DNA from: Planctomycetota bacterium
Lineage (GTDB): Bacteria > Planctomycetota > UBA8742 > UBA2392
Direction: 5' to 3'
Length of the DNA stretch: 64,000 nucleotides
Assembly (NCBI GenBank): GCA_022071975.1
Contig: JAJVIO010000060.1
Span: forward strand, 31,882-95,881
Program-made: the position numbers and the translations under genes
The notes under the pieces: generated by a model
The model's input: only the letters and a program-made list of their open reading frames with translations
The model's database searches: none
Told to the model about the DNA's origin: nothing
Part shown: one piece after another, positions 1 through 64,000 of the stretch
Numbering within the stretch: the first letter of the stretch is position 1
Layout of the letters: each line of letters begins with the position of its first letter

Positions 1-3
1 CGC

Positions 4-540
4 TTACTCCCCATGGCGCTTCCTCCGCCAGCGCACACACAGCCAGCCCTTAAGAAACACAAGCCGTGCGATCGTGTAGCCGAACTCCAGCGCCATAGAG
101 GCGGCCAGAATCTGGGCTAGAACCGCAAGGGTGAACGACAGCCTGGAGTCTGTTGCAGCAAACCAGATCGCCAGTGCAGCGAAGCCAGCCCAGAATCCGC
201 TGTACGCAATCAGACGAACACGTAGATCCGACAACGACCACTGAGGGTCCCCGCTGGGGTGGCAGACCACCTCTTCGCCATCAAGGAATGACGAGATCGG
301 CAGGTCCGGAATCGTCTCCGCCTTGCTCAGCTCGTAGAAGTACTCCGTGTGCAGGTCCAAGATGTGGTCGCCCGCGGCATGCTTCCTCGACTCGACCACC
401 AGGTCGCCGTCTCGCGCGGCTCGAATTTCCGAACCTTCGAGATCCTGCTGCATCTCCCACTCGCAGTCGCGGCACTTGCAGGTCAGCCTGGTGCGCAGGT
501 GCTTTGCGCTCACGCTGCTCATGATCTGCTTCAGCTCCAT
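4..540 (-). CDS. hypothetical protein with CxC/C cysteines and predicted C-terminal transmembrane segments
   Basis: In-frame Met at 540 (MELKQIMSSVSAKHLRTRLTCKCRDCEWEM...); abuts the upstream minus-strand ORF; hydrophobic C-terminal half. Confidence 0.6.
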   Translation of the reverse strand: MELKQIMSSVSAKHLRTRLTCKCRDCEWEMQQDLEGSEIRAARDGDLVVESRKHAAGDHILDLHTEYFYELSKAETIPDLPISSFLDGEEVVCHPSGDPQWSLSDLRVRLIAYSGFWAGFAALAIWFAATDSRLSFTLAVLAQILAASMALEFGYTIARLVFLKGWLCVRWRRKRHGE

Positions 541-1262
541 CACTTCCTCCCGATCGTGACGCGCATGCCCGGCCGCCACCACAGCGGCTTGCGGGGAAGC
601 AGGATCTCCGTTCCCCGGTAGAACTTGCTCAACTGGTCGACCGCTTCGCCCGTGTAGTCGTTCTGGGCCTGGGCCCAGGTGCGTGTGCGCGCCGGCCGCG
701 ATGCCAGCGGCTGCACGCCGGCGGCGTACTCGCCGCGCAGGCGCTTGGGCCCCTGGTCGGCGTCCTCCTGGGCGGTCTGCTTCGGGTCGTGCGGGTAGCC
801 GTCCATGCCCAGGGCGACGATGCGGGTGAAGTCGTATTTCTCGAGCAGCACCCACAGCATCAGCACGCCGCTGGTGATCCAGGGCGAACGCGGGCGCCCG
901 TATGCCGTGCGCGGCAGGGTGACGTCGTGGTGCAGGTGGTGGAGCGCCGCCGGGCCGAACTGGAAGTCGACCGGCCGGGCGGTGTTCCGGCAGGGCTGGA
1001 CCTTGCTCGCGTTCGAGATCTCGAGGAAGCGCTCCAGGGCGCCCGGTCGCATGAACACCTGCGTGCCCTGTCCCAGCAGCGTGGTGATGGTGTCGGCGTA
1101 GGCCTCCGCCGCGGCGCACTCGCCCACCAGGTAGAAGTCGGGCGGATAGTCCGCCTTGCGCAGCAGAGCCACACTGCCGTTCACACAGGCGACCTTCGCG
1201 TCGCGCGGGATTTTGACGCCGGCGGCGCTGGGGCCGCTGCAGATGAGCCAGCATTCCTTCAA
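540..1262 (-). CDS. phage-type Rossmann-like protein (MptE/DUF115-like motif CSGPSA...VNGS)
   Basis: LKECWLICSGPSAAGVKIPRDAKVACVNGS...; probable TTG start overlapping the upstream TGA, preceded by GGGAGG. Confidence 0.5.
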   Translation of the reverse strand: MKECWLICSGPSAAGVKIPRDAKVACVNGSVALLRKADYPPDFYLVGECAAAEAYADTITTLLGQGTQVFMRPGALERFLEISNASKVQPCRNTARPVDFQFGPAALHHLHHDVTLPRTAYGRPRSPWITSGVLMLWVLLEKYDFTRIVALGMDGYPHDPKQTAQEDADQGPKRLRGEYAAGVQPLASRPARTRTWAQAQNDYTGEAVDQLSKFYRGTEILLPRKPLWWRPGMRVTIGRK

Positions 1263-1798
1263 AACAGCCTCCCTTGCGCCTGTTGCTGTTCGCGCTCGAG
1301 GCGGCGTTTGCGCTCGGCCTCGGTCTCGACCTCTTCGGGCGGCTTGCCGATCGCGCCGCTCCGCATGCTTTCCGGCTTCTCGGGCGCGGGGCCCTTCATG
1401 CCGCCGTCTCGCCAACGCCGCAGTTCCGCGTAGTAGCGCGCCGCGTCGTTGGTCGATGGATTGCCCTTGAAGGTTGCTCCCATGCGAGCCATGTCTGCCT
1501 CCGTGAGCACCGGCGCCTCGCCGGTCTCGTCCAGGGGGATGTTGATGCCGTCGGCGATCGCGGCGCGGATGCTCTCCCACACCAGCTGCCACACGGAGCC
1601 CTGCAGGCGCGGGAAACCGTGCACCCGTGCGTACAGGGCGCGCTGGCGGCCCTTGTTTTTCAGGGGCTTGTTCACGGCGAACACGTCGTAGTTGCCCACC
1701 TGGCGACCGCCTGTGCCGTCGTTGGCGATCATCAGCAGGCCCATCAGCTCGCGCTCGCGGCTGGTCGCTTTCAGGAAGTCGATCTGCACGATGATCAT
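1259..1798 (-). CDS. hypothetical phage-like protein
   Basis: 179-aa ORF MIIVQIDFLKATSRERELMGLL..., overlaps its neighbours by a few bases as in an operon. Confidence 0.6.
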   Translation of the reverse strand: MIIVQIDFLKATSRERELMGLLMIANDGTGGRQVGNYDVFAVNKPLKNKGRQRALYARVHGFPRLQGSVWQLVWESIRAAIADGINIPLDETGEAPVLTEADMARMGATFKGNPSTNDAARYYAELRRWRDGGMKGPAPEKPESMRSGAIGKPPEEVETEAERKRRLEREQQQAQGRLF

Positions 1799-2022
1799 GC
1801 GACGAACAGCTCCCTGGCCAGTTGATCCGCCTCTGCGTTGGTTTTGGCACCGCGCCGGCGCTTCGGCCCGGTCAGGCGCCCGCGCTTGCGAGCCATGTAC
1901 AGGCAGCTGTTCACGCGGCCCAGGCTGACGCCCACCGTGGCGGCGATCTGCTTGTAGGGCACGCCCGCCTCATAGAGCGTGCAGATCCGCTCGTTCTTGC
2001 TCAGCGCCATTTGGTCTCCCAT
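1795..2022 (-). CDS. small helix-turn-helix protein
   Basis: ALSKNERICTLYEAGVPYKQIAATVGVSLGRVNSCLYMARKRG resembles an HTH (GcrA/resolvase-like) segment. Confidence 0.55.
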   Translation of the reverse strand: MGDQMALSKNERICTLYEAGVPYKQIAATVGVSLGRVNSCLYMARKRGRLTGPKRRRGAKTNAEADQLARELFVA

Positions 2023-2026
2023 TCGC

Positions 2027-2302
2027 CTAGCTGATGTGCGGTTCGTTCTTGCCTTCCACGCCCTGCTGTGTGCGCAGCTCGGTGCGGCGCTTCAGCCACA
2101 ACAGCGCCTCCTCAAGCTTGGTGATGGCCAGGGCGTTCTCGCGGCACGGGAAGCGTAACTGCAAGCCGCGCAGGCGGTGCAGCAGCACGTCCTCGATGAT
2201 CTCTTCGTTCTGGCAGCCGTTCCTGCCGACTTCGCCGACCGGGCCGTCCTGGAAGTGGATCTCGTAGTCGTCGGTCCTGTAGTGGTGGATGTCTTCGCTC
2301 AC
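2027..2302 (-). CDS. small phage protein, candidate Acb2/Tad1-hairpin-like family
   Basis: 91 aa; motif FPCRENALAITKLEEALLWLKRRTELRTQQGVEGK recalls widespread phage Acb2-like proteins; family call from memory only. Confidence 0.5.
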   Translation of the reverse strand: MSEDIHHYRTDDYEIHFQDGPVGEVGRNGCQNEEIIEDVLLHRLRGLQLRFPCRENALAITKLEEALLWLKRRTELRTQQGVEGKNEPHIS

Positions 2303-3096
2303 GTTCGTTCTCCTTTGGCTAGCGGCGTGTTTTTCAGCAGTGCGGCCACCTGCTGCAGGTTCTCCCTGCCCGTCATGCCGCGCGGGTTGTTCGGGTCTTG
2401 GATCGCGATCGTCTCGACCACCGCGGCTGCTCGGTGGTTCTGCACGCAGTTTTCCAGCAGGCTGTGTAGCTCGGGCTGGTCGTCGCCCAGGCTGACCGTG
2501 CCGTCGCGGGTCACCTTCACGCTGCAGGCGCCGTCGGCGAGTTTCACGGCCAGGGTGAAAGCGCCGAGCTGGTCGGAGTACTTCTGGATCACCCGGTCCG
2601 TGAACTCGCGCTCCAGCAGCTTGAAGCTTGCGCTGGTCAGCAGCTCGTCCTTGTGGGCGAGGAAGTCCTCGATGCGCACGGCCTTCACGTCGTGCAGCTG
2701 GTAGGAGCTGCGCAGGGTTTCCAGGATCCCGACCAGGTCGAGCTCAATGGGCACCAGCTCGACCCAGATCTTCGCCGCGTCCAGGGCGGCCGCCAGCACG
2801 CCCACGTCCCCCTTGCGCCCCTGCACGCCGACCAGGCCGCGCGAGCGGATCAGGCGGAAGTCGAAAACCTCGTTGACCTCCACGCTGCGCTTCTCTGGCT
2901 CCCAGCTTTCGGGGTTGACCGTGGTGATCTCCTGCAGGTGGCGGTGCAGCAGCTTGCCGTAGACGCGACCGGGCGCGTACTGGCGCCCGCGCCAGCGGAA
3001 GGCCTCAGGCGCGAGCCACTGGTCCCATTGCAGGCGCGCGATCGCGTCCCAGGACAGGCCGCCGCACAGGAAGTCTCTGTAGTGCCAGGTGATCAA
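2299..3096 (-). CDS. uncharacterised protein, homologous to the host-side ORF at 17176-17913
   Basis: TTG start overlapping the upstream TGA; shares ...RI.D.LA...L..ASFK.L.R...D.I..K.SDQL.AFTL..KL.DGAC...VTR.GTV...DD.PE... with 17176-17913. Confidence 0.65.
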   Translation of the reverse strand: MITWHYRDFLCGGLSWDAIARLQWDQWLAPEAFRWRGRQYAPGRVYGKLLHRHLQEITTVNPESWEPEKRSVEVNEVFDFRLIRSRGLVGVQGRKGDVGVLAAALDAAKIWVELVPIELDLVGILETLRSSYQLHDVKAVRIEDFLAHKDELLTSASFKLLEREFTDRVIQKYSDQLGAFTLAVKLADGACSVKVTRDGTVSLGDDQPELHSLLENCVQNHRAAAVVETIAIQDPNNPRGMTGRENLQQVAALLKNTPLAKGERT

Positions 3097-3452
3097 TTCG
3101 CCTCCAGCCTTTTCTTCTCCATGGCGTGACGCATGGCCTCGATGCGCTGGATCTGGGTGGGGCCGTTGGCCGGTGAAGTGAAGAAGCCCAGGAAGGTGAA
3201 TTCGCCCGCCTCGTCTTGCTCCCAGTGCCAGGTCAGGTTTGAGGCCGGGCCCTCGATCCACTCGATGCGCAGGAACACTCCATTGTGCACCGGGTGGGGC
3301 AGCACGGCGAAGCGCAGGCCGCACTTGCCATCCGTGGCTTCTCCGAACACGTCGGAAGGCCAGCCATCACCCGCTTGAGCGCGGGCGTGCTCGACGATTC
3401 CGCGCAGAGCTTCCTTGGTGATCAGGACCTTGAGTGTGTTGCTGTCGCTCAT
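3093..3452 (-). CDS. hypothetical protein
   Basis: 119-aa ORF MSDSNTLKVLITKEALRGIVEHARAQ..., operon-like overlaps. Confidence 0.6.
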   Translation of the reverse strand: MSDSNTLKVLITKEALRGIVEHARAQAGDGWPSDVFGEATDGKCGLRFAVLPHPVHNGVFLRIEWIEGPASNLTWHWEQDEAGEFTFLGFFTSPANGPTQIQRIEAMRHAMEKKRLEAN

Positions 3453-4297
3453 GCCCGCTCCTTCTCAACCTCGAGCATGGCGCGGTTGAGCTCGACCATC
3501 AGGAACAGCAGGGCGCAGTCGTCGCGCAGGTCGGCGTCGGCCTGGATGTCGCGCAGGATCTCGTCCTTGTCCGCCAGCACTCCCAGGTGCCAGGTTGCGC
3601 CCATGCCGCGGCCGTGGTGGTTGGCGATCTGCACCCGCTCGTCGCGCGGGATGTCGCCGCATTTAGCAGCCAGCTCGTCGCGCTTCGCGAAGGGCAGCGC
3701 GTTGACCATGAAGCGCAGGCCGGTTTCGCTCTGCCCTTCCGCCTGCGCGCAAGCGCTGCACAAGGTCTGGGTCGCGTCCACCCAGTGGCAGGGTTTGCCG
3801 GTCTTCTCCACGCACTGCCGGCAGTCGAGCTCCGTGCATCCGCATACCTGGCAGACGCCGCGGATCGTGCCGGTGCGGGCGTATTCTTCCGCGGCGTCGG
3901 CGAGGGCGACGATCACCTTCTCACCAGCCTTGCGGTACCACTCGCTGTAGGTCCCTAAAGCTTCTTTCCGCGCGGCCTCGACCTCGGCCATTTGGGGCAG
4001 TTCTTCAAGGTCGCCGGCGTCGCCGACTTTGGGATCCGCCGGCTCGTAGGTCTGCTCGAAGATGTCTGGCTTGCAGGGGTAGAACTCGCCCTTTACGCCC
4101 TTGATGATCCAGTCGTTGGGAAGGGCGCGCATGGTCCCCTCGAGCGTGGCAACCGACAGGGTGCGCACGTCGCTCGCCCACACCGGGTACGCCGACGGCG
4201 CCCTCTCGCGCTTCGCCCAGGCGATCAGCTCTTCGGCGTTGTCTCCGGTGAACTGGCGCGCCTCGACCACGACCGGCCTTTTGCGGAAATGTCCCAT
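3449..4297 (-). CDS. phage PGDYG-like protein fused to a CxxCG zinc-binding-like segment
   Basis: MGHFRKRPVVVEARQFTGDN...DWIIKGVKGEFYPCKPDIFEQTYEP then VCQVCGCTELDCRQCVEKTGKPCHWVD...LCSAC, both typical phage motifs. Confidence 0.65.
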   Translation of the reverse strand: MGHFRKRPVVVEARQFTGDNAEELIAWAKRERAPSAYPVWASDVRTLSVATLEGTMRALPNDWIIKGVKGEFYPCKPDIFEQTYEPADPKVGDAGDLEELPQMAEVEAARKEALGTYSEWYRKAGEKVIVALADAAEEYARTGTIRGVCQVCGCTELDCRQCVEKTGKPCHWVDATQTLCSACAQAEGQSETGLRFMVNALPFAKRDELAAKCGDIPRDERVQIANHHGRGMGATWHLGVLADKDEILRDIQADADLRDDCALLFLMVELNRAMLEVEKERA

Positions 4298-4299
4298 GG

Positions 4300-4584
4300 C
4301 TATCCTTTCGTGTGCTGGTTCAGTTTGAGGACCTGGGCCGCGGCGGCCTCGGCCGCGTGGTGGACGTGCTGGGGTTTGACGCGGCAAGCCCAGTGGTCCG
4401 ACAGGAACAGGTCCCCGTTCCCGCGGATCCCGGTCACCTTCACGGGTCCCTGCACTGCCCAGTGAGCGCCCGCGTTCAGCGCGTAGAAGACGCGATCGCC
4501 GACTTTGAACTTCGAGCGTTTGCCGCGAGTTGCCACGGTGGCGTTCAGCAGCCCCGGCGTCTGTGTGTTGATCAGAGTGGTCAT
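4300..4584 (-). CDS. hypothetical small protein
   Basis: MTTLINTQTPGLLNATVATRGKRSKFKVGDRVFYALNAGAHW... Confidence 0.5.
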   Translation of the reverse strand: MTTLINTQTPGLLNATVATRGKRSKFKVGDRVFYALNAGAHWAVQGPVKVTGIRGNGDLFLSDHWACRVKPQHVHHAAEAAAAQVLKLNQHTKG

Positions 4585-4661
4585 GGTTGGCCTTTCGTGT
4601 GCTTTGCTCTCCACATCGGGGCGGCCGCGGCGGGGAGAGCGCCGCCGCGGCCGCGTGCCGA

Positions 4662-5087
4662 TCACTCTGCGAGCTGTCCGCCAACGAGCGCGCAGAGCTG
4701 CATGCAGGCCAGGCTGTGGTCGTTGCCCAGCAGCAGCAGGCCGTTGTGCCCGGCGTTCAGGCCGTCGCACAGGGTGGTCTGGGGGCCGCGGCGCGCCTCC
4801 GCCACCGCCGGCGCCGGGAAGGTGTCGAGCTCCAGCTCGACGGCCTGGCCCTTGGCCGGCTTCTTCGTGACGGGGGAGTTGATCGCCGACGCCAGGTCGG
4901 CGTACTTGATCACCGCCGTCTTGCCGCCGGCGAAGACCACGAACTCCTGGGCCTCGTCGTCGCGGTACAGGCCCTTCACGCCCGAGCCGCGCGTCTCGCT
5001 GTTGCAGACGTGCTCGCGGGCGTGCTCCTTCAGCTTCTTGACCTCGGACCAGGGGATCCAGGTCGTAACCGGTGCTGCCATGTCCAT
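4662..5087 (-). CDS. hypothetical protein, paralogous to 5128-5574
   Basis: MDMAAPVTTWIPWSEVKKL...; shares layout and motifs with the next ORF. Confidence 0.55.
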   Translation of the reverse strand: MDMAAPVTTWIPWSEVKKLKEHAREHVCNSETRGSGVKGLYRDDEAQEFVVFAGGKTAVIKYADLASAINSPVTKKPAKGQAVELELDTFPAPAVAEARRGPQTTLCDGLNAGHNGLLLLGNDHSLACMQLCALVGGQLAE

Positions 5088-5127
5088 CTCCTTGCTTCGT
5101 GGTTGCGGCGGAGCCGCTTCAATTCAG

Positions 5128-5574
5128 TTAGCGCAGCAGGCGCGTCGCCACGGCGTTGAGCAGCGCCTGCAACGCGATGCTGCAGTCGATGCCGCCGGGG
5201 CTGCCGAGCAGCGCGTCCCTGCTCAGGCGCAGGCCCTCGCAGACGCGGTCGCTCGGGGGGAGATCGCCTTCCTCGTGCGTCAGCCGTTTCACCTGCACGG
5301 CGCGGCCGTGGGGGTGCTCCTGGCCGGCCAGAGCCTTGACCAACTCCTTGAAGGTCACGCTGGCGTGGCGCTGCTCGCCGATGAACAGCAGGGCCTGCGC
5401 ATCCGGGTCAAGCAGCATGCGCACGACTCCGTTGCCGCCGGTGTCCGCGCGTCTCAGCTCGCGCAGCTTGCCGGCGGGGACCTCGTGCAGCTTGCTCCAG
5501 TGCACCCAGGTCAGGCGGCCGCTGGATGCCGGCGGGTTCTTTTTTGCCGGCGGCTTAGCCTTGGTCTTGGACAT
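5128..5574 (-). CDS. hypothetical protein, paralogous to 4662-5087
   Basis: MSKTKAKPPAKKNPPASSGRLTWVHWSKLHEVPAGKL...CEGLRLSRDALL. Confidence 0.55.
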   Translation of the reverse strand: MSKTKAKPPAKKNPPASSGRLTWVHWSKLHEVPAGKLRELRRADTGGNGVVRMLLDPDAQALLFIGEQRHASVTFKELVKALAGQEHPHGRAVQVKRLTHEEGDLPPSDRVCEGLRLSRDALLGSPGGIDCSIALQALLNAVATRLLR

Positions 5575-5893
5575 TCGTGTCTCCTTGGTTCTGTTGCGGC
5601 GCGGCGCCGCGGTCGTCGAACGGACTGGCGGCTCGCTGCACCAACTCTTCCAGCTCCGGCGCCGGCGCCCACTCGCCGCACCAGTTCTCGGGGCGCATCA
5701 GGGGACGCACAGGCGCCAAGCTCGACTTCGCGCCGGGCGCGATCACGGCAGGGCCCGTGGCCACCAGCTGGGGCGGGTAGCGCCGGCACTCGAAGTTGCC
5801 GCCCTCGTCGGGCACGGCGAAACGGCAGAACATGCAGGTCTGCAGGCAGGCGGGATCCCGCCGGATCAGCTCAATCAGCTCGGCTTCGTTCAT
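5555..5893 (-). CDS. small cysteine-containing protein
   Basis: MNEAELIELIRRDPACLQTCMFCRFAVPDEGGNFECRRYPPQ, Cys pattern CxxxCxFC...C. Confidence 0.55.
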   Translation of the reverse strand: MNEAELIELIRRDPACLQTCMFCRFAVPDEGGNFECRRYPPQLVATGPAVIAPGAKSSLAPVRPLMRPENWCGEWAPAPELEELVQRAASPFDDRGAAPQQNQGDTNVQDQG

Positions 5894-7269
5894 GCGATCG
5901 CACTCCTGACGGCGCTGCGTTGCACGAAGCGCGCGCTGGTCTTGTGGAAGTACATGGGGACGCCGCCCGTGGGGCCGTTGCGGTTCTTCTCGAGCAGGAA
6001 GGAGTACTCGAGTACTTCGAGCTCGTCCTTTTCCTTGTCCGGTGTGGTGCGGTGCAGCAGCAGCACCTGGTCGGCGTCCTGCTCGATGGATCCCGACTCG
6101 CGCAGGTCGGATAGTTTGGGACGGCCTTCGCTGCGGTGTTCGACGCCGCGGTTCAACTGCGCGGCCGTGATCACGGGGATATCCAGCTCGCGCGCCATGG
6201 CCTTGAGGCCGCGGCTGATGTTGCCGATCTGCAGGTGGCGATCGAGCGCATTGTCGTCCGGTACCAGCTGCAGGTAGTCCAGCAGAATCGCCTTCAACTT
6301 GTGTTTGCGCGCGACGCCGCGGGCGATGCTGCGCACCGCCGGCAGTCTCAACTCGCCGTTGTCGACGATGTAGGCGGCCGGCCGGATCAGGTTGGTCGCC
6401 TGCAGCACGGCGCCGCGTTCGTCGTAGTCGAGTTTTCCCAGCCGGTAGTTGCGCTGGTCGACGCCTGCGACCTGGCAGATCACCCGCTGGGCCAGCTCGA
6501 CGGTGCCCATCTCGTAGCTGAAGATCAGCACCGTCTCGCCGGCCTGGGCGGCGTTGACCAGGAAGTGGCTGGCCATGCCGAGCAGGCAGGCGGTCTTGCC
6601 CTGGCTGGGGCGCGCGCCCACCACGATCAGCTCGCCGCCGCGGAAACCCAGCGTGAGCTGGTCCAGGTCAGACCAACCGGAGCTGAGGCCGGGCAGCGCC
6701 CCCTCGTTCGCGCGGCGCCACTCTTCCACCTGCTCGCGCTGCGACTCGGCCGCGGCGACCGCTTCGTCGATCGGCACCAGCTGCGCGTGCTGGCGTGACT
6801 GGTCCAGGCGCGTTAGTTCGCGCTCCAACAGATCGACGGCGTCGCCGGCGGGATCCTGCCGCGCGCCGTCCAGTGCCACCGCCCGCGCGTCGCCGGCGAC
6901 CAGCACCAGCTCGCGCCGGCGCCATTCGCGCTGGATGATCGCGGCCCAGCGCTGGACGCCGTAGCTGCTGGGGACGCTGTTGCTGATGTCCGCCAGGTAG
7001 GTCTGCAGGGCGTCGCGCCCGCCGCAGGCCTCCAGCTCGTGGTTGTGCTCGACGGCGTCGGCGCAGGTGATCCAGTCAAGCTCCAGGTCGTTGTCGTGCA
7101 GCTGCAGGATCGCGCGGTAGATCACCTGGTGCGAGTGGCGCCAGAACATGGCGGGATCCGGCAACGCCAGGCGCACGGCGTCGATGCACGAGGGATCGAC
7201 GAACATGCAGCCCAGGACCGCCTGCTCGGCCTCGATCGAGTGCGGAGGGATGTAGCCGGCGTCAGGCAA
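5890..7269 (-). CDS. dnaB: replicative DNA helicase, DnaB family (element-encoded)
   Basis: IPPHSIEAEQAVLGCMF, GELIVVGARPSQGKT Walker A, LDYLQL, ELDIPVITAAQLNRGVE...R.SDLRESGSIEQDADQVLLLHR. Confidence 0.93.
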   Translation of the reverse strand: MPDAGYIPPHSIEAEQAVLGCMFVDPSCIDAVRLALPDPAMFWRHSHQVIYRAILQLHDNDLELDWITCADAVEHNHELEACGGRDALQTYLADISNSVPSSYGVQRWAAIIQREWRRRELVLVAGDARAVALDGARQDPAGDAVDLLERELTRLDQSRQHAQLVPIDEAVAAAESQREQVEEWRRANEGALPGLSSGWSDLDQLTLGFRGGELIVVGARPSQGKTACLLGMASHFLVNAAQAGETVLIFSYEMGTVELAQRVICQVAGVDQRNYRLGKLDYDERGAVLQATNLIRPAAYIVDNGELRLPAVRSIARGVARKHKLKAILLDYLQLVPDDNALDRHLQIGNISRGLKAMARELDIPVITAAQLNRGVEHRSEGRPKLSDLRESGSIEQDADQVLLLHRTTPDKEKDELEVLEYSFLLEKNRNGPTGGVPMYFHKTSARFVQRSAVRSAIA

Positions 7270-7636
7270 CTTTCGACTCCTGCAGCGCGGCCGCCGTCAG
7301 TTCCTTGTTGCTCTTGAGCTGGCGGCGCTTCGCCTCGATGCGTTCCTGCAGGCCGTACAGGCCCAGGGCGCTGAGGTAGCTGTAGCGCCCGTCGGCGATG
7401 GCCTGCTTGGCTGCGCGCATGCAGCGCGCGAACTCGGAAGAGTCCGTGCCGGAGTTGCGGTCGCTGAACTCGACGGCGAACTCCCGCACGGCGTCGACGT
7501 TGTCGAGCAGCTCGTCGAGGCAGGCCCAGGCGAAGGCCAGCAGCTCGACCAGTTCAGCTTCGCTCAGTTTGCGATCGGGATTGAGTGACGCTTGCAGCTC
7601 CGCGCGGCGCTGCGCTTCTTCGGAGTATGGGTTCAT
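7262..7636 (-). CDS. hypothetical protein
   Basis: MNPYSEEAQRRAELQASLNPDRKLSEAELVELLAFAWACL... Confidence 0.5.
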   Translation of the reverse strand: MNPYSEEAQRRAELQASLNPDRKLSEAELVELLAFAWACLDELLDNVDAVREFAVEFSDRNSGTDSSEFARCMRAAKQAIADGRYSYLSALGLYGLQERIEAKRRQLKSNKELTAAALQESKVA

Positions 7637-7830
7637 CTCGGCTCCTTCACTTCCGCGGTGGTGTCGACAACGCGGGACTCGTCCTCAACCCGGCGCTTGA
7701 GCGCCTCGGCTGCTTCGACCAGGGCGGCGCGAAACTCGGGGTGCGCCGCCGCGGCCATGACGATGCCCCCGGCGATGATGGTGAGGGCCGTGAACAGCTC
7801 GCGCTTCGAGAGAGCGTTGCGTCGCTTCAT
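7633..7830 (-). CDS. small membrane protein
   Basis: MKRRNALSKRELFTALTIIAGGIVMAAAAHPEFRAALVEAAEAL, single hydrophobic segment; overlaps neighbours. Confidence 0.45.
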   Translation of the reverse strand: MKRRNALSKRELFTALTIIAGGIVMAAAAHPEFRAALVEAAEALKRRVEDESRVVDTTAEVKEPR

Positions 7831-8576
7831 GACTGCCTCGGCTTGTAGGGGACCGGCCCGCCGGCGGCGCCGTCGTCGTCGAGTGGGAAGTCCGGCGGCA
7901 GAGGAAGTTGCCCTCCCGCGCTGGGGTGATCCGATAGACGGTCCAGCAGATTCTCGCGCTGGCCCTCGTTGAGCGAGGCAAGCACCTCCAACAGGTCTGG
8001 GTTCTGGCTCAGCAGGGGGCGGTTGAACCAGTTGCCCCCGCTGGGCAGCATTCCGAGCAACGCATCCCTGGTTGCCTGCGAAGCATGGCACCAGCGCGCC
8101 CACTGGCGCTGGAAGCCAACTCGTTCCGTGATCGGAGTGCCTTCGAGCGACGTGTTGCCACCCAGGAGCGGCCCCATGGCGCACAGGACCTTCGCAAGGT
8201 CGGCGAAGAGGCCCGTCGGCTCTGACTTGGTCGCATCGTTCTGTTCGACGCGTTTCAGCAGACGCTGGTAGAAGTCGTACAGGCGGCTGATGTCCCGCGT
8301 GTTGAGCGCGCACTCTTCTGCACTAGCCTTGTCGTCGAGTCGCTTCCTGATGACTTCGCAAGCGCTGCTGATCTGCTTGACGAGATCCTCGTAATCATCG
8401 GCGCGCAGGCGGGCGGTCTTCTTCTGCCGCGCCTCCAGGCGCTGCACGCGGGCTTGCAGGCGACCGATCACCGCGCCGACCAGCAGGCAGCCGCCGAACA
8501 CGAACCACTGTTGCGGCGTGATGGCGCACAGGCGCTCCCACACCAGAAGCACGAACTGCTCGAAGTCGTGAGTCAT
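7827..8576 (-). CDS. membrane-anchored coiled-coil protein
   Basis: MTHDFEQFVLLVWERLCAITPQQWFVFGGCLLVGAVIGRLQARVQRLEARQ... Confidence 0.5.
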   Translation of the reverse strand: MTHDFEQFVLLVWERLCAITPQQWFVFGGCLLVGAVIGRLQARVQRLEARQKKTARLRADDYEDLVKQISSACEVIRKRLDDKASAEECALNTRDISRLYDFYQRLLKRVEQNDATKSEPTGLFADLAKVLCAMGPLLGGNTSLEGTPITERVGFQRQWARWCHASQATRDALLGMLPSGGNWFNRPLLSQNPDLLEVLASLNEGQRENLLDRLSDHPSAGGQLPLPPDFPLDDDGAAGGPVPYKPRQS

Positions 8577-9058
8577 GACAGCACAGCCTTTCTGGCCGCT
8601 TCGCGGCCCCTTGCGAGACGGGACATCACCGTGCCGATCGGGATCCCGACCAGCTCGGCGATTTCGCGGTACTCGAAGCCCTGCAGCAGGAAGTCGAGGG
8701 CTTCGCGGTAGATGGGTGGAACCTTGGCCATGATCCGGCGGCGCAGATCCTCGGCGTGGACCTGGTCCAGCGTGGAGGCCTGGCGCGCGTGGGCCGGCAC
8801 TTCCTCCTGCAGCTGCTCCGTGCGGCCGCGCAGGCGCCGCTGCGCTCGCAGCCAGCTCAGTGCCGTCCAGCGCACCTGCTGGCTCAGCCAGCCGGGCAGG
8901 TTCTCGTCGTCGCGCAGGTTGCCCAGCATGTTGCGGGCGTTGATGAAGGCCTGGTGCACGATGTCGCCGGCGCCGTCGCGTGAGAATCGCGCGGCCAGGC
9001 GAACCAGGCTCGGGTAGTGCTCGGTGAAGACGGCGTCCAGTTGTTCGGTGGAGATCAT
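8573..9058 (-). CDS. ECF-type RNA polymerase sigma factor
   Basis: MISTEQLDAVFTEHYPSLVRLAARFSRDGAGDIVHQAFINARNML...region 4 IPPIYREALDFLLQGFEYREIAELVGIPIGTVMSRLARGREAARKA. Confidence 0.8.
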   Translation of the reverse strand: MISTEQLDAVFTEHYPSLVRLAARFSRDGAGDIVHQAFINARNMLGNLRDDENLPGWLSQQVRWTALSWLRAQRRLRGRTEQLQEEVPAHARQASTLDQVHAEDLRRRIMAKVPPIYREALDFLLQGFEYREIAELVGIPIGTVMSRLARGREAARKAVLS

Positions 9059-9522
9059 GGGATGTAGGCCTCCCGCTCTTTGCGCGCGCGCTCGGCCGAG
9101 GCCTGCGCCGCGATCTTTTCCCGTTCCTTCGCGTACTCGATGAAGGCGTCTCCGCGCATGGGCGGCTCGAACAGCTCGCGCAGGAGGGCAATCACGGCCT
9201 GGCCCGCGGCCGTGGGTTCGGCGCGGGTGATTTCCTCGCCGCCGGCGCCGGTGCTGGTGGCGACGCGCACCAGGCGCTTCTTCACCAACTCGGTGCTGTG
9301 CACGTTCCAGCGGTTGGCGAAGCGCAGCTTGCCCTGGACGCGGTCCCACTCGTCGGGGTGCAGCCAGGCCGCCAGCGCACGGCGCGCGTACTGCCAGGGG
9401 GCGCGGTGGCCGGACTTGTCGATCGAGATTTGCAGCCCGAGCAGCAACGCGCACTCGATCGTGCCGATCGCGAGGTTGCCGACCTGGATGGTCCTGCCGC
9501 TGATGCGCCGGGGGCGTTGCAT
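9055..9522 (-). CDS. hypothetical protein
   Basis: MQRPRRISGRTIQVGNLAIGTIECALLLGLQISIDKSGHRAPWQ..., overlaps neighbours. Confidence 0.5.
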   Translation of the reverse strand: MQRPRRISGRTIQVGNLAIGTIECALLLGLQISIDKSGHRAPWQYARRALAAWLHPDEWDRVQGKLRFANRWNVHSTELVKKRLVRVATSTGAGGEEITRAEPTAAGQAVIALLRELFEPPMRGDAFIEYAKEREKIAAQASAERARKEREAYIP

Positions 9523-9845
9523 CAGGCGCCTCCCTTCTCGGGACCGGCGGCACGCCGGCGCAGCAGCTTGACGATGCCGCGCTTGTTGGGCTGGCTGAAG
9601 AAGTACTTGTGCGAGAGCCCTGCCGGGGCCGGCGTGCGTTTCTCGTGCTGGTCGATCAGCTCGCCGGTCTTGGTGTCCAGGCGAAGACCGCTGTCTTCGA
9701 GCTTGCGGTCGTCGCGCTCGATGCGCTTGCGCTCGACCACCTTGTGGCTGCAGCCGGTGCAGAGATAACCGCCCCGGACCACCCGGCGCTTTTCGCAGCG
9801 CGGGCAGACGGGGCGAAGGAAGTAGATGCGCGAGGTGCGGTCCAC
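9522..9845 (-). CDS. zinc-ribbon protein
   Basis: CPRCEKRRVVRGGYLCTGCSHKVVERKR: CxxC...CxxC. Confidence 0.55.
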   Translation of the reverse strand: MDRTSRIYFLRPVCPRCEKRRVVRGGYLCTGCSHKVVERKRIERDDRKLEDSGLRLDTKTGELIDQHEKRTPAPAGLSHKYFFSQPNKRGIVKLLRRRAAGPEKGGA

Positions 9846-10114
9846 TAGGAGATCGCCTCCTGCACGCGACGGCGCAACTGCTGCAGGCGGTCGCTCAGGA
9901 GCTCGGCCTGGCGCACCCAGCGGTTCAGCTCGGTGGCGCAGTTTTCGAGGTGGTTGCGCTGGCTTACGGGAAGGACGGTGACGACGTTTCCGTTCACACT
10001 GTCCAGCAGCTGCAGCATCCCGTCGAGGGGGCTGTCAGGCTGGTGGATGACGAAACGGCCATGCTGGACGGCTGCGCCCGGAGCGGTAGCATCCGGCGCT
10101 TGCTGAGTAGTCAC
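9845..10114 (-). CDS. hypothetical protein, first gene of the element operon
   Basis: Probable GTG start (VTTQQAPDATAPG...) with AAGGAGAG upstream, inside a hairpin. Confidence 0.45.
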   Translation of the reverse strand: MTTQQAPDATAPGAAVQHGRFVIHQPDSPLDGMLQLLDSVNGNVVTVLPVSQRNHLENCATELNRWVRQAELLSDRLQQLRRRVQEAIS

Positions 10115-10166
10115 GGGGCGACTCTCCTTCCTGCGGAAGGCTGGAGAGTCGCCCATGACTAAAAGA

Positions 10167-10243
10167 TGGTACCCCTAACGGGATTCGAACCCGTGTCTGA
10201 GCCTTGAGAGGGCTCCGTCCTAGGCCGGCTAGACGATAGGGGC
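10167..10243 (-). tRNA. tRNA-Glu(CUC)
   Basis: Minus-strand GCCCCTATCGTCTAGCCGGCCTAGGACGGAGCCCTCTCAAGGCTCAGACACGGGTTCGAATCCCGTTAGGGGTACCA folds as a cloverleaf: anticodon loop CTCTCAA (CTC), TTCGAAT T-loop, encoded CCA. Confidence 0.95.
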
Positions 10244-10561
10244 CTGCTCTGTCAGTCTCGGTATGCAATCCACGGGCCTGACAACTCCGTGAATCGAGCC
10301 AAAAAAGGTAATCAGACCTGATTCAAAGTCAAGCACGGGTCGGGCATGGTGTTTGGAATTGCCCCAGAGGCCTTATTTCAAGCAGTTTACGGACGTTGCC
10401 TATTTACCGAGCTTGTCAAGTCCCCCATTTGACGATGCCGGATCCATGTGATACGGTTCCGGGTGCTTCAGTTTACTGCCACTCTGGCAGGGCAGTCTGA
10501 GGGCCGTACCCGGTTTCCGTCCGCGAAAACCGGGTACGTTCCTCGCCGGGAGATCCGCTCG

Positions 10562-12337
10562 TTGGCAAGGGTTACGCGCGAGAGTATTGAGGAAGTCCGC
10601 CGGGCCAACGACATCGTGGACGTGATTCGCGGCTACGTGCCCCTGCAGAAGCGCGGCAGCCAGTTCTGGGCCAACTGCCCTTTCCACGACGAAAAGACCC
10701 CCTCGTTCTCCGTGTCGCCCCAACGCCAGTTCTACAAGTGTTTCGGCTGCGGCGCGTTCGGCAACGTGATCGATTTCGTGATGGCCCAGGAGCGCCTGGA
10801 TTTCCGCGAGGCCATCGAAAAACTGGCCGAGCGCGGCGGCGTCACACTCAGCTACGACGGCGGCAACGCCCCCAGCCGCCAGGAAACCAGCATCCGCGCC
10901 CGCGCCCTCGAGATGATGGAGTGGGCCCAGCGCGGCTTCGTCGCCAACCTCGCGAAACATGAGCCCGCGCGTCAGTACCTGGAATCTCGCGGCCTGGGCG
11001 GCGAAGTCGCCGAGCGCTGGGGCATCGGCTACGCCCCCGACGAATACCACCGCCAGGCCGACGCCGCGCTCAAGAAATTCGACGCCGAGACCATCGAGGC
11101 CACCGGCCTCTGCAAACGCAACGAGCGCGGCTGGTACGACTTCTTCCGCGGCCGTGTCACCTTCCCGATCCGCGACCCGCGCGGGCGCATCGTCGGCTTC
11201 GGCGCGCGGCTGCTGGACCCTGAGGCCAAGGCCCAGAAGTACCTGAATTCGGCGGAAGGCCTGCTGTTCCAGAAATCCAAGCTGCTCTACGGCGTAGACC
11301 GCCTGGCGCACTCGCAGAAGCTGAAGGAAACCGGCCGCGTGCTGCTGATGGAAGGCTACACGGACGTGATCGCCGCCCATGAGGCCGGCTTCGACAACGC
11401 CGTGGCGCCGCTGGGCACCGCCCTGACCCGCGAGCAGGTGGCGCTCGCGCACCGCTACGGCGATGGCATCACGCTGGTGCTGGACGGCGACGACGCCGGC
11501 CGCGCGGCCGCCGAGCGCGCGGTGAACGTGGTGCTTGAGCTTGGCGTGGACGCCAAGGTTGCCACCATCACCGGCGCCAAGGACCCCTTTGACCTGCTGC
11601 GGCAGCAGGGCCCGCAGGCCTTCCAGGGCGTGCTGGACGGCGCCAAAGACGCCTTCGACTACAAAATGCAGCTTGTCCGTGAGCGGTACGACCTTGATCG
11701 CCCCGTCGAAAAGGAAGGCGCGATTCAGGAACTGGCAAAAATGTTTGGCGGTGTCCAGAGCCCTACTCTTCGGCAAACTCTCACTAACCGTGCTGCCAGT
11801 ACGCTTGGACTAAGGGAGATAGCTCTCAGCCAAGCCGTTGAGTCTGCCTTCCATCAACAGGTAGCCGCCAAAGCGGGCAACTCCTCACCAGTTGAAATCG
11901 GTCGGGTCTCCGCGAGTGTAGAAGTATCGGGCAAGGTCATTGAGAACAACAAGATTTCATACGAACGCGAAGTGCTGCGCCGGTTGATCGAGCATCCGCG
12001 CGCCCTGGGGACGGCTTCAGCCGAACTGGCGCCGGAAGCCTTCAGCGCCGAGGCCCTGCGCGAGTTGTATCGCGAGATGCTGAACGCCTGGGACGAACAC
12101 GGTGAGCTGGTGCCCGGCGCCCTGCTGTCACATCTGCAAAATGATGCGCGTCAGGAGCTTGAAAGAGTGCTGGAGCACATCAGAATCCCCGCCGACCAGG
12201 GGGCCGACCACGCCGAGGAAGAAAACCGGCTGGTCCGCGAAATACAGAAGCTGGCGGCGGAGTTTGCCGGGAATCGGCGGGCACAGGGGCTTGAGGAATT
12301 GCGTCTCAAGAAAGGGCGCCGCGCAACCCGGGCGTAA
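10562..12337 (+). CDS. dnaG: DNA primase
   Basis: NCPFHDEKTPSFSVSPQRQFYKCFGCG zinc finger; TOPRIM LLMEGYTDVIAAHEAG, VLDGDDAGRAAAER; TTG start assumed. Confidence 0.93.
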   Translation: MARVTRESIEEVRRANDIVDVIRGYVPLQKRGSQFWANCPFHDEKTPSFSVSPQRQFYKCFGCGAFGNVIDFVMAQERLDFREAIEKLAERGGVTLSYDGGNAPSRQETSIRARALEMMEWAQRGFVANLAKHEPARQYLESRGLGGEVAERWGIGYAPDEYHRQADAALKKFDAETIEATGLCKRNERGWYDFFRGRVTFPIRDPRGRIVGFGARLLDPEAKAQKYLNSAEGLLFQKSKLLYGVDRLAHSQKLKETGRVLLMEGYTDVIAAHEAGFDNAVAPLGTALTREQVALAHRYGDGITLVLDGDDAGRAAAERAVNVVLELGVDAKVATITGAKDPFDLLRQQGPQAFQGVLDGAKDAFDYKMQLVRERYDLDRPVEKEGAIQELAKMFGGVQSPTLRQTLTNRAASTLGLREIALSQAVESAFHQQVAAKAGNSSPVEIGRVSASVEVSGKVIENNKISYEREVLRRLIEHPRALGTASAELAPEAFSAEALRELYREMLNAWDEHGELVPGALLSHLQNDARQELERVLEHIRIPADQGADHAEEENRLVREIQKLAAEFAGNRRAQGLEELRLKKGRRATRA

Positions 12338-12439
12338 AGCCTGAATTGGCGCGGTTTACAGGATGGGGCAGGCAACCCTGCTTCGTTAAGCAGGTGTCAC
12401 AGGAACGCAGGGCCGACCTGCACAGGAAGAGAATACTCG

Positions 12440-14455
<2,016 letters not shown>

Positions 14456-14460
14456 GGCGC

Positions 14461-14553
14461 CGGGGACTGTCCCCGAAGCCTGCCCGCCGAAGCCGCCTGA
14501 CCTACGAAGCCTCGGCGAAGTGGGTTGGCGAAGGCGGGTTGGGGACTGTCCCC
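14461..14553. repeat. REP-like element bounded by two GGGGACTGTCCCC palindromes
   Basis: GGGGACTGTCCCC at 14462-14474 and 14541-14553; the same architecture recurs at 44313-44374. Confidence 0.75.
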
Positions 14554-14900
14554 GTCCTCGACCGACTCACAAGCAGCCATTCGAGTCCCGCGGCCAAGCT
14601 CTGTGTCCCCTGCGCGGGTTCCACCACCGGCGGATCTCGCTTTTTAGGCCGCATAGCGGCCGTCAGAGCTTAGCCCAGGGCAACGAGCGCCGCAGGCGCG
14701 AGGCAGCCCTGGGTTCACAGCAACGTGAATTCAAAGCCCGCGTGAGCGGGCGACAGAACCCATCGGCCAGAGACGTTTGCAATGACAAGGCCGGGGAAAC
14801 GCGGGCCCCGCCCCGCGTGAATTCGACGTCTCCCGTTCCGGGACAGTCCCCATCACACTTCTGCGTTTCCGAAACCGGCCCGATTCGTTACAACGGGCCC

Positions 14901-15584
14901 ATGGCCGAATTCTCCGCAAGCCTTGACGCCCTGTGGTCCGTGCAGAAACACGACGCCGTGATCGTGCGCCAGCGCGAGCAACTGGCCAAGCTCGATCGCG
15001 AAAACCAGGCCGAGCACGCCAAGGTCGAAGCCGCCAAAGCCGCCCTTGAAGAACGCAAAGGCAAGCTGCGCAAGCTGCAGAGCGAGCACAAGGAACTGGA
15101 GCAGGAGCTGCAGCGCCTCGACGCCCGCGTCAAGCAGCTCGATGCCCAGGGCACCGAGGCCGGCATGGAGGCCGCCGCCAAGCAGCGCAGCAGGATCGAC
15201 GAGCTGGAAACCGGCGGGCTCGACCTGCTCACGGCCGTCACCATCGCCGAGCATGAAGTGAAGGCCGCCGAGGCCGAACTCGCCATGAAACAGGAAGTCC
15301 AGGCAGCCAGGCTGAAAGTGAACGCCGACGTGGCCGCGGCGGCGAAGCAGTTGATCGAAGCGACTGAGGCCGCGCGCGCCACGGCGGCCGCGCAGGTCAC
15401 GCCGGAGCTGCTGGCGGTCTACGATGAAGTGAACGCGCGCAACCCGGGCAAGGCGCTGGCGAAAATAGCGGAAGGTTTTTGCTCGGCCTGTTCAGGTGAG
15501 ATCAACACGCAACTGGCCATGCAGGTCCGCGGCCGCAAAGAAATCCTGCGCTGTCCCCACTGCACCAGAATCCTAGACGCGTAG
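14901..15584 (+). CDS. coiled-coil protein with C4 zinc-ribbon C-terminus (CT398-like)
   Basis: MAEFSASLDALWSVQKHDAVIVRQREQL... long coiled coil; GFCSACSGEINTQLAMQVRGRKEILRCPHCTRIL. Confidence 0.75.
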   Translation: MAEFSASLDALWSVQKHDAVIVRQREQLAKLDRENQAEHAKVEAAKAALEERKGKLRKLQSEHKELEQELQRLDARVKQLDAQGTEAGMEAAAKQRSRIDELETGGLDLLTAVTIAEHEVKAAEAELAMKQEVQAARLKVNADVAAAAKQLIEATEAARATAAAQVTPELLAVYDEVNARNPGKALAKIAEGFCSACSGEINTQLAMQVRGRKEILRCPHCTRILDA

Positions 15585-15828
15585 TGGCGCAGGCTGCCAG
15601 CCTGCGAAGAAGTCGGTTCATCAGCGGATCAAAGATCGCGTTAACCCAAGACCCGCAGTCACCAACTCAACCCCTCACACTGGGAACACGAATTACCTCA
15701 CCAATAAACCCAGACAACCCGGCAATCATTATGCAAAGGACACACCAGAAAGCAGGGTACACCTACTATCCGTTCGGCCCGGGACAAGGTGGTGTCATGG
15801 TTCCGCCAGGATTCAGATAGGAGTAGAA

Positions 15829-16368
15829 ATGACCAAGACGATAGTGGATGATATAGTAAAAATGCTGGATATTGCGAAGGGTCTGAATACTCAGGAGAGT
15901 TTTGGCGAACCCATCCCTAGCCAGCTTGATGTATTGATGAACGGAATTGCGCAAGGTATTCGAAGCGCGACACCGGAAAGCCTGGAGATAATGACTCATT
16001 CCATTTCTGATGAGTTGGCACAGGCCATGCTTGTCCTGTTTCCGCGCAGGCTATGCGTGTTTGCCTTACGGACTGGAGATGTCAGCAAGCTGGAAAACGC
16101 GCTCATACTACTTGGCGCAGAGGGGCAGCAATATGAGAGGCGAGGTTCGCTAGCGACAATGATTGTGATTGCCTATGTTGCTCGTCGAATAGGTGCGGCT
16201 TTACCGAAACTGGTATCAAAAGTACGTCGTCATCTTCCCCGCGTGTCGCAGCGTTTCTTCGATGAGTTCCTGGACCGGCCAACGGAGTCCAACAGTTTAG
16301 ATACCTTTGCATTTCGCGAGGTGACAACACCCGAAGGACCAAATATTGTGCAGGATACAACACGATGA
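15829..16368 (+). CDS. hypothetical protein in a locally AT-richer segment
   Basis: 179-aa ORF MTKTIVDDIVKMLDIAKGLNTQESFG..., preceded by ATAGGAG. Confidence 0.5.
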   Translation: MTKTIVDDIVKMLDIAKGLNTQESFGEPIPSQLDVLMNGIAQGIRSATPESLEIMTHSISDELAQAMLVLFPRRLCVFALRTGDVSKLENALILLGAEGQQYERRGSLATMIVIAYVARRIGAALPKLVSKVRRHLPRVSQRFFDEFLDRPTESNSLDTFAFREVTTPEGPNIVQDTTR

Positions 16369-16866
16369 GCGAGTGTAATTGTCTGAGGAAGTGCTCATTG
16401 ACTTGGCGGGATGCAGTGTGTACTTTGCGAAAAGGGTTGCATGGAAAAGCGATTAATCGGCCGGGGTAATTACGCCATCCGTTCGATGCAAAACGAATAA
16501 ATGGTCGTATGAACGTATGGGGTCCGATACGTTCAGGCTTGTGCCACCGCGCATGCAGATGCGTGGCAGCGCTGAGGAGCTTTCACTTCAAGTTCCGCCC
16601 TTTGCGCCTTTGCGCCTCCGCGTGGACCTCTTCACGCGAATGAGCGAGGTCGAGAAGAACTGCGTTGAATAGGTTGGGCGGGCGTTTCAGGACTCAGGGT
16701 TGTGTTGCGGTGCGTCTTCGTCGGCCGGAGTCCATATCCTTCAAGTCAGCCTCAGCCCTTTGATGTGTGCGGCCGGGTGATTGAGCTGCCCCCTGCTGAT
16801 CCCCGGCCTTTGCTGGCCGGGTTTTCGGCGAGCGTGCGGCCGGAGGGCCCCGCATGGGGCCCCCTA

Positions 16867-17016
16867 TGGTAGCCGGGGGCGTAAGCCCCCGGTTTTTGTG
16901 GCGGCGTTGGTGCGCGCCCGAAGGGCCGCCTAAAGAGTGCGATGTACGCTTTAGGCGGCCCTTCGGGCGCCGGTTATGACGTGTCTTCAACCCGGGGGCT
17001 TACGCCCCCGGCTACC
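16867..17016. repeat. long imperfect inverted repeat
   Basis: Arms ggtagccgggggcgtaagcccccggtttt / aacccgggggcttacgcccccggctacc plus gcgcccgaagggccgcctaaag / ctttaggcggcccttcgggcgcc, centred near 16941. Confidence 0.8.
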
Positions 17017-17170
17017 CTCGGCGGCCCTTCGGGCGCCGCTTTCAATGTGTCTTCAATCCGGGAGCTTACGCCCCAAGCTACCTTCGGCGGCCCTTCGGGC
17101 GCCGGTTATGACGTGTATTCAATCCGGGGGCTTGCGCCCACGGCTACCCGAGACGGGCCCTTCAGGCCGA
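16954..17170. repeat. 66-bp tandem repeat array, about 3.3 units
   Basis: GGCGGCCCTTCGGGCGCC at 16954, 17020, 17086; degenerate unit at about 17152. Confidence 0.85.
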
Positions 17171-17175
17171 GAGGC

Positions 17176-17913
17176 TTACTTCCGTTTGCGTTTGGCGGCT
17201 ACGGGGTCTACTACTTCGGCCGTGGCTACTTCGGCTTCGTGGAAGCGGGGCAGCAGGTCCTTGATCAGCAGCAGCAACTCGTCGGGCGCGTCGTCGCTGG
17301 CCCTTACGGTGCCCTTGCGGGTTACGGTGAGCGCGCAAGCGCCGTCGGGCAGCTTCAGCGTCAGCGTGAAAGCATCCAGCTGGTCGCTGAACTTCTCGGC
17401 GATCTTGTCACCCTCCTGCCGGTCCAGAATCTTGAAACTGGCGTTGGCCAGCATGTTCTCGCGCGCCAGGTAGTCCTTGATGCGCAGGGTCTTCACTTCG
17501 TTCTTCTTGTAAGCGCCCTGCACCTCGAACATCAGGTCGAGCAGGTTGATGTTCAAGTCCTCGAACTCCACGTTCGCGTCGGGAATGGCGTCGAGCGCTT
17601 CATACAGCGCGTTCAGCTCGCCGCGGCGCTGCTCGACCATTGCCAGCCCCTTCTGCTGGTCCAGCTCGAAGCGGCATTCCGCCAGGGATTCCGTGGCTTC
17701 TTCCGTCGGCTCCAGAGACTCCGGGTCGATGCGCACCAGCTTGCCCAGCTTGGTGTAGATGTAGCGGCCTTTCACGCGGTTCTGGTTGCTCTCCTTCGAC
17801 AGCAGGAAACCGCGCTGCATGCCGGGCTCGTAGGTCAACTGCGGCAGAGTTGCGCCAATGGCGCGGAAGCTCGGCTGGCCGCAGATCATCATCTTGTAGT
17901 GAAGGGCGCGCAT
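17176..17913 (-). CDS. uncharacterised protein, homologue of the element ORF 2299-3096
   Basis: MRALHYKMMICGQPSFRAIGATLPQ...IDPESLEP...KTLRIKDYLARENMLANASFKILDRQEGDKIAEKFSDQLDAFTLTLKLPDGACALTVTRKGTV. Confidence 0.75.
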   Translation of the reverse strand: MRALHYKMMICGQPSFRAIGATLPQLTYEPGMQRGFLLSKESNQNRVKGRYIYTKLGKLVRIDPESLEPTEEATESLAECRFELDQQKGLAMVEQRRGELNALYEALDAIPDANVEFEDLNINLLDLMFEVQGAYKKNEVKTLRIKDYLARENMLANASFKILDRQEGDKIAEKFSDQLDAFTLTLKLPDGACALTVTRKGTVRASDDAPDELLLLIKDLLPRFHEAEVATAEVVDPVAAKRKRK

Positions 17914-18112
17914 GGTTGTTCTCCGGCCGCAAAGGGTATCCAGCAGCGCGACATGGACCAGCGCAGCGATCAAAAGTTTGCTGACAATCGTTGGTGTCAG
18001 TTGTGTGGAAAGGTGGGCCGAAGCCCGGGGTGCAAACCCCGGGCGGGTCAGGGTGGACTCGCGAGCAAAGGGTAGGCCGCCCGGGATTGGCATCCCGGGC
18101 TTCGGTTCTGCG

Positions 18113-20731
18113 TTACTTCGCCGGTTTCAGGCGGCGCTTGATGTCTGCCCGCTGGGTTTCGGTGAGAGCCTTTGAGGCCGCCAGCTGTTCCAGCATGTTG
18201 CGGGCCTGGAACAGGCGGTCGCGCAGGGCGTCGAACAGGCCCTCGATTACCACGCGGCGCGCGTGCTCGATTTCCTTGTCGCTCTCGCCGATGCGCGCGC
18301 GCTGGGCGATGGCGCTCATGGTTTCCAGGATCTGGCGGCGCTCGGTGGGCTCGGGGCCGGGCTCTTCGTTCAGGCGCTTGGCCAGCTCGTTGAACACGCG
18401 CAGGGCGATCAGGTCCATGCGCTCGCTGGCCGGGCCGGCCAGCACCAGGCGGCTGATCACCTGCATCACCGGCAGCAGCACCAGCTTGCGGGTCAGCAGG
18501 TCCGTAATGTCCTCGGCCATGCGCGGCTTACAGCGTTCTCCCAGCGCGATGCCGCCCAGCAGGCGGGCCAGCGTCATGGTGGCCGCGGGCGCCCACACCC
18601 GCTTGTAGTCGGTGATCTCGGTCCACAGCTTGATCAGCTCTTCGGCGATGCGCTCGAACAGCACATCCGGCGTGGCCTTGGCCTCGATCATGCGGCCGAG
18701 CCCTTCCAGGATGCGCGGGATCATGTCCGTGTAGGCCGTGGTCTCGCGCCCGAAATGCAGCACGTCTTCGCCTTCTTCGTTCTTGCGCATGCGGCCGGAC
18801 ATGCTGGGCAGCCCGCGCTTGAGCACGCCCAGCAACTGGAAGCCGATCTCGAGGCGTTCTTCGCGCGACAGGTTCTCGCCGGCGGCCAGGTAGCCCAGGC
18901 CCTCCATGATGTCGTAGACGCTGCTGGTGCGGCCGATGCGTTCGCGCATGAGCGCCGCCAGTTCGTTGGCGCGCTCGGCGGGCATGTTGGGGTGGCCGCC
19001 GATGCGCCCCAGCGCGACGTACAGTGCGCCGCGGTCGGGGAAGTCGGTCTCCTCGGCGTCGGTGAGGCCGCGGATCGAGTCCATGATCTGCAGCAGCTCG
19101 GCGCTCGGCACGTCGGGCACGCGCGCCGCGATTTCCGGCATCAGGCGCGCGGCCGCCAGGCGCGTGACGTCGTAGGCAGACTCCAGCATGGCGAGGCGCA
19201 GGGGCTCGAGGGCGAAACGGCCGCAGCGCTCCAGGGCGGCGTGTACCAGCTCAAGCTGGCGCTCGAAACGGAACTCGTGCATGCCCTCGATGATCAGCTC
19301 GGCGGCCTTGACGCGGGCCTTGTCGTTGAGCGCCGGGTGGTCGAAGAAGCCGCTTTCCAGCAGCGCCGTGCAGACTTCGGGGCTGGCGTCGCCGTACAGG
19401 GCCAGCAGCGCGTTGGCGATGCGCGCGGCGCTGGCCTTCTTCATGGGGTACTCGGTGCTCTCGCCGCCGCGCAGCATGTGGCCCAGCAGGTCGATTACGC
19501 GTTCGCGCCCCGCGTCGTCGGCGGACTCCAGCGCCTGCAACAGCCCCGGCACGGCCTTTTCGCCCAGGCGGTTGAGGGCGGCGAGGCAGGCCTGGAAGTT
19601 GCGGTCGAGCTCGGAGCCATGTCGCATGCCCTCAATCAACTGGACGATCACGGCCGGGGCGGAGGCCGCAGCCAGGTCGTGCTCGGTGAGCAGGCTGAGT
19701 ATGAAGAAGCGCAGCTCCGGCTGGCTGACCTCGTCGATGCTGCCGACCAGCAGCTGCGACGTGCCGGCGCGGTCGGCCTGGAACAGGGTGGCGTAGACCT
19801 TGCGGGCGGCGTCCTCGTAAACCGTGAAGCGCACCTGCAGCAGCTCGATCAACTGCTTGTGCAGGCGCGGCGCGAGGTTGGCGAAGGACTCTCCGCCCGC
19901 GAGCTGTGTCGCCAACACGCCCAGCGCGCCCTGGACAATCTCTTTTGTTTCGGAGGCGGTCACGAATTCCACCAGCAGCCCGACGCCCAGCTGGCGCTGC
20001 GCGGGATCCAGCTTGCCGAGCACGCGGGCCAGGTTGCTGATCGCCACCACGCGCTCGTCCACGGCGCCGCGCGCGGCCTTGGCCAGGTTCTCGGTCAGCG
20101 CGGCCTCAAGCCCCAGGCCGCCGAGCGCGCGGGCGGCTTCGGCGCGCACGTCGGCTTCGCGGTCGCGCAGCGCGGCCAAAAACAGGCGCAGCTTCTCGTC
20201 GGGCGGCAACTCGGTGAGGTACAGCTTGCGCACGGCCTCGAGGCGGCGGCCTACTTCGGCGCTGGTGACCAGGTCGAGCTTGAGGCGCGAGATCTCGTCG
20301 TGGCTGAGCAGCTTGCGGGCCTCGTCGCGGTCGATCACCGAGGTAATGCGGCCCTCGGGCATCGCGGCAAGTGACTGCCCGGCCGGTGCGGTGGGGGAAG
20401 CGTCAACGTGTTCGGCTTCCTCAGCGAGGCAGAGTACGCGTGCACCGTTGACGCTGCGCAAGGCGACCGGGTTTTCCTCGAAGAACTCGGCGTCCTGCTT
20501 GGCGGCGAGCTTCTGCAGGGCGGCGTCGCTCAGCTTTTCGGCGCCGTCCAGCAGGGCCTTGGCCAGCAGCAGCTTGCTGAGGGGCTTGCCGTCGTCGTCG
20601 AGGGCGAACTCCAGCAGCGTCTCGCTGACATGCAGGCCCTTACGCGCCAACGCGCCCAGCCGCGTCGCCACACGGCGGGACGCGCCAAAGCTGTCTACCA
20701 GATTGTCGAAATCGTCCCGGATGATGCGCAC
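18113..20731 (-). CDS. large HEAT-repeat-like protein, 872 aa
   Basis: Repeated helical motifs, e.g. LRDREADVRAEAARALGGLGLEAALTENLAKAARGAVDERVVAISNLARVLGKL. Confidence 0.75.
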   Translation of the reverse strand: MRIIRDDFDNLVDSFGASRRVATRLGALARKGLHVSETLLEFALDDDGKPLSKLLLAKALLDGAEKLSDAALQKLAAKQDAEFFEENPVALRSVNGARVLCLAEEAEHVDASPTAPAGQSLAAMPEGRITSVIDRDEARKLLSHDEISRLKLDLVTSAEVGRRLEAVRKLYLTELPPDEKLRLFLAALRDREADVRAEAARALGGLGLEAALTENLAKAARGAVDERVVAISNLARVLGKLDPAQRQLGVGLLVEFVTASETKEIVQGALGVLATQLAGGESFANLAPRLHKQLIELLQVRFTVYEDAARKVYATLFQADRAGTSQLLVGSIDEVSQPELRFFILSLLTEHDLAAASAPAVIVQLIEGMRHGSELDRNFQACLAALNRLGEKAVPGLLQALESADDAGRERVIDLLGHMLRGGESTEYPMKKASAARIANALLALYGDASPEVCTALLESGFFDHPALNDKARVKAAELIIEGMHEFRFERQLELVHAALERCGRFALEPLRLAMLESAYDVTRLAAARLMPEIAARVPDVPSAELLQIMDSIRGLTDAEETDFPDRGALYVALGRIGGHPNMPAERANELAALMRERIGRTSSVYDIMEGLGYLAAGENLSREERLEIGFQLLGVLKRGLPSMSGRMRKNEEGEDVLHFGRETTAYTDMIPRILEGLGRMIEAKATPDVLFERIAEELIKLWTEITDYKRVWAPAATMTLARLLGGIALGERCKPRMAEDITDLLTRKLVLLPVMQVISRLVLAGPASERMDLIALRVFNELAKRLNEEPGPEPTERRQILETMSAIAQRARIGESDKEIEHARRVVIEGLFDALRDRLFQARNMLEQLAASKALTETQRADIKRRLKPAK

Positions 20732-20846
20732 GGACGCCCTTCAGAACGGAATGTCAGGATGGTACGCGCGGCAACGGGTCACCGCAACGCGGGAGCCAGC
20801 ATGCCACCGATGATCTCCTTCGACCGTGGCGGATCTCGAATGCCGT

Positions 20847-20920
20847 TGTAACCGCGAAGAGCCGCAAAGGGCCGCGAAGATCAAACTCTTGGCGGCCCTT
20901 CGTGGTCCTTCGCGGTTGAC
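20847..20920. repeat. imperfect inverted repeat (CCGCGAAG-type)
   Basis: gtaaccgcgaagagccgcaaagggccgc ... ggcggcccttcgtggtccttcgcggttgac. Confidence 0.65.
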
Positions 20921-20961
20921 ATCAGCTTCTGTTGGAACTGGTGCAAAACATGCCTTACGCA

Positions 20962-21120
20962 CTACCGGCCGTCTTTGCGGCGGGCGGCTTTCGCGGCTGC
21001 ACTGGCCTTGCGCTTGCCGACGTAGCCGGGCGCGGGACCACCAAGGACCCGGGCGCTCTTCACCAGCTTGCCGTTGGTGTAGACCTTCACTTCCGTGGAT
21101 GATCTGCGGCTCTTGCTCAT
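20962..21120 (-). CDS. very small basic protein
   Basis: MSKSRRSSTEVKVYTNGKLVKSARVLGGPAPGYVGKRKASAAAKAARRKDGR. Confidence 0.4.
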   Translation of the reverse strand: MSKSRRSSTEVKVYTNGKLVKSARVLGGPAPGYVGKRKASAAAKAARRKDGR

Positions 21121-21253
21121 GACCTGAAATCTACCGCGCGGATTGCGACCACGCCAACTTGGAAGAACCACGACGTCCCTGCAGGAAATCAAGCGCCGAG
21201 ATGCATCAGTGCTTCTCAATGGTCCGGATGATGCGCACGGACGCCCTTCGGCT

Positions 21254-22318
21254 ATGATCGCCCCGATGGTACGCGAGCTTCTGGACTCCCGCAACGTGGT
21301 CGTGCGCGCCCCCAACGCGCTGGGCGACCTGGTGATGGCCACGCCCGCCTTCGCGCGGCTGGCCGCGCACTTCGGGCCTGAGCGCCTCACGCTCGTGTGC
21401 CTGCCGATCGGCGTGCCGCTGCTTGAAGGCAATGCGTGGTTTCATGAAATCCTGGCCTACGACCGCAAGGGCGCCCACCGCGGCCTGCTGGGCGGCAGCC
21501 GCTTTGCCACCGAACTGCGGCGCCGCAAGTTCGACCTCGGCATCATCTTCCCCAACAGCTTCAGCAGCGCCTGGCAGTTCATGCAGGGCCGCGTAAAGCG
21601 CAGAGTCGGCTACTTCAAAGACGGCCGTCGTTTCCTGCTGCATGCCGGGCGCGAGCGCAACCATGACGCCGCCGGCAAGTTCGTGCCCAAGTACACCGGC
21701 CAGTACTTCATGGATCTGCTGGATGCCATCGGCCTGCCGCCCGGCGAGCTGGTCCCCAGCCTGCCGGTCAGCGACGCCGACCGGGCTGCCGCCGCCCGCT
21801 TCCTGGATGACAAGGGCCTGACAGGCGGCCCCCTGGTGATCTGCGCCCCGGGCGGCGCCTTCGGCCCCAGCAAGCTGTGGCCCTTTGAGCGCTACGCGGC
21901 CGTGCTGAACGCGTTGGTCGATGAAGGCGCGAAGGTGCTGCTGAGCATCGCACCGAATGAACAGGCGGAAGGCGCGGGCGTGTTGAAAGCAGCCGAGCGC
22001 GACTATCCCACGGTGGCGGGCCTGGGGCTGGGTGCGCTGAAAGGCGTGTACGAGCGCGCCGCGCTGGTGCTGACCAACGACACCGGGCCGCGGCACATTG
22101 CCGTGGCGCTGGGCAGGCCGGTGGTGTGCGTGATGGGCCCCAACGACCCGCGCTACACGGCGCTGCCCGAGGTGGAGCGCGGGGAGGTGATCCGCGAGCC
22201 CGTGGATTGCAGCCCGTACAGCTGGCCCTGCCAGTTGAAGGAGTGCCCGATCGACCACCGCTGCATGCAGGCCATCACGATTGAGCGCGTGCTGGCTGCG
22301 TGCCGGCGCCACTTGTAG
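21254..22318 (+). CDS. waaF: ADP-heptose:LPS heptosyltransferase, GT9 family
   Basis: VVVRAPNALGDLVMATPAFARL; FDLGIIFPNSFSSAW; LTNDTGPRHIAVALGRPVVCVMGPNDPRYT. Confidence 0.85.
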   Translation: MIAPMVRELLDSRNVVVRAPNALGDLVMATPAFARLAAHFGPERLTLVCLPIGVPLLEGNAWFHEILAYDRKGAHRGLLGGSRFATELRRRKFDLGIIFPNSFSSAWQFMQGRVKRRVGYFKDGRRFLLHAGRERNHDAAGKFVPKYTGQYFMDLLDAIGLPPGELVPSLPVSDADRAAAARFLDDKGLTGGPLVICAPGGAFGPSKLWPFERYAAVLNALVDEGAKVLLSIAPNEQAEGAGVLKAAERDYPTVAGLGLGALKGVYERAALVLTNDTGPRHIAVALGRPVVCVMGPNDPRYTALPEVERGEVIREPVDCSPYSWPCQLKECPIDHRCMQAITIERVLAACRRHL

Positions 22319-22364
22319 GGGCCGCCCTGCGTGGCGGCCCGCGGGCGGGCACATAGGCCCGTCC

Positions 22365-22604
22365 CTACCTGGCGTCTTCTTCTTCCAGCATCTCGCGGAT
22401 TTCGTTGAGCGTGCGGTGGATCTTCAGCAGCTCGATACGGCGGATGCGGTCGAACACCGACTCGTCATAGAGGCGATGGCCTGATTCCGTGCGCTCGACG
22501 GGGTGAATCAGCCCCAGCATGGTGTAGTTGTGGATGGTCTGCCGCGACAGCCCGGTGTGGCGCATGATCTCGCCGACCTTGTAGCGTTTGGGTGGCGCTG
22601 GCAT
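22365..22604 (-). CDS. MerR-family transcriptional regulator, short
   Basis: RYKVGEIMRHTGLSRQTIHNYTMLGLIHPVERTESGHRLYDESVFDRIRRIELLK. Confidence 0.8.
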   Translation of the reverse strand: MPAPPKRYKVGEIMRHTGLSRQTIHNYTMLGLIHPVERTESGHRLYDESVFDRIRRIELLKIHRTLNEIREMLEEEDAR

Positions 22605-22680
22605 GTCTGGCAATCTCCCGTGGCAGAGGGTGCTACTTAACTCATGGGACCCGGTTTCGCCATGGCGAAATCGGGGTTGT

Positions 22681-23808
22681 TCAGCGGGCGAACAGCTTTT
22701 CAGGGACAATCGCGGCGCGCTTGAGCAGGGCCTGCTCGACCTTGGCGCGGTTCAACATCAGGCGCTGGTTCTCGAGCCCGATGCGGATGCCTTCCTGCAC
22801 CTTGGGGCTCTCGAAATCGCGGCGGTCGCCGTCTTCGCGCGAGAACAACTGCACGAACATCACGCCCTCGTACTGCTGGCCCTCGTCGTCGGTTTCGCGC
22901 ACAGAGCCTACTTCAGACACACCGCCCCGGGCCGACACCGACAACACCATCTGGTAGGCGGTGGGGTCCAGTTCGCTGTCATCCTTGGCTACCGTGCGTT
23001 CGCTGATTTCGAGTTTCACGCCCGGCAGAGACAGGTCCTGGATCAGCTTCGCCAGGCCCTCAGAGGCGCTCTCCAGCGACTCATTCTTTTCCACGCGCGC
23101 GTGCACGCTGGTGTCGCCCTCGGCCACCGCGTTGACCAGCTTGCGCTTGGTGTCGATTGATGTTTCGGCAGGGTAGAGCAGCCGGAACTGGCGAAAGTCG
23201 ATGTTGCGGGCGATGCGCTGGTTCTCGGCCGTGCGCTCGAACTCTTCGCGCATCTCGGCAGGCGTGACCGACAGCGAGAAATATATCTCCAGCGGGTATT
23301 GCGCGGGAAGGGGCCCGTAGGCGCCGGCCATGTAATTCAGGATTTCGTTGCGGCGGATTTCGCCGCGGGTGCGCTCAAGGTACTCCTTGGGCGTGAGGTT
23401 GTACTTCTCTTTCAGGTAGTTGGCCCAGGACTTGATGTCGTAGTCGCCGATGCCCAGCTTCTTCTTCTGGCGCGTCATCACGTTGCGCATCTGCGCGTCC
23501 GTGATGTTCAGCTGCACGCGGTCGGCCTCGGCGTCCAGCAGCTTGTTGATCACGTAACTGCTCAGCAGCTGGAACACCAGTTGCCGCTCGATCTCTTTGT
23601 CGGAGACGTCGGGCGGCACGCGCTGCATGGCGCGGGTGGCGTTGATCTCGAGCTGCATGTCGGTGTCGCCGACGATTTCCTGGTAGGTGATGGCCTTGCC
23701 GTTGACCACGGCCAGGATTTCGTTGGCGCCGTCGGCGCGGTCGCCCTGCGCGGTAACGACGGCGCAGAGAAGGCACAGGCAGATGGCGGCGGTAAGCAGG
23801 CGTTTCAT
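22681..23808 (-). CDS. SurA-like periplasmic peptidyl-prolyl isomerase/chaperone
   Basis: Signal peptide MKRLLTAAICLCLLCAVVTAQG then EILAVVNGKAITYQEI...IERQLVFQLLSSYVINKLLDAEADRV. Confidence 0.65.
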   Translation of the reverse strand: MKRLLTAAICLCLLCAVVTAQGDRADGANEILAVVNGKAITYQEIVGDTDMQLEINATRAMQRVPPDVSDKEIERQLVFQLLSSYVINKLLDAEADRVQLNITDAQMRNVMTRQKKKLGIGDYDIKSWANYLKEKYNLTPKEYLERTRGEIRRNEILNYMAGAYGPLPAQYPLEIYFSLSVTPAEMREEFERTAENQRIARNIDFRQFRLLYPAETSIDTKRKLVNAVAEGDTSVHARVEKNESLESASEGLAKLIQDLSLPGVKLEISERTVAKDDSELDPTAYQMVLSVSARGGVSEVGSVRETDDEGQQYEGVMFVQLFSREDGDRRDFESPKVQEGIRIGLENQRLMLNRAKVEQALLKRAAIVPEKLFAR

Positions 23809-23868
23809 GGTGGGGCAGCTTGCGTTGGCTCACGTCCGCGGGCAAGTGTGGATTGCGATGCGGGTGCG

Positions 23869-26800
23869 CTAGTTTGTCGCGGCCGCCGCGGGCTCCGTTT
23901 CCTGTTCGAACACTCCCTGGCGGGCGAGCGCCGAAAGCAGGTTCGACAGGAAGCGCAGCTGTTCGAGCGGCTGCTCAAGCCCCTTGCGCAACGGCAGCGC
24001 CAGGGTGGACTCGTCCAGCACGCGGAAGGACTTGCTGGCCAGCGACAGCTTGCGCGCGCTGAGCGGCGCCGACAACGCCCGCAGCTTCAGATGATCCTCG
24101 GCGCGGGTCAGGCTCACGATGCCGAGTCGCGACAGCCGCGCGCGCACCAGCGCCGCCTGCACCAGCAGTTCGAACTCGCGCGGCGGCTTGCCGAAACGGT
24201 CCCTGATCTCGGCCGTAATCTGCTCGGCCTGCTTGTCGTCGCTGACACGCGCCAGGCGCCGGTAAATCTCGAGGCGCTGCTTGGCCGAGGCGATGTAGCC
24301 GCGCGGGATGCGGAAATCGAGGCCCAGATCGAGCTGCGTGTCCACCTCGGGCGGCACGGGCTGGTGCTTCATCTTGCGCACCGCGCGGTCGAGCATGCGG
24401 CAGTACAGGTCATAGCCGATGGTGGCGATGTGGCCGGACTGCTCGGGTCCCAGCAGGTTGCCGGCGCCGCGCAACTCGAGGTCGCGCATGGCGATCTTGA
24501 AGCCGCTGCCCAGGGCCGAGTACTGCAGGATCGCCTTCAGGCGCTTGGCGGCGATTTCGCTGAGGCTCACGTCGTCGGGCACCAGCAGGTAGCAGTAGGC
24601 CTGGTTGTGGTAGCGCCCCACGCGCCCGCGCAGCTGGTGCAGGTCGCTCAGGCCATAGTTCTGGGCCTGGTCGATGATAATGGTGTTGGCGTTGCGCACG
24701 TCGATGCCGCTTTCAATGATCGTGGTGCACACCAGCACGTCCACCTCGCGGTTCATGAAGCGCAGCATCACGTCCTCCAGCTGCCCCTCGGGCATCTGGC
24801 CGTGACCGATCTCGACGCGGGCGCCGGGGGCCAGGCGCTGTACGCGCTCGGCCACCAGCTCGATGTCAAAGACCCGGTTGTGCACGAAGAACACCTGGCC
24901 GTCGCGCGCGAGCTCATGCTGGATGGCGTCTGCCAGCTCGCGGTCGTTCCAGTGCATCAGGCGCGTGATCACCGCCAGGCGAGCGGCCGGCGGCGTGGTC
25001 AGGTTGCTGATGTCGCGCAGGCCCAGCAGCGCCTGGTGCAGTGTGCGCGGGATGGGCGTGGCCGACAGCGTCAACAGGTCCACGGTGCGGCGCATCTGCT
25101 TGAGGCGTTCCTTGTGCTCGACACCGAAGCGCTGTTCCTCGTCGATCACCACCAGGCCCAGGTTCTTGAACTGCACGTCCTGGCTGAGCAGGCGGTGGGT
25201 GCCGATCACGATGTCCACTTTGCCCTCGGCCAGGGCCTCGATGGTCTTGCGCTGCTCCGATGCGGTGCGGAAGCGCGACAGCAAGTCCACCACCACGGGA
25301 AAGCTGTGCATGCGTTCGCTGAAACTCAGGAAGTGCTGCTGCGCCAGCACCGTGGTGGGCACCAGGATCGCCACCTGGCGGCCCTCCAGCACCATCTTGA
25401 AGGCCGCGCGCATGGCCAGTTCGGTCTTGCCGTAGCCCACGTCGCCGCAGATCAGCCGGTCCATGGGCTTGCGTGACTCCATGTCGCGCTTGATGGCAAT
25501 GCTGCTGGTGGCCTGGTCGGGCGTGTCGCGGAAGGGGCAGGCGGCCTCGTACTCGGCCATCTCGGCGCTGTCGGGGGCGCAGGCGTGGCCGGCCTCGTGG
25601 GCGCGGATGGCCTGCACCTCAAGCATTTCGGCGGCGAGCTTGAGCACGCTGTGCTGGGCGCGCAGCTTGCGCTCGGACCATGCCTGTGTGTTGAGCCTGC
25701 TGAGCTGCGGCACCATGCCGCGCATGCCGATGTACTTCTGCACCACGTCGGCGTTGGTGGCGGGCACGTGCAGCACCACGTTGTCGGCGAACTCCAGGCC
25801 CAGGAACTCGCCGGGTTTGCCCTCGCGCTGCAGCGTCTCCATGCCCTTGAAGCGCGCGATGCCGTGCTGCAGGTGGACGACGTAATCGCCGGGCTCGAGG
25901 TCGATGAATTCGTCCAGCAGCTCACCCATCTCGCGGCGTTCGCCCTGCTCAAAGTGCAGGCGGCGGCGCGCGCGGCCCAGCAGCTCGTGCAGGCTCAGCA
26001 CCGCAAAGCCCAGCCCCGGCAATGCGCGGCCGCCCTCTACGTCGCCGGGCAGCAGGTGCAGCTTTTTCGAAGGCTTCACGCCGTGGCCTTCCAGGCCTTC
26101 GCGGGCGGGGCGCATCTCGGCCTCTGCGCCGCAGAACAGCAGGCAGGTCAGGCCGGCGTCCTGCAGGGGCTTAAGCAACGCCGCCACGCCCTCGTAGCCT
26201 TCGCCGAGGCTGACGGGCCTGGCGCACTCGAGTTTCGTCTCGGTGTCTTCGTGCGTCAGGGCGTCGGCGCCGGCGACAAGCTGATGGGCGCGCTCGATGC
26301 GCTTGTGCCGCGCGGGGTCTTCACTGAAGCTGGCGAGCGTGCGCAGGCGCTCCGCCACCTGGGCGGGCTCAAGCGCGATGACGGTGTGCTTCGGCAGGTG
26401 GTCGAGCAGCATGGCGTCGCGCCCGCCCTCCACGGGCACGAGCGGGAAAGCCGCGCCCTCGGCCAGCGATTCGAAGCTGCGCTGGGTTTCGACGTCAAAG
26501 GCCCGCACGCTCTCGATCACGTCGCCGAACAGTTCAAGCCGCACCGGGTTGCCCATGCTGGGCGGATAGATGTCCACGATGCCGCCGCGCCGCGCGAACT
26601 GGCCGCCGCTTTCGACCTGCTCGACGCGCTGCATGCCGGCGTCGATCAACTGCTTGAACAGCTCTTCCAGCTTCACCTTCGCGCCGGGCTTCAGCACCAG
26701 GTTGCCGGACTTGATCTCGGCGGGCGAAGGCAGCGCTTCGATCAGCGCCGCCGCGGGCGTCAGCAGCACGGCCGGCCCCTCCAGGTGCGCCACGCGCGCC

Positions 26801-27069
26801 AGCAGGCTGATCCACAATGCCTGCTTGTCAGGGTTGTTCTCGTCCATCACCGGCGCGATCAGGGTTTGCAGGCCGGGCGCCAGCGCCTCGATGTCCAGCG
26901 CGATGTCCTCGGCTGTCTCGGGGCCGGGGGTAAGGCACAGCAGCAGGCCCGCGCGCGCGCGTGCGGCGACCATGATGCTGAAGGCGCAGCCGCTGAGGCC
27001 GCCGACCAGCGATCTGCCGGCGGCAAGGCGGGCCGCCGCCTCAAGCAGTTGTTCACGCGCGTCGGGCAT
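23869..27069 (-). CDS. mfd: transcription-repair coupling factor
   Basis: ICGDVGYGKTELAMRAAFKMVLEGRQVAILVPTTVLAQQHF; DEEQRFGVEHKERLKQMR; LTLSATPIPRTLHQALLGLRDIS; LRGRVGRYHNQAYCYLL. Confidence 0.96.
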   Translation of the reverse strand: MPDAREQLLEAAARLAAGRSLVGGLSGCAFSIMVAARARAGLLLCLTPGPETAEDIALDIEALAPGLQTLIAPVMDENNPDKQALWISLLARVAHLEGPAVLLTPAAALIEALPSPAEIKSGNLVLKPGAKVKLEELFKQLIDAGMQRVEQVESGGQFARRGGIVDIYPPSMGNPVRLELFGDVIESVRAFDVETQRSFESLAEGAAFPLVPVEGGRDAMLLDHLPKHTVIALEPAQVAERLRTLASFSEDPARHKRIERAHQLVAGADALTHEDTETKLECARPVSLGEGYEGVAALLKPLQDAGLTCLLFCGAEAEMRPAREGLEGHGVKPSKKLHLLPGDVEGGRALPGLGFAVLSLHELLGRARRRLHFEQGERREMGELLDEFIDLEPGDYVVHLQHGIARFKGMETLQREGKPGEFLGLEFADNVVLHVPATNADVVQKYIGMRGMVPQLSRLNTQAWSERKLRAQHSVLKLAAEMLEVQAIRAHEAGHACAPDSAEMAEYEAACPFRDTPDQATSSIAIKRDMESRKPMDRLICGDVGYGKTELAMRAAFKMVLEGRQVAILVPTTVLAQQHFLSFSERMHSFPVVVDLLSRFRTASEQRKTIEALAEGKVDIVIGTHRLLSQDVQFKNLGLVVIDEEQRFGVEHKERLKQMRRTVDLLTLSATPIPRTLHQALLGLRDISNLTTPPAARLAVITRLMHWNDRELADAIQHELARDGQVFFVHNRVFDIELVAERVQRLAPGARVEIGHGQMPEGQLEDVMLRFMNREVDVLVCTTIIESGIDVRNANTIIIDQAQNYGLSDLHQLRGRVGRYHNQAYCYLLVPDDVSLSEIAAKRLKAILQYSALGSGFKIAMRDLELRGAGNLLGPEQSGHIATIGYDLYCRMLDRAVRKMKHQPVPPEVDTQLDLGLDFRIPRGYIASAKQRLEIYRRLARVSDDKQAEQITAEIRDRFGKPPREFELLVQAALVRARLSRLGIVSLTRAEDHLKLRALSAPLSARKLSLASKSFRVLDESTLALPLRKGLEQPLEQLRFLSNLLSALARQGVFEQETEPAAAATN

Positions 27070-27089
27070 GGGCGGAGTGCAGCGTGGAA

Positions 27090-27133
27090 GGGGTCAGGCC
27101 CTGTTTTCATGTTCGAAAACAGGGCCTGACCCC
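27090..27133. repeat. perfect 19-bp-stem palindrome upstream of mfd
   Basis: GGGGTCAGGCCCTGTTTTC atgttc GAAAACAGGGCCTGACCCC. Confidence 0.85.
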
Positions 27134-27171
27134 CGGTTAGCTGTGATCAGGGAACGAGTGCGGTTTGCGGG

Positions 27172-27801
27172 CTATTCCTCGTCGTCTTCTTCGCCCTCGA
27201 ACTCTTCGTCTTCTTCTTCCTCTTCTTCCTCTTCCTCTTCCTCTTCTTCGCCTTCTTCCTCTTCCTCCTCTTCTTCCTCCTCCTCTTCCTCTTCTTCCTC
27301 GACCTCTTCCTCGACTTCTTCCTCTTCTTCCTCTTCTTCGTCCTCGTCCTCGTCGAGTTCTTCTTCCTCGACCTCTTCCTCGGCCGCCTCGATCGCGAAC
27401 TTGGCGATCTCACCGGTGGCGATGAACTCTTCCACGCCCTGCATGGCAAGCCAGTCCACGGCCGCGTCCATCAGCTCGATGCCTGCAAAGGCGATCCAGG
27501 CCTTCTTCAGGTCGGCGCGCTTCTGCAGCAGGCGGTTGAACTTGTCGAAGCTGCCCTTGACGGCCTCCTGCACCTGCTTGGCGTCCTTGGGGTCGATGGT
27601 CTTGGCGAAGCCGTCGGTGAGTTGCTTCAGCTTGCGCTTGCCGATGGTGTCGATCAGCACGCGGCGCGTGCGGTCGTCGTCCAGCTCGCTGCTGCCACGC
27701 ACGATCTTGGAGCGCTTGGGATCCCAGTAGTGGGGCGTGCGGGTGTCCAGCATGGCGTCCACCATGCGGTCGAGGTTGATGGTGATCGGCGTGTTCGGCA
27801 T
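27172..27801 (-). CDS. hypothetical protein with long poly-Glu/Asp C-terminal tail
   Basis: MPNTPITINLDRMVDAMLDTRTPHYWDPKRSKIVRG... then about 70 residues almost entirely E/D. Confidence 0.75.
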   Translation of the reverse strand: MPNTPITINLDRMVDAMLDTRTPHYWDPKRSKIVRGSSELDDDRTRRVLIDTIGKRKLKQLTDGFAKTIDPKDAKQVQEAVKGSFDKFNRLLQKRADLKKAWIAFAGIELMDAAVDWLAMQGVEEFIATGEIAKFAIEAAEEEVEEEELDEDEDEEEEEEEEVEEEVEEEEEEEEEEEEEEEEGEEEEEEEEEEEEEDEEFEGEEDDEE

Positions 27802-27859
27802 AGCCTCTTTCCTTCGTGGCCTTCAGACGGTGCGCAAGGTAGTAACGCCCCACAGGTAA

Positions 27860-28540
27860 TCAAGCCGAAACGCCGTAGTGCGTCGGGTCTTTGATTCCGG
27901 CCTGCTCAAAGCCCTGCCGGCGCAGGCGGCACGAGTCGCAGCGCCCGCAGGCCAGGCCGTTGATCGGGTCATAACAGCTGTGGGTCAGGCTGTAATCCAC
28001 GCCCAGGGCCGTCCCTTTACGGATGATTTCGGCCTTGGTCAGGCTGATCAGCGGGGCGTGAATCCGTATGGCCCGACCCTCGATGCCTTCGCGGGTGGCC
28101 AGGTTGGCCAGTTTCTCAAAGGCCGAAATGAATGCCGGCCGGCAGTCCGGGTAGCCCGAGTAATCCACGGCATTCACGCCAATGAAGATGTCGTGGGCGC
28201 CTGAAACCTCGGCCACGGCCAGGGCGTAGCTCAGAAACAGGGTGTTGCGCGCCGGCACATAGGTCACCGGGATGCCTTCGCCGACGCCTTCCTTGGGCAC
28301 GTCGATGTCGGCCGTCAGGGCGCTGCCGCCGATGGCCCGCAGGTCCAGCCTGATCACCCGCGGCGGTGCCACCCGCATAGCGGCGCACACGGCCGCCGCG
28401 GCCTGCAACTCGACGTCGTGGCGCTGGCCGTAGTCGAAAGTAAGGGCCTGCACGGCGTAGCCATCAGCCAGGGCCAGGGCCAGGACAGTGGCGCTGTCCA
28501 GGCCGCCGGAAACAAGCACGATTGCAGGCTTCGCGTCCAT
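27860..28540 (-). CDS. queC: 7-cyano-7-deazaguanine synthase
   Basis: [73 protein letters not shown]. Confidence 0.95.
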
Positions 28541-28580
28541 GGCCGAGAAATAGCCGGACGAGGCGGGGAGCGCAAGGCGT

Positions 28581-28687
28581 GGATCAGAGGTCAGAGGGCG
28601 GAGGTCAGAGTCGAAGGTGAGGTAAATGAAACAGCCGGGATTCACCCGGCTGTTCCCTGACCTCTAACCTCTGGTCTCTGGCCTCTG
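28581..28687. repeat. heptanucleotide AGGTCAG-type repeats in inverted arrangement
   Basis: gatcagaggtcagagggcggaggtcagag ... cctgacctctaacctctggtctctggcctctga. Confidence 0.7.
28630..28655 (-). terminator. candidate intrinsic terminator after the VWA gene
   Basis: Minus strand AACAGCCGGGTGAATCCCGGCTGTTTCATTT: 8+ bp stem followed by T-rich tract. Confidence 0.5.
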
Positions 28688-28691
28688 AATC

Positions 28692-30077
28692 TCACTTCCA
28701 GTCGATCTTGCAGCCCCAGTCGGTGTAGGCGCCGCCGGATTCCTTGGCGAAGCCCTTCATCAGCTTGGCGTCGTGGATGCCGATGCCGACGGTGTTGATC
28801 ATCACCTTGCGGAAGCGGTTGAGGTGCGCCGCGAGTTCAAGCAGCTTGTCGCGCTTGACGTACTGGCCGTTGCCGACGGGGTTGCCGAACTCGTCCTTTT
28901 CGGAGGTGCTGTCCGAGTCGTCACTCCAGGTGGGGTAGCCGTCGGTCAGGAACACGATGGTGTGGGCGCCGTTCAGGATGCACTCGCGGTCGAGCTCGGG
29001 GCTGTCGGACTCCTTCTTGCTGCCGTTGAACTTGAATGCCTTCAGCAGCGCGCCGTGGATGTTGGTGGTGCTTTCAAGCGCCAGGTCGTCGACGTTCTTG
29101 ATCCAGAGGTCGCAGTTCTTGTCGGTGGCCTCGATCCAGCCGTCGGTGAACATTGCGACGTCCTTCGAGTAGGTGATGATCGCGAAGGTGCGCGCCTCGG
29201 GGTCGCCCTTCACGCCGCGGGTGCCCTTCTTCTTGTCTTTGGCGTTGGCGGCTGCATCGGGGCGCAGCTTGTCGATCGAGTACTTGAGCTCGGCCTTGGC
29301 CAGGTCCAGCGGGTTCGGCCGGTCGGGCATGCTCTTCCAGTCCAGGTGGCTGGTGAGCTTCTTTATCTTCTCAAGGTCGTCGGCGTTGATCGGGTGTTTC
29401 ATGCTGTCGGAAATGTCGATCACGAACACCAGGCGCGTGCCGACGATCGGTTCTTTGAAAACGATCGGCGCGGTCTTGCTCTTCTTCTCAGGCGCTTTCT
29501 CGGCCTGCGCCATGCCCTTGTTGCGCACCCACCACTCCCAGAACGAGATGGTGTCCTCGGTCAGCGTGCAGTCTTCGCCGCTGAGGTTGAACAGCACGCG
29601 CTCGGCCATGTGGCGCAGGCGCACCACCTGGTTCTTCGACCAGCGCTGCCAGTCGATCAGGGCCTGAACCACCTTGAGCGCGTCTTCTTCGTCGCGCTTG
29701 GCCAGCGCGCCCAGGCATGCCAGCAGGTTCACGGTGACGATCTCGTCCTTGTGCAGCTTGGCCGAGTCTTCGCTCATCAACCCCAGTATCTCGGGCAGGA
29801 ACACTTTGCCGGCGCCCGGTTTGTCCACTTCGCCCTGGCGCACAGCCTCAACAGCGGCGATCACCACCCAGGGCGACTTGTCGCCGAGCGCTTCACGCAC
29901 GGCCTTGGCGTCTGCTTCTTCGCCGGATTTCACGAGGGGCAGCAGGCGCTCGAACTCGCTGAAAGCTTCTTTGCTGTCGTCCTTGACGGGCACGGGGCGC
30001 ACGCGGTCGGCGATCACGGCGGGCGCCAGCGCCAGCAGCATGGCGGTCGCGAACAGTGCAGATTGGATGAGACGCAT
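28692..30077 (-). CDS. secreted HEAT-like + VWFA domain protein
   Basis: Signal peptide; RLVFVIDISDSMKHPI MIDAS motif; HTIVFLTDGYPTW. Confidence 0.75.
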   Translation of the reverse strand: MRLIQSALFATAMLLALAPAVIADRVRPVPVKDDSKEAFSEFERLLPLVKSGEEADAKAVREALGDKSPWVVIAAVEAVRQGEVDKPGAGKVFLPEILGLMSEDSAKLHKDEIVTVNLLACLGALAKRDEEDALKVVQALIDWQRWSKNQVVRLRHMAERVLFNLSGEDCTLTEDTISFWEWWVRNKGMAQAEKAPEKKSKTAPIVFKEPIVGTRLVFVIDISDSMKHPINADDLEKIKKLTSHLDWKSMPDRPNPLDLAKAELKYSIDKLRPDAAANAKDKKKGTRGVKGDPEARTFAIITYSKDVAMFTDGWIEATDKNCDLWIKNVDDLALESTTNIHGALLKAFKFNGSKKESDSPELDRECILNGAHTIVFLTDGYPTWSDDSDSTSEKDEFGNPVGNGQYVKRDKLLELAAHLNRFRKVMINTVGIGIHDAKLMKGFAKESGGAYTDWGCKIDWK

Positions 30078-30109
30078 GGTTGTCCTTCCGTGGCCCGCAG
30101 GGGAGCAGG

Positions 30110-31798
30110 TTACTCGGGGAAACTCCAGTCAACGTAGCCGCCGCCGGTTTTCTTGGCCATGGTGCTGAGCAGCTCTTTGTCGTGGTTGCCGATGCCAACG
30201 CAGCTGATGATCACCTTGCGGAACAGGTTCTGGCGCAGGATGTCCGGCCAGATGTCCTCGCTGTAGATGAACGGGCCGTCGCCGACGCTGTTGTCCACGT
30301 TGTTGCGTTTGTCCTTGACGCGGGCGGTGCTCTGGTCGTCCCAGCTTGCCCAGCCGTCGGTCAGGAACACGATGGTATCGGCACCGGTCAGCACGCAGTT
30401 GGCGTCCACGGCAGGCTCGTCGCACTCATCGCCCTTGTCGGAGATCTCGAGGGCATGCATCAACGCGCCGTGGATGTTGGTCATGCCCAGGAAGTCCAGC
30501 TCGAGGGCTGCTTTGCTCCACTTGTTGCAGTTGGCTTCGTTGGCGTACACCCAGCCGCCGGTGGGGCATTCGTGCTCGGTGCCGTAGACCACGATCGCGA
30601 AGTAGCGGTCGCCCACGAACTCCTTGATCGCGCGGGACAGCTCAAAGCGGGCAAGGTCCATCTTGGTTTCGATTTCTTTCCAGGGCAGGCGGCGCAGCGG
30701 GTTTTCGGCGTCCGGGTCCTTCCCTTCCTCGCCGTCGGGGGCCTTTTCGCCCTTGCGGCGGCCTGAAACCGGGCCGCTCTCCTTCTTACGCTTCTCGATC
30801 TCTTCCAGGGTGATCTTGAGCGGCAGCTTCATGCTGTCCGAGCAGTCGATCACGAACACGAAGCGCTTGCCGACCGGCGCCGTGTCGAACACGGGCGGCA
30901 CGGCGGCGGTCTTGCTGCGTTTTTCGTTAGGCTTCTTGTTGTTGTCCACGGCGCCGACGGCCTTCATCTGCGCCGCCCACCACTTCCAGTAGGCGGTCGA
31001 TTTCATGTCGGCCAGCTCGCCTGTCAGCGCGTTGAGCATTCTGCCGCCGAAGAAGAGCACGCGTTCGTCGCCGCAGGACGTGCGCTCCTGCCACACCACC
31101 ACGGCCTCGACCGTTTTGATCACGGCTTCCTTGTTGGCGGTGTCCACGATTTCTTCGAGGCACGCCAGGGTGTTGATCGGCACGATCAGCCACTTGCGGG
31201 CCCACTCCTCGTTTTCTTCCAGCAGGATGTTCACCACGTCGTCGGTGAAGCGAGAGGCCTTGGCCTGGCGCACAGCCTCAAGGGCGGCGCACTTGATGTA
31301 CGGGTTCTTGGCGTCGGAAAGCGCCGCGCGGATGGTGGTGTCCGCGGCCTCAACGCCTTCCATGCGGGCCAGCGACTTGAAGAAGTCGAACTGGTCGAGG
31401 GCCAGGGTGGGGTCCTTGTCGCTCTTGAGGTCGAGCGCTGCCTTGCCGATCAGGCCTACGCTCTCTTCGTCGGTGAACGAGGCCAGGGCGTTGATGATCT
31501 GGTCGCGCACGTCACCGGGCAGGCCGGCCTTTTTACTTTTACGGGCCTTCTGGTCGCTGGCGAGCTCACCCAGCAGGTACTTGGCGGCGTCTTTGTCGTT
31601 GGTTTTGGCCATCTTTTCGATCAGCCGCCCCATGGTGGTGCGCGAGCCGTCTTTTTTGGCCTGCTCGTAGTCTTTCTTGAGCGTCTTGAAGTCGTCGTCG
31701 GCGCGCACGGTGCCGGTGGGGGCCACACTGACCGACAGCAGGGCTGCCGCAATCAGGCACAGAAGAAGGGACCAGCGGTAGGAATTCGGGCGCTGCAT
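30110..31798 (-). CDS. secreted HEAT-like + VWFA domain protein, paralogue of 28692-30077
   Basis: Signal peptide; KRFVFVIDCSDSMKLPLKITLEEIEK; DTIVFLTDGWASWDDQ; shared C-terminus GGxYxDW. Confidence 0.75.
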   Translation of the reverse strand: MQRPNSYRWSLLLCLIAAALLSVSVAPTGTVRADDDFKTLKKDYEQAKKDGSRTTMGRLIEKMAKTNDKDAAKYLLGELASDQKARKSKKAGLPGDVRDQIINALASFTDEESVGLIGKAALDLKSDKDPTLALDQFDFFKSLARMEGVEAADTTIRAALSDAKNPYIKCAALEAVRQAKASRFTDDVVNILLEENEEWARKWLIVPINTLACLEEIVDTANKEAVIKTVEAVVVWQERTSCGDERVLFFGGRMLNALTGELADMKSTAYWKWWAAQMKAVGAVDNNKKPNEKRSKTAAVPPVFDTAPVGKRFVFVIDCSDSMKLPLKITLEEIEKRKKESGPVSGRRKGEKAPDGEEGKDPDAENPLRRLPWKEIETKMDLARFELSRAIKEFVGDRYFAIVVYGTEHECPTGGWVYANEANCNKWSKAALELDFLGMTNIHGALMHALEISDKGDECDEPAVDANCVLTGADTIVFLTDGWASWDDQSTARVKDKRNNVDNSVGDGPFIYSEDIWPDILRQNLFRKVIISCVGIGNHDKELLSTMAKKTGGGYVDWSFPE

Positions 31799-32113
31799 TT
31801 CGCCTCCTGTTTTTCGGCCCGCGGGGTGGGCTTGCTATGAGATGCGCCTACTTTAACCCGACCCGCGACAGCCGCAATGCTACCCAACGGTAACACGGAC
31901 CCCCGGCAGGTGTCCGCAACGTAGCGAAACAGCCGCGCCGGGGCCATTCTTGGCCCATGGCAGGTATGCATCAAATGCCGTGCCGTGCAGGTGGCTGACT
32001 GTAAGCCAGACTGACACAACTCCTGAGAAACGCCCTTATGCACAAGGAGGATCAGTCGAAAGAAACGGTCCAGCGGCTGGCACGGCCCAGGCTGATGTGC
32101 TTAAATTACTTCC

Positions 32114-32326
32114 ATGGCTGAAGCCGCTGAGTCCAAGTTTTACCTGAAGCTCAACATCGAGCAGCGCTTGCAACTGGTCGCCGAGATCATGGATAGTGTT
32201 CTCGCCGCGGCTGGACCGGAGTCAGTGCGAGGGCCCACCTGGGACGAGCTTGAACGCCGGGCCGCCAGCTCCGATCGCGTCCTGACCTGGCAGGAGTTCT
32301 GCCGGCAACTCGGCTGGTCCGAATGA
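32114..32326 (+). CDS. putative addiction-module antitoxin component
   Basis: LNIEQRLQLVAEIMDSVLAAAG...SDRVLTWQEFCRQLG; overlaps the downstream ParE-like ORF. Confidence 0.7.
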   Translation: MAEAAESKFYLKLNIEQRLQLVAEIMDSVLAAAGPESVRGPTWDELERRAASSDRVLTWQEFCRQLGWSE

Positions 32327-32631
32327 AGTTGCCATTGCTGGTTCGGCCGGAAGTCGCGCGGGATGTTGACGACATCGGGCGCTATTACCGTGAGCTTTCT
32401 CCGCACCTTGAGGCGGCGTTTGAGGCGGCCTTCAAGGATGCCATCGCCCGTCTGAAGGCGAACCCACTGGCATACTCACAGGTGCGCGGGGCGATGCGAC
32501 GCGTCCGGTTGAAGCGCTTTCCGTATCTGGTGGGATACCTGGTTAAACCTGACGCGATTCTGGTGGTCGGCGTCGTGCATGCTGCCCGCGACCCGGATAT
32601 CTGGGCTGCACGGGGCGGAGAACCGCAATAG
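32323..32631 (+). CDS. ParE/RelE-family toxin
   Basis: LVRPEVARDVDDIGRYYRELSPHLEAAFEAAFKDAIARLKANPLAYSQVRGAMRRVRLKRFPYLVGYLV. Confidence 0.82.
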   Translation: MKLPLLVRPEVARDVDDIGRYYRELSPHLEAAFEAAFKDAIARLKANPLAYSQVRGAMRRVRLKRFPYLVGYLVKPDAILVVGVVHAARDPDIWAARGGEPQ

Positions 32632-32707
32632 CATTCAGCGGCCGGATTTATCTCGGCTTGTGGTCACGCTTTGCGTTTCCATAATAGCGCAGCACGACAG
32701 GGAACCC

Positions 32708-33817
32708 ATGGCACAGGATCAGCCCGCACTTTCCGGCGACGACTACCGCGTACTCGGCGAAATCGGCGAGGCCCACAAGGCCATCCGCGCCGAGCTGGCC
32801 AAGCGCATCGTCGGCCAGGATGACGTAATCGAGCAGGTGCTGACCGCCTTCTTCGCCGGCGGCCACGTGCTGCTGCTGGGCGTGCCCGGGCTGGCCAAGA
32901 CGCTGCTGATCAGCACGCTGTCGGAAATCCTGGGCCTTGAGTTCAACCGCATCCAGTTCACGCCCGACCTGATGCCCAGCGACATCTGCGGCAGCGACGT
33001 GCTGGTCGGTGAACAGGGCGAGCGCGGCTTCCAGTTCATGGGCGGGCCGATCTTCGCCAACTTCGTGCTGGCCGACGAAATCAACCGCACGCCGCCCAAG
33101 ACCCAGGCGGCGTTGCTTGAGGCCATGGAAGAGTACGCCGTGACGGTGGCCGGCAAGCGCTACCCGCTGCCGCGCCCGTACTTCGTGATGGCGACCCAGA
33201 ACCCCATTGAGCAAGAGGGCACTTACGTGCTGCCGGCCGCGGCGCTGGACCGTTTCATGTTCACGGTGCTGGTGGATTACCCGACCCAGCACGACGAAAT
33301 GGAAATGCTGTTCCGCACCACCAGCCGCGAGATGCCGCCGGTGCAGACATTGATGAGCGCGGACAAGGTCATGCGCATGCTTGATGTGGTGCGCAAGATC
33401 AACATGCGCGACGACACGCTGAAGTACGCGATCAGCCTGGTACGCGCCACGCGGCCGGAAAACAAGTTCAACCCGGATATCGAAGACCTGGTCGAGTGCG
33501 GCGGCAGCCCCCGCGCCACCCAGGCGCTGATCCTGGGTGCCAAGGCCCGCGCCGCGCTGGAAGGCCGCGACGAGGCCCTGCCCGACGACATCCGCGCCAT
33601 CGCGCTGCCGGCCATGCACCACCGCGTGCTGACCAACTTCCATGCCGAGGCCGACGGCGTGAACAGCCGCGACATCGTGCGCATGCTGATCAAGGACGTG
33701 CAGCGCCCGAGTTGGGACGTGCCGGCGCTTGAGAAGAAGCCGCGCCGCGGCATCGGCCAGTTCCTCACCGACCTGCTGCTCGGCAAAGCCCGAAAGCGCG
33801 GCGTTTCCAGGGTTTAG
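32708..33817 (+). CDS. MoxR-family AAA+ ATPase
   Basis: [92 protein letters not shown]. Confidence 0.93.
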   Translation: MAQDQPALSGDDYRVLGEIGEAHKAIRAELAKRIVGQDDVIEQVLTAFFAGGHVLLLGVPGLAKTLLISTLSEILGLEFNRIQFTPDLMPSDICGSDVLVGEQGERGFQFMGGPIFANFVLADEINRTPPKTQAALLEAMEEYAVTVAGKRYPLPRPYFVMATQNPIEQEGTYVLPAAALDRFMFTVLVDYPTQHDEMEMLFRTTSREMPPVQTLMSADKVMRMLDVVRKINMRDDTLKYAISLVRATRPENKFNPDIEDLVECGGSPRATQALILGAKARAALEGRDEALPDDIRAIALPAMHHRVLTNFHAEADGVNSRDIVRMLIKDVQRPSWDVPALEKKPRRGIGQFLTDLLLGKARKRGVSRV

Positions 33818-33930
33818 TACCCGTGGGGCGGGCTGCCAGCCTGCCCTCTCTACACGGAAGAGGGACCGGCCCACTTGGGCTTGTTCTTGGGCATGTCCCC
33901 GAAAATTCTGAAAAATATTTAACGACCGCA

Positions 33931-33960
33931 AAGGCCGTGGTTTTCGGCCCTTGCGGCGTT
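33931..33960 (+). terminator. candidate terminator hairpin after MoxR
   Basis: CCGCAAAGGCCGTGGTTTTCGGCCCTTGCGG, nearly perfect stem. Confidence 0.4.
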
Positions 33961-34046
33961 GGCTGTCTCTTCCCGGCTCAAAATCCTTCGCCATCCGCCG
34001 CATAGGGTGTGGGCGGGTTTTCCGCCCGTTCTTTCGGAGCACACCC

Positions 34047-34556
34047 ATGTCCCGTTTTCAGAAAGTCGGCAACCGCGGCCTAGAGCAGCGCAAGGCGCGC
34101 AGCAGCAGCCAGGTCGTGGAAGGCATCGCCATCGCGCAACGCATGTACCTTGAGACCGGAGGCGAAGACATCGACTTCGGCATCCGCTCGGCCAGGCTGA
34201 TGCTGGAACTTTACCAGGAGCAGCTGGAAAGCGGCCCGCGCCCGGGTGTTGAGCCGATCAGCCATCAGCTGGCCGTGCGCACCCGTCAGCAACTGGCAAG
34301 CCTCATGCGCCTGCGCGAACGCAAACTGGCTGACCTGCAGCAGCGCGTGGACGAAAGCCAGCAGGCCGAAGCGGACAGTGCTGAGGCGGAACGGAACGCG
34401 GACGCCGGCGGGAACGCGGACGCCGGAGGGAACGCGGACCTCCGGTCCGCTGAAACGCCCGTGACGGACGCCTGCCATCAAGCAATCGATACGGAACCCG
34501 CAGACGATGCGGACCGGAGGTCCGCGCTGCATGCAGCCGCCAAACAGGCCGGTTAG
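34047..34556 (+). CDS. hypothetical protein with C-terminus built from REP-like repeats
   Basis: MSRFQKVGNRGLEQRKARSSSQVVEGIAIAQRMYLETGGEDIDFG...; tail GNADAGGNADAGGNADLRS. Confidence 0.6.
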   Translation: MSRFQKVGNRGLEQRKARSSSQVVEGIAIAQRMYLETGGEDIDFGIRSARLMLELYQEQLESGPRPGVEPISHQLAVRTRQQLASLMRLRERKLADLQQRVDESQQAEADSAEAERNADAGGNADAGGNADLRSAETPVTDACHQAIDTEPADDADRRSALHAAAKQAG

Positions 34557-34614
34557 GAACTGCGGCGATCTTTGACAACACGAACTGCGTGCGGACGAGA
34601 CGTCCGCGCTCCGG

Positions 34615-35340
34615 CTAGCGGCCGAACTTGAGGCGCTCGGCGAGGATCTCGGGCAGGCCGGCGTCGAGGATCTTGCGGCTGGTGGTCTCGATGTCGTACT
34701 CGATGCGGGTGATCTTCACCATCTCTTTGTCGCTGTCGTAGATGGCAAAGCAGCTCTTGGGGTTCTCGTCGCGCGGCTGGCCCACACTGCCGACGTTGAC
34801 CAGGGCCTTTTCGAAGCCCTTGAGGTTGATCTCGTAGGACATGCTGTAGCTGACCATCGGCCCGCTGAAGAAGGTGACGGGCACGTGGCTGTGGCCGAGG
34901 AAGCAGACGCGGGTGCGCAGCTTCTCAAGCGACAGGCGCGCGTCCTGGCTGGTCTGGATGTAATCGAACAGGTCCGGGAAGTTCAGCGAGCCGTGCACCA
35001 GGGTGATGTCCTCGTTCACCTCGTGCACCAGCGGCAGCTCGCGCAGGAACTGCATGTTTTCTTCTTTGAGGTTGTCGCGCGTCCAGTAGACGGCCTGCTT
35101 GGCGTAGGTGTTGAAGAACTCGATGCTCAGCTTGCCGCACACCGCCCAGTCGTGGTTGCCGGCGACGGTGGGGCAGCCCATCTCGCGCACGATATCGCAG
35201 CATTCGTCCGGGTTGGCGCCGTAGCCGACGATGTCGCCCAGGCAAAGGTAGCGATCAACGCTTTCCTTTTTGCACAGGCCCAGGACCGTCTCAAGCGCCT
35301 CCAGGTTGCCGTGGATGTCTCCGAAGATGGCGTAACGCAA
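34615..35340 (-). CDS. metallophosphoesterase, YfcE/MJ0936-like
   Basis: MRYAIFGDIHGNLEALETVL...YLCLGDIVGYGANPDEC...VAGNHDWA...CFLGHSHVP. Confidence 0.9.
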   Translation of the reverse strand: MRYAIFGDIHGNLEALETVLGLCKKESVDRYLCLGDIVGYGANPDECCDIVREMGCPTVAGNHDWAVCGKLSIEFFNTYAKQAVYWTRDNLKEENMQFLRELPLVHEVNEDITLVHGSLNFPDLFDYIQTSQDARLSLEKLRTRVCFLGHSHVPVTFFSGPMVSYSMSYEINLKGFEKALVNVGSVGQPRDENPKSCFAIYDSDKEMVKITRIEYDIETTSRKILDAGLPEILAERLKFGR

Positions 35341-35465
35341 GACTGACCCCCGGCAGGCGCGCCTGTGGCAACGAGTAGTAAACCCGACCTAAATGGTCCA
35401 ATAATAAAGTCTAGCCAATACTGCTTTACCCGGCAAGACAGCCCAAACATAGCACTGTCTATGCC

Positions 35466-36224
35466 TTACGCCACTGACTTCGCAGTCAAGCAGGCGCTGT
35501 CTAACGCTACCCCCGCTGCACACCACGCACAAGCGTGTATCGCAAGGCCAAGCACGGAAACCTGCACGGCCGAATCCCACAACAGGGGCGTCAGGTCATG
35601 GCGGCTGAGGTCCGGCAGCAGCAGCGCGTAAGCGCCGCCCATGCCCGCGACCGCGTAGCCGATCACATACAGGCCCAGTGTGATCAGGCCGACCACCACC
35701 GGTTTGCGCAGGCGGGCCGCCACCTGCACGAAGGCCAGCAGGATGGCGCTGGCGAAAAACTGGCCCAGCACGGGCAGGAACAGCGAGCCGGTTTCATTGA
35801 ACGCGCTGCTGGCGCCGCGGTAGCTGAACAGCATGGGGTCTTCGATCTCGAACCACAGCAGGGCGGCGAATACTGCGCCGGTCCACAGCAGGCACAGCAC
35901 CGCCAGCGGCGCCAGCCGCCCCAGCAGCGTACCGAACGAGAGCACCCACACCGGCACCGGCCGTGTCAGCAACAAGGCCTCGGCCTCTTCGCTTTCGTCC
36001 TCGCCGGGCAGGCAGAACAGCAGCACGGCCACGGCGCCCAGCAGACCGATGGTGTAAACGCCAAGTTCCCTAAGTTGCACGACTTCATAGCCCAATCCGA
36101 AGGCGCTGAACCACCGCAGGGAAAGGATGAAGCCGACGCCTGCCGCGGCCAGCACCCAGGTGCCGCCCCGGCGCAGGATGTCTCGGGCGTTGGAAAGGCT
36201 AAGGGCCAGCAGGGCGTGGGGCAT
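35466..36224 (-). CDS. multi-pass membrane protein, ABC-2 permease-like
   Basis: Several hydrophobic helices; MPHALLALSLSNARDILRRGGTWVLAAAG. Confidence 0.5.
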   Translation of the reverse strand: MPHALLALSLSNARDILRRGGTWVLAAAGVGFILSLRWFSAFGLGYEVVQLRELGVYTIGLLGAVAVLLFCLPGEDESEEAEALLLTRPVPVWVLSFGTLLGRLAPLAVLCLLWTGAVFAALLWFEIEDPMLFSYRGASSAFNETGSLFLPVLGQFFASAILLAFVQVAARLRKPVVVGLITLGLYVIGYAVAGMGGAYALLLPDLSRHDLTPLLWDSAVQVSVLGLAIHACAWCAAGVALDSACLTAKSVA

Positions 36225-36242
36225 GGGCTGAGTTTAGTGCAA

Positions 36243-36350
36243 AGGGAGCGCAGGCTTCCAGCCTGCATCGGCCGTGGACATCTTGTCCACGGAAAACAGG
36301 CGCGGGCAGGATGCCGGCACCGGATGCAGGCTGGAAGCCTGCGCTCCCGG
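36243..36350. repeat. composite palindromic element GGAGCGCAGGCTTCCAGCCTGCAT...inverted
   Basis: ggagcgcaggcttccagcctgcat and atgcaggctggaagcctgcgctcc as long perfect arms, with nested ccgtggacatcttgtccacgg. Confidence 0.8.
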
Positions 36351-36770
36351 TCAACTGTGTCTCGTCCGCGGGTACACCTCGCGGAAGAACCAGCGCGAGT
36401 CGCTGAACATGATGGGGATGCGCTCGATCTCGCCGCGCTTGACCCAGCGCCAGGCGGCGACTTCGTTGGGGTCGGGCTTCACCTCGCGCGGGCCGGCCAG
36501 CTCGCACTGCCACCAATGCAGCACGAAGTGGGCGCGGCGGGTCATGCTCTCCCACAGTTTCCGCACCGGCTTCACGCGCAGGCCCACTTCCTCAAGGGCC
36601 TCGCGCACGCAGGCGGATTGCTGGTCTTCACCCGGCTCCAGCGAGCCGGTCACGCTGGACCAGTAGCCGGGCCAGGTGTCCATGGCCGCGCGCTCGATGA
36701 ACAGCAGCTCGTCGCCGTCTTCGATCACGGCCACGATGGCATGGCGGAATGGTTGCTGGTCGTCGAACAT
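36351..36770 (-). CDS. NUDIX hydrolase
   Basis: VTGSLEPGEDQQSACVREALEEVGL: NUDIX box. Confidence 0.88.
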   Translation of the reverse strand: MFDDQQPFRHAIVAVIEDGDELLFIERAAMDTWPGYWSSVTGSLEPGEDQQSACVREALEEVGLRVKPVRKLWESMTRRAHFVLHWWQCELAGPREVKPDPNEVAAWRWVKRGEIERIPIMFSDSRWFFREVYPRTRHS

Positions 36771-36782
36771 GCATGCTTTCTG

Positions 36783-36873
36783 TGGCACGGACGCCTCGTC
36801 CGTGCCGGGCGGCCCATTGGCCGCCCGTACCGGCGCGCATGCGCGCCGGACATGGGCGAGGCGCCCATGCCAC
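36783..36873. repeat. cluster of adjacent palindromes (REP-like)
   Basis: ggcacggacgcctcgtccgtgcc, gggcggcccattggccgccc, cggcgcgcatgcgcgccg, atgggcgaggcgcccat. Confidence 0.75.
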
Positions 36874-38327
36874 TAACCGTTGATCCGTGCTGCGATCTTC
36901 GGGCCGAGCTCTTTGGGGTTGGCCTTGCCCTTCAGCTTGCGCATCACCTGGCCGATCAGGAAGCCCAGCGCCTTTTCTTCCCCGGCCTTGAAGTCAGCCA
37001 CGGCGCGGTCTTTAAACTCCTCGATCACTTCGTCAATCATCGCGCTGAGCGCGCCTTCATCCTGCTCGATCAGCTTGTTCAGCCGCCGCGCCGCCTGCAG
37101 GGCGCCTTCGCCGGCCTCCACCATGGCGTGGAAGACCTCCTTGGCCGTGATGTTGTTCAGCTTGCCGGCGTCCAGCAGGCCGATCAGCTCAACCAGCGCC
37201 TCGGGCGTCAGCTTCAGTTCGCTGATGCTCGCGTTACGGTCGTTGAGTTCGCGCGTGACTTCGCCCACCACCCAGGCCGCCACCTTGCGCGGCTCGTCCA
37301 GAAGCTTGAGGGCGCTCTCGTAGAAATCGGCCAGGGCCTTGTCGCCCACCAGGTACTCGGCGTCGGCCTCGGCCAGCTTGTAGTCATCAAGAAAGCGCAG
37401 CAGGCGCTTCTCAGGCATCTCGGGCAGGCTCAGGCGCACGCTTTCGACCCACTCGCGCGGCACGTCGAAGGTCGCGAGGTCGGGCTCGGGGAAGAAGCGG
37501 TAGTCGGTGGCTTCTTCCTTGCTGCGCATGGAGCGCGTCTCGCCCTTCTCGTCGTCCCACAGGCGGGTGTCCTGTGTCAGCGTGCCGCCGCTTTCGATCA
37601 CCTGCTGGTGCCGCCTGATCTCGAACTCCAGCGCGCTGCGCACCATGCGGAAGCTGTTCAGGTTCTTGATCTCGCTGCGCACGCCAAACTTCTGCTGGCC
37701 GCGCGGCCGAATGCTGACGTTGGCGTCGCAGCGCAGGCTGCCCTTCTCCATGCTGAGGTCGGAAACGCCGAGATAGCTGAGGTTGCGCTTGAGGGTGTTC
37801 AGGTAGACGTAGGCCTCCTCGGGGCTGCGCAGGTCGGGGCCGCCGACGATCTCGATCAGCGGCGTACCGGCGCGGTTGAGGTCCACCAGCGTGCTGCCTT
37901 CCATGTGGATGGACTTGCCGGCGTCTTCCTCAAGGTGGGCGCGGGTGATGCGGCACACCTTGGGCTGGCCGGACTCGTCGTGAATCGGCAGCTGCAGCTC
38001 GCCGTCGAAGCACAGGGGCTCATCGAACTGGCTGATCTGGTAACCCTTGGGCAGGTCCGGGTAGAAGTAGTTCTTGCGGTCGAACTTGATGCGGTGCGCG
38101 ATCTGACAGTTAAGCGCCAAACCAATCCGGATTCCGTACTCCACGGCCTGGCGGTTAACCATCGGCAAGGCGCCCGGCAAACCCAGGCACACCGGGCAGG
38201 TCAGCGAGTTGGCGGGCGCGCCGAACTGCACGGCGCAGCCGCAGAACATCTTGGACGCGGTCTTGAGCTGCACGTGTACCTCAAGGCCGATCACGGGCTC
38301 GAACTCGGTTTTGGTTGCGGTAGGCAT
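36873..38327 (-). CDS. gatB: Asp-tRNA(Asn)/Glu-tRNA(Gln) amidotransferase subunit B
   Basis: FEPVIGLEVHVQLKTASKMFCGC; CPVCLGLPGALPMVNRQAVE; FDRKNYFYPDLPKGYQISQ; VDLNRAGTPLIEIV. Confidence 0.96.
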   Translation of the reverse strand: MPTATKTEFEPVIGLEVHVQLKTASKMFCGCAVQFGAPANSLTCPVCLGLPGALPMVNRQAVEYGIRIGLALNCQIAHRIKFDRKNYFYPDLPKGYQISQFDEPLCFDGELQLPIHDESGQPKVCRITRAHLEEDAGKSIHMEGSTLVDLNRAGTPLIEIVGGPDLRSPEEAYVYLNTLKRNLSYLGVSDLSMEKGSLRCDANVSIRPRGQQKFGVRSEIKNLNSFRMVRSALEFEIRRHQQVIESGGTLTQDTRLWDDEKGETRSMRSKEEATDYRFFPEPDLATFDVPREWVESVRLSLPEMPEKRLLRFLDDYKLAEADAEYLVGDKALADFYESALKLLDEPRKVAAWVVGEVTRELNDRNASISELKLTPEALVELIGLLDAGKLNNITAKEVFHAMVEAGEGALQAARRLNKLIEQDEGALSAMIDEVIEEFKDRAVADFKAGEEKALGFLIGQVMRKLKGKANPKELGPKIAARING

Positions 38328-38330
38328 AAG

Positions 38331-38414
38331 AAGGCAGGTTACAGGTTGTAGGTTGTAGGTTGTAGGGCAGGTTGGCGGCCGTAGTTCCCTACAACCTGCA
38401 ACCTAGAACCTGCT
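38331..38414. repeat. heptanucleotide AGGTTGT-type repeats, inverted pair
   Basis: aggcaggttacaggttgtaggttgtaggttgtagggcagg ... ccctacaacctgcaacctagaacctgctg. Confidence 0.75.
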
Positions 38415-38417
38415 GTT

Positions 38418-39095
38418 TCACACCACGGTTGGCAACACGTTCAGCAGTGCTTCTACTGTGGGGGCTTCGTAGTCCGGCACGTCCTTCAGGTCGCGGGGAA
38501 GCTGGTTCTTGCCGTGGCGGCCCATCTGCAACTGGATGGCCTGCATGCGCAGGGTGTTGGCCGGGCGCACGTTGTTGTCAATGCGGGTGCCCAGCATCAG
38601 GCACTCGCCGGTGGTGGTTCCCAGCAGCCCGACCAGGAACTCAACCACACGCGGGTCCGGCAGGTCGATCTTCATCTGCCTGGGCAGGCCTTTCACCTGG
38701 ATCAGCGGCGACAGCCCGCCCTTCTCGAGCGCGGCCAGCTCTTCGTCGCTCAGGTGGTTGCCGATCGCCACTTTCCAGCCGCGCTGGCGGCAGACTTGCA
38801 GGATGTCCTTCGCTTCCTTGCGCAGGCGGGTGACCGGCTGGTGGTTCTTCTTGAAGGCGCTGATACAGCGCAGCGCCAGCGTGGTGTCGCGGTTCACCAG
38901 CCGGAAGATCATGGCCTCGAACTGGTTTGGCGCGAAGGATTCAATCGAGAACGTGTCGGCCTGCTGCAACGCCTGCTCGCTGACGCGCACGCCGGCCGTG
39001 GCCACGATCTGGCGCACGAGCGCGATCGCGTTGCGGTCGTTTTCGGATTCGTCCGTCAGGACGTCGTACATGTCAATGATGATGGCGTTCGGCAA
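38418..39095 (-). CDS. HAD-like hydrolase
   Basis: IIIDMYDVLTDESENDRNAI...; GWKVAIGNHLSDEELAALEKGGLSPLIQVKG... Confidence 0.55.
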   Translation of the reverse strand: MPNAIIIDMYDVLTDESENDRNAIALVRQIVATAGVRVSEQALQQADTFSIESFAPNQFEAMIFRLVNRDTTLALRCISAFKKNHQPVTRLRKEAKDILQVCRQRGWKVAIGNHLSDEELAALEKGGLSPLIQVKGLPRQMKIDLPDPRVVEFLVGLLGTTTGECLMLGTRIDNNVRPANTLRMQAIQLQMGRHGKNQLPRDLKDVPDYEAPTVEALLNVLPTVV

Positions 39096-39110
39096 GGTGC
39101 GTCCTCGATT

Positions 39111-39191
39111 CAGAGGTCAGAGTCTGGAGGCCAGCGGTCAGGGAACTGCAGTTGCTGTTCTCTGGCCTCCGACCTCTGGCCACTGATCTCT
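39111..39191. repeat. heptanucleotide AGGTCAG-type repeats, inverted
   Basis: gattcagaggtcagagtctggaggccagcggtcaggg ... tctggcctccgacctctggccactgatctc. Confidence 0.6.
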
Positions 39192-39192
39192 C

Positions 39193-40542
39193 TTATGGAT
39201 TCAGCCGGTAAATCGTGCGGGGGAACGGGATGGCTTCGCGTACGTGGGTGCAGCCGGTGATCCACTGCACGCAGCGCTCGACCCCCATGCCGAATCCGCC
39301 GTGCGGCACGCTGCCGTACTTGCGCAGGTCGACGTACCAGCTCACGGTCTCGGGCGGGATGTCGTGCTTCTTGATCTGGGCCTCGAGCACCTCGAGGCTG
39401 TCCTCGCGCTGGCCGCCGCCCACGATTTCACCCACGCCTTCAGGCGCTATAACGTCCACGCCCATGGCGTACTTCCCCGTGGGATCCGCCTTCATATAGA
39501 AAGCCTTCACCTCGCGCGGGTAGTGGTGGATGCACACGCACTGCTTGTAGTGCAGGCCGATGGCGGTTTCGTCCGCTGCGCCCAGGTCGTCGCCCAGTCC
39601 GTTCTTGAGGATATCGCCGGACAGCTTCTGCAGCTCCGGGTCACTCGAGCGCGAGAAGTCGTCCTTCAGCTTCTGCAGCACGGTCTGCGCTTCCTCATAG
39701 TGGATGCGCGGGAAACGTTTGCTGATCTGTTCAAGCACAGAGGTGTCGCGCTCGAGCTCTTTCAGCTCTTCCTTGCAGTTCTCGAGCGCGCGTTGCACCA
39801 CGTAGCGGATCTGTTCTTCGGCCAGGTCCATGATGCCGTCGAGCTCAAGGAACGCGACTTCGGGCTCGACCATCCAGAACTCGGTCAGGTGGCGGCGCGT
39901 CTTGGACTTCTCGGCCCGGAAGGTGGGCCCGAATACCACCACCTTTCCGAACGCCATGGCGCCCGTTTCGCCGTACAGCTGGCCGCTCTGGGTCAGGTAG
40001 GCGGTTTCTTCAAAATAGGGCACTTCGAACAGCGTGCTGACGCCCTCGCAGCTCGCCGGCGTGAAGATCGGCGCGTCGTACAGCACGAAGCCGCGCTGGT
40101 AGTAGAAATCGCGGATCGCCTGCACTACCTCGCTGCGTACGCGCAGGATGGCGTGCGGCCGTTTGCTGCGTACCCACAGGTGGCGCAGGTCGAGCAGCTT
40201 GTCGATGTTGGGGACGTCTTCGGTGATCTGGATGGGGTAGTCGTGGACTTCCTGGATTACCTTCAGGTCCGTGCCGTGCAGCTCAACGCCGAGGGTCGAG
40301 CGTTCGTCCTTGCTGACTTTGCCGCGCACGACAATGCTGCTCTCGATGCCGATACGCTTGGCGGCCTCGAACACTTCTTCGGGCACGTCCTTCTTGCTTA
40401 GCACGACCTGCACCACGCCCGTGCCATCCCTGAACTGCAGGAACAGCAGCTTGCCGCTGCCGCGCCGGTTATAGAGCCAGCCCTTAAGCTCGACGTCCTG
40501 CTCGACGTATTGTTTCAGCGTGTTGACGGTTACACTGTTCAT
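39193..40542 (-). CDS. asnS: asparaginyl-tRNA synthetase
   Basis: VELKGWLYNRRGSGKLLFLQFRDGTG; LRHLWVRSKRPHAILRVRSEV; FGPTFRAEKSKTRRHLTEFWMVEPE; GFGMGVERCVQWITG. Confidence 0.95.
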   Translation of the reverse strand: MNSVTVNTLKQYVEQDVELKGWLYNRRGSGKLLFLQFRDGTGVVQVVLSKKDVPEEVFEAAKRIGIESSIVVRGKVSKDERSTLGVELHGTDLKVIQEVHDYPIQITEDVPNIDKLLDLRHLWVRSKRPHAILRVRSEVVQAIRDFYYQRGFVLYDAPIFTPASCEGVSTLFEVPYFEETAYLTQSGQLYGETGAMAFGKVVVFGPTFRAEKSKTRRHLTEFWMVEPEVAFLELDGIMDLAEEQIRYVVQRALENCKEELKELERDTSVLEQISKRFPRIHYEEAQTVLQKLKDDFSRSSDPELQKLSGDILKNGLGDDLGAADETAIGLHYKQCVCIHHYPREVKAFYMKADPTGKYAMGVDVIAPEGVGEIVGGGQREDSLEVLEAQIKKHDIPPETVSWYVDLRKYGSVPHGGFGMGVERCVQWITGCTHVREAIPFPRTIYRLNP

Positions 40543-40609
40543 CGCGCTTCCCGTGGAAAGTTCGCGGGCACTATGCACGGAAGGATATCCGCTTACAACC
40601 GGCGGACCC

Positions 40610-43201
40610 ATGGACTGGCCTGACTGGAACACACTCTCGCTTGCCGACCAGCACTACCTTCCGTACGTGCTGATCGCGGTCGTCGTGATGGTTGCGGCCA
40701 TGCTGCTGCTGCCCAAGCGCCACGGCAAGCCGGTGCTGCTTGCCGCGTACCTCATACGGTTGCTGGCGCTGCTGGCCCTGGGACTGGCGATTGCCAACCC
40801 GGTCACCACCACGCAGGCCGAGGCGCGCTTCCAGCCGGCCGGCACCTGGCGCCTGCTGCTGCCGGGGGCCGATGCGCCCGCCAATCCGCAAGCCCGCGAC
40901 TTCACTGAGCCGCCCGCCGCCTTCGTCAACCGCGTGCGGAACGCGCTGGTGGGGGAGGCGCCGCCCGCAAGCACCGAAGTCCATGCCCTTGAGCGCGAAG
41001 CCGCCCTGGCGGCCCGCGATGCCGTGCGCGCCCTGGGCGTGCCGTGCATCGCCTTCTACCCCGAGCAGGAGGCGCTCTCGGCCGCGCCGCTGATTGCCGC
41101 CATCGAAGCGCCGATCGGTGTCAAGCCCGGCGAGCCCTTCATTCCGGTAGTCCAACTCGTCGGCCCCGATGCAGAGCTGCGCGTCACGCTCGATGGCAAG
41201 CCTTTGCAATCAGTCGGCGACCAATACGAAGTCCGCAGCGACGCCCCCGGCCGTCACGTGCTGGAAGCCGTGCTGCTGGACGCCGACGGTCGCGAGCTGC
41301 AACGCGCCGGCCACGTGTTCCGGGTCGGTGAAAAGCCTCGCGCATTGGCGCTTGGCCTGGAAGGCCGGCAGCTTACGCGCGCCGGCGCGCTCGCGCCCGA
41401 CCTGCAGTTCACGGTCGTGACCGTGCCCGAATTCCGGAGCGCGAGCCTGGGCGAAGAACAAGCGCCCGTTGAGCTGGTGATCTCCAGCGTGCAGGCACTG
41501 AACCAGCTGAGCGCAGACCAGGCCTTCACGCTGGCGGGCTTCGTGGCGCGGGGCGGCGGGTTGTTCGTCACCGGCGACGGCGCGAAGTACGTGGCGCCCG
41601 AATACCTCCCCCGCGACGTGCGCGGCCTGCTGCCGGTGATTCTGCAGAAAGAAGGCAAGCAGCCGCCGCCGGACGACCCGCCGCTGCAGGAAGAGCCCAT
41701 CAAGGCCGAGATCGCCAAGGTCAGCATCTGCTTCGTGCTTGACCGCTCCGGCAGCATGGACGCGCCTGTCGGCGACGGCAAAGCCACCCGCTGGCAGATC
41801 GCGACCAAGGGCGTCATCGAGTCGCTGAAGCTGGTTGACCAGGGCGGCCGCCGCGATCTCGAGAAGCCGGAGTCGGAGTCGATCGCCACGCGCGTCGGCA
41901 TCATGTCGTTCACGCTGGCGCAGAACTGGATCGACAAGCCGCGGACCTTCCTGAAGTTCGACCGCGAGTTCGACCTGCCGCGCCGCCTGCGCGAAGTCAC
42001 CGGCGACAACGAGTACGCCGAGCTCGGCTACAACACCGACATTTACGCGGCCGTGGATGAAGCCATCAACGTGATGAAGGACGAGCCCAGCGCCGTGAAG
42101 CTGATCGTGATGATGACCGACGGCGCCGACCGCCCCAAGAACGCCCTGGAAGGCAAGAAGCACACCGACCTGCGCGCCCGCGCCATCGAGCACGAGATCA
42201 ACATCGTGGCGGTGGGCATCGGCGACGCCTTCAGCGGCAGCGACCCCGAGGCCCTGGCCGCGCGCCAGGTGATCAGCGACCTCGCCACCAAGCCCGAGTT
42301 CGCCAAGATCCCCGCGCCGCAGGACGCCGCCAAGGCCTACACGATCTTCGTGGACACCGTGGAAACCGCCTTCCAGGCCTATGACGACAAGAAGAAGCAG
42401 GAAGAAGAAGAACGCAAACGCAAGCTGGAAGAGCAGAAGAACCGCGAGCTTGAGCCCGAGAAAGTCGAGGTCATGCCCGGCACATTCCCGCTGGTTCTGG
42501 GCGTGGTCGGCGAGCAGCTGTTCGGCAAAGACGCCCTGCCCGACACTGCGCCGAAGGTGCAGTGGCTGGCGCGCAACTTCGCGCGCGACGGCGCGGCCGT
42601 GGCGCTGGCCGCGGCGACCGACGACCCGGGCGCCACGCCGGTGCTGGCCTTCAAGGGCTACGGGTTGGGGCGCGTGGGCTTCTGGGGCGCGGGCACGGAC
42701 CCGGAGGCCCTGGGCGAGCTGACGGGCTGGGATGACTTCCCCGCCATCTTCGCCGCCAGCCTGCGCTGGCTGTTGCCTCGCGAACAGCCGGACCTGCGCC
42801 TGCTGGGCGAAGCCACGCCGGGCGGCATCCGCATCCTAGACCCTATAGAGGAAGCAACCTACCTGCTGCGCACCCAGGCCGGCGACCTGGCGCTGAAGCT
42901 GAACGACAGCGAGCTCACGTCCGACGGCCTACTGCCGCTCGGCCCCGCCGAGGTGATCGAGCGCGTCCCCAGCGAAGCCGGCCCCATCGAGCGCGTGATC
43001 GGCGACGTGTATGTCGCGAACGCGCCGGCCGTGGTCGCGCGCCAGTTCGCGCTGGACGAAGACGAGGGCCCGGCGACGCTGCAGGCCCGCCCGCCGGAAG
43101 TCACACGCCAGACCCGTGAAGCAACGCTGCCGCTGCTGTATCTTCTGACCCTGGTGCTGCTGATCATGCCGATCGAGCGGCTGATCCGGAGACGCAGTTG
43201 A
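40610..43201 (+). CDS. membrane protein with VWFA and GATase-like domains
   Basis: N-terminal TM helices; ICFVLDRSGSMDAPVGDG; LIVMMTDGADRPKNALEGKKHTDLRARAIEHEINIVAVGIGDA. Confidence 0.8.
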   Translation: MDWPDWNTLSLADQHYLPYVLIAVVVMVAAMLLLPKRHGKPVLLAAYLIRLLALLALGLAIANPVTTTQAEARFQPAGTWRLLLPGADAPANPQARDFTEPPAAFVNRVRNALVGEAPPASTEVHALEREAALAARDAVRALGVPCIAFYPEQEALSAAPLIAAIEAPIGVKPGEPFIPVVQLVGPDAELRVTLDGKPLQSVGDQYEVRSDAPGRHVLEAVLLDADGRELQRAGHVFRVGEKPRALALGLEGRQLTRAGALAPDLQFTVVTVPEFRSASLGEEQAPVELVISSVQALNQLSADQAFTLAGFVARGGGLFVTGDGAKYVAPEYLPRDVRGLLPVILQKEGKQPPPDDPPLQEEPIKAEIAKVSICFVLDRSGSMDAPVGDGKATRWQIATKGVIESLKLVDQGGRRDLEKPESESIATRVGIMSFTLAQNWIDKPRTFLKFDREFDLPRRLREVTGDNEYAELGYNTDIYAAVDEAINVMKDEPSAVKLIVMMTDGADRPKNALEGKKHTDLRARAIEHEINIVAVGIGDAFSGSDPEALAARQVISDLATKPEFAKIPAPQDAAKAYTIFVDTVETAFQAYDDKKKQEEEERKRKLEEQKNRELEPEKVEVMPGTFPLVLGVVGEQLFGKDALPDTAPKVQWLARNFARDGAAVALAAATDDPGATPVLAFKGYGLGRVGFWGAGTDPEALGELTGWDDFPAIFAASLRWLLPREQPDLRLLGEATPGGIRILDPIEEATYLLRTQAGDLALKLNDSELTSDGLLPLGPAEVIERVPSEAGPIERVIGDVYVANAPAVVARQFALDEDEGPATLQARPPEVTRQTREATLPLLYLLTLVLLIMPIERLIRRRS

Positions 43202-44304
43202 GCAAGCACGACGACACCGATGAGCACGAACTGCTCGAGATTCCCGCGCCGCTGCTGGTCACCGCCGGCGACCCGGCGGGCATCGGCGCCGAGGTCGCGC
43301 ACAAGGCCATCAAGCGCCTGCAGCGCAAGCACGAGATTTTGCCCGAACGGCCGGTTGTGGTGATCGGCGACGCATTCCTGTACGCCCAGCACCTCGAGAA
43401 GCCGAGCGCGATGCAGGCCTATCACATCGTGCCGGTGGACGACTTCCTGATGGACATGGGCTACCTGGTGCACCACCTGATGCCCCGCGAGGGCAAGCCC
43501 TGGCGCCCGATCTTTCTCGATTGCGGCTTCAAGGACCAGAGCGCCATCAAGCCCGGCGAGGCCAGTGAACTCAGCGGCGAGCGCGCGGCCACGTACCTCG
43601 AGGTCGCTGTCGAGCTGCTGGATGACGACGTGGCTGACGCCGTCTGCACGACGCCGATCTGCAAGGACGTGATGCCGCACGAGGCCTTCCCGTTCCCGGG
43701 CCAGACCGAATACTTCGCCGCGGCCTGCGACGTGGAGCACCCGGTGATGATGCTGGTGGGGGGCGGATTGCGCGTAGCGCTGGCGACCATCCACCTGCCG
43801 CTGGCCAAGGTGCCGCGAGCGCTGAACCGCAAGGACCTGCGCCGCACCATTGAAACGGTCGCCGAGGCCCTGCGCGAAGACTTCGGCATTCCAAAGCCGC
43901 GCATCGCCGTCTGCGGCCTGAACCCGCACGCCGGCGAGAACGGCCGCTTCGGCACCGAGGAGCGCAAGGTGATCGAGCCCGCGATCCGCGCCATGAAGGG
44001 CAAGGGCTTCGAGGTGGAGGGGCCGCTCAGCGCCGACAGTGTGTTCTGGTTCGCGCGCCAGGGCCGCTTCGACGCGGTGATCGCCATGTACCACGACCAG
44101 GGCCTCGCGCCCCTGAAAGCGGTCGCGTTCCACGAGGGCGTGAACGTGACGCTAGGGTTGCCGGTAGTGCGCACCAGCCCCGACCACGGCACCGCGTTCG
44201 ACATTGCGGGCAAGAACCAAGCCGACGAGCACGCCACCTACAACGCCATCCTGCTGGCCCACGATATCAGCAACCGCCGCGAAGCCGCCTACGCCCGGGC
44301 CTGA
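43198..44304 (+). CDS. pdxA: 4-hydroxythreonine-4-phosphate dehydrogenase
   Basis: LLVTAGDPAGIGAEV; GHTEYF-like FPGQTEYFA; CGLNPHAGENGRFGTEE; ADSVFW...YHDQGLAPLKAVAFHEGVNVTLGLPVVRTSPDHGTAFDIAG; TTG start. Confidence 0.93.
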   Translation: MSKHDDTDEHELLEIPAPLLVTAGDPAGIGAEVAHKAIKRLQRKHEILPERPVVVIGDAFLYAQHLEKPSAMQAYHIVPVDDFLMDMGYLVHHLMPREGKPWRPIFLDCGFKDQSAIKPGEASELSGERAATYLEVAVELLDDDVADAVCTTPICKDVMPHEAFPFPGQTEYFAAACDVEHPVMMLVGGGLRVALATIHLPLAKVPRALNRKDLRRTIETVAEALREDFGIPKPRIAVCGLNPHAGENGRFGTEERKVIEPAIRAMKGKGFEVEGPLSADSVFWFARQGRFDAVIAMYHDQGLAPLKAVAFHEGVNVTLGLPVVRTSPDHGTAFDIAGKNQADEHATYNAILLAHDISNRREAAYARA

Positions 44305-44312
44305 GCAGCGCA

Positions 44313-44436
44313 GGGGACTGTCCCCGCAGCCTGCCCGCCGAAGCCTTGGCGAAGGCGGGTTGGGGACTGTCCCCGTCTTCGACTCAACCGCGAGTTGCGA
44401 AAACGGGGACAGTCCCGTTCCGGGACAGTCCCCATC
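44313..44436. repeat. GGGGACTGTCCCC REP-like cluster
   Basis: Palindromes at 44313-44325, 44362-44374, 44405-44415 and 44421-44433; internal CCCGCC...GGCGGG; related to 14461-14553 and 14832-14852. Confidence 0.8.
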
Positions 44437-44459
44437 GCAGAATCGCGTGCGCGACGGGG

Positions 44460-44933
44460 TCACCGCTTCGCGTACAGCCGGCGGGTTTGCTTGATCATGC
44501 CGGCGTGCCAGCAGATGTGGGCGGCGATCATGGCAATGAAGCTGGCGGCGTTGCGTTGCGGCCTAACTTGACGTGTCAAGTCTTCGGGTTTCAGGCTGGC
44601 GATTGCCTCGCGCAAACCGGCGGACGCCTGCTTGAGGGCCGGCAGCACCTGCGTCAGCGGCAACTCGCCGGGCGGCTTCGTGTCGGGTGACTTTGCCGGG
44701 TCCATGTTCCTGATCGTCGCGATGTAGTGCCGGTGGCAGAGCTCCAGGTGGTTCAGGTGCCACAGGATCGTGCCCGGCACGCCCACGCCGTCGTCGTGCG
44801 GCTCGGCCGCGTAGGCGGGGTGCTGCCAGGCGGCCTCCTGCTCGGTCAGGTCGTGCAGGGCGCTGGCGAGGCTCTCCCACTCGTCGTTCAGCGCGCCGTC
44901 AAACACAACCAGCAAACTTTCCACGGCATCCAT
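44460..44933 (-). CDS. DinB-superfamily protein
   Basis: TILWHLNHLELCHRHYIATI...AHICWHAGMIKQTRRLY: His triad-like DinB pattern. Confidence 0.65.
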   Translation of the reverse strand: MDAVESLLVVFDGALNDEWESLASALHDLTEQEAAWQHPAYAAEPHDDGVGVPGTILWHLNHLELCHRHYIATIRNMDPAKSPDTKPPGELPLTQVLPALKQASAGLREAIASLKPEDLTRQVRPQRNAASFIAMIAAHICWHAGMIKQTRRLYAKR

Positions 44934-45027
44934 CGGCGTGTCTCCTACTGGTGAAGGAAGTCCCTTCTACTATCCTGCCCCCCGAACGGGCACAGGTTAC
45001 GGGGCAGGGGCTATTTTTGGGGACGCT

Positions 45028-46578
45028 ATGCCTACCCAGCTGCAATTCGCGCGTGAAGGCAAAATCACCGACGAAATGGCCTACGTGGCCGAGCAGGAAG
45101 AACTCACGCCCGAAGAGGTTCGCGGGTTGATCGCCCAGGGCCACCTGGTGATCCCCAAGAACATCAACCACGACTTCGCCCCGCGCGCCATCGGCCGCCG
45201 CACCAAGACCAAGGTCAACGCCAACATCGGCATCAGCAGCGACCACGGCAAGCTCGAGGAAGAGCTGGCCAAGCTCAAGGTCGCCATCGAGTTCGGCAGC
45301 GACTCAGTGATGGATTTAAGCAGCGGATACCAGGACCTCGACGGCATCAGGCAGGCCGTAATCAACAACAGCAGCGTGATGGTGGGCACCGTGCCGATCT
45401 ACGGCGCCATGTCCGACAACATCATGCAGGGCCGCGGTTTCAAGGATTTCACCGCCCGCCGCCTGCTCGATGAAATCGACAAACAGGGCCAGCAGGGCGT
45501 TGACTACATCACCGTTCACTGCGGCATCACCCGCCAGACACTCAAGTATGTGGACGGCCGTCAGCGCATCGTCGGCATCGTCAGCAAGGGCGGCAGCGTG
45601 CACGCGGCCTGGATGCGCGCCACGGGCAACGAGAACCCGCTGTACGAGTACTTCGACGAGCTGTGCGAGATCGCCGCCAAGTACGACATGACCTTCAGCC
45701 TCGGCGACAGTCTACGGCCGGGCGGCACCGGCGACGCCACGGATGCGGCGCAAGTGCAGGAATTGTTGCTACTCGGCGAGCTGACGAAACGCGCCTGGGC
45801 CAAGGGCGTGCAGGTGATGATCGAGGGTCCGGGCCACGTGCCGCTGGACCAGATCGCCGCCAATGTCCTCTTGCAGAAAAGGCTGTGCCACGGCGCGCCG
45901 TTCTACGTGCTTGGCCCGCTGACCATCGACACCGGCGCGGGCTACGACCACATCACGGGCGCGATCGGCGGCGCGGTGTGCAGCGCCGCGGGCGCCGACA
46001 TGCTGTGCTACGTCACGCCGGCCGAGCACCTGCGTTTGCCCAACGCCGACGACGTGCGTCAGGGCGTGATCGCCACGCGCATCGCGGCGCAGAGCGGCGA
46101 CCTGGCCAAGGGTGTGCCGTACGCCAAGCGCATCAATGATCGCATGAGCGAGGCGCGCAAGAAGCTGGACTGGGAAACCATGTACGCCTGCGCCATCGAC
46201 CCCGTTGAGGCCCGCAAGTTCCGCCAGACCAGCGAGGACTACGACAGCGACGTCTGCACCATGTGCGGCGACCTGTGCGCCGTGCGCATGGACAACTTCA
46301 CGGACCTCGGCTCGCGCGCGCCCGCGGACCTGAAGGAAATGCCCATGGCCGACGAGCGCCGAAAGCGCCGCGTGACCATGGCCGAGAAGCAGGCGGCCGA
46401 GGGCAGCTTCGACGAGATGGGCAACTGGCTGCCGCCAAAGCACGTGCAGGAGAAGCAGCGTGCCAAGGGCCAACAGGCAAAGCTGGAGGCCAAGGTCCCA
46501 TACGAGCGCGCCGATTCAGGCAGCTACAAAAAGGGCGCCGCCCCCGAGCCCGAGCAAGTGCTGCGTGACCGCGAGTGA
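45028..46578 (+). CDS. thiC: phosphomethylpyrimidine synthase
   Basis: KVNANIGISSDHGKLEEELAKLKVAIEFGSDSVMDLSSGYQDLDGIRQAVI; FSLGDSLRPGGTGDATDAAQ; MIEGPGHVPLDQIAANV; Fe-S motif CTMCGDLCAV. Confidence 0.96.
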   Translation: MPTQLQFAREGKITDEMAYVAEQEELTPEEVRGLIAQGHLVIPKNINHDFAPRAIGRRTKTKVNANIGISSDHGKLEEELAKLKVAIEFGSDSVMDLSSGYQDLDGIRQAVINNSSVMVGTVPIYGAMSDNIMQGRGFKDFTARRLLDEIDKQGQQGVDYITVHCGITRQTLKYVDGRQRIVGIVSKGGSVHAAWMRATGNENPLYEYFDELCEIAAKYDMTFSLGDSLRPGGTGDATDAAQVQELLLLGELTKRAWAKGVQVMIEGPGHVPLDQIAANVLLQKRLCHGAPFYVLGPLTIDTGAGYDHITGAIGGAVCSAAGADMLCYVTPAEHLRLPNADDVRQGVIATRIAAQSGDLAKGVPYAKRINDRMSEARKKLDWETMYACAIDPVEARKFRQTSEDYDSDVCTMCGDLCAVRMDNFTDLGSRAPADLKEMPMADERRKRRVTMAEKQAAEGSFDEMGNWLPPKHVQEKQRAKGQQAKLEAKVPYERADSGSYKKGAAPEPEQVLRDRE

Positions 46579-46809
46579 CCGGAGAAACGTTGCCCCGATC
46601 GTTTGTGCACCAACATTCAGCGAGTGGCCGTACGTCCGTAGACTCGGTGCTTGATCGTGAGGGGGGATTTGCCCACCGGTCACGCAGCCGCCAGCGTTAG
46701 CCTCGAGATCATGAGTCGGTTGCCGGTGCGGGCGAGTAGTGCAGGATTTATCTGCCTCGCTTCGTTGTTTTTCAGAACCGCGAGGTCCCAAAGTGCGTAT
46801 TACTGAACA

Positions 46810-47751
46810 ATGCGACTGGCTCTCATACTAGGCTTCGCCGCTATTGTTGCGGCGTGCGCACCTGCGCCTGTCGGGCAGGTTGGTGACGTGGGGGAATCGA
46901 CGCAGTGCGGAGAAGCCCGCATCGCAGAGGCAGATGCGGCACAGCCGGAGCCGACAGGCCCTGCCCCAATGGGAACTGCCTTTCCAGAACTCGCTCAGTT
47001 CCTGGCAACCGGATTGAATGACCTGTCGGAAGAGCGCGAAGCCTCACTTCGCCTCCTCTTGAAGCGACTCCACGGCGAAGAGACGCCTTTTCTACCGAAG
47101 ATGCGCATCTGCAGCGTTGCCGACAGCACTGGCGAGACTTTCTTTGTGCTGTTGGAAGAACCCCGATACCTCGCTATTCCAGGTACGTACAACGTGGGCG
47201 CGCACGTGTTTGGGGCCAGCTGGGAGCTACTCTCGCAAGTTAGCTTTTCGGCCGGATGGCGCATGGACGTCACCGATGTAGAGGTAGCAGACCATTCGCC
47301 GTTGGGCAGAAGTGTCCTGTGCTTCAGGACTGCACCGTTCATCAATGGGCTTGATGTCGGTCGCGAGTACTATGCGCTCTGCTCTGGGCGTTTGGTGCTG
47401 GTGCGCTTGGAGGACGCGCAGGGTGTTGCGATCGAGAATGTGTACGGAGCACCCAACCACACGATCGGTCCCGTGCCTGCGGAACTCGGCGAACTTGCAG
47501 GCGCCATCACGGAGGATGCTGACGCCGGCCTCTTGTTGGAAGCGCTTACATTCATGGGTGGACGGCATCTTACGCTCGAGAAGCTTGCAAACCGGAACGT
47601 CTTGTCAGAGACCGAGGATCTGATTCGCTGTGTCGACGAACTTTTCTCCAGCACTGCTGTACGCGACCGCGTTGCCACACTTGTCGAATCAGACAACGTA
47701 TGGATCAGGGACGCTGCAAGGCTTGCGCAGTCGCGACAGGTCTACGACTAG
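46810..47751 (+). CDS. hypothetical lipoprotein
   Basis: MRLALILGFAAIVAACAPAPVG: signal peptide with AAC lipobox. Confidence 0.6.
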   Translation: MRLALILGFAAIVAACAPAPVGQVGDVGESTQCGEARIAEADAAQPEPTGPAPMGTAFPELAQFLATGLNDLSEEREASLRLLLKRLHGEETPFLPKMRICSVADSTGETFFVLLEEPRYLAIPGTYNVGAHVFGASWELLSQVSFSAGWRMDVTDVEVADHSPLGRSVLCFRTAPFINGLDVGREYYALCSGRLVLVRLEDAQGVAIENVYGAPNHTIGPVPAELGELAGAITEDADAGLLLEALTFMGGRHLTLEKLANRNVLSETEDLIRCVDELFSSTAVRDRVATLVESDNVWIRDAARLAQSRQVYD

Positions 47752-47814
47752 ACCATCGTCGGCCATCCCCTGTGCAAACAAGAGCCGCTAAGAACCGGGG
47801 TGCAAGCCCGCGAT

Positions 47815-47895
47815 CCCCACGAACGCGCCAATTCAGCAAGCTACAAGAAGGGCGCCGCCCCCGAGCCCGAGCAGATCCTGCGCCACAAAGAGTAG
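47815..47895 (+). pseudogene. thiC: remnant of a thiC 3' end
   Basis: Encodes PHERANSASYKKGAAPEPEQILRHKE*, matching the thiC C-terminus PYERADSGSYKKGAAPEPEQVLRDRE*. Confidence 0.85.
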
Positions 47896-47932
47896 TGGCC
47901 CATCTACCCGGCTTGCCCATGCGGAGTAAGCT

Positions 47933-48120
47933 ATGAAGGTGAGGGATGTGCTGCGGCTACTCCATGATGACGGCTGGGAAGTTGTCAGTGGAAGGGGAGC
48001 CACCGGCAGTTGAAGCACCCGTCCAAGAAGGGGCTGGTGACGGTCGCGGGGCATGACCGCGACGAGCTGCATCCCAAGACTCTGCGTAGCATCCTGAACC
48101 ATGCGGGGTTGTCGGAATGA
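47933..48120 (+). pseudogene. hicA: frameshifted HicA-like toxin
   Basis: MKVRDVLRLLHDDGWEVVSGRG in one frame, then SHRQLKHPSKKGLVTVAGHDRDELHPKTLRSILNHAGLSE* in another; shift at about 47993-48003. Confidence 0.8.
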
Positions 48121-48341
48121 AGGCAATGAGCGAGTACGTGGTCATCCTCGAAAAGGGCAGGGGCAACTGGTCCGCCTATGTGCCCGACCTGCCCGGCTGT
48201 GCTGCCACAGGCCGCACGCGCGCCACAGTGCTGAAGCGCATCCGGGAGGCGATTGAGTTTCACATCGAAGGGCTCAAGGCCGAAGGCGAGCCTGTGCCAC
48301 CTCCCACAGTGTCCGCCGAACTGGTGAAACTGTCTGCGTAG
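48117..48341 (+). CDS. hicB: HicB-family antitoxin
   Basis: YVVILEKGRGNWSAYVPDLPGCAATGRTRATVLKRIREAIEFHIEGLKAEGEPVPPP. Confidence 0.88.
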   Translation: MKAMSEYVVILEKGRGNWSAYVPDLPGCAATGRTRATVLKRIREAIEFHIEGLKAEGEPVPPPTVSAELVKLSA

Positions 48342-48535
48342 TAAAGTGGCATGCGCATCCCGACTTCGCTGAAGCTACGTCGGGCAGGCCCTGCGCATGT
48401 TTCGTTCCACGCGCTTCAAGCGCGTGCCGTTCTTCTTCGAGGGAGCGGTTGCCGCACCAATGGCGGAGAATCGAAGCGCAATCCGGTGGCGAAGGATACC
48501 ACAGGAGTCTTGCGACGATGTTTACGAGACTGCTT

Positions 48536-49006
48536 CTAGAGCGGCCTGGAGTGAATCAGTCGAAGCGCCAATGTGCTGCCGTCCAATTCATACGTATCCC
48601 AGAACGTCCTCAACAGGAGCGTGTCACCACGCTCAACGGAGAACGTAAGTACACCATTCGAATACGTAGCGGGCTCCGGTTCGTGCCCAAGTTGTTCGAC
48701 CAGTCTTTGGTGGAGACTTCGCATGTATTTGTGGTCGTCAAATGCACCAAGACTGCAGATGTCGGAAACAACTTTGGCCACAGCATCCGGATTGCGGTGG
48801 CAGATCTCCGCGAAATCTAGCCCGCAACGGCCTTTGACAGTTGCCAGAAGACTCTTGACGTCTGAGACTTGCACGATCCGGTTCTCTACCACCACACCAA
48901 AGGCGCGTTCCGTAGGTCTCCCGCTGAACGGTGGATGATGCCGAAGCTTGCGGACTATCGACAGTCCCTCAATCTGAGCAATCTGGCGTGTTTCGGTCTC
49001 GGTCAT
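48536..49006 (-). CDS. hypothetical protein
   Basis: MTETETRQIAQIEGLSIVRKLRHHPPFSGRPTERAFGVVVENR... Confidence 0.5.
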   Translation of the reverse strand: MTETETRQIAQIEGLSIVRKLRHHPPFSGRPTERAFGVVVENRIVQVSDVKSLLATVKGRCGLDFAEICHRNPDAVAKVVSDICSLGAFDDHKYMRSLHQRLVEQLGHEPEPATYSNGVLTFSVERGDTLLLRTFWDTYELDGSTLALRLIHSRPL

Positions 49007-49225
49007 CGCATGCGATTCTATCAGCAGCGCCCTTCGCCGATACAATTGCATGCAAAAGTGGAATTGGGACGAGGAACCGCCTCATTACTTGAGCGGTGAC
49101 GGTTGTTCGGCTCGTGGTTGTGTCGCGCGCCAGGATGGCGAGGGCACTGATCACGCGCTTGAAGCGCGTGCCACCCCTCCCAAGCCCGTTCCCTGCTTGC
49201 CTTGCTTCCGCTACTCTTTCGGGGC

Positions 49226-49438
49226 ATGCCGGACTGGTTTGAGCTTCTGCACCTTGAGCACGTGGACGCCTGGTTCGACGCGCCTGCGTTGGCGTTGGCG
49301 CTTGCCCTTACTGTCGGCATGGCCGCGCTGGTGCTCGGCTCCGCCCTGCGCCTGCCCGGCATCCTGCTGGCCTTGGCCGCCGGTGTTGCCCTGGGCCCCG
49401 ACTTCGCCAACGTGATCCGCCCGGCCGTGCTGGGTTGA
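49226..49438 (+). CDS. small membrane protein
   Basis: [57 protein letters not shown]. Confidence 0.5.
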
Positions 49439-49491
49439 CTGGCTCGCTTCTCGCGCCGGTGCTATCTTGGGCGCGTTCGCACGGACAACCC

Positions 49492-50412
49492 ATGCGCATC
49501 TGTATCCTTTCACGGAACCCGACGCTGTATTCGACGCGCCGCCTGCGCGACGCCGCCCTTGCGCGCGGCCACAAGGTGATGGTGGTTGACTACCTGCGCT
49601 GCTACGTGGACATCACGGCGCGCAGCCCCAAGGTGATGTACACCGGCGCGGCGCTGCAGAAGTTCGATGCCATCGTGCCGCGCGTGGCCAGCAGCGCAGA
49701 GGCCGCCTACGGCGCGGCTATCGTGCGGCAGTTCGAGATGATCGGCAGCTACAGCCTGAACGCCAGCCAGGCCATCGTGCGCAGCGGCGACAAGCTGCGC
49801 AGCCTGCAGCTGCTTTCGCGGCAGAATGTGGACCTGCCGCGCACCAGCTTCGCGCACGCGACTCTCAGCAAGGACGACCTGATCGACCTGGTCGGTCCGC
49901 CGCCGCTGGTCATCAAGCTGCTGCAGGGCAGCCAGGGCGCCGGCGTGGTGCTGGCGCCGACGCGCAAGGCCGCCGAGGCGGTGATCAGCGCCTTCCAGCA
50001 GTTGAACGCCAACTTCCTGGTGCAGGAGTTTATCGCCGAGGCCGAGGGCCGCGACATCCGCGCTTTCGTGGTGGGGGGCAAAGTGGTGGCAGCCATGGAG
50101 CGCAGCGCGCCTCCCGGCGACTTCCGCAGCAACCTTCACCGCGGCGGCACGGCCAAGGCGATCAAGCTGACCAAGCGGGAAGAGCGCGTGGCGATCAGCG
50201 CCGCCAAGGCCATGAACCTGAATGTCGCGGGCGTTGACCTGATCCGCGCCAAGCGCGGGCCCCTGGTGCTTGAGGTGAACTCGTCGCCGGGCCTCGAGGG
50301 CATCGAGACCGCCACCAAGGTGGACGTGGCCGAGCAGATCATCGAATACATCGAGAAGAAGGTGACCGAGAACGAGTCACAGGACCCGCAGCGCAAGAAG
50401 GTGGACGCGTAG
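49492..50412 (+). CDS. RimK-like ATP-grasp ligase
   Basis: [110 protein letters not shown]. Confidence 0.9.
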
Positions 50413-50488
50413 GGCGGGCTTCGCCCGCCAGGGCTCAGGTGTCAGGGCTTCGGGCTTAGGGGGAAAGCAGTCTGGCTCGACGGTTCTT

Positions 50489-50520
50489 CCCTGAAACCTA
50501 AAACCTGAAACCTGAAACCT
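50489..50520. repeat. heptanucleotide GAAACCT repeats
   Basis: cctgaaacctaaaacctgaaacctgaaacct. Confidence 0.7.
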
Positions 50521-50533
50521 TTCGCGAGAGCCC

Positions 50534-51007
50534 ATGTCCGACACCGAATCCGCCATTCGTCGCCAGCTTGCCGAACAGGTGCAGGAGACCTTCGCCTCGG
50601 CGCTCAATGCCGTGACCTGGGCGCTGCTGCGCCAGGCCGACCGCAGCGTGCTGGACGACGAGAAGATGCTGTATGCCGCCTTCGCCTCGGCTTACCACTA
50701 CCTTGAGACCGGCACGTTCCTTGAGCACCAGCGCGCCGAGTGGCTGATCAGCCGCGTCTACGCCGCCCTCGGCAACGGGCCGGAAGCCCTGCGCCACGCC
50801 GAGCGCTGCATGGCGCTGACCACCGCCCACCGCGACCAGATGCCCGACTTCGACCGCGCCTTCGCCCTGGAAGCGCTCGCACGCGCCCACTCCACGGCCG
50901 GCAACGCGGACGAAGCCGCGAAGTTCCGAGCCGAGGCCGAGCAGGCCGGCAACGCGATCAGCGACGAGCAAAGCCGCAAGGTGTTCCTCGAAGAGCTGAA
51001 CGCCTGA
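50534..51007 (+). CDS. hypothetical TPR-like helical protein
   Basis: MSDTESAIRRQLAEQVQETFASALNAVTWALLRQAD...; EALRHAERCMALTTAHRDQMPDFDRAFALEALARAHSTAGN. Confidence 0.55.
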   Translation: MSDTESAIRRQLAEQVQETFASALNAVTWALLRQADRSVLDDEKMLYAAFASAYHYLETGTFLEHQRAEWLISRVYAALGNGPEALRHAERCMALTTAHRDQMPDFDRAFALEALARAHSTAGNADEAAKFRAEAEQAGNAISDEQSRKVFLEELNA

Positions 51008-51009
51008 AC

Positions 51010-51092
51010 AGTGGCACGGGCGCCCCGCCCGTGTGCGGCACGCCAGCGCCGGGCGCAGCCCGGCGGGCATGGGCGAGGCGCCCATGCCACAT
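51010..51092. repeat. palindromic REP-like cluster sharing ATGGGCGAGGCGCCCATGCCAC with 36783-36873
   Basis: gtggcacgggcgccccgcccgtg ... catgggcgaggcgcccatgccac. Confidence 0.7.
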
Positions 51093-52660
51093 TACGGCGC
51101 TCTGAGCCTCGCCACGTAGCCGCCGTCGTGCCAGGCGGGCACGGGCAGTTGGTAGTTCTCGTACTCGACTTCCCAGCCGAGATCTTCCCTCCGTGTCTCG
51201 CCTACCTTGCCGCGCAGGAAGCGGTGGATCACGTCCGGGCCTTCATCCAGCAGGATGCTGCACACGCTGTACACCAGCGCGCCGCCGGGCTTCAGGTTGG
51301 CGGCCGCGTTCTCGAGTATCCGCAGCTGCAGGGCGTTCAGGTCGCGCACGGCGTTTTCGTCAATGCGGTGTCGCGCTTCCACGCGGCGCGCCAGCACGCC
51401 GCTGTTGCTGCACGGCGCGTCCACCAGCACGCGGTCGAACTGCTCGGGGAACTTCACCTCGGCCGCGTCGGCCTGCACCATGGCGATGCTGCGATAACCC
51501 ATGCGCGCGACGTTCTGGCGGATCAGCTCGATCTTCGGCTCGGTCACGTCGCAGGCCAGAATCTTCGCGCGGTCGCCGGTCAGCTCCGCCAGGTGGCCGG
51601 CCTTGCCGCCCGGGGCGCTGCACAGGTCCAGCAGCATCTCGCCCGGCCTGGCCTGCAGCGCGGGCGCCACCAGCTGGGCCGAGTAGTCCTGCACGTAGAA
51701 AGCGCCCAAAGCCCAGCCCGGGTGCTCGGTCAGGTTGCGCACCTTGGCGGGCAGGGCCAGCGCCGTGGCGTCGAAGGGCGTCTTCACGGCCTCAACGCTG
51801 GTGCCGCGGGCCGTCCACCACTGGGCCAGCTCCTGCCAGCCGGCGCTGAGCGGGTTCGGCCGTACCCAGGTGGCCGGGCGCTCGATGGTTGAAATCGCGA
51901 CCTGCGTGGCAGCCTCCGGGCCGTGCTGCTCGATCAGCCGCTCAACCAGCCAGCGCGGCAGGGAGCCGACGATGGAGAGGTGCGCGGCCAGTTCCTTGGC
52001 CGGGTCGGGGAAGATCGCGCGTTCGGCCACCAGCATGCGCCCGTCGCCCAGGCGCGCGCGGTCGGGCCACAGGGGCGGCGGCTGGTGGGCCGCGACCAGT
52101 CTGCGGTAGTCCTCGGGTTCGGCCTGCTCGACGCGCACGAACTCGCCCAGCCGCCGCACCAGCGCGTTCACGAAGCCGCGCCCCTTGTGGTCGGGCGTCA
52201 GCAGGTCCACGGCCGCGTTGCCGTGGGCGTAGGCCGCGCGCGGGTCATCAAGCAGATACCAGGCCAGAAACAGGTGCAGGGCCGCGCGCACGTCGGGGTC
52301 GAGCTCGCCGGGCGGGCGCGACGACAGGTGCGCCACCAGGTGATCGAACAGGAAGGCGAAGCGCACGGCGTCTTCCAGCATAGGCAGCACGCGGTGGGCG
52401 GCTTCCGGGTTGTGGCCCTGGTACTTGAGCGTGGCCTGCACGGCGGGCTCAAGCAGGTCGCCGGGTTTCATGCGACGCAAGGTCTCGAAGGCCGCGCGGC
52501 GCGGGTCCAGCTCGTGCACGGTGCGGGCGTGGGGCTTGCGCCGTTCTCCGCGCTGCTTGAACGGGCGCTCGTGGCGCGGGCCCTTGGGCTGGCCGTGGTA
52601 GGGGCGTTTGGTTGGGGCAGGGCCGGGCTGGCGCGCGCGTCCGCGAGGTCGATCAGTCAT
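51092..52660 (-). CDS. rsmB: RsmB/NOP-family rRNA (cytosine-5) methyltransferase
   Basis: DYSAQLVAPALQARPGEMLLDLCSAPGGKAGHLAEL; FDRVLVDAPCSNSGVLARR; GGALVYSVCSI. Confidence 0.88.
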   Translation of the reverse strand: MTDRPRGRARQPGPAPTKRPYHGQPKGPRHERPFKQRGERRKPHARTVHELDPRRAAFETLRRMKPGDLLEPAVQATLKYQGHNPEAAHRVLPMLEDAVRFAFLFDHLVAHLSSRPPGELDPDVRAALHLFLAWYLLDDPRAAYAHGNAAVDLLTPDHKGRGFVNALVRRLGEFVRVEQAEPEDYRRLVAAHQPPPLWPDRARLGDGRMLVAERAIFPDPAKELAAHLSIVGSLPRWLVERLIEQHGPEAATQVAISTIERPATWVRPNPLSAGWQELAQWWTARGTSVEAVKTPFDATALALPAKVRNLTEHPGWALGAFYVQDYSAQLVAPALQARPGEMLLDLCSAPGGKAGHLAELTGDRAKILACDVTEPKIELIRQNVARMGYRSIAMVQADAAEVKFPEQFDRVLVDAPCSNSGVLARRVEARHRIDENAVRDLNALQLRILENAAANLKPGGALVYSVCSILLDEGPDVIHRFLRGKVGETRREDLGWEVEYENYQLPVPAWHDGGYVARLRAP

Positions 52661-52700
52661 GGGGCCAAGATAGTGGGGGATTGAGGGAAACCAAGTACTC

Positions 52701-52789
52701 GGAGGTCAGAGGTCGGTGGTCAGAGGTCAGAGGATAGAGGTCAGAGGATAGAGGTCAGAGGTCAGAGGTCAGAGGATAGAGGTCAGAAG
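52701..52789. repeat. heptanucleotide AGGTCAG tandem repeats
   Basis: ggaggtcagaggtcggtggtcagaggtcagaggatagaggtcagagg... Confidence 0.85.
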
Positions 52790-52806
52790 CATCCAGGCGG
52801 GCTGTA

Positions 52807-52977
52807 TCCCTCCCGTCTACTGCCTCCCGCCTCCAGCCTCCTGCTTCCTGCTTCCTGCCTCCTGCCTTCCGCCTCCTGCTTCCTGCCTCCAGCCTCCCGC
52901 CTCCAGCCTCCTGCTTCCTGCTTCCTGCCTCCTGCCTTCCGCCTCCTGCCTCCTGCCTCCTGCCTCCTGATTCCTGA
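52807..52977. repeat. long heptanucleotide CCTCCTG/CTTCCTG tandem repeat
   Basis: About 24 degenerate 7-mers: cctccagcctcctgcttcctgcttcctgcctcctgcc... Confidence 0.9.
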
Positions 52978-53094
52978 ACCGACGCCCCTTGGACTGACAC
53001 ACCGGAATGGTACTCTCTCCCCCCTTGGAAATGACCGTCCCGGTAAACCACCGGGCACGGCTGATCGTTTTGATACCGCAGAGGTTGCACGGAC

Positions 53095-55443
53095 ATGAAG
53101 CACTGCCTGCTGATCTGGACACTGGCCATCACGGCCGCGATTTCCCTGGCCGCCGGCGACTACGCCGACGAAGTCAAAGACCTGGGCGACAAGAACAAGC
53201 GTTCCGCGGCGATCGAATCCCTGGCCAAGGCCGGCGGTGACGCCTTTGAAGACCTGCTCGACGGCCTGAACCAGAACCCCGACGAAGAAGGCCTCGCCGC
53301 CGACGTAAAGGCCGAGCGCAGCGCCCGCCGCCTCGAGTGCGCCCGCCTGCTGGGCGGCCTGAACGACACCCGCGCCAGCGCCGACCTGGTCAAGCTGCTG
53401 GAAGCCCAGGCCGTGGAAAACCCGGCCTACCCGTGGCTCGGCGCCGCCTGCGCCAACGCGCTCGGCCGCCTGTGGGCGGAGAAGCCGGCGGGCACCGACC
53501 GCAACGCCATCGTCGGCAGCCTGAAGCTGTACGCGCTGGACGCCAAGCTGGACATCCGTCTGCGCTGGGGCGCCCTGCATGGCCTGGCCCACCTGAAGGC
53601 CGAGGCCGCCAGCGTTTCGCCCATGATGACCGACGCTTCGCTGGACCAGTTGCTGCGCTCGGCCGCCATGGAAGTAGTGGTCGCCTGCAAGCATGAGGCT
53701 TCTGCCGACGCCCTGCTTGACCTGTGGGAGACCCAGCGCCTTGGCCCCAAGGGCGAAGACGGCAAGCACGCCGGCGCGGTTTCGAAAGATTACACCCAGC
53801 CTCTGGGCCTGCAGGCGCTGTTCGGCCTGGGCTCCATGGGCGACAAGCGCGCCGTGGACGGCCTGGTGGATGTCTGCACCCTCAACGAGTTCGCCGCCTA
53901 CACCCAGCTGCGCGATGAAGCCGTGCGCCAGATGAAGACCGACGCGCTGGTCGCGGAAGCGCTGACTTCGCTGGTTGCTACGTTTAAAGATGTAGACAAG
54001 CCCACCGCGCGCAGCCGCGCCGCCCAGACCCTCGGCGACCTCGGCGCCCGCGGCGTGACGGCGTTCCTGGCTGTGGCCGACGATGAAGCCCCCAAGCCCA
54101 AGGAAGGCGAGGCTCCGGACAAGTACGCCGCCGATTACTACGCCAAGGAAGTGGACGCGCACCTCACCGCCCTGCGCAGCGACGACGCGCTGAAGGCGTT
54201 TGTGGAGGCCTACGGCACCCTGCCCGCGGAATCCAAGTCGCTGCGGCAGAAGATCGTCGACCACCTGCTGAACAACCGCAATTCATTAAAGGAAGCAAGC
54301 CTTGGGCTGTTCCGCACTGCCGCCGACGATGAGAGCCTGGAAGCTCCCAAGCGCGCGCAGGCCATCAACGCCTGGGCCGAGGCCAAGGGCAAAGAATCGT
54401 TCGAGGACCTTTCCCGTTGGGCCAAGCATGCCGACGGCGTGATCCGCGCCCAGGCCGTGCAGAACCTCGGTCGCAGTTACATCCCGCTGGCCAAGTCGCT
54501 GCCGCTGTTGAAGGAGGCGCTGGCTGACAAAGGCGAAGATTTCGCCAAGGCGCGCGAGAACGCGATCCAGGGCCTGCAGCGCAGCGACGACAAGGAGCTG
54601 CTGCCGCTGTTCACGGATGCACTGGACCCCACCAAGGAAACCAGCGGTGAAGTCCGCAACGCAGCACTGAAGTCGATCGACATCTACCGCCGCAACGCCC
54701 GCGTTGACGACGACCAGGTGTTCGCCGCCGTGAAGGGCCGCGTCGGCGACCCGGATGAAAACGTGCGAGCCACGGCCGTTCGAGTGGCCTCAACCATGGC
54801 GCAGCGCATGGGCAACCGCACCGAGGGCGTCGAGATCATCGAGAAGGCCCTGTCGGATTCCAGCAAGGAAGTGCGCCTGCAGGCTTACGGCCAGGTGGTG
54901 CTGGTGGTCGGCGACATCAAGGCTGACAAGGTGATCAGCGCCGCGCTGCTGGAGGAAACCCCGGACCTCAAGGGCAACGCCGTGCAGGCGCTGTCCAGCC
55001 TCGACAGCTTCGGCGACAACAAGGATCAGCAGCAGCGCCTGGTTGACCTGGCTCTCGGCGTGATCGACGACCGCGTGCGCGAAAACGCGGCCAAGGACCT
55101 GCTGGGCAAGCTGGGCCAGGGCGCGCTGTTCAACTACACGTCGGACAAGCTGCGCGCGCGCATCGAGGCGCTGACGGCCGGCGAGCGCAAGGAATACGCC
55201 AAGGTGCCGGTGCTGGTGCGCACCCTGGTGGCAATCCAGGACGACACCTACTTCGGCAACGTGCAGACGCTGGCCGAGGTTCCCAACGTTGAGTTGCGCC
55301 GCGCCTGCATTGAGTACATCAAGGCGTTCGGGACCAAGAACGACCTGCCGTTCCTGCGCACGCTGAAGGATCGCACCGATGCCGCCGCGCAGAGTGTGCG
55401 GGCGGAAATCGAGGCGGCCATCACCGCGCTTGAGAACAGGTAA
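53095..55443 (+). CDS. secreted HEAT-repeat protein
   Basis: Signal peptide MKHCLLIWTLAITAAISLAAGDYADEV; repeated HEAT-like units across about 780 aa. Confidence 0.8.
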   Translation: MKHCLLIWTLAITAAISLAAGDYADEVKDLGDKNKRSAAIESLAKAGGDAFEDLLDGLNQNPDEEGLAADVKAERSARRLECARLLGGLNDTRASADLVKLLEAQAVENPAYPWLGAACANALGRLWAEKPAGTDRNAIVGSLKLYALDAKLDIRLRWGALHGLAHLKAEAASVSPMMTDASLDQLLRSAAMEVVVACKHEASADALLDLWETQRLGPKGEDGKHAGAVSKDYTQPLGLQALFGLGSMGDKRAVDGLVDVCTLNEFAAYTQLRDEAVRQMKTDALVAEALTSLVATFKDVDKPTARSRAAQTLGDLGARGVTAFLAVADDEAPKPKEGEAPDKYAADYYAKEVDAHLTALRSDDALKAFVEAYGTLPAESKSLRQKIVDHLLNNRNSLKEASLGLFRTAADDESLEAPKRAQAINAWAEAKGKESFEDLSRWAKHADGVIRAQAVQNLGRSYIPLAKSLPLLKEALADKGEDFAKARENAIQGLQRSDDKELLPLFTDALDPTKETSGEVRNAALKSIDIYRRNARVDDDQVFAAVKGRVGDPDENVRATAVRVASTMAQRMGNRTEGVEIIEKALSDSSKEVRLQAYGQVVLVVGDIKADKVISAALLEETPDLKGNAVQALSSLDSFGDNKDQQQRLVDLALGVIDDRVRENAAKDLLGKLGQGALFNYTSDKLRARIEALTAGERKEYAKVPVLVRTLVAIQDDTYFGNVQTLAEVPNVELRRACIEYIKAFGTKNDLPFLRTLKDRTDAAAQSVRAEIEAAITALENR

Positions 55444-55505
55444 GTGCCGGATTTAAGGACCCTTGCACAGGGCCCATGCGTAAAAATAGAGCAGCCCCGT
55501 TTCGC

Positions 55506-58085
55506 GCCCCGTTGAGCAGGAGGCAGATCTTGCGAACCCGAACCCTGTTCCTGCTTCTGGCAGGCTTCGGAATCTTCGCGGCCCTCAGCCGGCCGGCAGC
55601 GACGGTGATCGCCCAGGACGAGGGCGGCCTGGTCGTGAACCCGGACCTCTACCTGCCCGCCGGGCGGGTGGAAGACGGCGTGATGTACAAGATCCGCGAG
55701 GCCCGCCAGCGCGAGCTGGAGGCCTTGGACCTCGCCCGCGAAGGCAAAGAGAAAGAGGCCTTCGAAAAGTGGCGCGACGCTTTCGGCCGCTACCACCACC
55801 TGCGCGAAGAGTACCTGAAAGACGACCTCCCGCCCAACGCGGAGCTGATGGTGCGCGCGGAGAACGGGTTCGCCGACCTGCCCAAGGAAAAGCGTCGCGA
55901 ACTGGCGGTCTACACCGAGACCTGGATCCCGCTGGCCGACTACATCAACTCGCGCTTCCGCATTGCCGACTGGCCGCCCGCCCTGAAGAGCCGGCTCGAG
56001 CTTCAGCAGGCCGCCAAGGGCGCAGAAATGCTCAGCAAGGCGCAGCAGAACGACGACGCCTTCCTGCTGCGGCGCTGCGCGCGCTTCTATCAGTTCAGCC
56101 AGGCCGGCCGTACGGCATTGCGGCTGCTGGCCGAGCAGGCGCTGGAGAGCGGCGACGCGGTGTCGGCGGTGCGCTGGCTTGAGGAATACCAGTTCAGCTG
56201 GGCCGAGGAGTTCGACCGCGACGGAGCATTGCAGGTGCAGTTCGTGCGCGCCTGCCGCGACGCCGGCATGAACTACCGCCTTGGCAAGATGCTGCGCAGG
56301 CTGGAACGCACGGGCTTCAGCGCCGAGGTGGACGTCGGGGGCACGAAGTTCAAGAGCCTCGACTACATCCGCGAAATGACGCAGCAGCAGCCCCCGATGC
56401 AACGGCCCGAGCTGGCACAAGCCGGCTGGCGCACGCTGCAGGGCGACGGCTCACGCAACGGCATAGCCCCGCCCCTGGACGGCGTGACGGATATGCTCGA
56501 CCTCGGGCCGGAAGACGGCGTGAACGGCTTCATGCTGGTCGAAAAGATCCCGGGCCTCGAGCGCCAGCAGGACGAATACAGCGGCGAAGAGCCGCCGGCC
56601 CTGCCCGTGGTGTTCCCCAGCTCGCACGAGAGCGGCTTCTTCGTGCACCGTGTGCCCGGCAAGGAAGACGAGCCCGAGCGGCTGATGTGGTTCCGTCACG
56701 GGCGGGAAAGCAACCCGCTGCCGCTGGAAGTGCCCAAGAGCCTGCGTTACGGCAATCGGGCGCAGCAGCAGAACCGCGGCTGGTGGGGGCGCGGCGGCCA
56801 GGTGCGCTCGCGCTACCGCGTGATGGGCTCGAGCATCGGGCGCCTGCGCTGGGAGCTGGATAACCGCGAGAGCGACGTGCTGTTTGCTGTGCTCGGCACC
56901 GGCAGCCCCACCCGCGAGAAGACCGGCGATCCCACCGGCAACCAGATCCAGGCTTTTGACCTCGGGCGCGACGCGGCCCTGCGCGTCACGCTGCCCAACC
57001 GCAAAGTAGAAGAAGCGGGCGGCGACTGGGACTTCCTGAAAGACATGGTGTTCTGCGGCGCGCCGCTGATCCGCAACAACAAGCTCTACATCGCCGGCGC
57101 ATACACCGCAAAGGACAGCTACGAGGTGTGGCTGTGCTGCTTCGATGTCACACCCAAGGGCGACCCCAGCAAGGGCGAAGGCAAGCTGGTGTGGCGCACG
57201 CAGCTGTGCGCCAAGAAGCTTACCAGCCAGCCCTGGGGCGGCTGGGGCAACGAGCCCGTAACGCTGCCCGAGATCAGCAGCGTCGCCGAGCAGGGCGGCC
57301 TGCTGTACTGCTGCACCCACGCCGGCGCGATCGGCGCCGTGGACCGCGCCACCGGCGAACTCAGCTGGGTTGCCCGCTACGGGCGCGACCGCGGCGGCTA
57401 CCTCGAGGGCTGGTTCAACAACGCGCCGGTCGCCGCGGGAGGCTTCGTGGTGACGGAGCCCTACGACCACCGGCTCGCGCTGGTGCTCGATGCCATCACA
57501 GGCAGCCACCTGATGGAGTACCCCAAGCGCGGCCGAGGCGCCGTCGGCGAGCAGGAGCACGTGCTGGGCGTGATCGACAACCGCATGATCATCCAGGGGC
57601 GCTCAAAGCTGTTCTCGGTGGGATTGACGGAGTTCCGCGCCGGCGGCACCCGCGAGGCCGACTGGGGCAGCCAGCATTTCCAGGCCGAATACGCCACGGG
57701 CGACAAACCCCAGGGCCGCGGGCTGATCGCCGGCGACCGCGTGCTGGTGCCGTTCACGCAGGCCTCGGCGCCGTACGTGGCGGTGTATGACGTGAACTCG
57801 GGCAAGCTGCTGACGCGCATGAAGCTGGACGGCATGAAGTCAAGCGCGCTGCCCACGACCCTGACGGTGATCTGCCGCGGCGAATCGTACAAGGACGCCG
57901 ACGGCCTCACACGCTATCATCCCTGCACGTTGACGGACCCGAAAACGGGCAACGTCTACAATGTCGAGCAGCTGAAGAACGGTGAGACTTTCACCTTCCC
58001 GTCAGGCGAGAGCTCGACCGTAAAGAAGGAAACTTTCCTGGTCGTCGCGTCGGCCCAGTGGGTCTACGTGTTCAAGGCTGAGTAG
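55506..58085 (+). CDS. secreted PQQ-like beta-propeller protein
   Basis: Signal peptide [29 protein letters not shown]; propeller-like [29 protein letters not shown]; start uncertain (TTG at about 55530 also possible). Confidence 0.6.
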
Positions 58086-58107
58086 AGGCGTATCCAAAGA
58101 GGGCCAC

Positions 58108-59163
<1,056 letters not shown>

Positions 59164-59235
59164 ACCGGACGACACACTGATCAAAGCCCAGCCCGCCTGG
59201 GGTGAGTTTATCGAACTCCAAGGGCTGGGGTGCCA

Positions 59236-60357
59236 ATGAGCGAAACGGAAACAGACAAGCAGAAGGAGAAGGACGAAGCTCTCCAGGCCCGTAAAGAGGA
59301 GCTGGAAGAAGAGCTCGAGCGTTACGCTCAGGCCGGCGCTTTCAGCCCGGGGCTGATCAAGTTCACCCGCTGGCTCAGCCGGCTGCTTTACCTGGGCATG
59401 GCAATCGCCTTCATGGCCATGCTGTTCAACGGCTGGGGTAAGGTAAGTGAAGAGAAGTACCAGGAGGCAGTGCAGCGGGCGATTGACATCAAGAAGACGG
59501 CCGACGAAGCCAAGGACAGGCTGGCAGAGGCCGAGGGCGGCAGGCTGGTCGCGGAAACGCGCGCCCGGCTGCTGCAGAACGAGCTGGATGCGCTGAAGAC
59601 AGGCCCCGCGGTAGCGGACCGGGCGCAAGAGAAGGCACGCGACCTGGTGTGGCGCGCCTGGGGCGAGCAGGCGGCCGCGGAGTTATGGCGCGAACGGCTG
59701 GCCCACGGTGGGGGAGAAAGCCAGTTCCCCGACCCGGCCCAGGCGGCGAAGAATGCGGTGCACCAGCTTGGCAATGCCTCTGCCGGAGCACGCCTCTCGC
59801 TGCTGAAAGAGATGGTGGATTTCGGCGAGGTGCTGGTGACGCAGGCGGCGCTGGAGCAGGTGAAGGCGAATCAGCCCGAGGTGCGCGCCATCGCGGCGAT
59901 GCTGCTGGGCAGACTGCGCACGGAAGAGTGCAAGGCGGCCCTGAAGAGCGCCATCGAGCACGAGCAGGACGAGAATGCCAGGCGTGAAATGCTGTTCAGC
60001 TTCGGCCTGGCCTGGCCCGGCGAACTGGAGAACGAATACGAGGCGGAGGCCTGGGCCGGTTTTGCGGCGACTGAGTACAAGCAGGTCGCCAGGCTAACCG
60101 AGGCGTACAAAAAGGCGCCGGAAGACAGGCGGCTGGAGCTGCTGGCGTTGGTGACCGAGTCAGACCGAACTGCGCCGCTTGACCTTCTGCCGAGCGTGGC
60201 GACTTCGGATCGCGCCCTGGCGGAACGAATCATAGCGGTGCGAGGGATGGCTGGAGTAAACAGCGAGAGGCCTCGAAATGTGCTGAAGGCCCTCAGCGAG
60301 GGGGACGGAGTACTGGCAGACGAAGCAAAGAAGGCATTGAGCAAGTTGGAAGAATAG
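59236..60357 (+). CDS. membrane-anchored HEAT-like protein
   Basis: MSETETDKQKEKDEALQ...; single TM LLYLGMAIAFMAMLFNGW; helical repeats in the C-terminal half. Confidence 0.6.
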   Translation: MSETETDKQKEKDEALQARKEELEEELERYAQAGAFSPGLIKFTRWLSRLLYLGMAIAFMAMLFNGWGKVSEEKYQEAVQRAIDIKKTADEAKDRLAEAEGGRLVAETRARLLQNELDALKTGPAVADRAQEKARDLVWRAWGEQAAAELWRERLAHGGGESQFPDPAQAAKNAVHQLGNASAGARLSLLKEMVDFGEVLVTQAALEQVKANQPEVRAIAAMLLGRLRTEECKAALKSAIEHEQDENARREMLFSFGLAWPGELENEYEAEAWAGFAATEYKQVARLTEAYKKAPEDRRLELLALVTESDRTAPLDLLPSVATSDRALAERIIAVRGMAGVNSERPRNVLKALSEGDGVLADEAKKALSKLEE

Positions 60358-60411
60358 GAACGCGGGCCTCCGGCCCGCATGCGGACGGGACGTCCGCGCT
60401 CCGGAAGAACC

Positions 60412-61314
60412 ATGGCTGAGCCGTACCAGAAATATCTAGACCCGCAGGTGCTGAACAACATCCGGCACCTTGAAGTCACCGCGCGCAACGTGGTGGAGGG
60501 CTTCATTTCGGGCATGCACCGCTCGCCGTACCGGGGCTTCAGCGTGGAGTTCGCGCAGCACCGCGAATACGTCCCCGGCGACGACCTGCGCTTCCTTGAC
60601 TGGAAGGCCTACGCCAAGTCCGACAAGTACTACATCAAGGAATATGAGGAAGAGACCAACTTCCGTGCCGTGATCGTGCTCGATGCATCAGAATCCATGC
60701 GCTACCAGAGCGGCGAAAACCCCTCCAAGATGGAGTACGGCAAGTACATGGCCGCCAGCCTGGCCTACCTGATCCAGAAACAGTCCGACGCCGCGGGCCT
60801 GGCCCTGTTCGACGAAAAGTTGTTCGACTGGGTGCCGCCCGCCAACAGCCAGGTCACCCTGATGCGCATGCTCGCCACCATGCACGAGCGCGCGCCGCAA
60901 AAGAAAACCAACATCGGCGAAGTGCTGACCGACGTCGCCCAGCGCACCGGCAGGCGCGGCATGGTGATGGTGATCAGTGACCTGTTTGACGACCTCAAGC
61001 ACCTCAAGAAAGGCCTCGAGCACCTGGCGGCGCGCAAGCACGACGTGATCGTGTTCAACGTGATGGACCCCATGGAGCGCGAGTTCACCTTCGACCGCTT
61101 GACGCAGTTCCTGGGCATGGAAGGCTACCCGGACCTGCTGGTGGATCCGCGCAGCCTGCGCAAGGCCTACCTGGAAGAAGTAAACCAGTTCACGGCCGAA
61201 GTGCGCCGCGTATGCCTGCGCGCCAAGGCGGATTTCCAGTTGATGGACACCAGCATGCCGCTGGGCGTGGCCCTGCAGGCCTACCTGGCAAGAAGGACCG
61301 GAACGAGAGCGTAG
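60412..61314 (+). CDS. DUF58-domain protein
   Basis: GMHRSPYRGFSVEFAQHREYVPGDDLRFLDWKAYAKSDKYYIKEYEEETNFRAVIVLDASESMRY. Confidence 0.92.
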   Translation: MAEPYQKYLDPQVLNNIRHLEVTARNVVEGFISGMHRSPYRGFSVEFAQHREYVPGDDLRFLDWKAYAKSDKYYIKEYEEETNFRAVIVLDASESMRYQSGENPSKMEYGKYMAASLAYLIQKQSDAAGLALFDEKLFDWVPPANSQVTLMRMLATMHERAPQKKTNIGEVLTDVAQRTGRRGMVMVISDLFDDLKHLKKGLEHLAARKHDVIVFNVMDPMEREFTFDRLTQFLGMEGYPDLLVDPRSLRKAYLEEVNQFTAEVRRVCLRAKADFQLMDTSMPLGVALQAYLARRTGTRA

Positions 61315-61316
61315 GC

Positions 61317-61471
61317 AGATTTTGGATTTTAGATTTTGGATTTTGGATTGAACTGCAACAGCGAACAACAGATTCACACAAAGGCACAAAGCCACGAAGT
61401 CAGGGTTCTTCGTGTCTTTGTGCCTTCGTGTGAGTCCAACAATCCAAAATCCAAAATCCAAAATCCAAAAT
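61317..61471. repeat. nested heptanucleotide inverted repeat (GATTTTG / CCAAAAT, enclosing CACAAAG-type arms)
   Basis: gattttggattttagattttggattttggattg ... caatccaaaatccaaaatccaaaatccaaaatc; inner cacaaaggcacaaagccacgaag / cttcgtgtctttgtgccttcgtgtg. Confidence 0.9.
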
Positions 61472-61490
61472 CGTCCGGGAGGGCTGCCTG

Positions 61491-63980
61491 ATGCCTGCCT
61501 GGCTGATCTGGACACTTGGACTTGGCGTGCCGCTGACCGCGGCCGCCGTGCCCATCATCATCCACCTGATCAACCTGACGCGCTTCCGCAAGGTGGACTG
61601 GGCGGCGATGGAGTTCCTGCTGCGCGCCTACCAGAAGACGCGCCGCAAGATGCAGCTGGAAAGCCTGATCATGCTGCTGCTGCGCATCGCGGCGGTGATC
61701 CTGATCGCGGCGGCGCTCTTCCCCATGGGCTGCGAACGCATCAAGGACTGGGCCGACGAAAGCCTCGGGCTCACGCGCGGCAGCCTGGCCACCGACTCAC
61801 CGCTGCACCTGGTGCTGGTGCTCGATAACAGCGCCAGCATGGGCTACGAGCAGGAAGGCCAGACCAGCTTCGACCGCGCGCGCCAGTACGCGCTGGCGCT
61901 GGTGGACAGCCTTGAGCCCAACCGCGACCGCGTGACCATCATTCGCGTCTCCGACGTCTACGTGCCCCCCGGCCTCGGCGGTGTGGTGCTGACCGACGAC
62001 GAGGCGGCCAAGAGCCGCCGCCGCCGCGTGGGCCAGCTGACCTCACTGAACCTCGATGCCGCCAGGCGCGAAATCACCGCCACGGCGGTCGCGGCCGTGG
62101 ACACCAACGTGCTGGCCGCGTTCCGTGAGGCCGCGCGCATCGCGGAATCGACGCCCGAAAGCGACGCGGTGGGCATGGTGGTGGTTTCCGATTTCTACAT
62201 GAGCGGCTGGGGCGAGCTGCGCAAAGACGGCGCCGCCAACCCCGAGTTCGTGGAGACGGCCAACCGCATCCGCGAGCGGCTGAGCAAGTCCGGCACCACG
62301 CTCACCTTTTATGACGCGGGCTTTGACAACACGCAGAACGTTGCGATCAGCGACGTGCGCGTGGCCGAGCGCATCATCGGCAACGGCATGGAAGCCAGCG
62401 TGTTCGTGGACCTGACGTACCACGCAAGCAGCGCCCGCGCCGAGAGGCGCGCCGTGCGCCTGAAGTACCGCATCGACGGCGGCACGGAGAAGCCGTTCTC
62501 AGGCACCATCGAGCTGTCGCCCGGCGAGAGGCGCGCGAACATCCCGCTCACGCTCACGCCCCGCGAGCTCGAGCTCAAGGAAGACGAACAGAAGGCCGGC
62601 GCCTCGCGCAACATCGAAATCTTCACCGAGCAGGCGGACGCGCTGAAGGCCGACAACGCCCGCAACCTGGTGATCCACGTGGTGCCGAACATCCCGATCC
62701 TGGTGGTGAACGGCTCGCCGCACCCGGACCCGCGCAAGGACGAGACGTTCTATCTTGAGACCGCGCTCGGCATCAGCACCAGCCGCGTCGAGGGCGAATC
62801 CAGCGACGAGCCCACGGTGCGCATCACCCCCAACCGCGTCGTCACCATGCGCGCCGACCAGCTGACATCGGTGGACAGCTTCCTTGATTACCGGCTGGTG
62901 GTGCTGGCCAACGTGCGCGACATCCCCGAAGGCGTGTCGAAGAAACTGAATGAATTCGTGGACGCCGGCTTCGGCCTTATGATCTTCGACGGCGGCCAGG
63001 TCGACTACCAGAAGTACAACGCCATGCTGTTCCAGGAGGGAAAGGGCCTGCTGCCAGTCAAGCTGGGCCGCCCGGCCGGCAGCGACGACGAAGCCACCGC
63101 GCCGCACTACAGCCTGGCGCCCGGCGACCGCGACCACCCGGTGATCAAGCTGTTCAGCGACACGCCCGAGAACCTGGCGATCATCACCGAGCCGCAGGGA
63201 GTGCGGAACTGGCGCAGCGTCGAGCTGCCGCAAGGCGCGGAGGTGGACCCGCTGCGGCCCACCCGCGTGTTGCTGAACCTCAACACGCCGGGGCAGCCGC
63301 AACCCTTCATGGTCGAGCGCGCGTTTGGCCGCGGCCGCGTGGTGTACATCGCCACCTCGGCGTCCGAGACCTGGAACAGCCTCTGGAGCATGAGCGACGG
63401 CCTGCCGCTGTTCCTGTACCTGGAAGTCGCGGGCTACCTGACGGCCAACGAGGCGCGCTACAGCAACCTGTCAGTGGGTGAGCCCTACCGGCGCGTGCTG
63501 CGCGTCACGGACATCGCGCCGACGTACACCGTGCGCGATCCCAACGGCACCACCACGGAGCTGGTCAGCACTGCGGAAGAAGACCTGAAGCTGCTGGAGT
63601 TCGGCGGCACGGCACAGCCCGGCGTGTTCACGGTGACGGCGCTGGACCGCGTCGAGGGCGGCGACACGAAACGAAAGTGGCAGGAACGCTTTGCCGTAAA
63701 CCTTGAGGCGCGTGAATCGGACGTCGCAAAGCTGGCGCCCGTGGAGCAGCCGGAAGGCGCCGACGCCGGCGATTCGCGCCAGGCCGTGGACGCCGCGCTG
63801 AAGGAATCGCTGGGCTTTGAAGACTACCTGCTGGTACGCAGCGGCGACGAGCTTGGCGACGGCGGCCCGCTCGGCGGCGACGAAGGCAACCGCGAGTGGA
63901 TGTGGCTGGCCATCCTGGGCGTGGCGTTCCTGTTGTTTGAAACCGTGTGGTCCGCCGTGATCAGCAAGCCTGAGGACTAG
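61491..63980 (+). CDS. BatA/VWA-domain membrane protein
   Basis: VPIIIHLINLTRFRKVDWAAMEFLLRAYQKTRRKMQLESLIMLLLRIAAVILIAAAL: BatA N-terminus; HLVLVLDNSASMGYEQEGQTSFDRA VWFA. Confidence 0.9.
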   Translation: MPAWLIWTLGLGVPLTAAAVPIIIHLINLTRFRKVDWAAMEFLLRAYQKTRRKMQLESLIMLLLRIAAVILIAAALFPMGCERIKDWADESLGLTRGSLATDSPLHLVLVLDNSASMGYEQEGQTSFDRARQYALALVDSLEPNRDRVTIIRVSDVYVPPGLGGVVLTDDEAAKSRRRRVGQLTSLNLDAARREITATAVAAVDTNVLAAFREAARIAESTPESDAVGMVVVSDFYMSGWGELRKDGAANPEFVETANRIRERLSKSGTTLTFYDAGFDNTQNVAISDVRVAERIIGNGMEASVFVDLTYHASSARAERRAVRLKYRIDGGTEKPFSGTIELSPGERRANIPLTLTPRELELKEDEQKAGASRNIEIFTEQADALKADNARNLVIHVVPNIPILVVNGSPHPDPRKDETFYLETALGISTSRVEGESSDEPTVRITPNRVVTMRADQLTSVDSFLDYRLVVLANVRDIPEGVSKKLNEFVDAGFGLMIFDGGQVDYQKYNAMLFQEGKGLLPVKLGRPAGSDDEATAPHYSLAPGDRDHPVIKLFSDTPENLAIITEPQGVRNWRSVELPQGAEVDPLRPTRVLLNLNTPGQPQPFMVERAFGRGRVVYIATSASETWNSLWSMSDGLPLFLYLEVAGYLTANEARYSNLSVGEPYRRVLRVTDIAPTYTVRDPNGTTTELVSTAEEDLKLLEFGGTAQPGVFTVTALDRVEGGDTKRKWQERFAVNLEARESDVAKLAPVEQPEGADAGDSRQAVDAALKESLGFEDYLLVRSGDELGDGGPLGGDEGNREWMWLAILGVAFLLFETVWSAVISKPED

Positions 63981-64000
63981 ACAGTGTCGACTGGCCTGAA

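Follow-up and report, generated by a model that had tools for sequence, protein, structure and literature searches.

RdgC has been described as a proteobacterial regulator of RecA (PMC11390915). It inhibits RecA, and cells come to depend on it more once replication restart through PriA/PriB is compromised (PMC9713433, PMC11077077). RdgC, RexA, Iml3 and Chl4 have one DNA-binding fold in common, and the RexA protein of phage lambda is a two-domain version of the RdgC type that lacks the tip; its DNA binding is non-specific, and it biases the lambda switch (PMC11077077). Phage-borne RdgC is already common, and the Pfam RdgC family (PF04381) occurs in other Planctomycetota.

The window, by which we mean the whole 64,000-nucleotide stretch of DNA analysed here, covers C8:31882-95881 of a planctomycete draft genome of 4.24 Mb. 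Two genes within it, one in a mobile element and the other in the host backbone, encode related proteins, the second with an adjoining gene on the same strand:

2299-3096, minus strand: element copy, predicted RdgC-fold protein, 265 aa, TTG start
17176-17913, minus strand: host copy, predicted RdgC-fold protein and core gene of the bacterial family, 245 aa, ATG start
18113-20731, minus strand: HEAT-repeat protein, 872 aa, adjoining the host copy

The two proteins are 35% identical over 209 aa (BLASTP, 133 bits, E = 2e-42), and their Smith-Waterman score of 335 compares with a maximum of 62 and a mean of 32 in 1,000 shuffles. In an alignment of 19 sequences the first methionine and the C-terminal V(E)T..(D)P block are both in register, and since the homology thus extends over the whole protein the TTG start at 3096 is credible. 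The initial annotation had proposed, from alignment by eye, that the pair is homologous along most of its length; this is borne out from N- to C-terminus, with every motif cited for the pair present. The outcomes it had named as fatal to the proposal, an alignment no better than shuffled sequences or differing folds, are contradicted by the scores above and by AlphaFold models in which the secondary-structure elements follow the same order in both proteins.

The host copy is found in all 16 genomes examined of the bacterial family, at 53-98% identity to that of the window. A second family of the order has it in one genome (31% identity), and it is absent elsewhere among the 392 Planctomycetota genomes searched. 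In each of the 15 family genomes whose gene neighbourhood was read, the same HEAT-repeat gene adjoins it on the same strand, the locus lying mostly between rpoD/dnaG and mfd, and dN/dS of about 0.04-0.19 between close relatives indicates purifying selection. The host copy is therefore an ordinary core gene and not, as had been suggested, a remnant that an older element left at 17-21 kb, a view with which its conserved synteny and purifying selection are at odds. The HEAT-repeat protein (18113-20731) is a possible functional partner; on the other side, just downstream of the host copy, lie three 66-bp tandem repeats (83% matches, window 16954-17149).

The element copy belongs to a 34-kb insertion bounded by the 17-bp direct repeats ATGGTACCCCTAACGGG at C8:8021-8037 and C8:42047-42063, with the 3' end of tRNA-Glu as insertion site and a gene for a tyrosine integrase adjoining the far repeat on its inner side. 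The final 10.2 kb of the element fall in the window (1-10182), where the element copy is accompanied by the following features:

2027-2302, minus strand: downstream gene, 91 aa, Acb2/Tad1 hairpin domain (PF24729, E = 1e-5; phrog_2428, E = 8.9e-25)
3093-3452, minus strand: upstream gene, 119 aa, no Pfam or PHROG match
5890-7269, minus strand: DnaB-type replicative helicase of the element (Pfam DnaB_C, 8.4e-75)
8573-9058, minus strand: sigma-70-family factor of the element, regions 2 and 4
10166-10182, no strand: attachment repeat ATGGTACCCCTAACGGG, one element end (second copy at C8:8021-8037, outside the window)
10167-10243, minus strand: tRNA-Glu(CTC), integration target

The element also encodes an O-like replication initiator, and two sigma-like proteins in total; no capsid or terminase was recognised among its scanned proteins. 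A module at about C8:15-28 kb has almost no PHROG match and may belong to an undescribed virus type. The TGA of the 119-aa upstream gene overlaps the TTG of the element copy, and the GTG of the Acb2/Tad1-type gene overlaps the TGA of the element copy, so that the three genes look translationally coupled. The 91-aa downstream protein, which scores 26 bits against PF24729 where the curated cut-off is 27, is a candidate cyclic-nucleotide sponge of the anti-CBASS/anti-Thoeris kind.

Additional copies of the gene occur in two elements only, the tRNA-Glu element of the window and a prophage unrelated to it. The latter belongs to another genome (G006), where contig C49 also encodes DNA methylases, a helicase and the terminase of a phage. 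A common backbone for the two elements was considered and rejected, the RdgC-fold gene being the sole gene they share. Identity between the element copy and the host copies tested is 32-36% throughout, against at least 53% between the host copies and that of the window, and a recent capture from the host was rejected on these identities; the broader suggestion of a captured gene could still hold as an ancient exchange in either direction, with which a tree uniting the window's element copy and its own host's copy, not rejected by the AU test (p = 0.315), is compatible. The two element copies tend to group, but only weakly (63/83 without the gut sequence described below, 90/93 with it), as all element branches are long.

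A distant member is found in a human-gut island (MT836957; L068), with matches to phrog_5850 at 7.6e-9 and to the family profile at 1.3e-9. It is the first gene of a three-gene cassette (RdgC-like, 309 aa, 363 aa; L068:7986-10661) among tyrosine recombinase genes, and the cassette is possibly an accessory or defence one. The PHROG family phrog_5850 is matched, at up to E = 1, by 18 of the 19 family members (best 4.6e-6); the window's element copy alone does not reach the model. Plasmid and phage collections gave no homologue of the element protein, and scans of viral contigs with both window proteins, the second element's protein and alignment A1 gave no annotated relative; once the gut protein is added, the alignment has no stretch of sufficient conservation to serve as a query. 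A weak PDB sequence match to an E2 glycoprotein fragment was taken as chance, as was a Pfam Resolvase match of one alignment member that was not reproduced in five members re-scanned. No annotated relative of the family emerged from the Pfam, PHROG, PADLOC, PDB sequence and viral-contig searches, so the initial view that the pair belongs to no described family stands as far as sequence searches go; at the level of fold it gives way to a likeness to RdgC.

AlphaFold monomer models of the host and element proteins (pLDDT 82 and 70, respectively) were compared with the PDB using Foldseek. The host model matches E. coli RdgC (2owl) first (E = 3e-6, probability 1.00), followed by 2owy, Iml3, CENP-L and TBP, and the element model likewise matches 2owl first (3e-5, probability 1.00), followed by CENP-L and Iml3, the TBP matches being weaker than those to Iml3 and CENP-L. 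The set corresponds to the proteins for which a common DNA-binding fold has been described (PMC11077077). As both models were built on one alignment, they are not independent tests. Foldseek recovers the fold of the RdgC centre and base domains from both models, and the TM-scores agree in part: against RdgC they are modest, at 0.38-0.49 and with a large rmsd (2owl, with normalisation by query, 0.45-0.49), as would be expected if the domain orientation differs, and sequence identity is 8-12%. Viral predicted structures gave 13 matches at E <= 0.001, four of which carry the name RdgC or a recombination-associated label.

The two-helix tip, or finger, of RdgC is missing from the model, in which strands 46-62 and 69-85 meet in a short turn with no inserted helices. 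This turn, which occupies the position of the tip helices in RdgC, bears the conserved (I/V)(D/N)PES.EP motif, and for this reason we call the family RdgC-fold rather than RdgC. Ring closure by RdgC uses the tip, a point against an RdgC-like reading of the present family, in which the tip appears to be missing.

A profile of the family and the gut member scores 25.9 against 12 RdgC proteins, where 100 column shuffles reach at most 24.0 (P about 0.01), and the alignment is collinear, pairing family residues 15-132 with RdgC 19-181 and placing a gap at the RdgC tip region. This sequence signal towards RdgC is weak when taken alone. RexA and RdgC, a published structural pair, score only 13.3 by the same method, so that low profile scores do not exclude a relation. 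PF04381 itself has no match up to E = 1 among the 19 family members and none in the window's genome; it is represented by proteins of other Planctomycetota families in 38 of 343 genomes (e.g. L092-L118), in 34 of 343 above the cut-off. These planctomycete proteins, which mostly match only the N-terminal half of the RdgC model, were considered as a missing link and set aside, since by profile they are no closer to the family (14.7, noise). In a genome from the same genus as that of the window, one full-length RdgC of 341 bits (L091, G001:C21:258-1133) lies where a contig begins and may be contamination or transfer. In favour of an RdgC-like protein, four residues, K7, R50, R96 and K161, are basic in all 19 members; against it, the host and element proteins are mildly acidic overall (pI 5.5 and 6.2, respectively), where a DNA-binding protein might be strongly basic. 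Taken together, the Foldseek matches and the collinear profile lead us to describe the family as a short, apparently tip-less RdgC-fold family, predicted to bind DNA.

On balance we think it probable that both genes belong to this family, that the host copy is an RdgC-like dsDNA binder limiting RecA, and that the element has its own diverged version; the element would then probably carry its own form of a host regulator of recombination or replication. Of the four possibilities initially raised for a protein shared between element and host, a modulator of a host process fits best, because an RdgC-like fold is predicted for both proteins. For another of the four, a decoy or immunity pair, PADLOC gave no family match above noise. 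Going by the fold, the family probably binds dsDNA non-specifically and in this way tunes replication restart or the recombination that depends on RecA. Because recA is present in the window's genome and PF04381 absent from it, and RdgC is a known RecA inhibitor, the role of the host copy would most likely be RdgC-like control of RecA at forks. What the analysis establishes is the homology, the conservation, the boundaries of the element, the overlaps between genes and the predicted fold; dimerisation, DNA binding, RecA modulation and a benefit to the element are what we infer. The host copy would act as a chromosomal, dimeric, non-specific dsDNA-binding protein that restricts the loading of RecA, or strand exchange, at stalled forks in the manner of proteobacterial RdgC. 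The element copy, which would be anciently diverged, appears to be translationally coupled to the candidate sponge and lies near the element's DnaB helicase and sigma factor; it may coat or clamp element DNA during replication or induction, or alternatively shift RecA activity in the element's favour during these stages. It is the predicted fold that suggests RecA modulation, and RexA has the same fold with a different role.

That role provides one alternative, in which the element copy would control a lysogenic switch as RexA does. Lambda RexA offers the precedent of a tip-less fold, non-specific DNA binding and a bias on the switch (PMC11077077), and the element is integrated and has sigma-like factors. 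We nevertheless regard this as unlikely: neither model has RexA in its top 50 PDB matches, the family profile scores against it at noise level (15.9, shuffle maximum 23.6), and the host retains a core copy outside any element. Nor was a RexB-like membrane protein or a CI/Cro pair recognised beside the element copy, whose neighbours, read without systematic membrane-segment prediction, are the 119-aa protein and the Acb2/Tad1-type protein. The match to RdgC could also be a superficial resemblance between alpha/beta sheets of the TBP or CENP-L kind, with an unrelated function of the family that does not involve DNA, and TM-scores below 0.5, the identity of 8-12% and the low profile-profile probability are what such a resemblance would give. 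RdgC, Iml3 and CENP-L are nonetheless the top matches of both models, and the profile, made from sequence without any structure, is collinear with RdgC and scores above 100 of 100 shuffles, so we consider a superficial likeness quite improbable.

The apparent translational coupling of the element copy to a sponge-like gene on its 3' side, together with the three-gene cassette that holds the distant homologue among recombinase genes in the gut mobile island, raises a further possibility, namely that the element copy belongs with the sponge to an operon directed against defence and acts on host defence (e.g. by protecting DNA ends) or on its paralogue in the host (e.g. through mixed dimers). The coupling is suggestive only, and the second planctomycete element copy has a helicase and a DNA methylase for neighbours in place of a sponge. 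With no other gene in common between the two elements and no PADLOC defence family matched above noise, we judge such interference quite unlikely as the function of the element copy. A more specific form, in which the element paralogue would pair with the host protein on DNA or displace it there, and the co-translated sponge would at the same time block defence signalled by nucleotides, a single operon thereby disabling both defence signalling and recombination surveillance, seems to us very doubtful.

The new finding is a short, apparently tip-less family that is core in this planctomycete lineage and present in two unrelated elements. This suggests that the use of the RdgC fold to control recombination predates the named families and extends beyond them, and that each of the elements, though unrelated in make-up, has retained an RdgC-fold version.

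Among known systems, the eukaryotic centromere proteins Iml3, CENP-L and CENP-N share the fold class and are the second-best structural matches of both models; no functional link to them is claimed. The 'RdgC histone' operon proteins of Bacillus and Halobacteria resemble the family in combining an RdgC fold with very low identity to RdgC, but have extra N- and C-terminal domains and are encoded beside a histone and a membrane protein (PMC11390915). Lambda RexA and the RexA-like exclusion proteins share the general fold without the RdgC tip, are phage-borne and, in the case of RexA, bind DNA non-specifically (PMC11077077); they differ in showing no profile similarity, in not being among the best structural matches and in the RexB partner, which was not seen here, whereas the present family has a host core copy. 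RdgC itself (PF04381; E. coli, PDB 2OWL) is the top structural match of both proteins and has weak collinear profile similarity in the central domain, and like the family it is present both in chromosomes and in many phages (a relative in 430 of 50,697 phage records). It is longer (about 303 aa, against 245-265 aa), its tip helices are apparently swapped in the family for a short hairpin turn bearing (I/V)(D/N)PES.EP, and every member of the family, found here in a planctomycete family, falls below the Pfam RdgC model. The unannotated phage family phrog_5850 is part of the same broad family as the RdgC-fold proteins described here, and with this a phage family without an assigned function gains a testable fold and activity.
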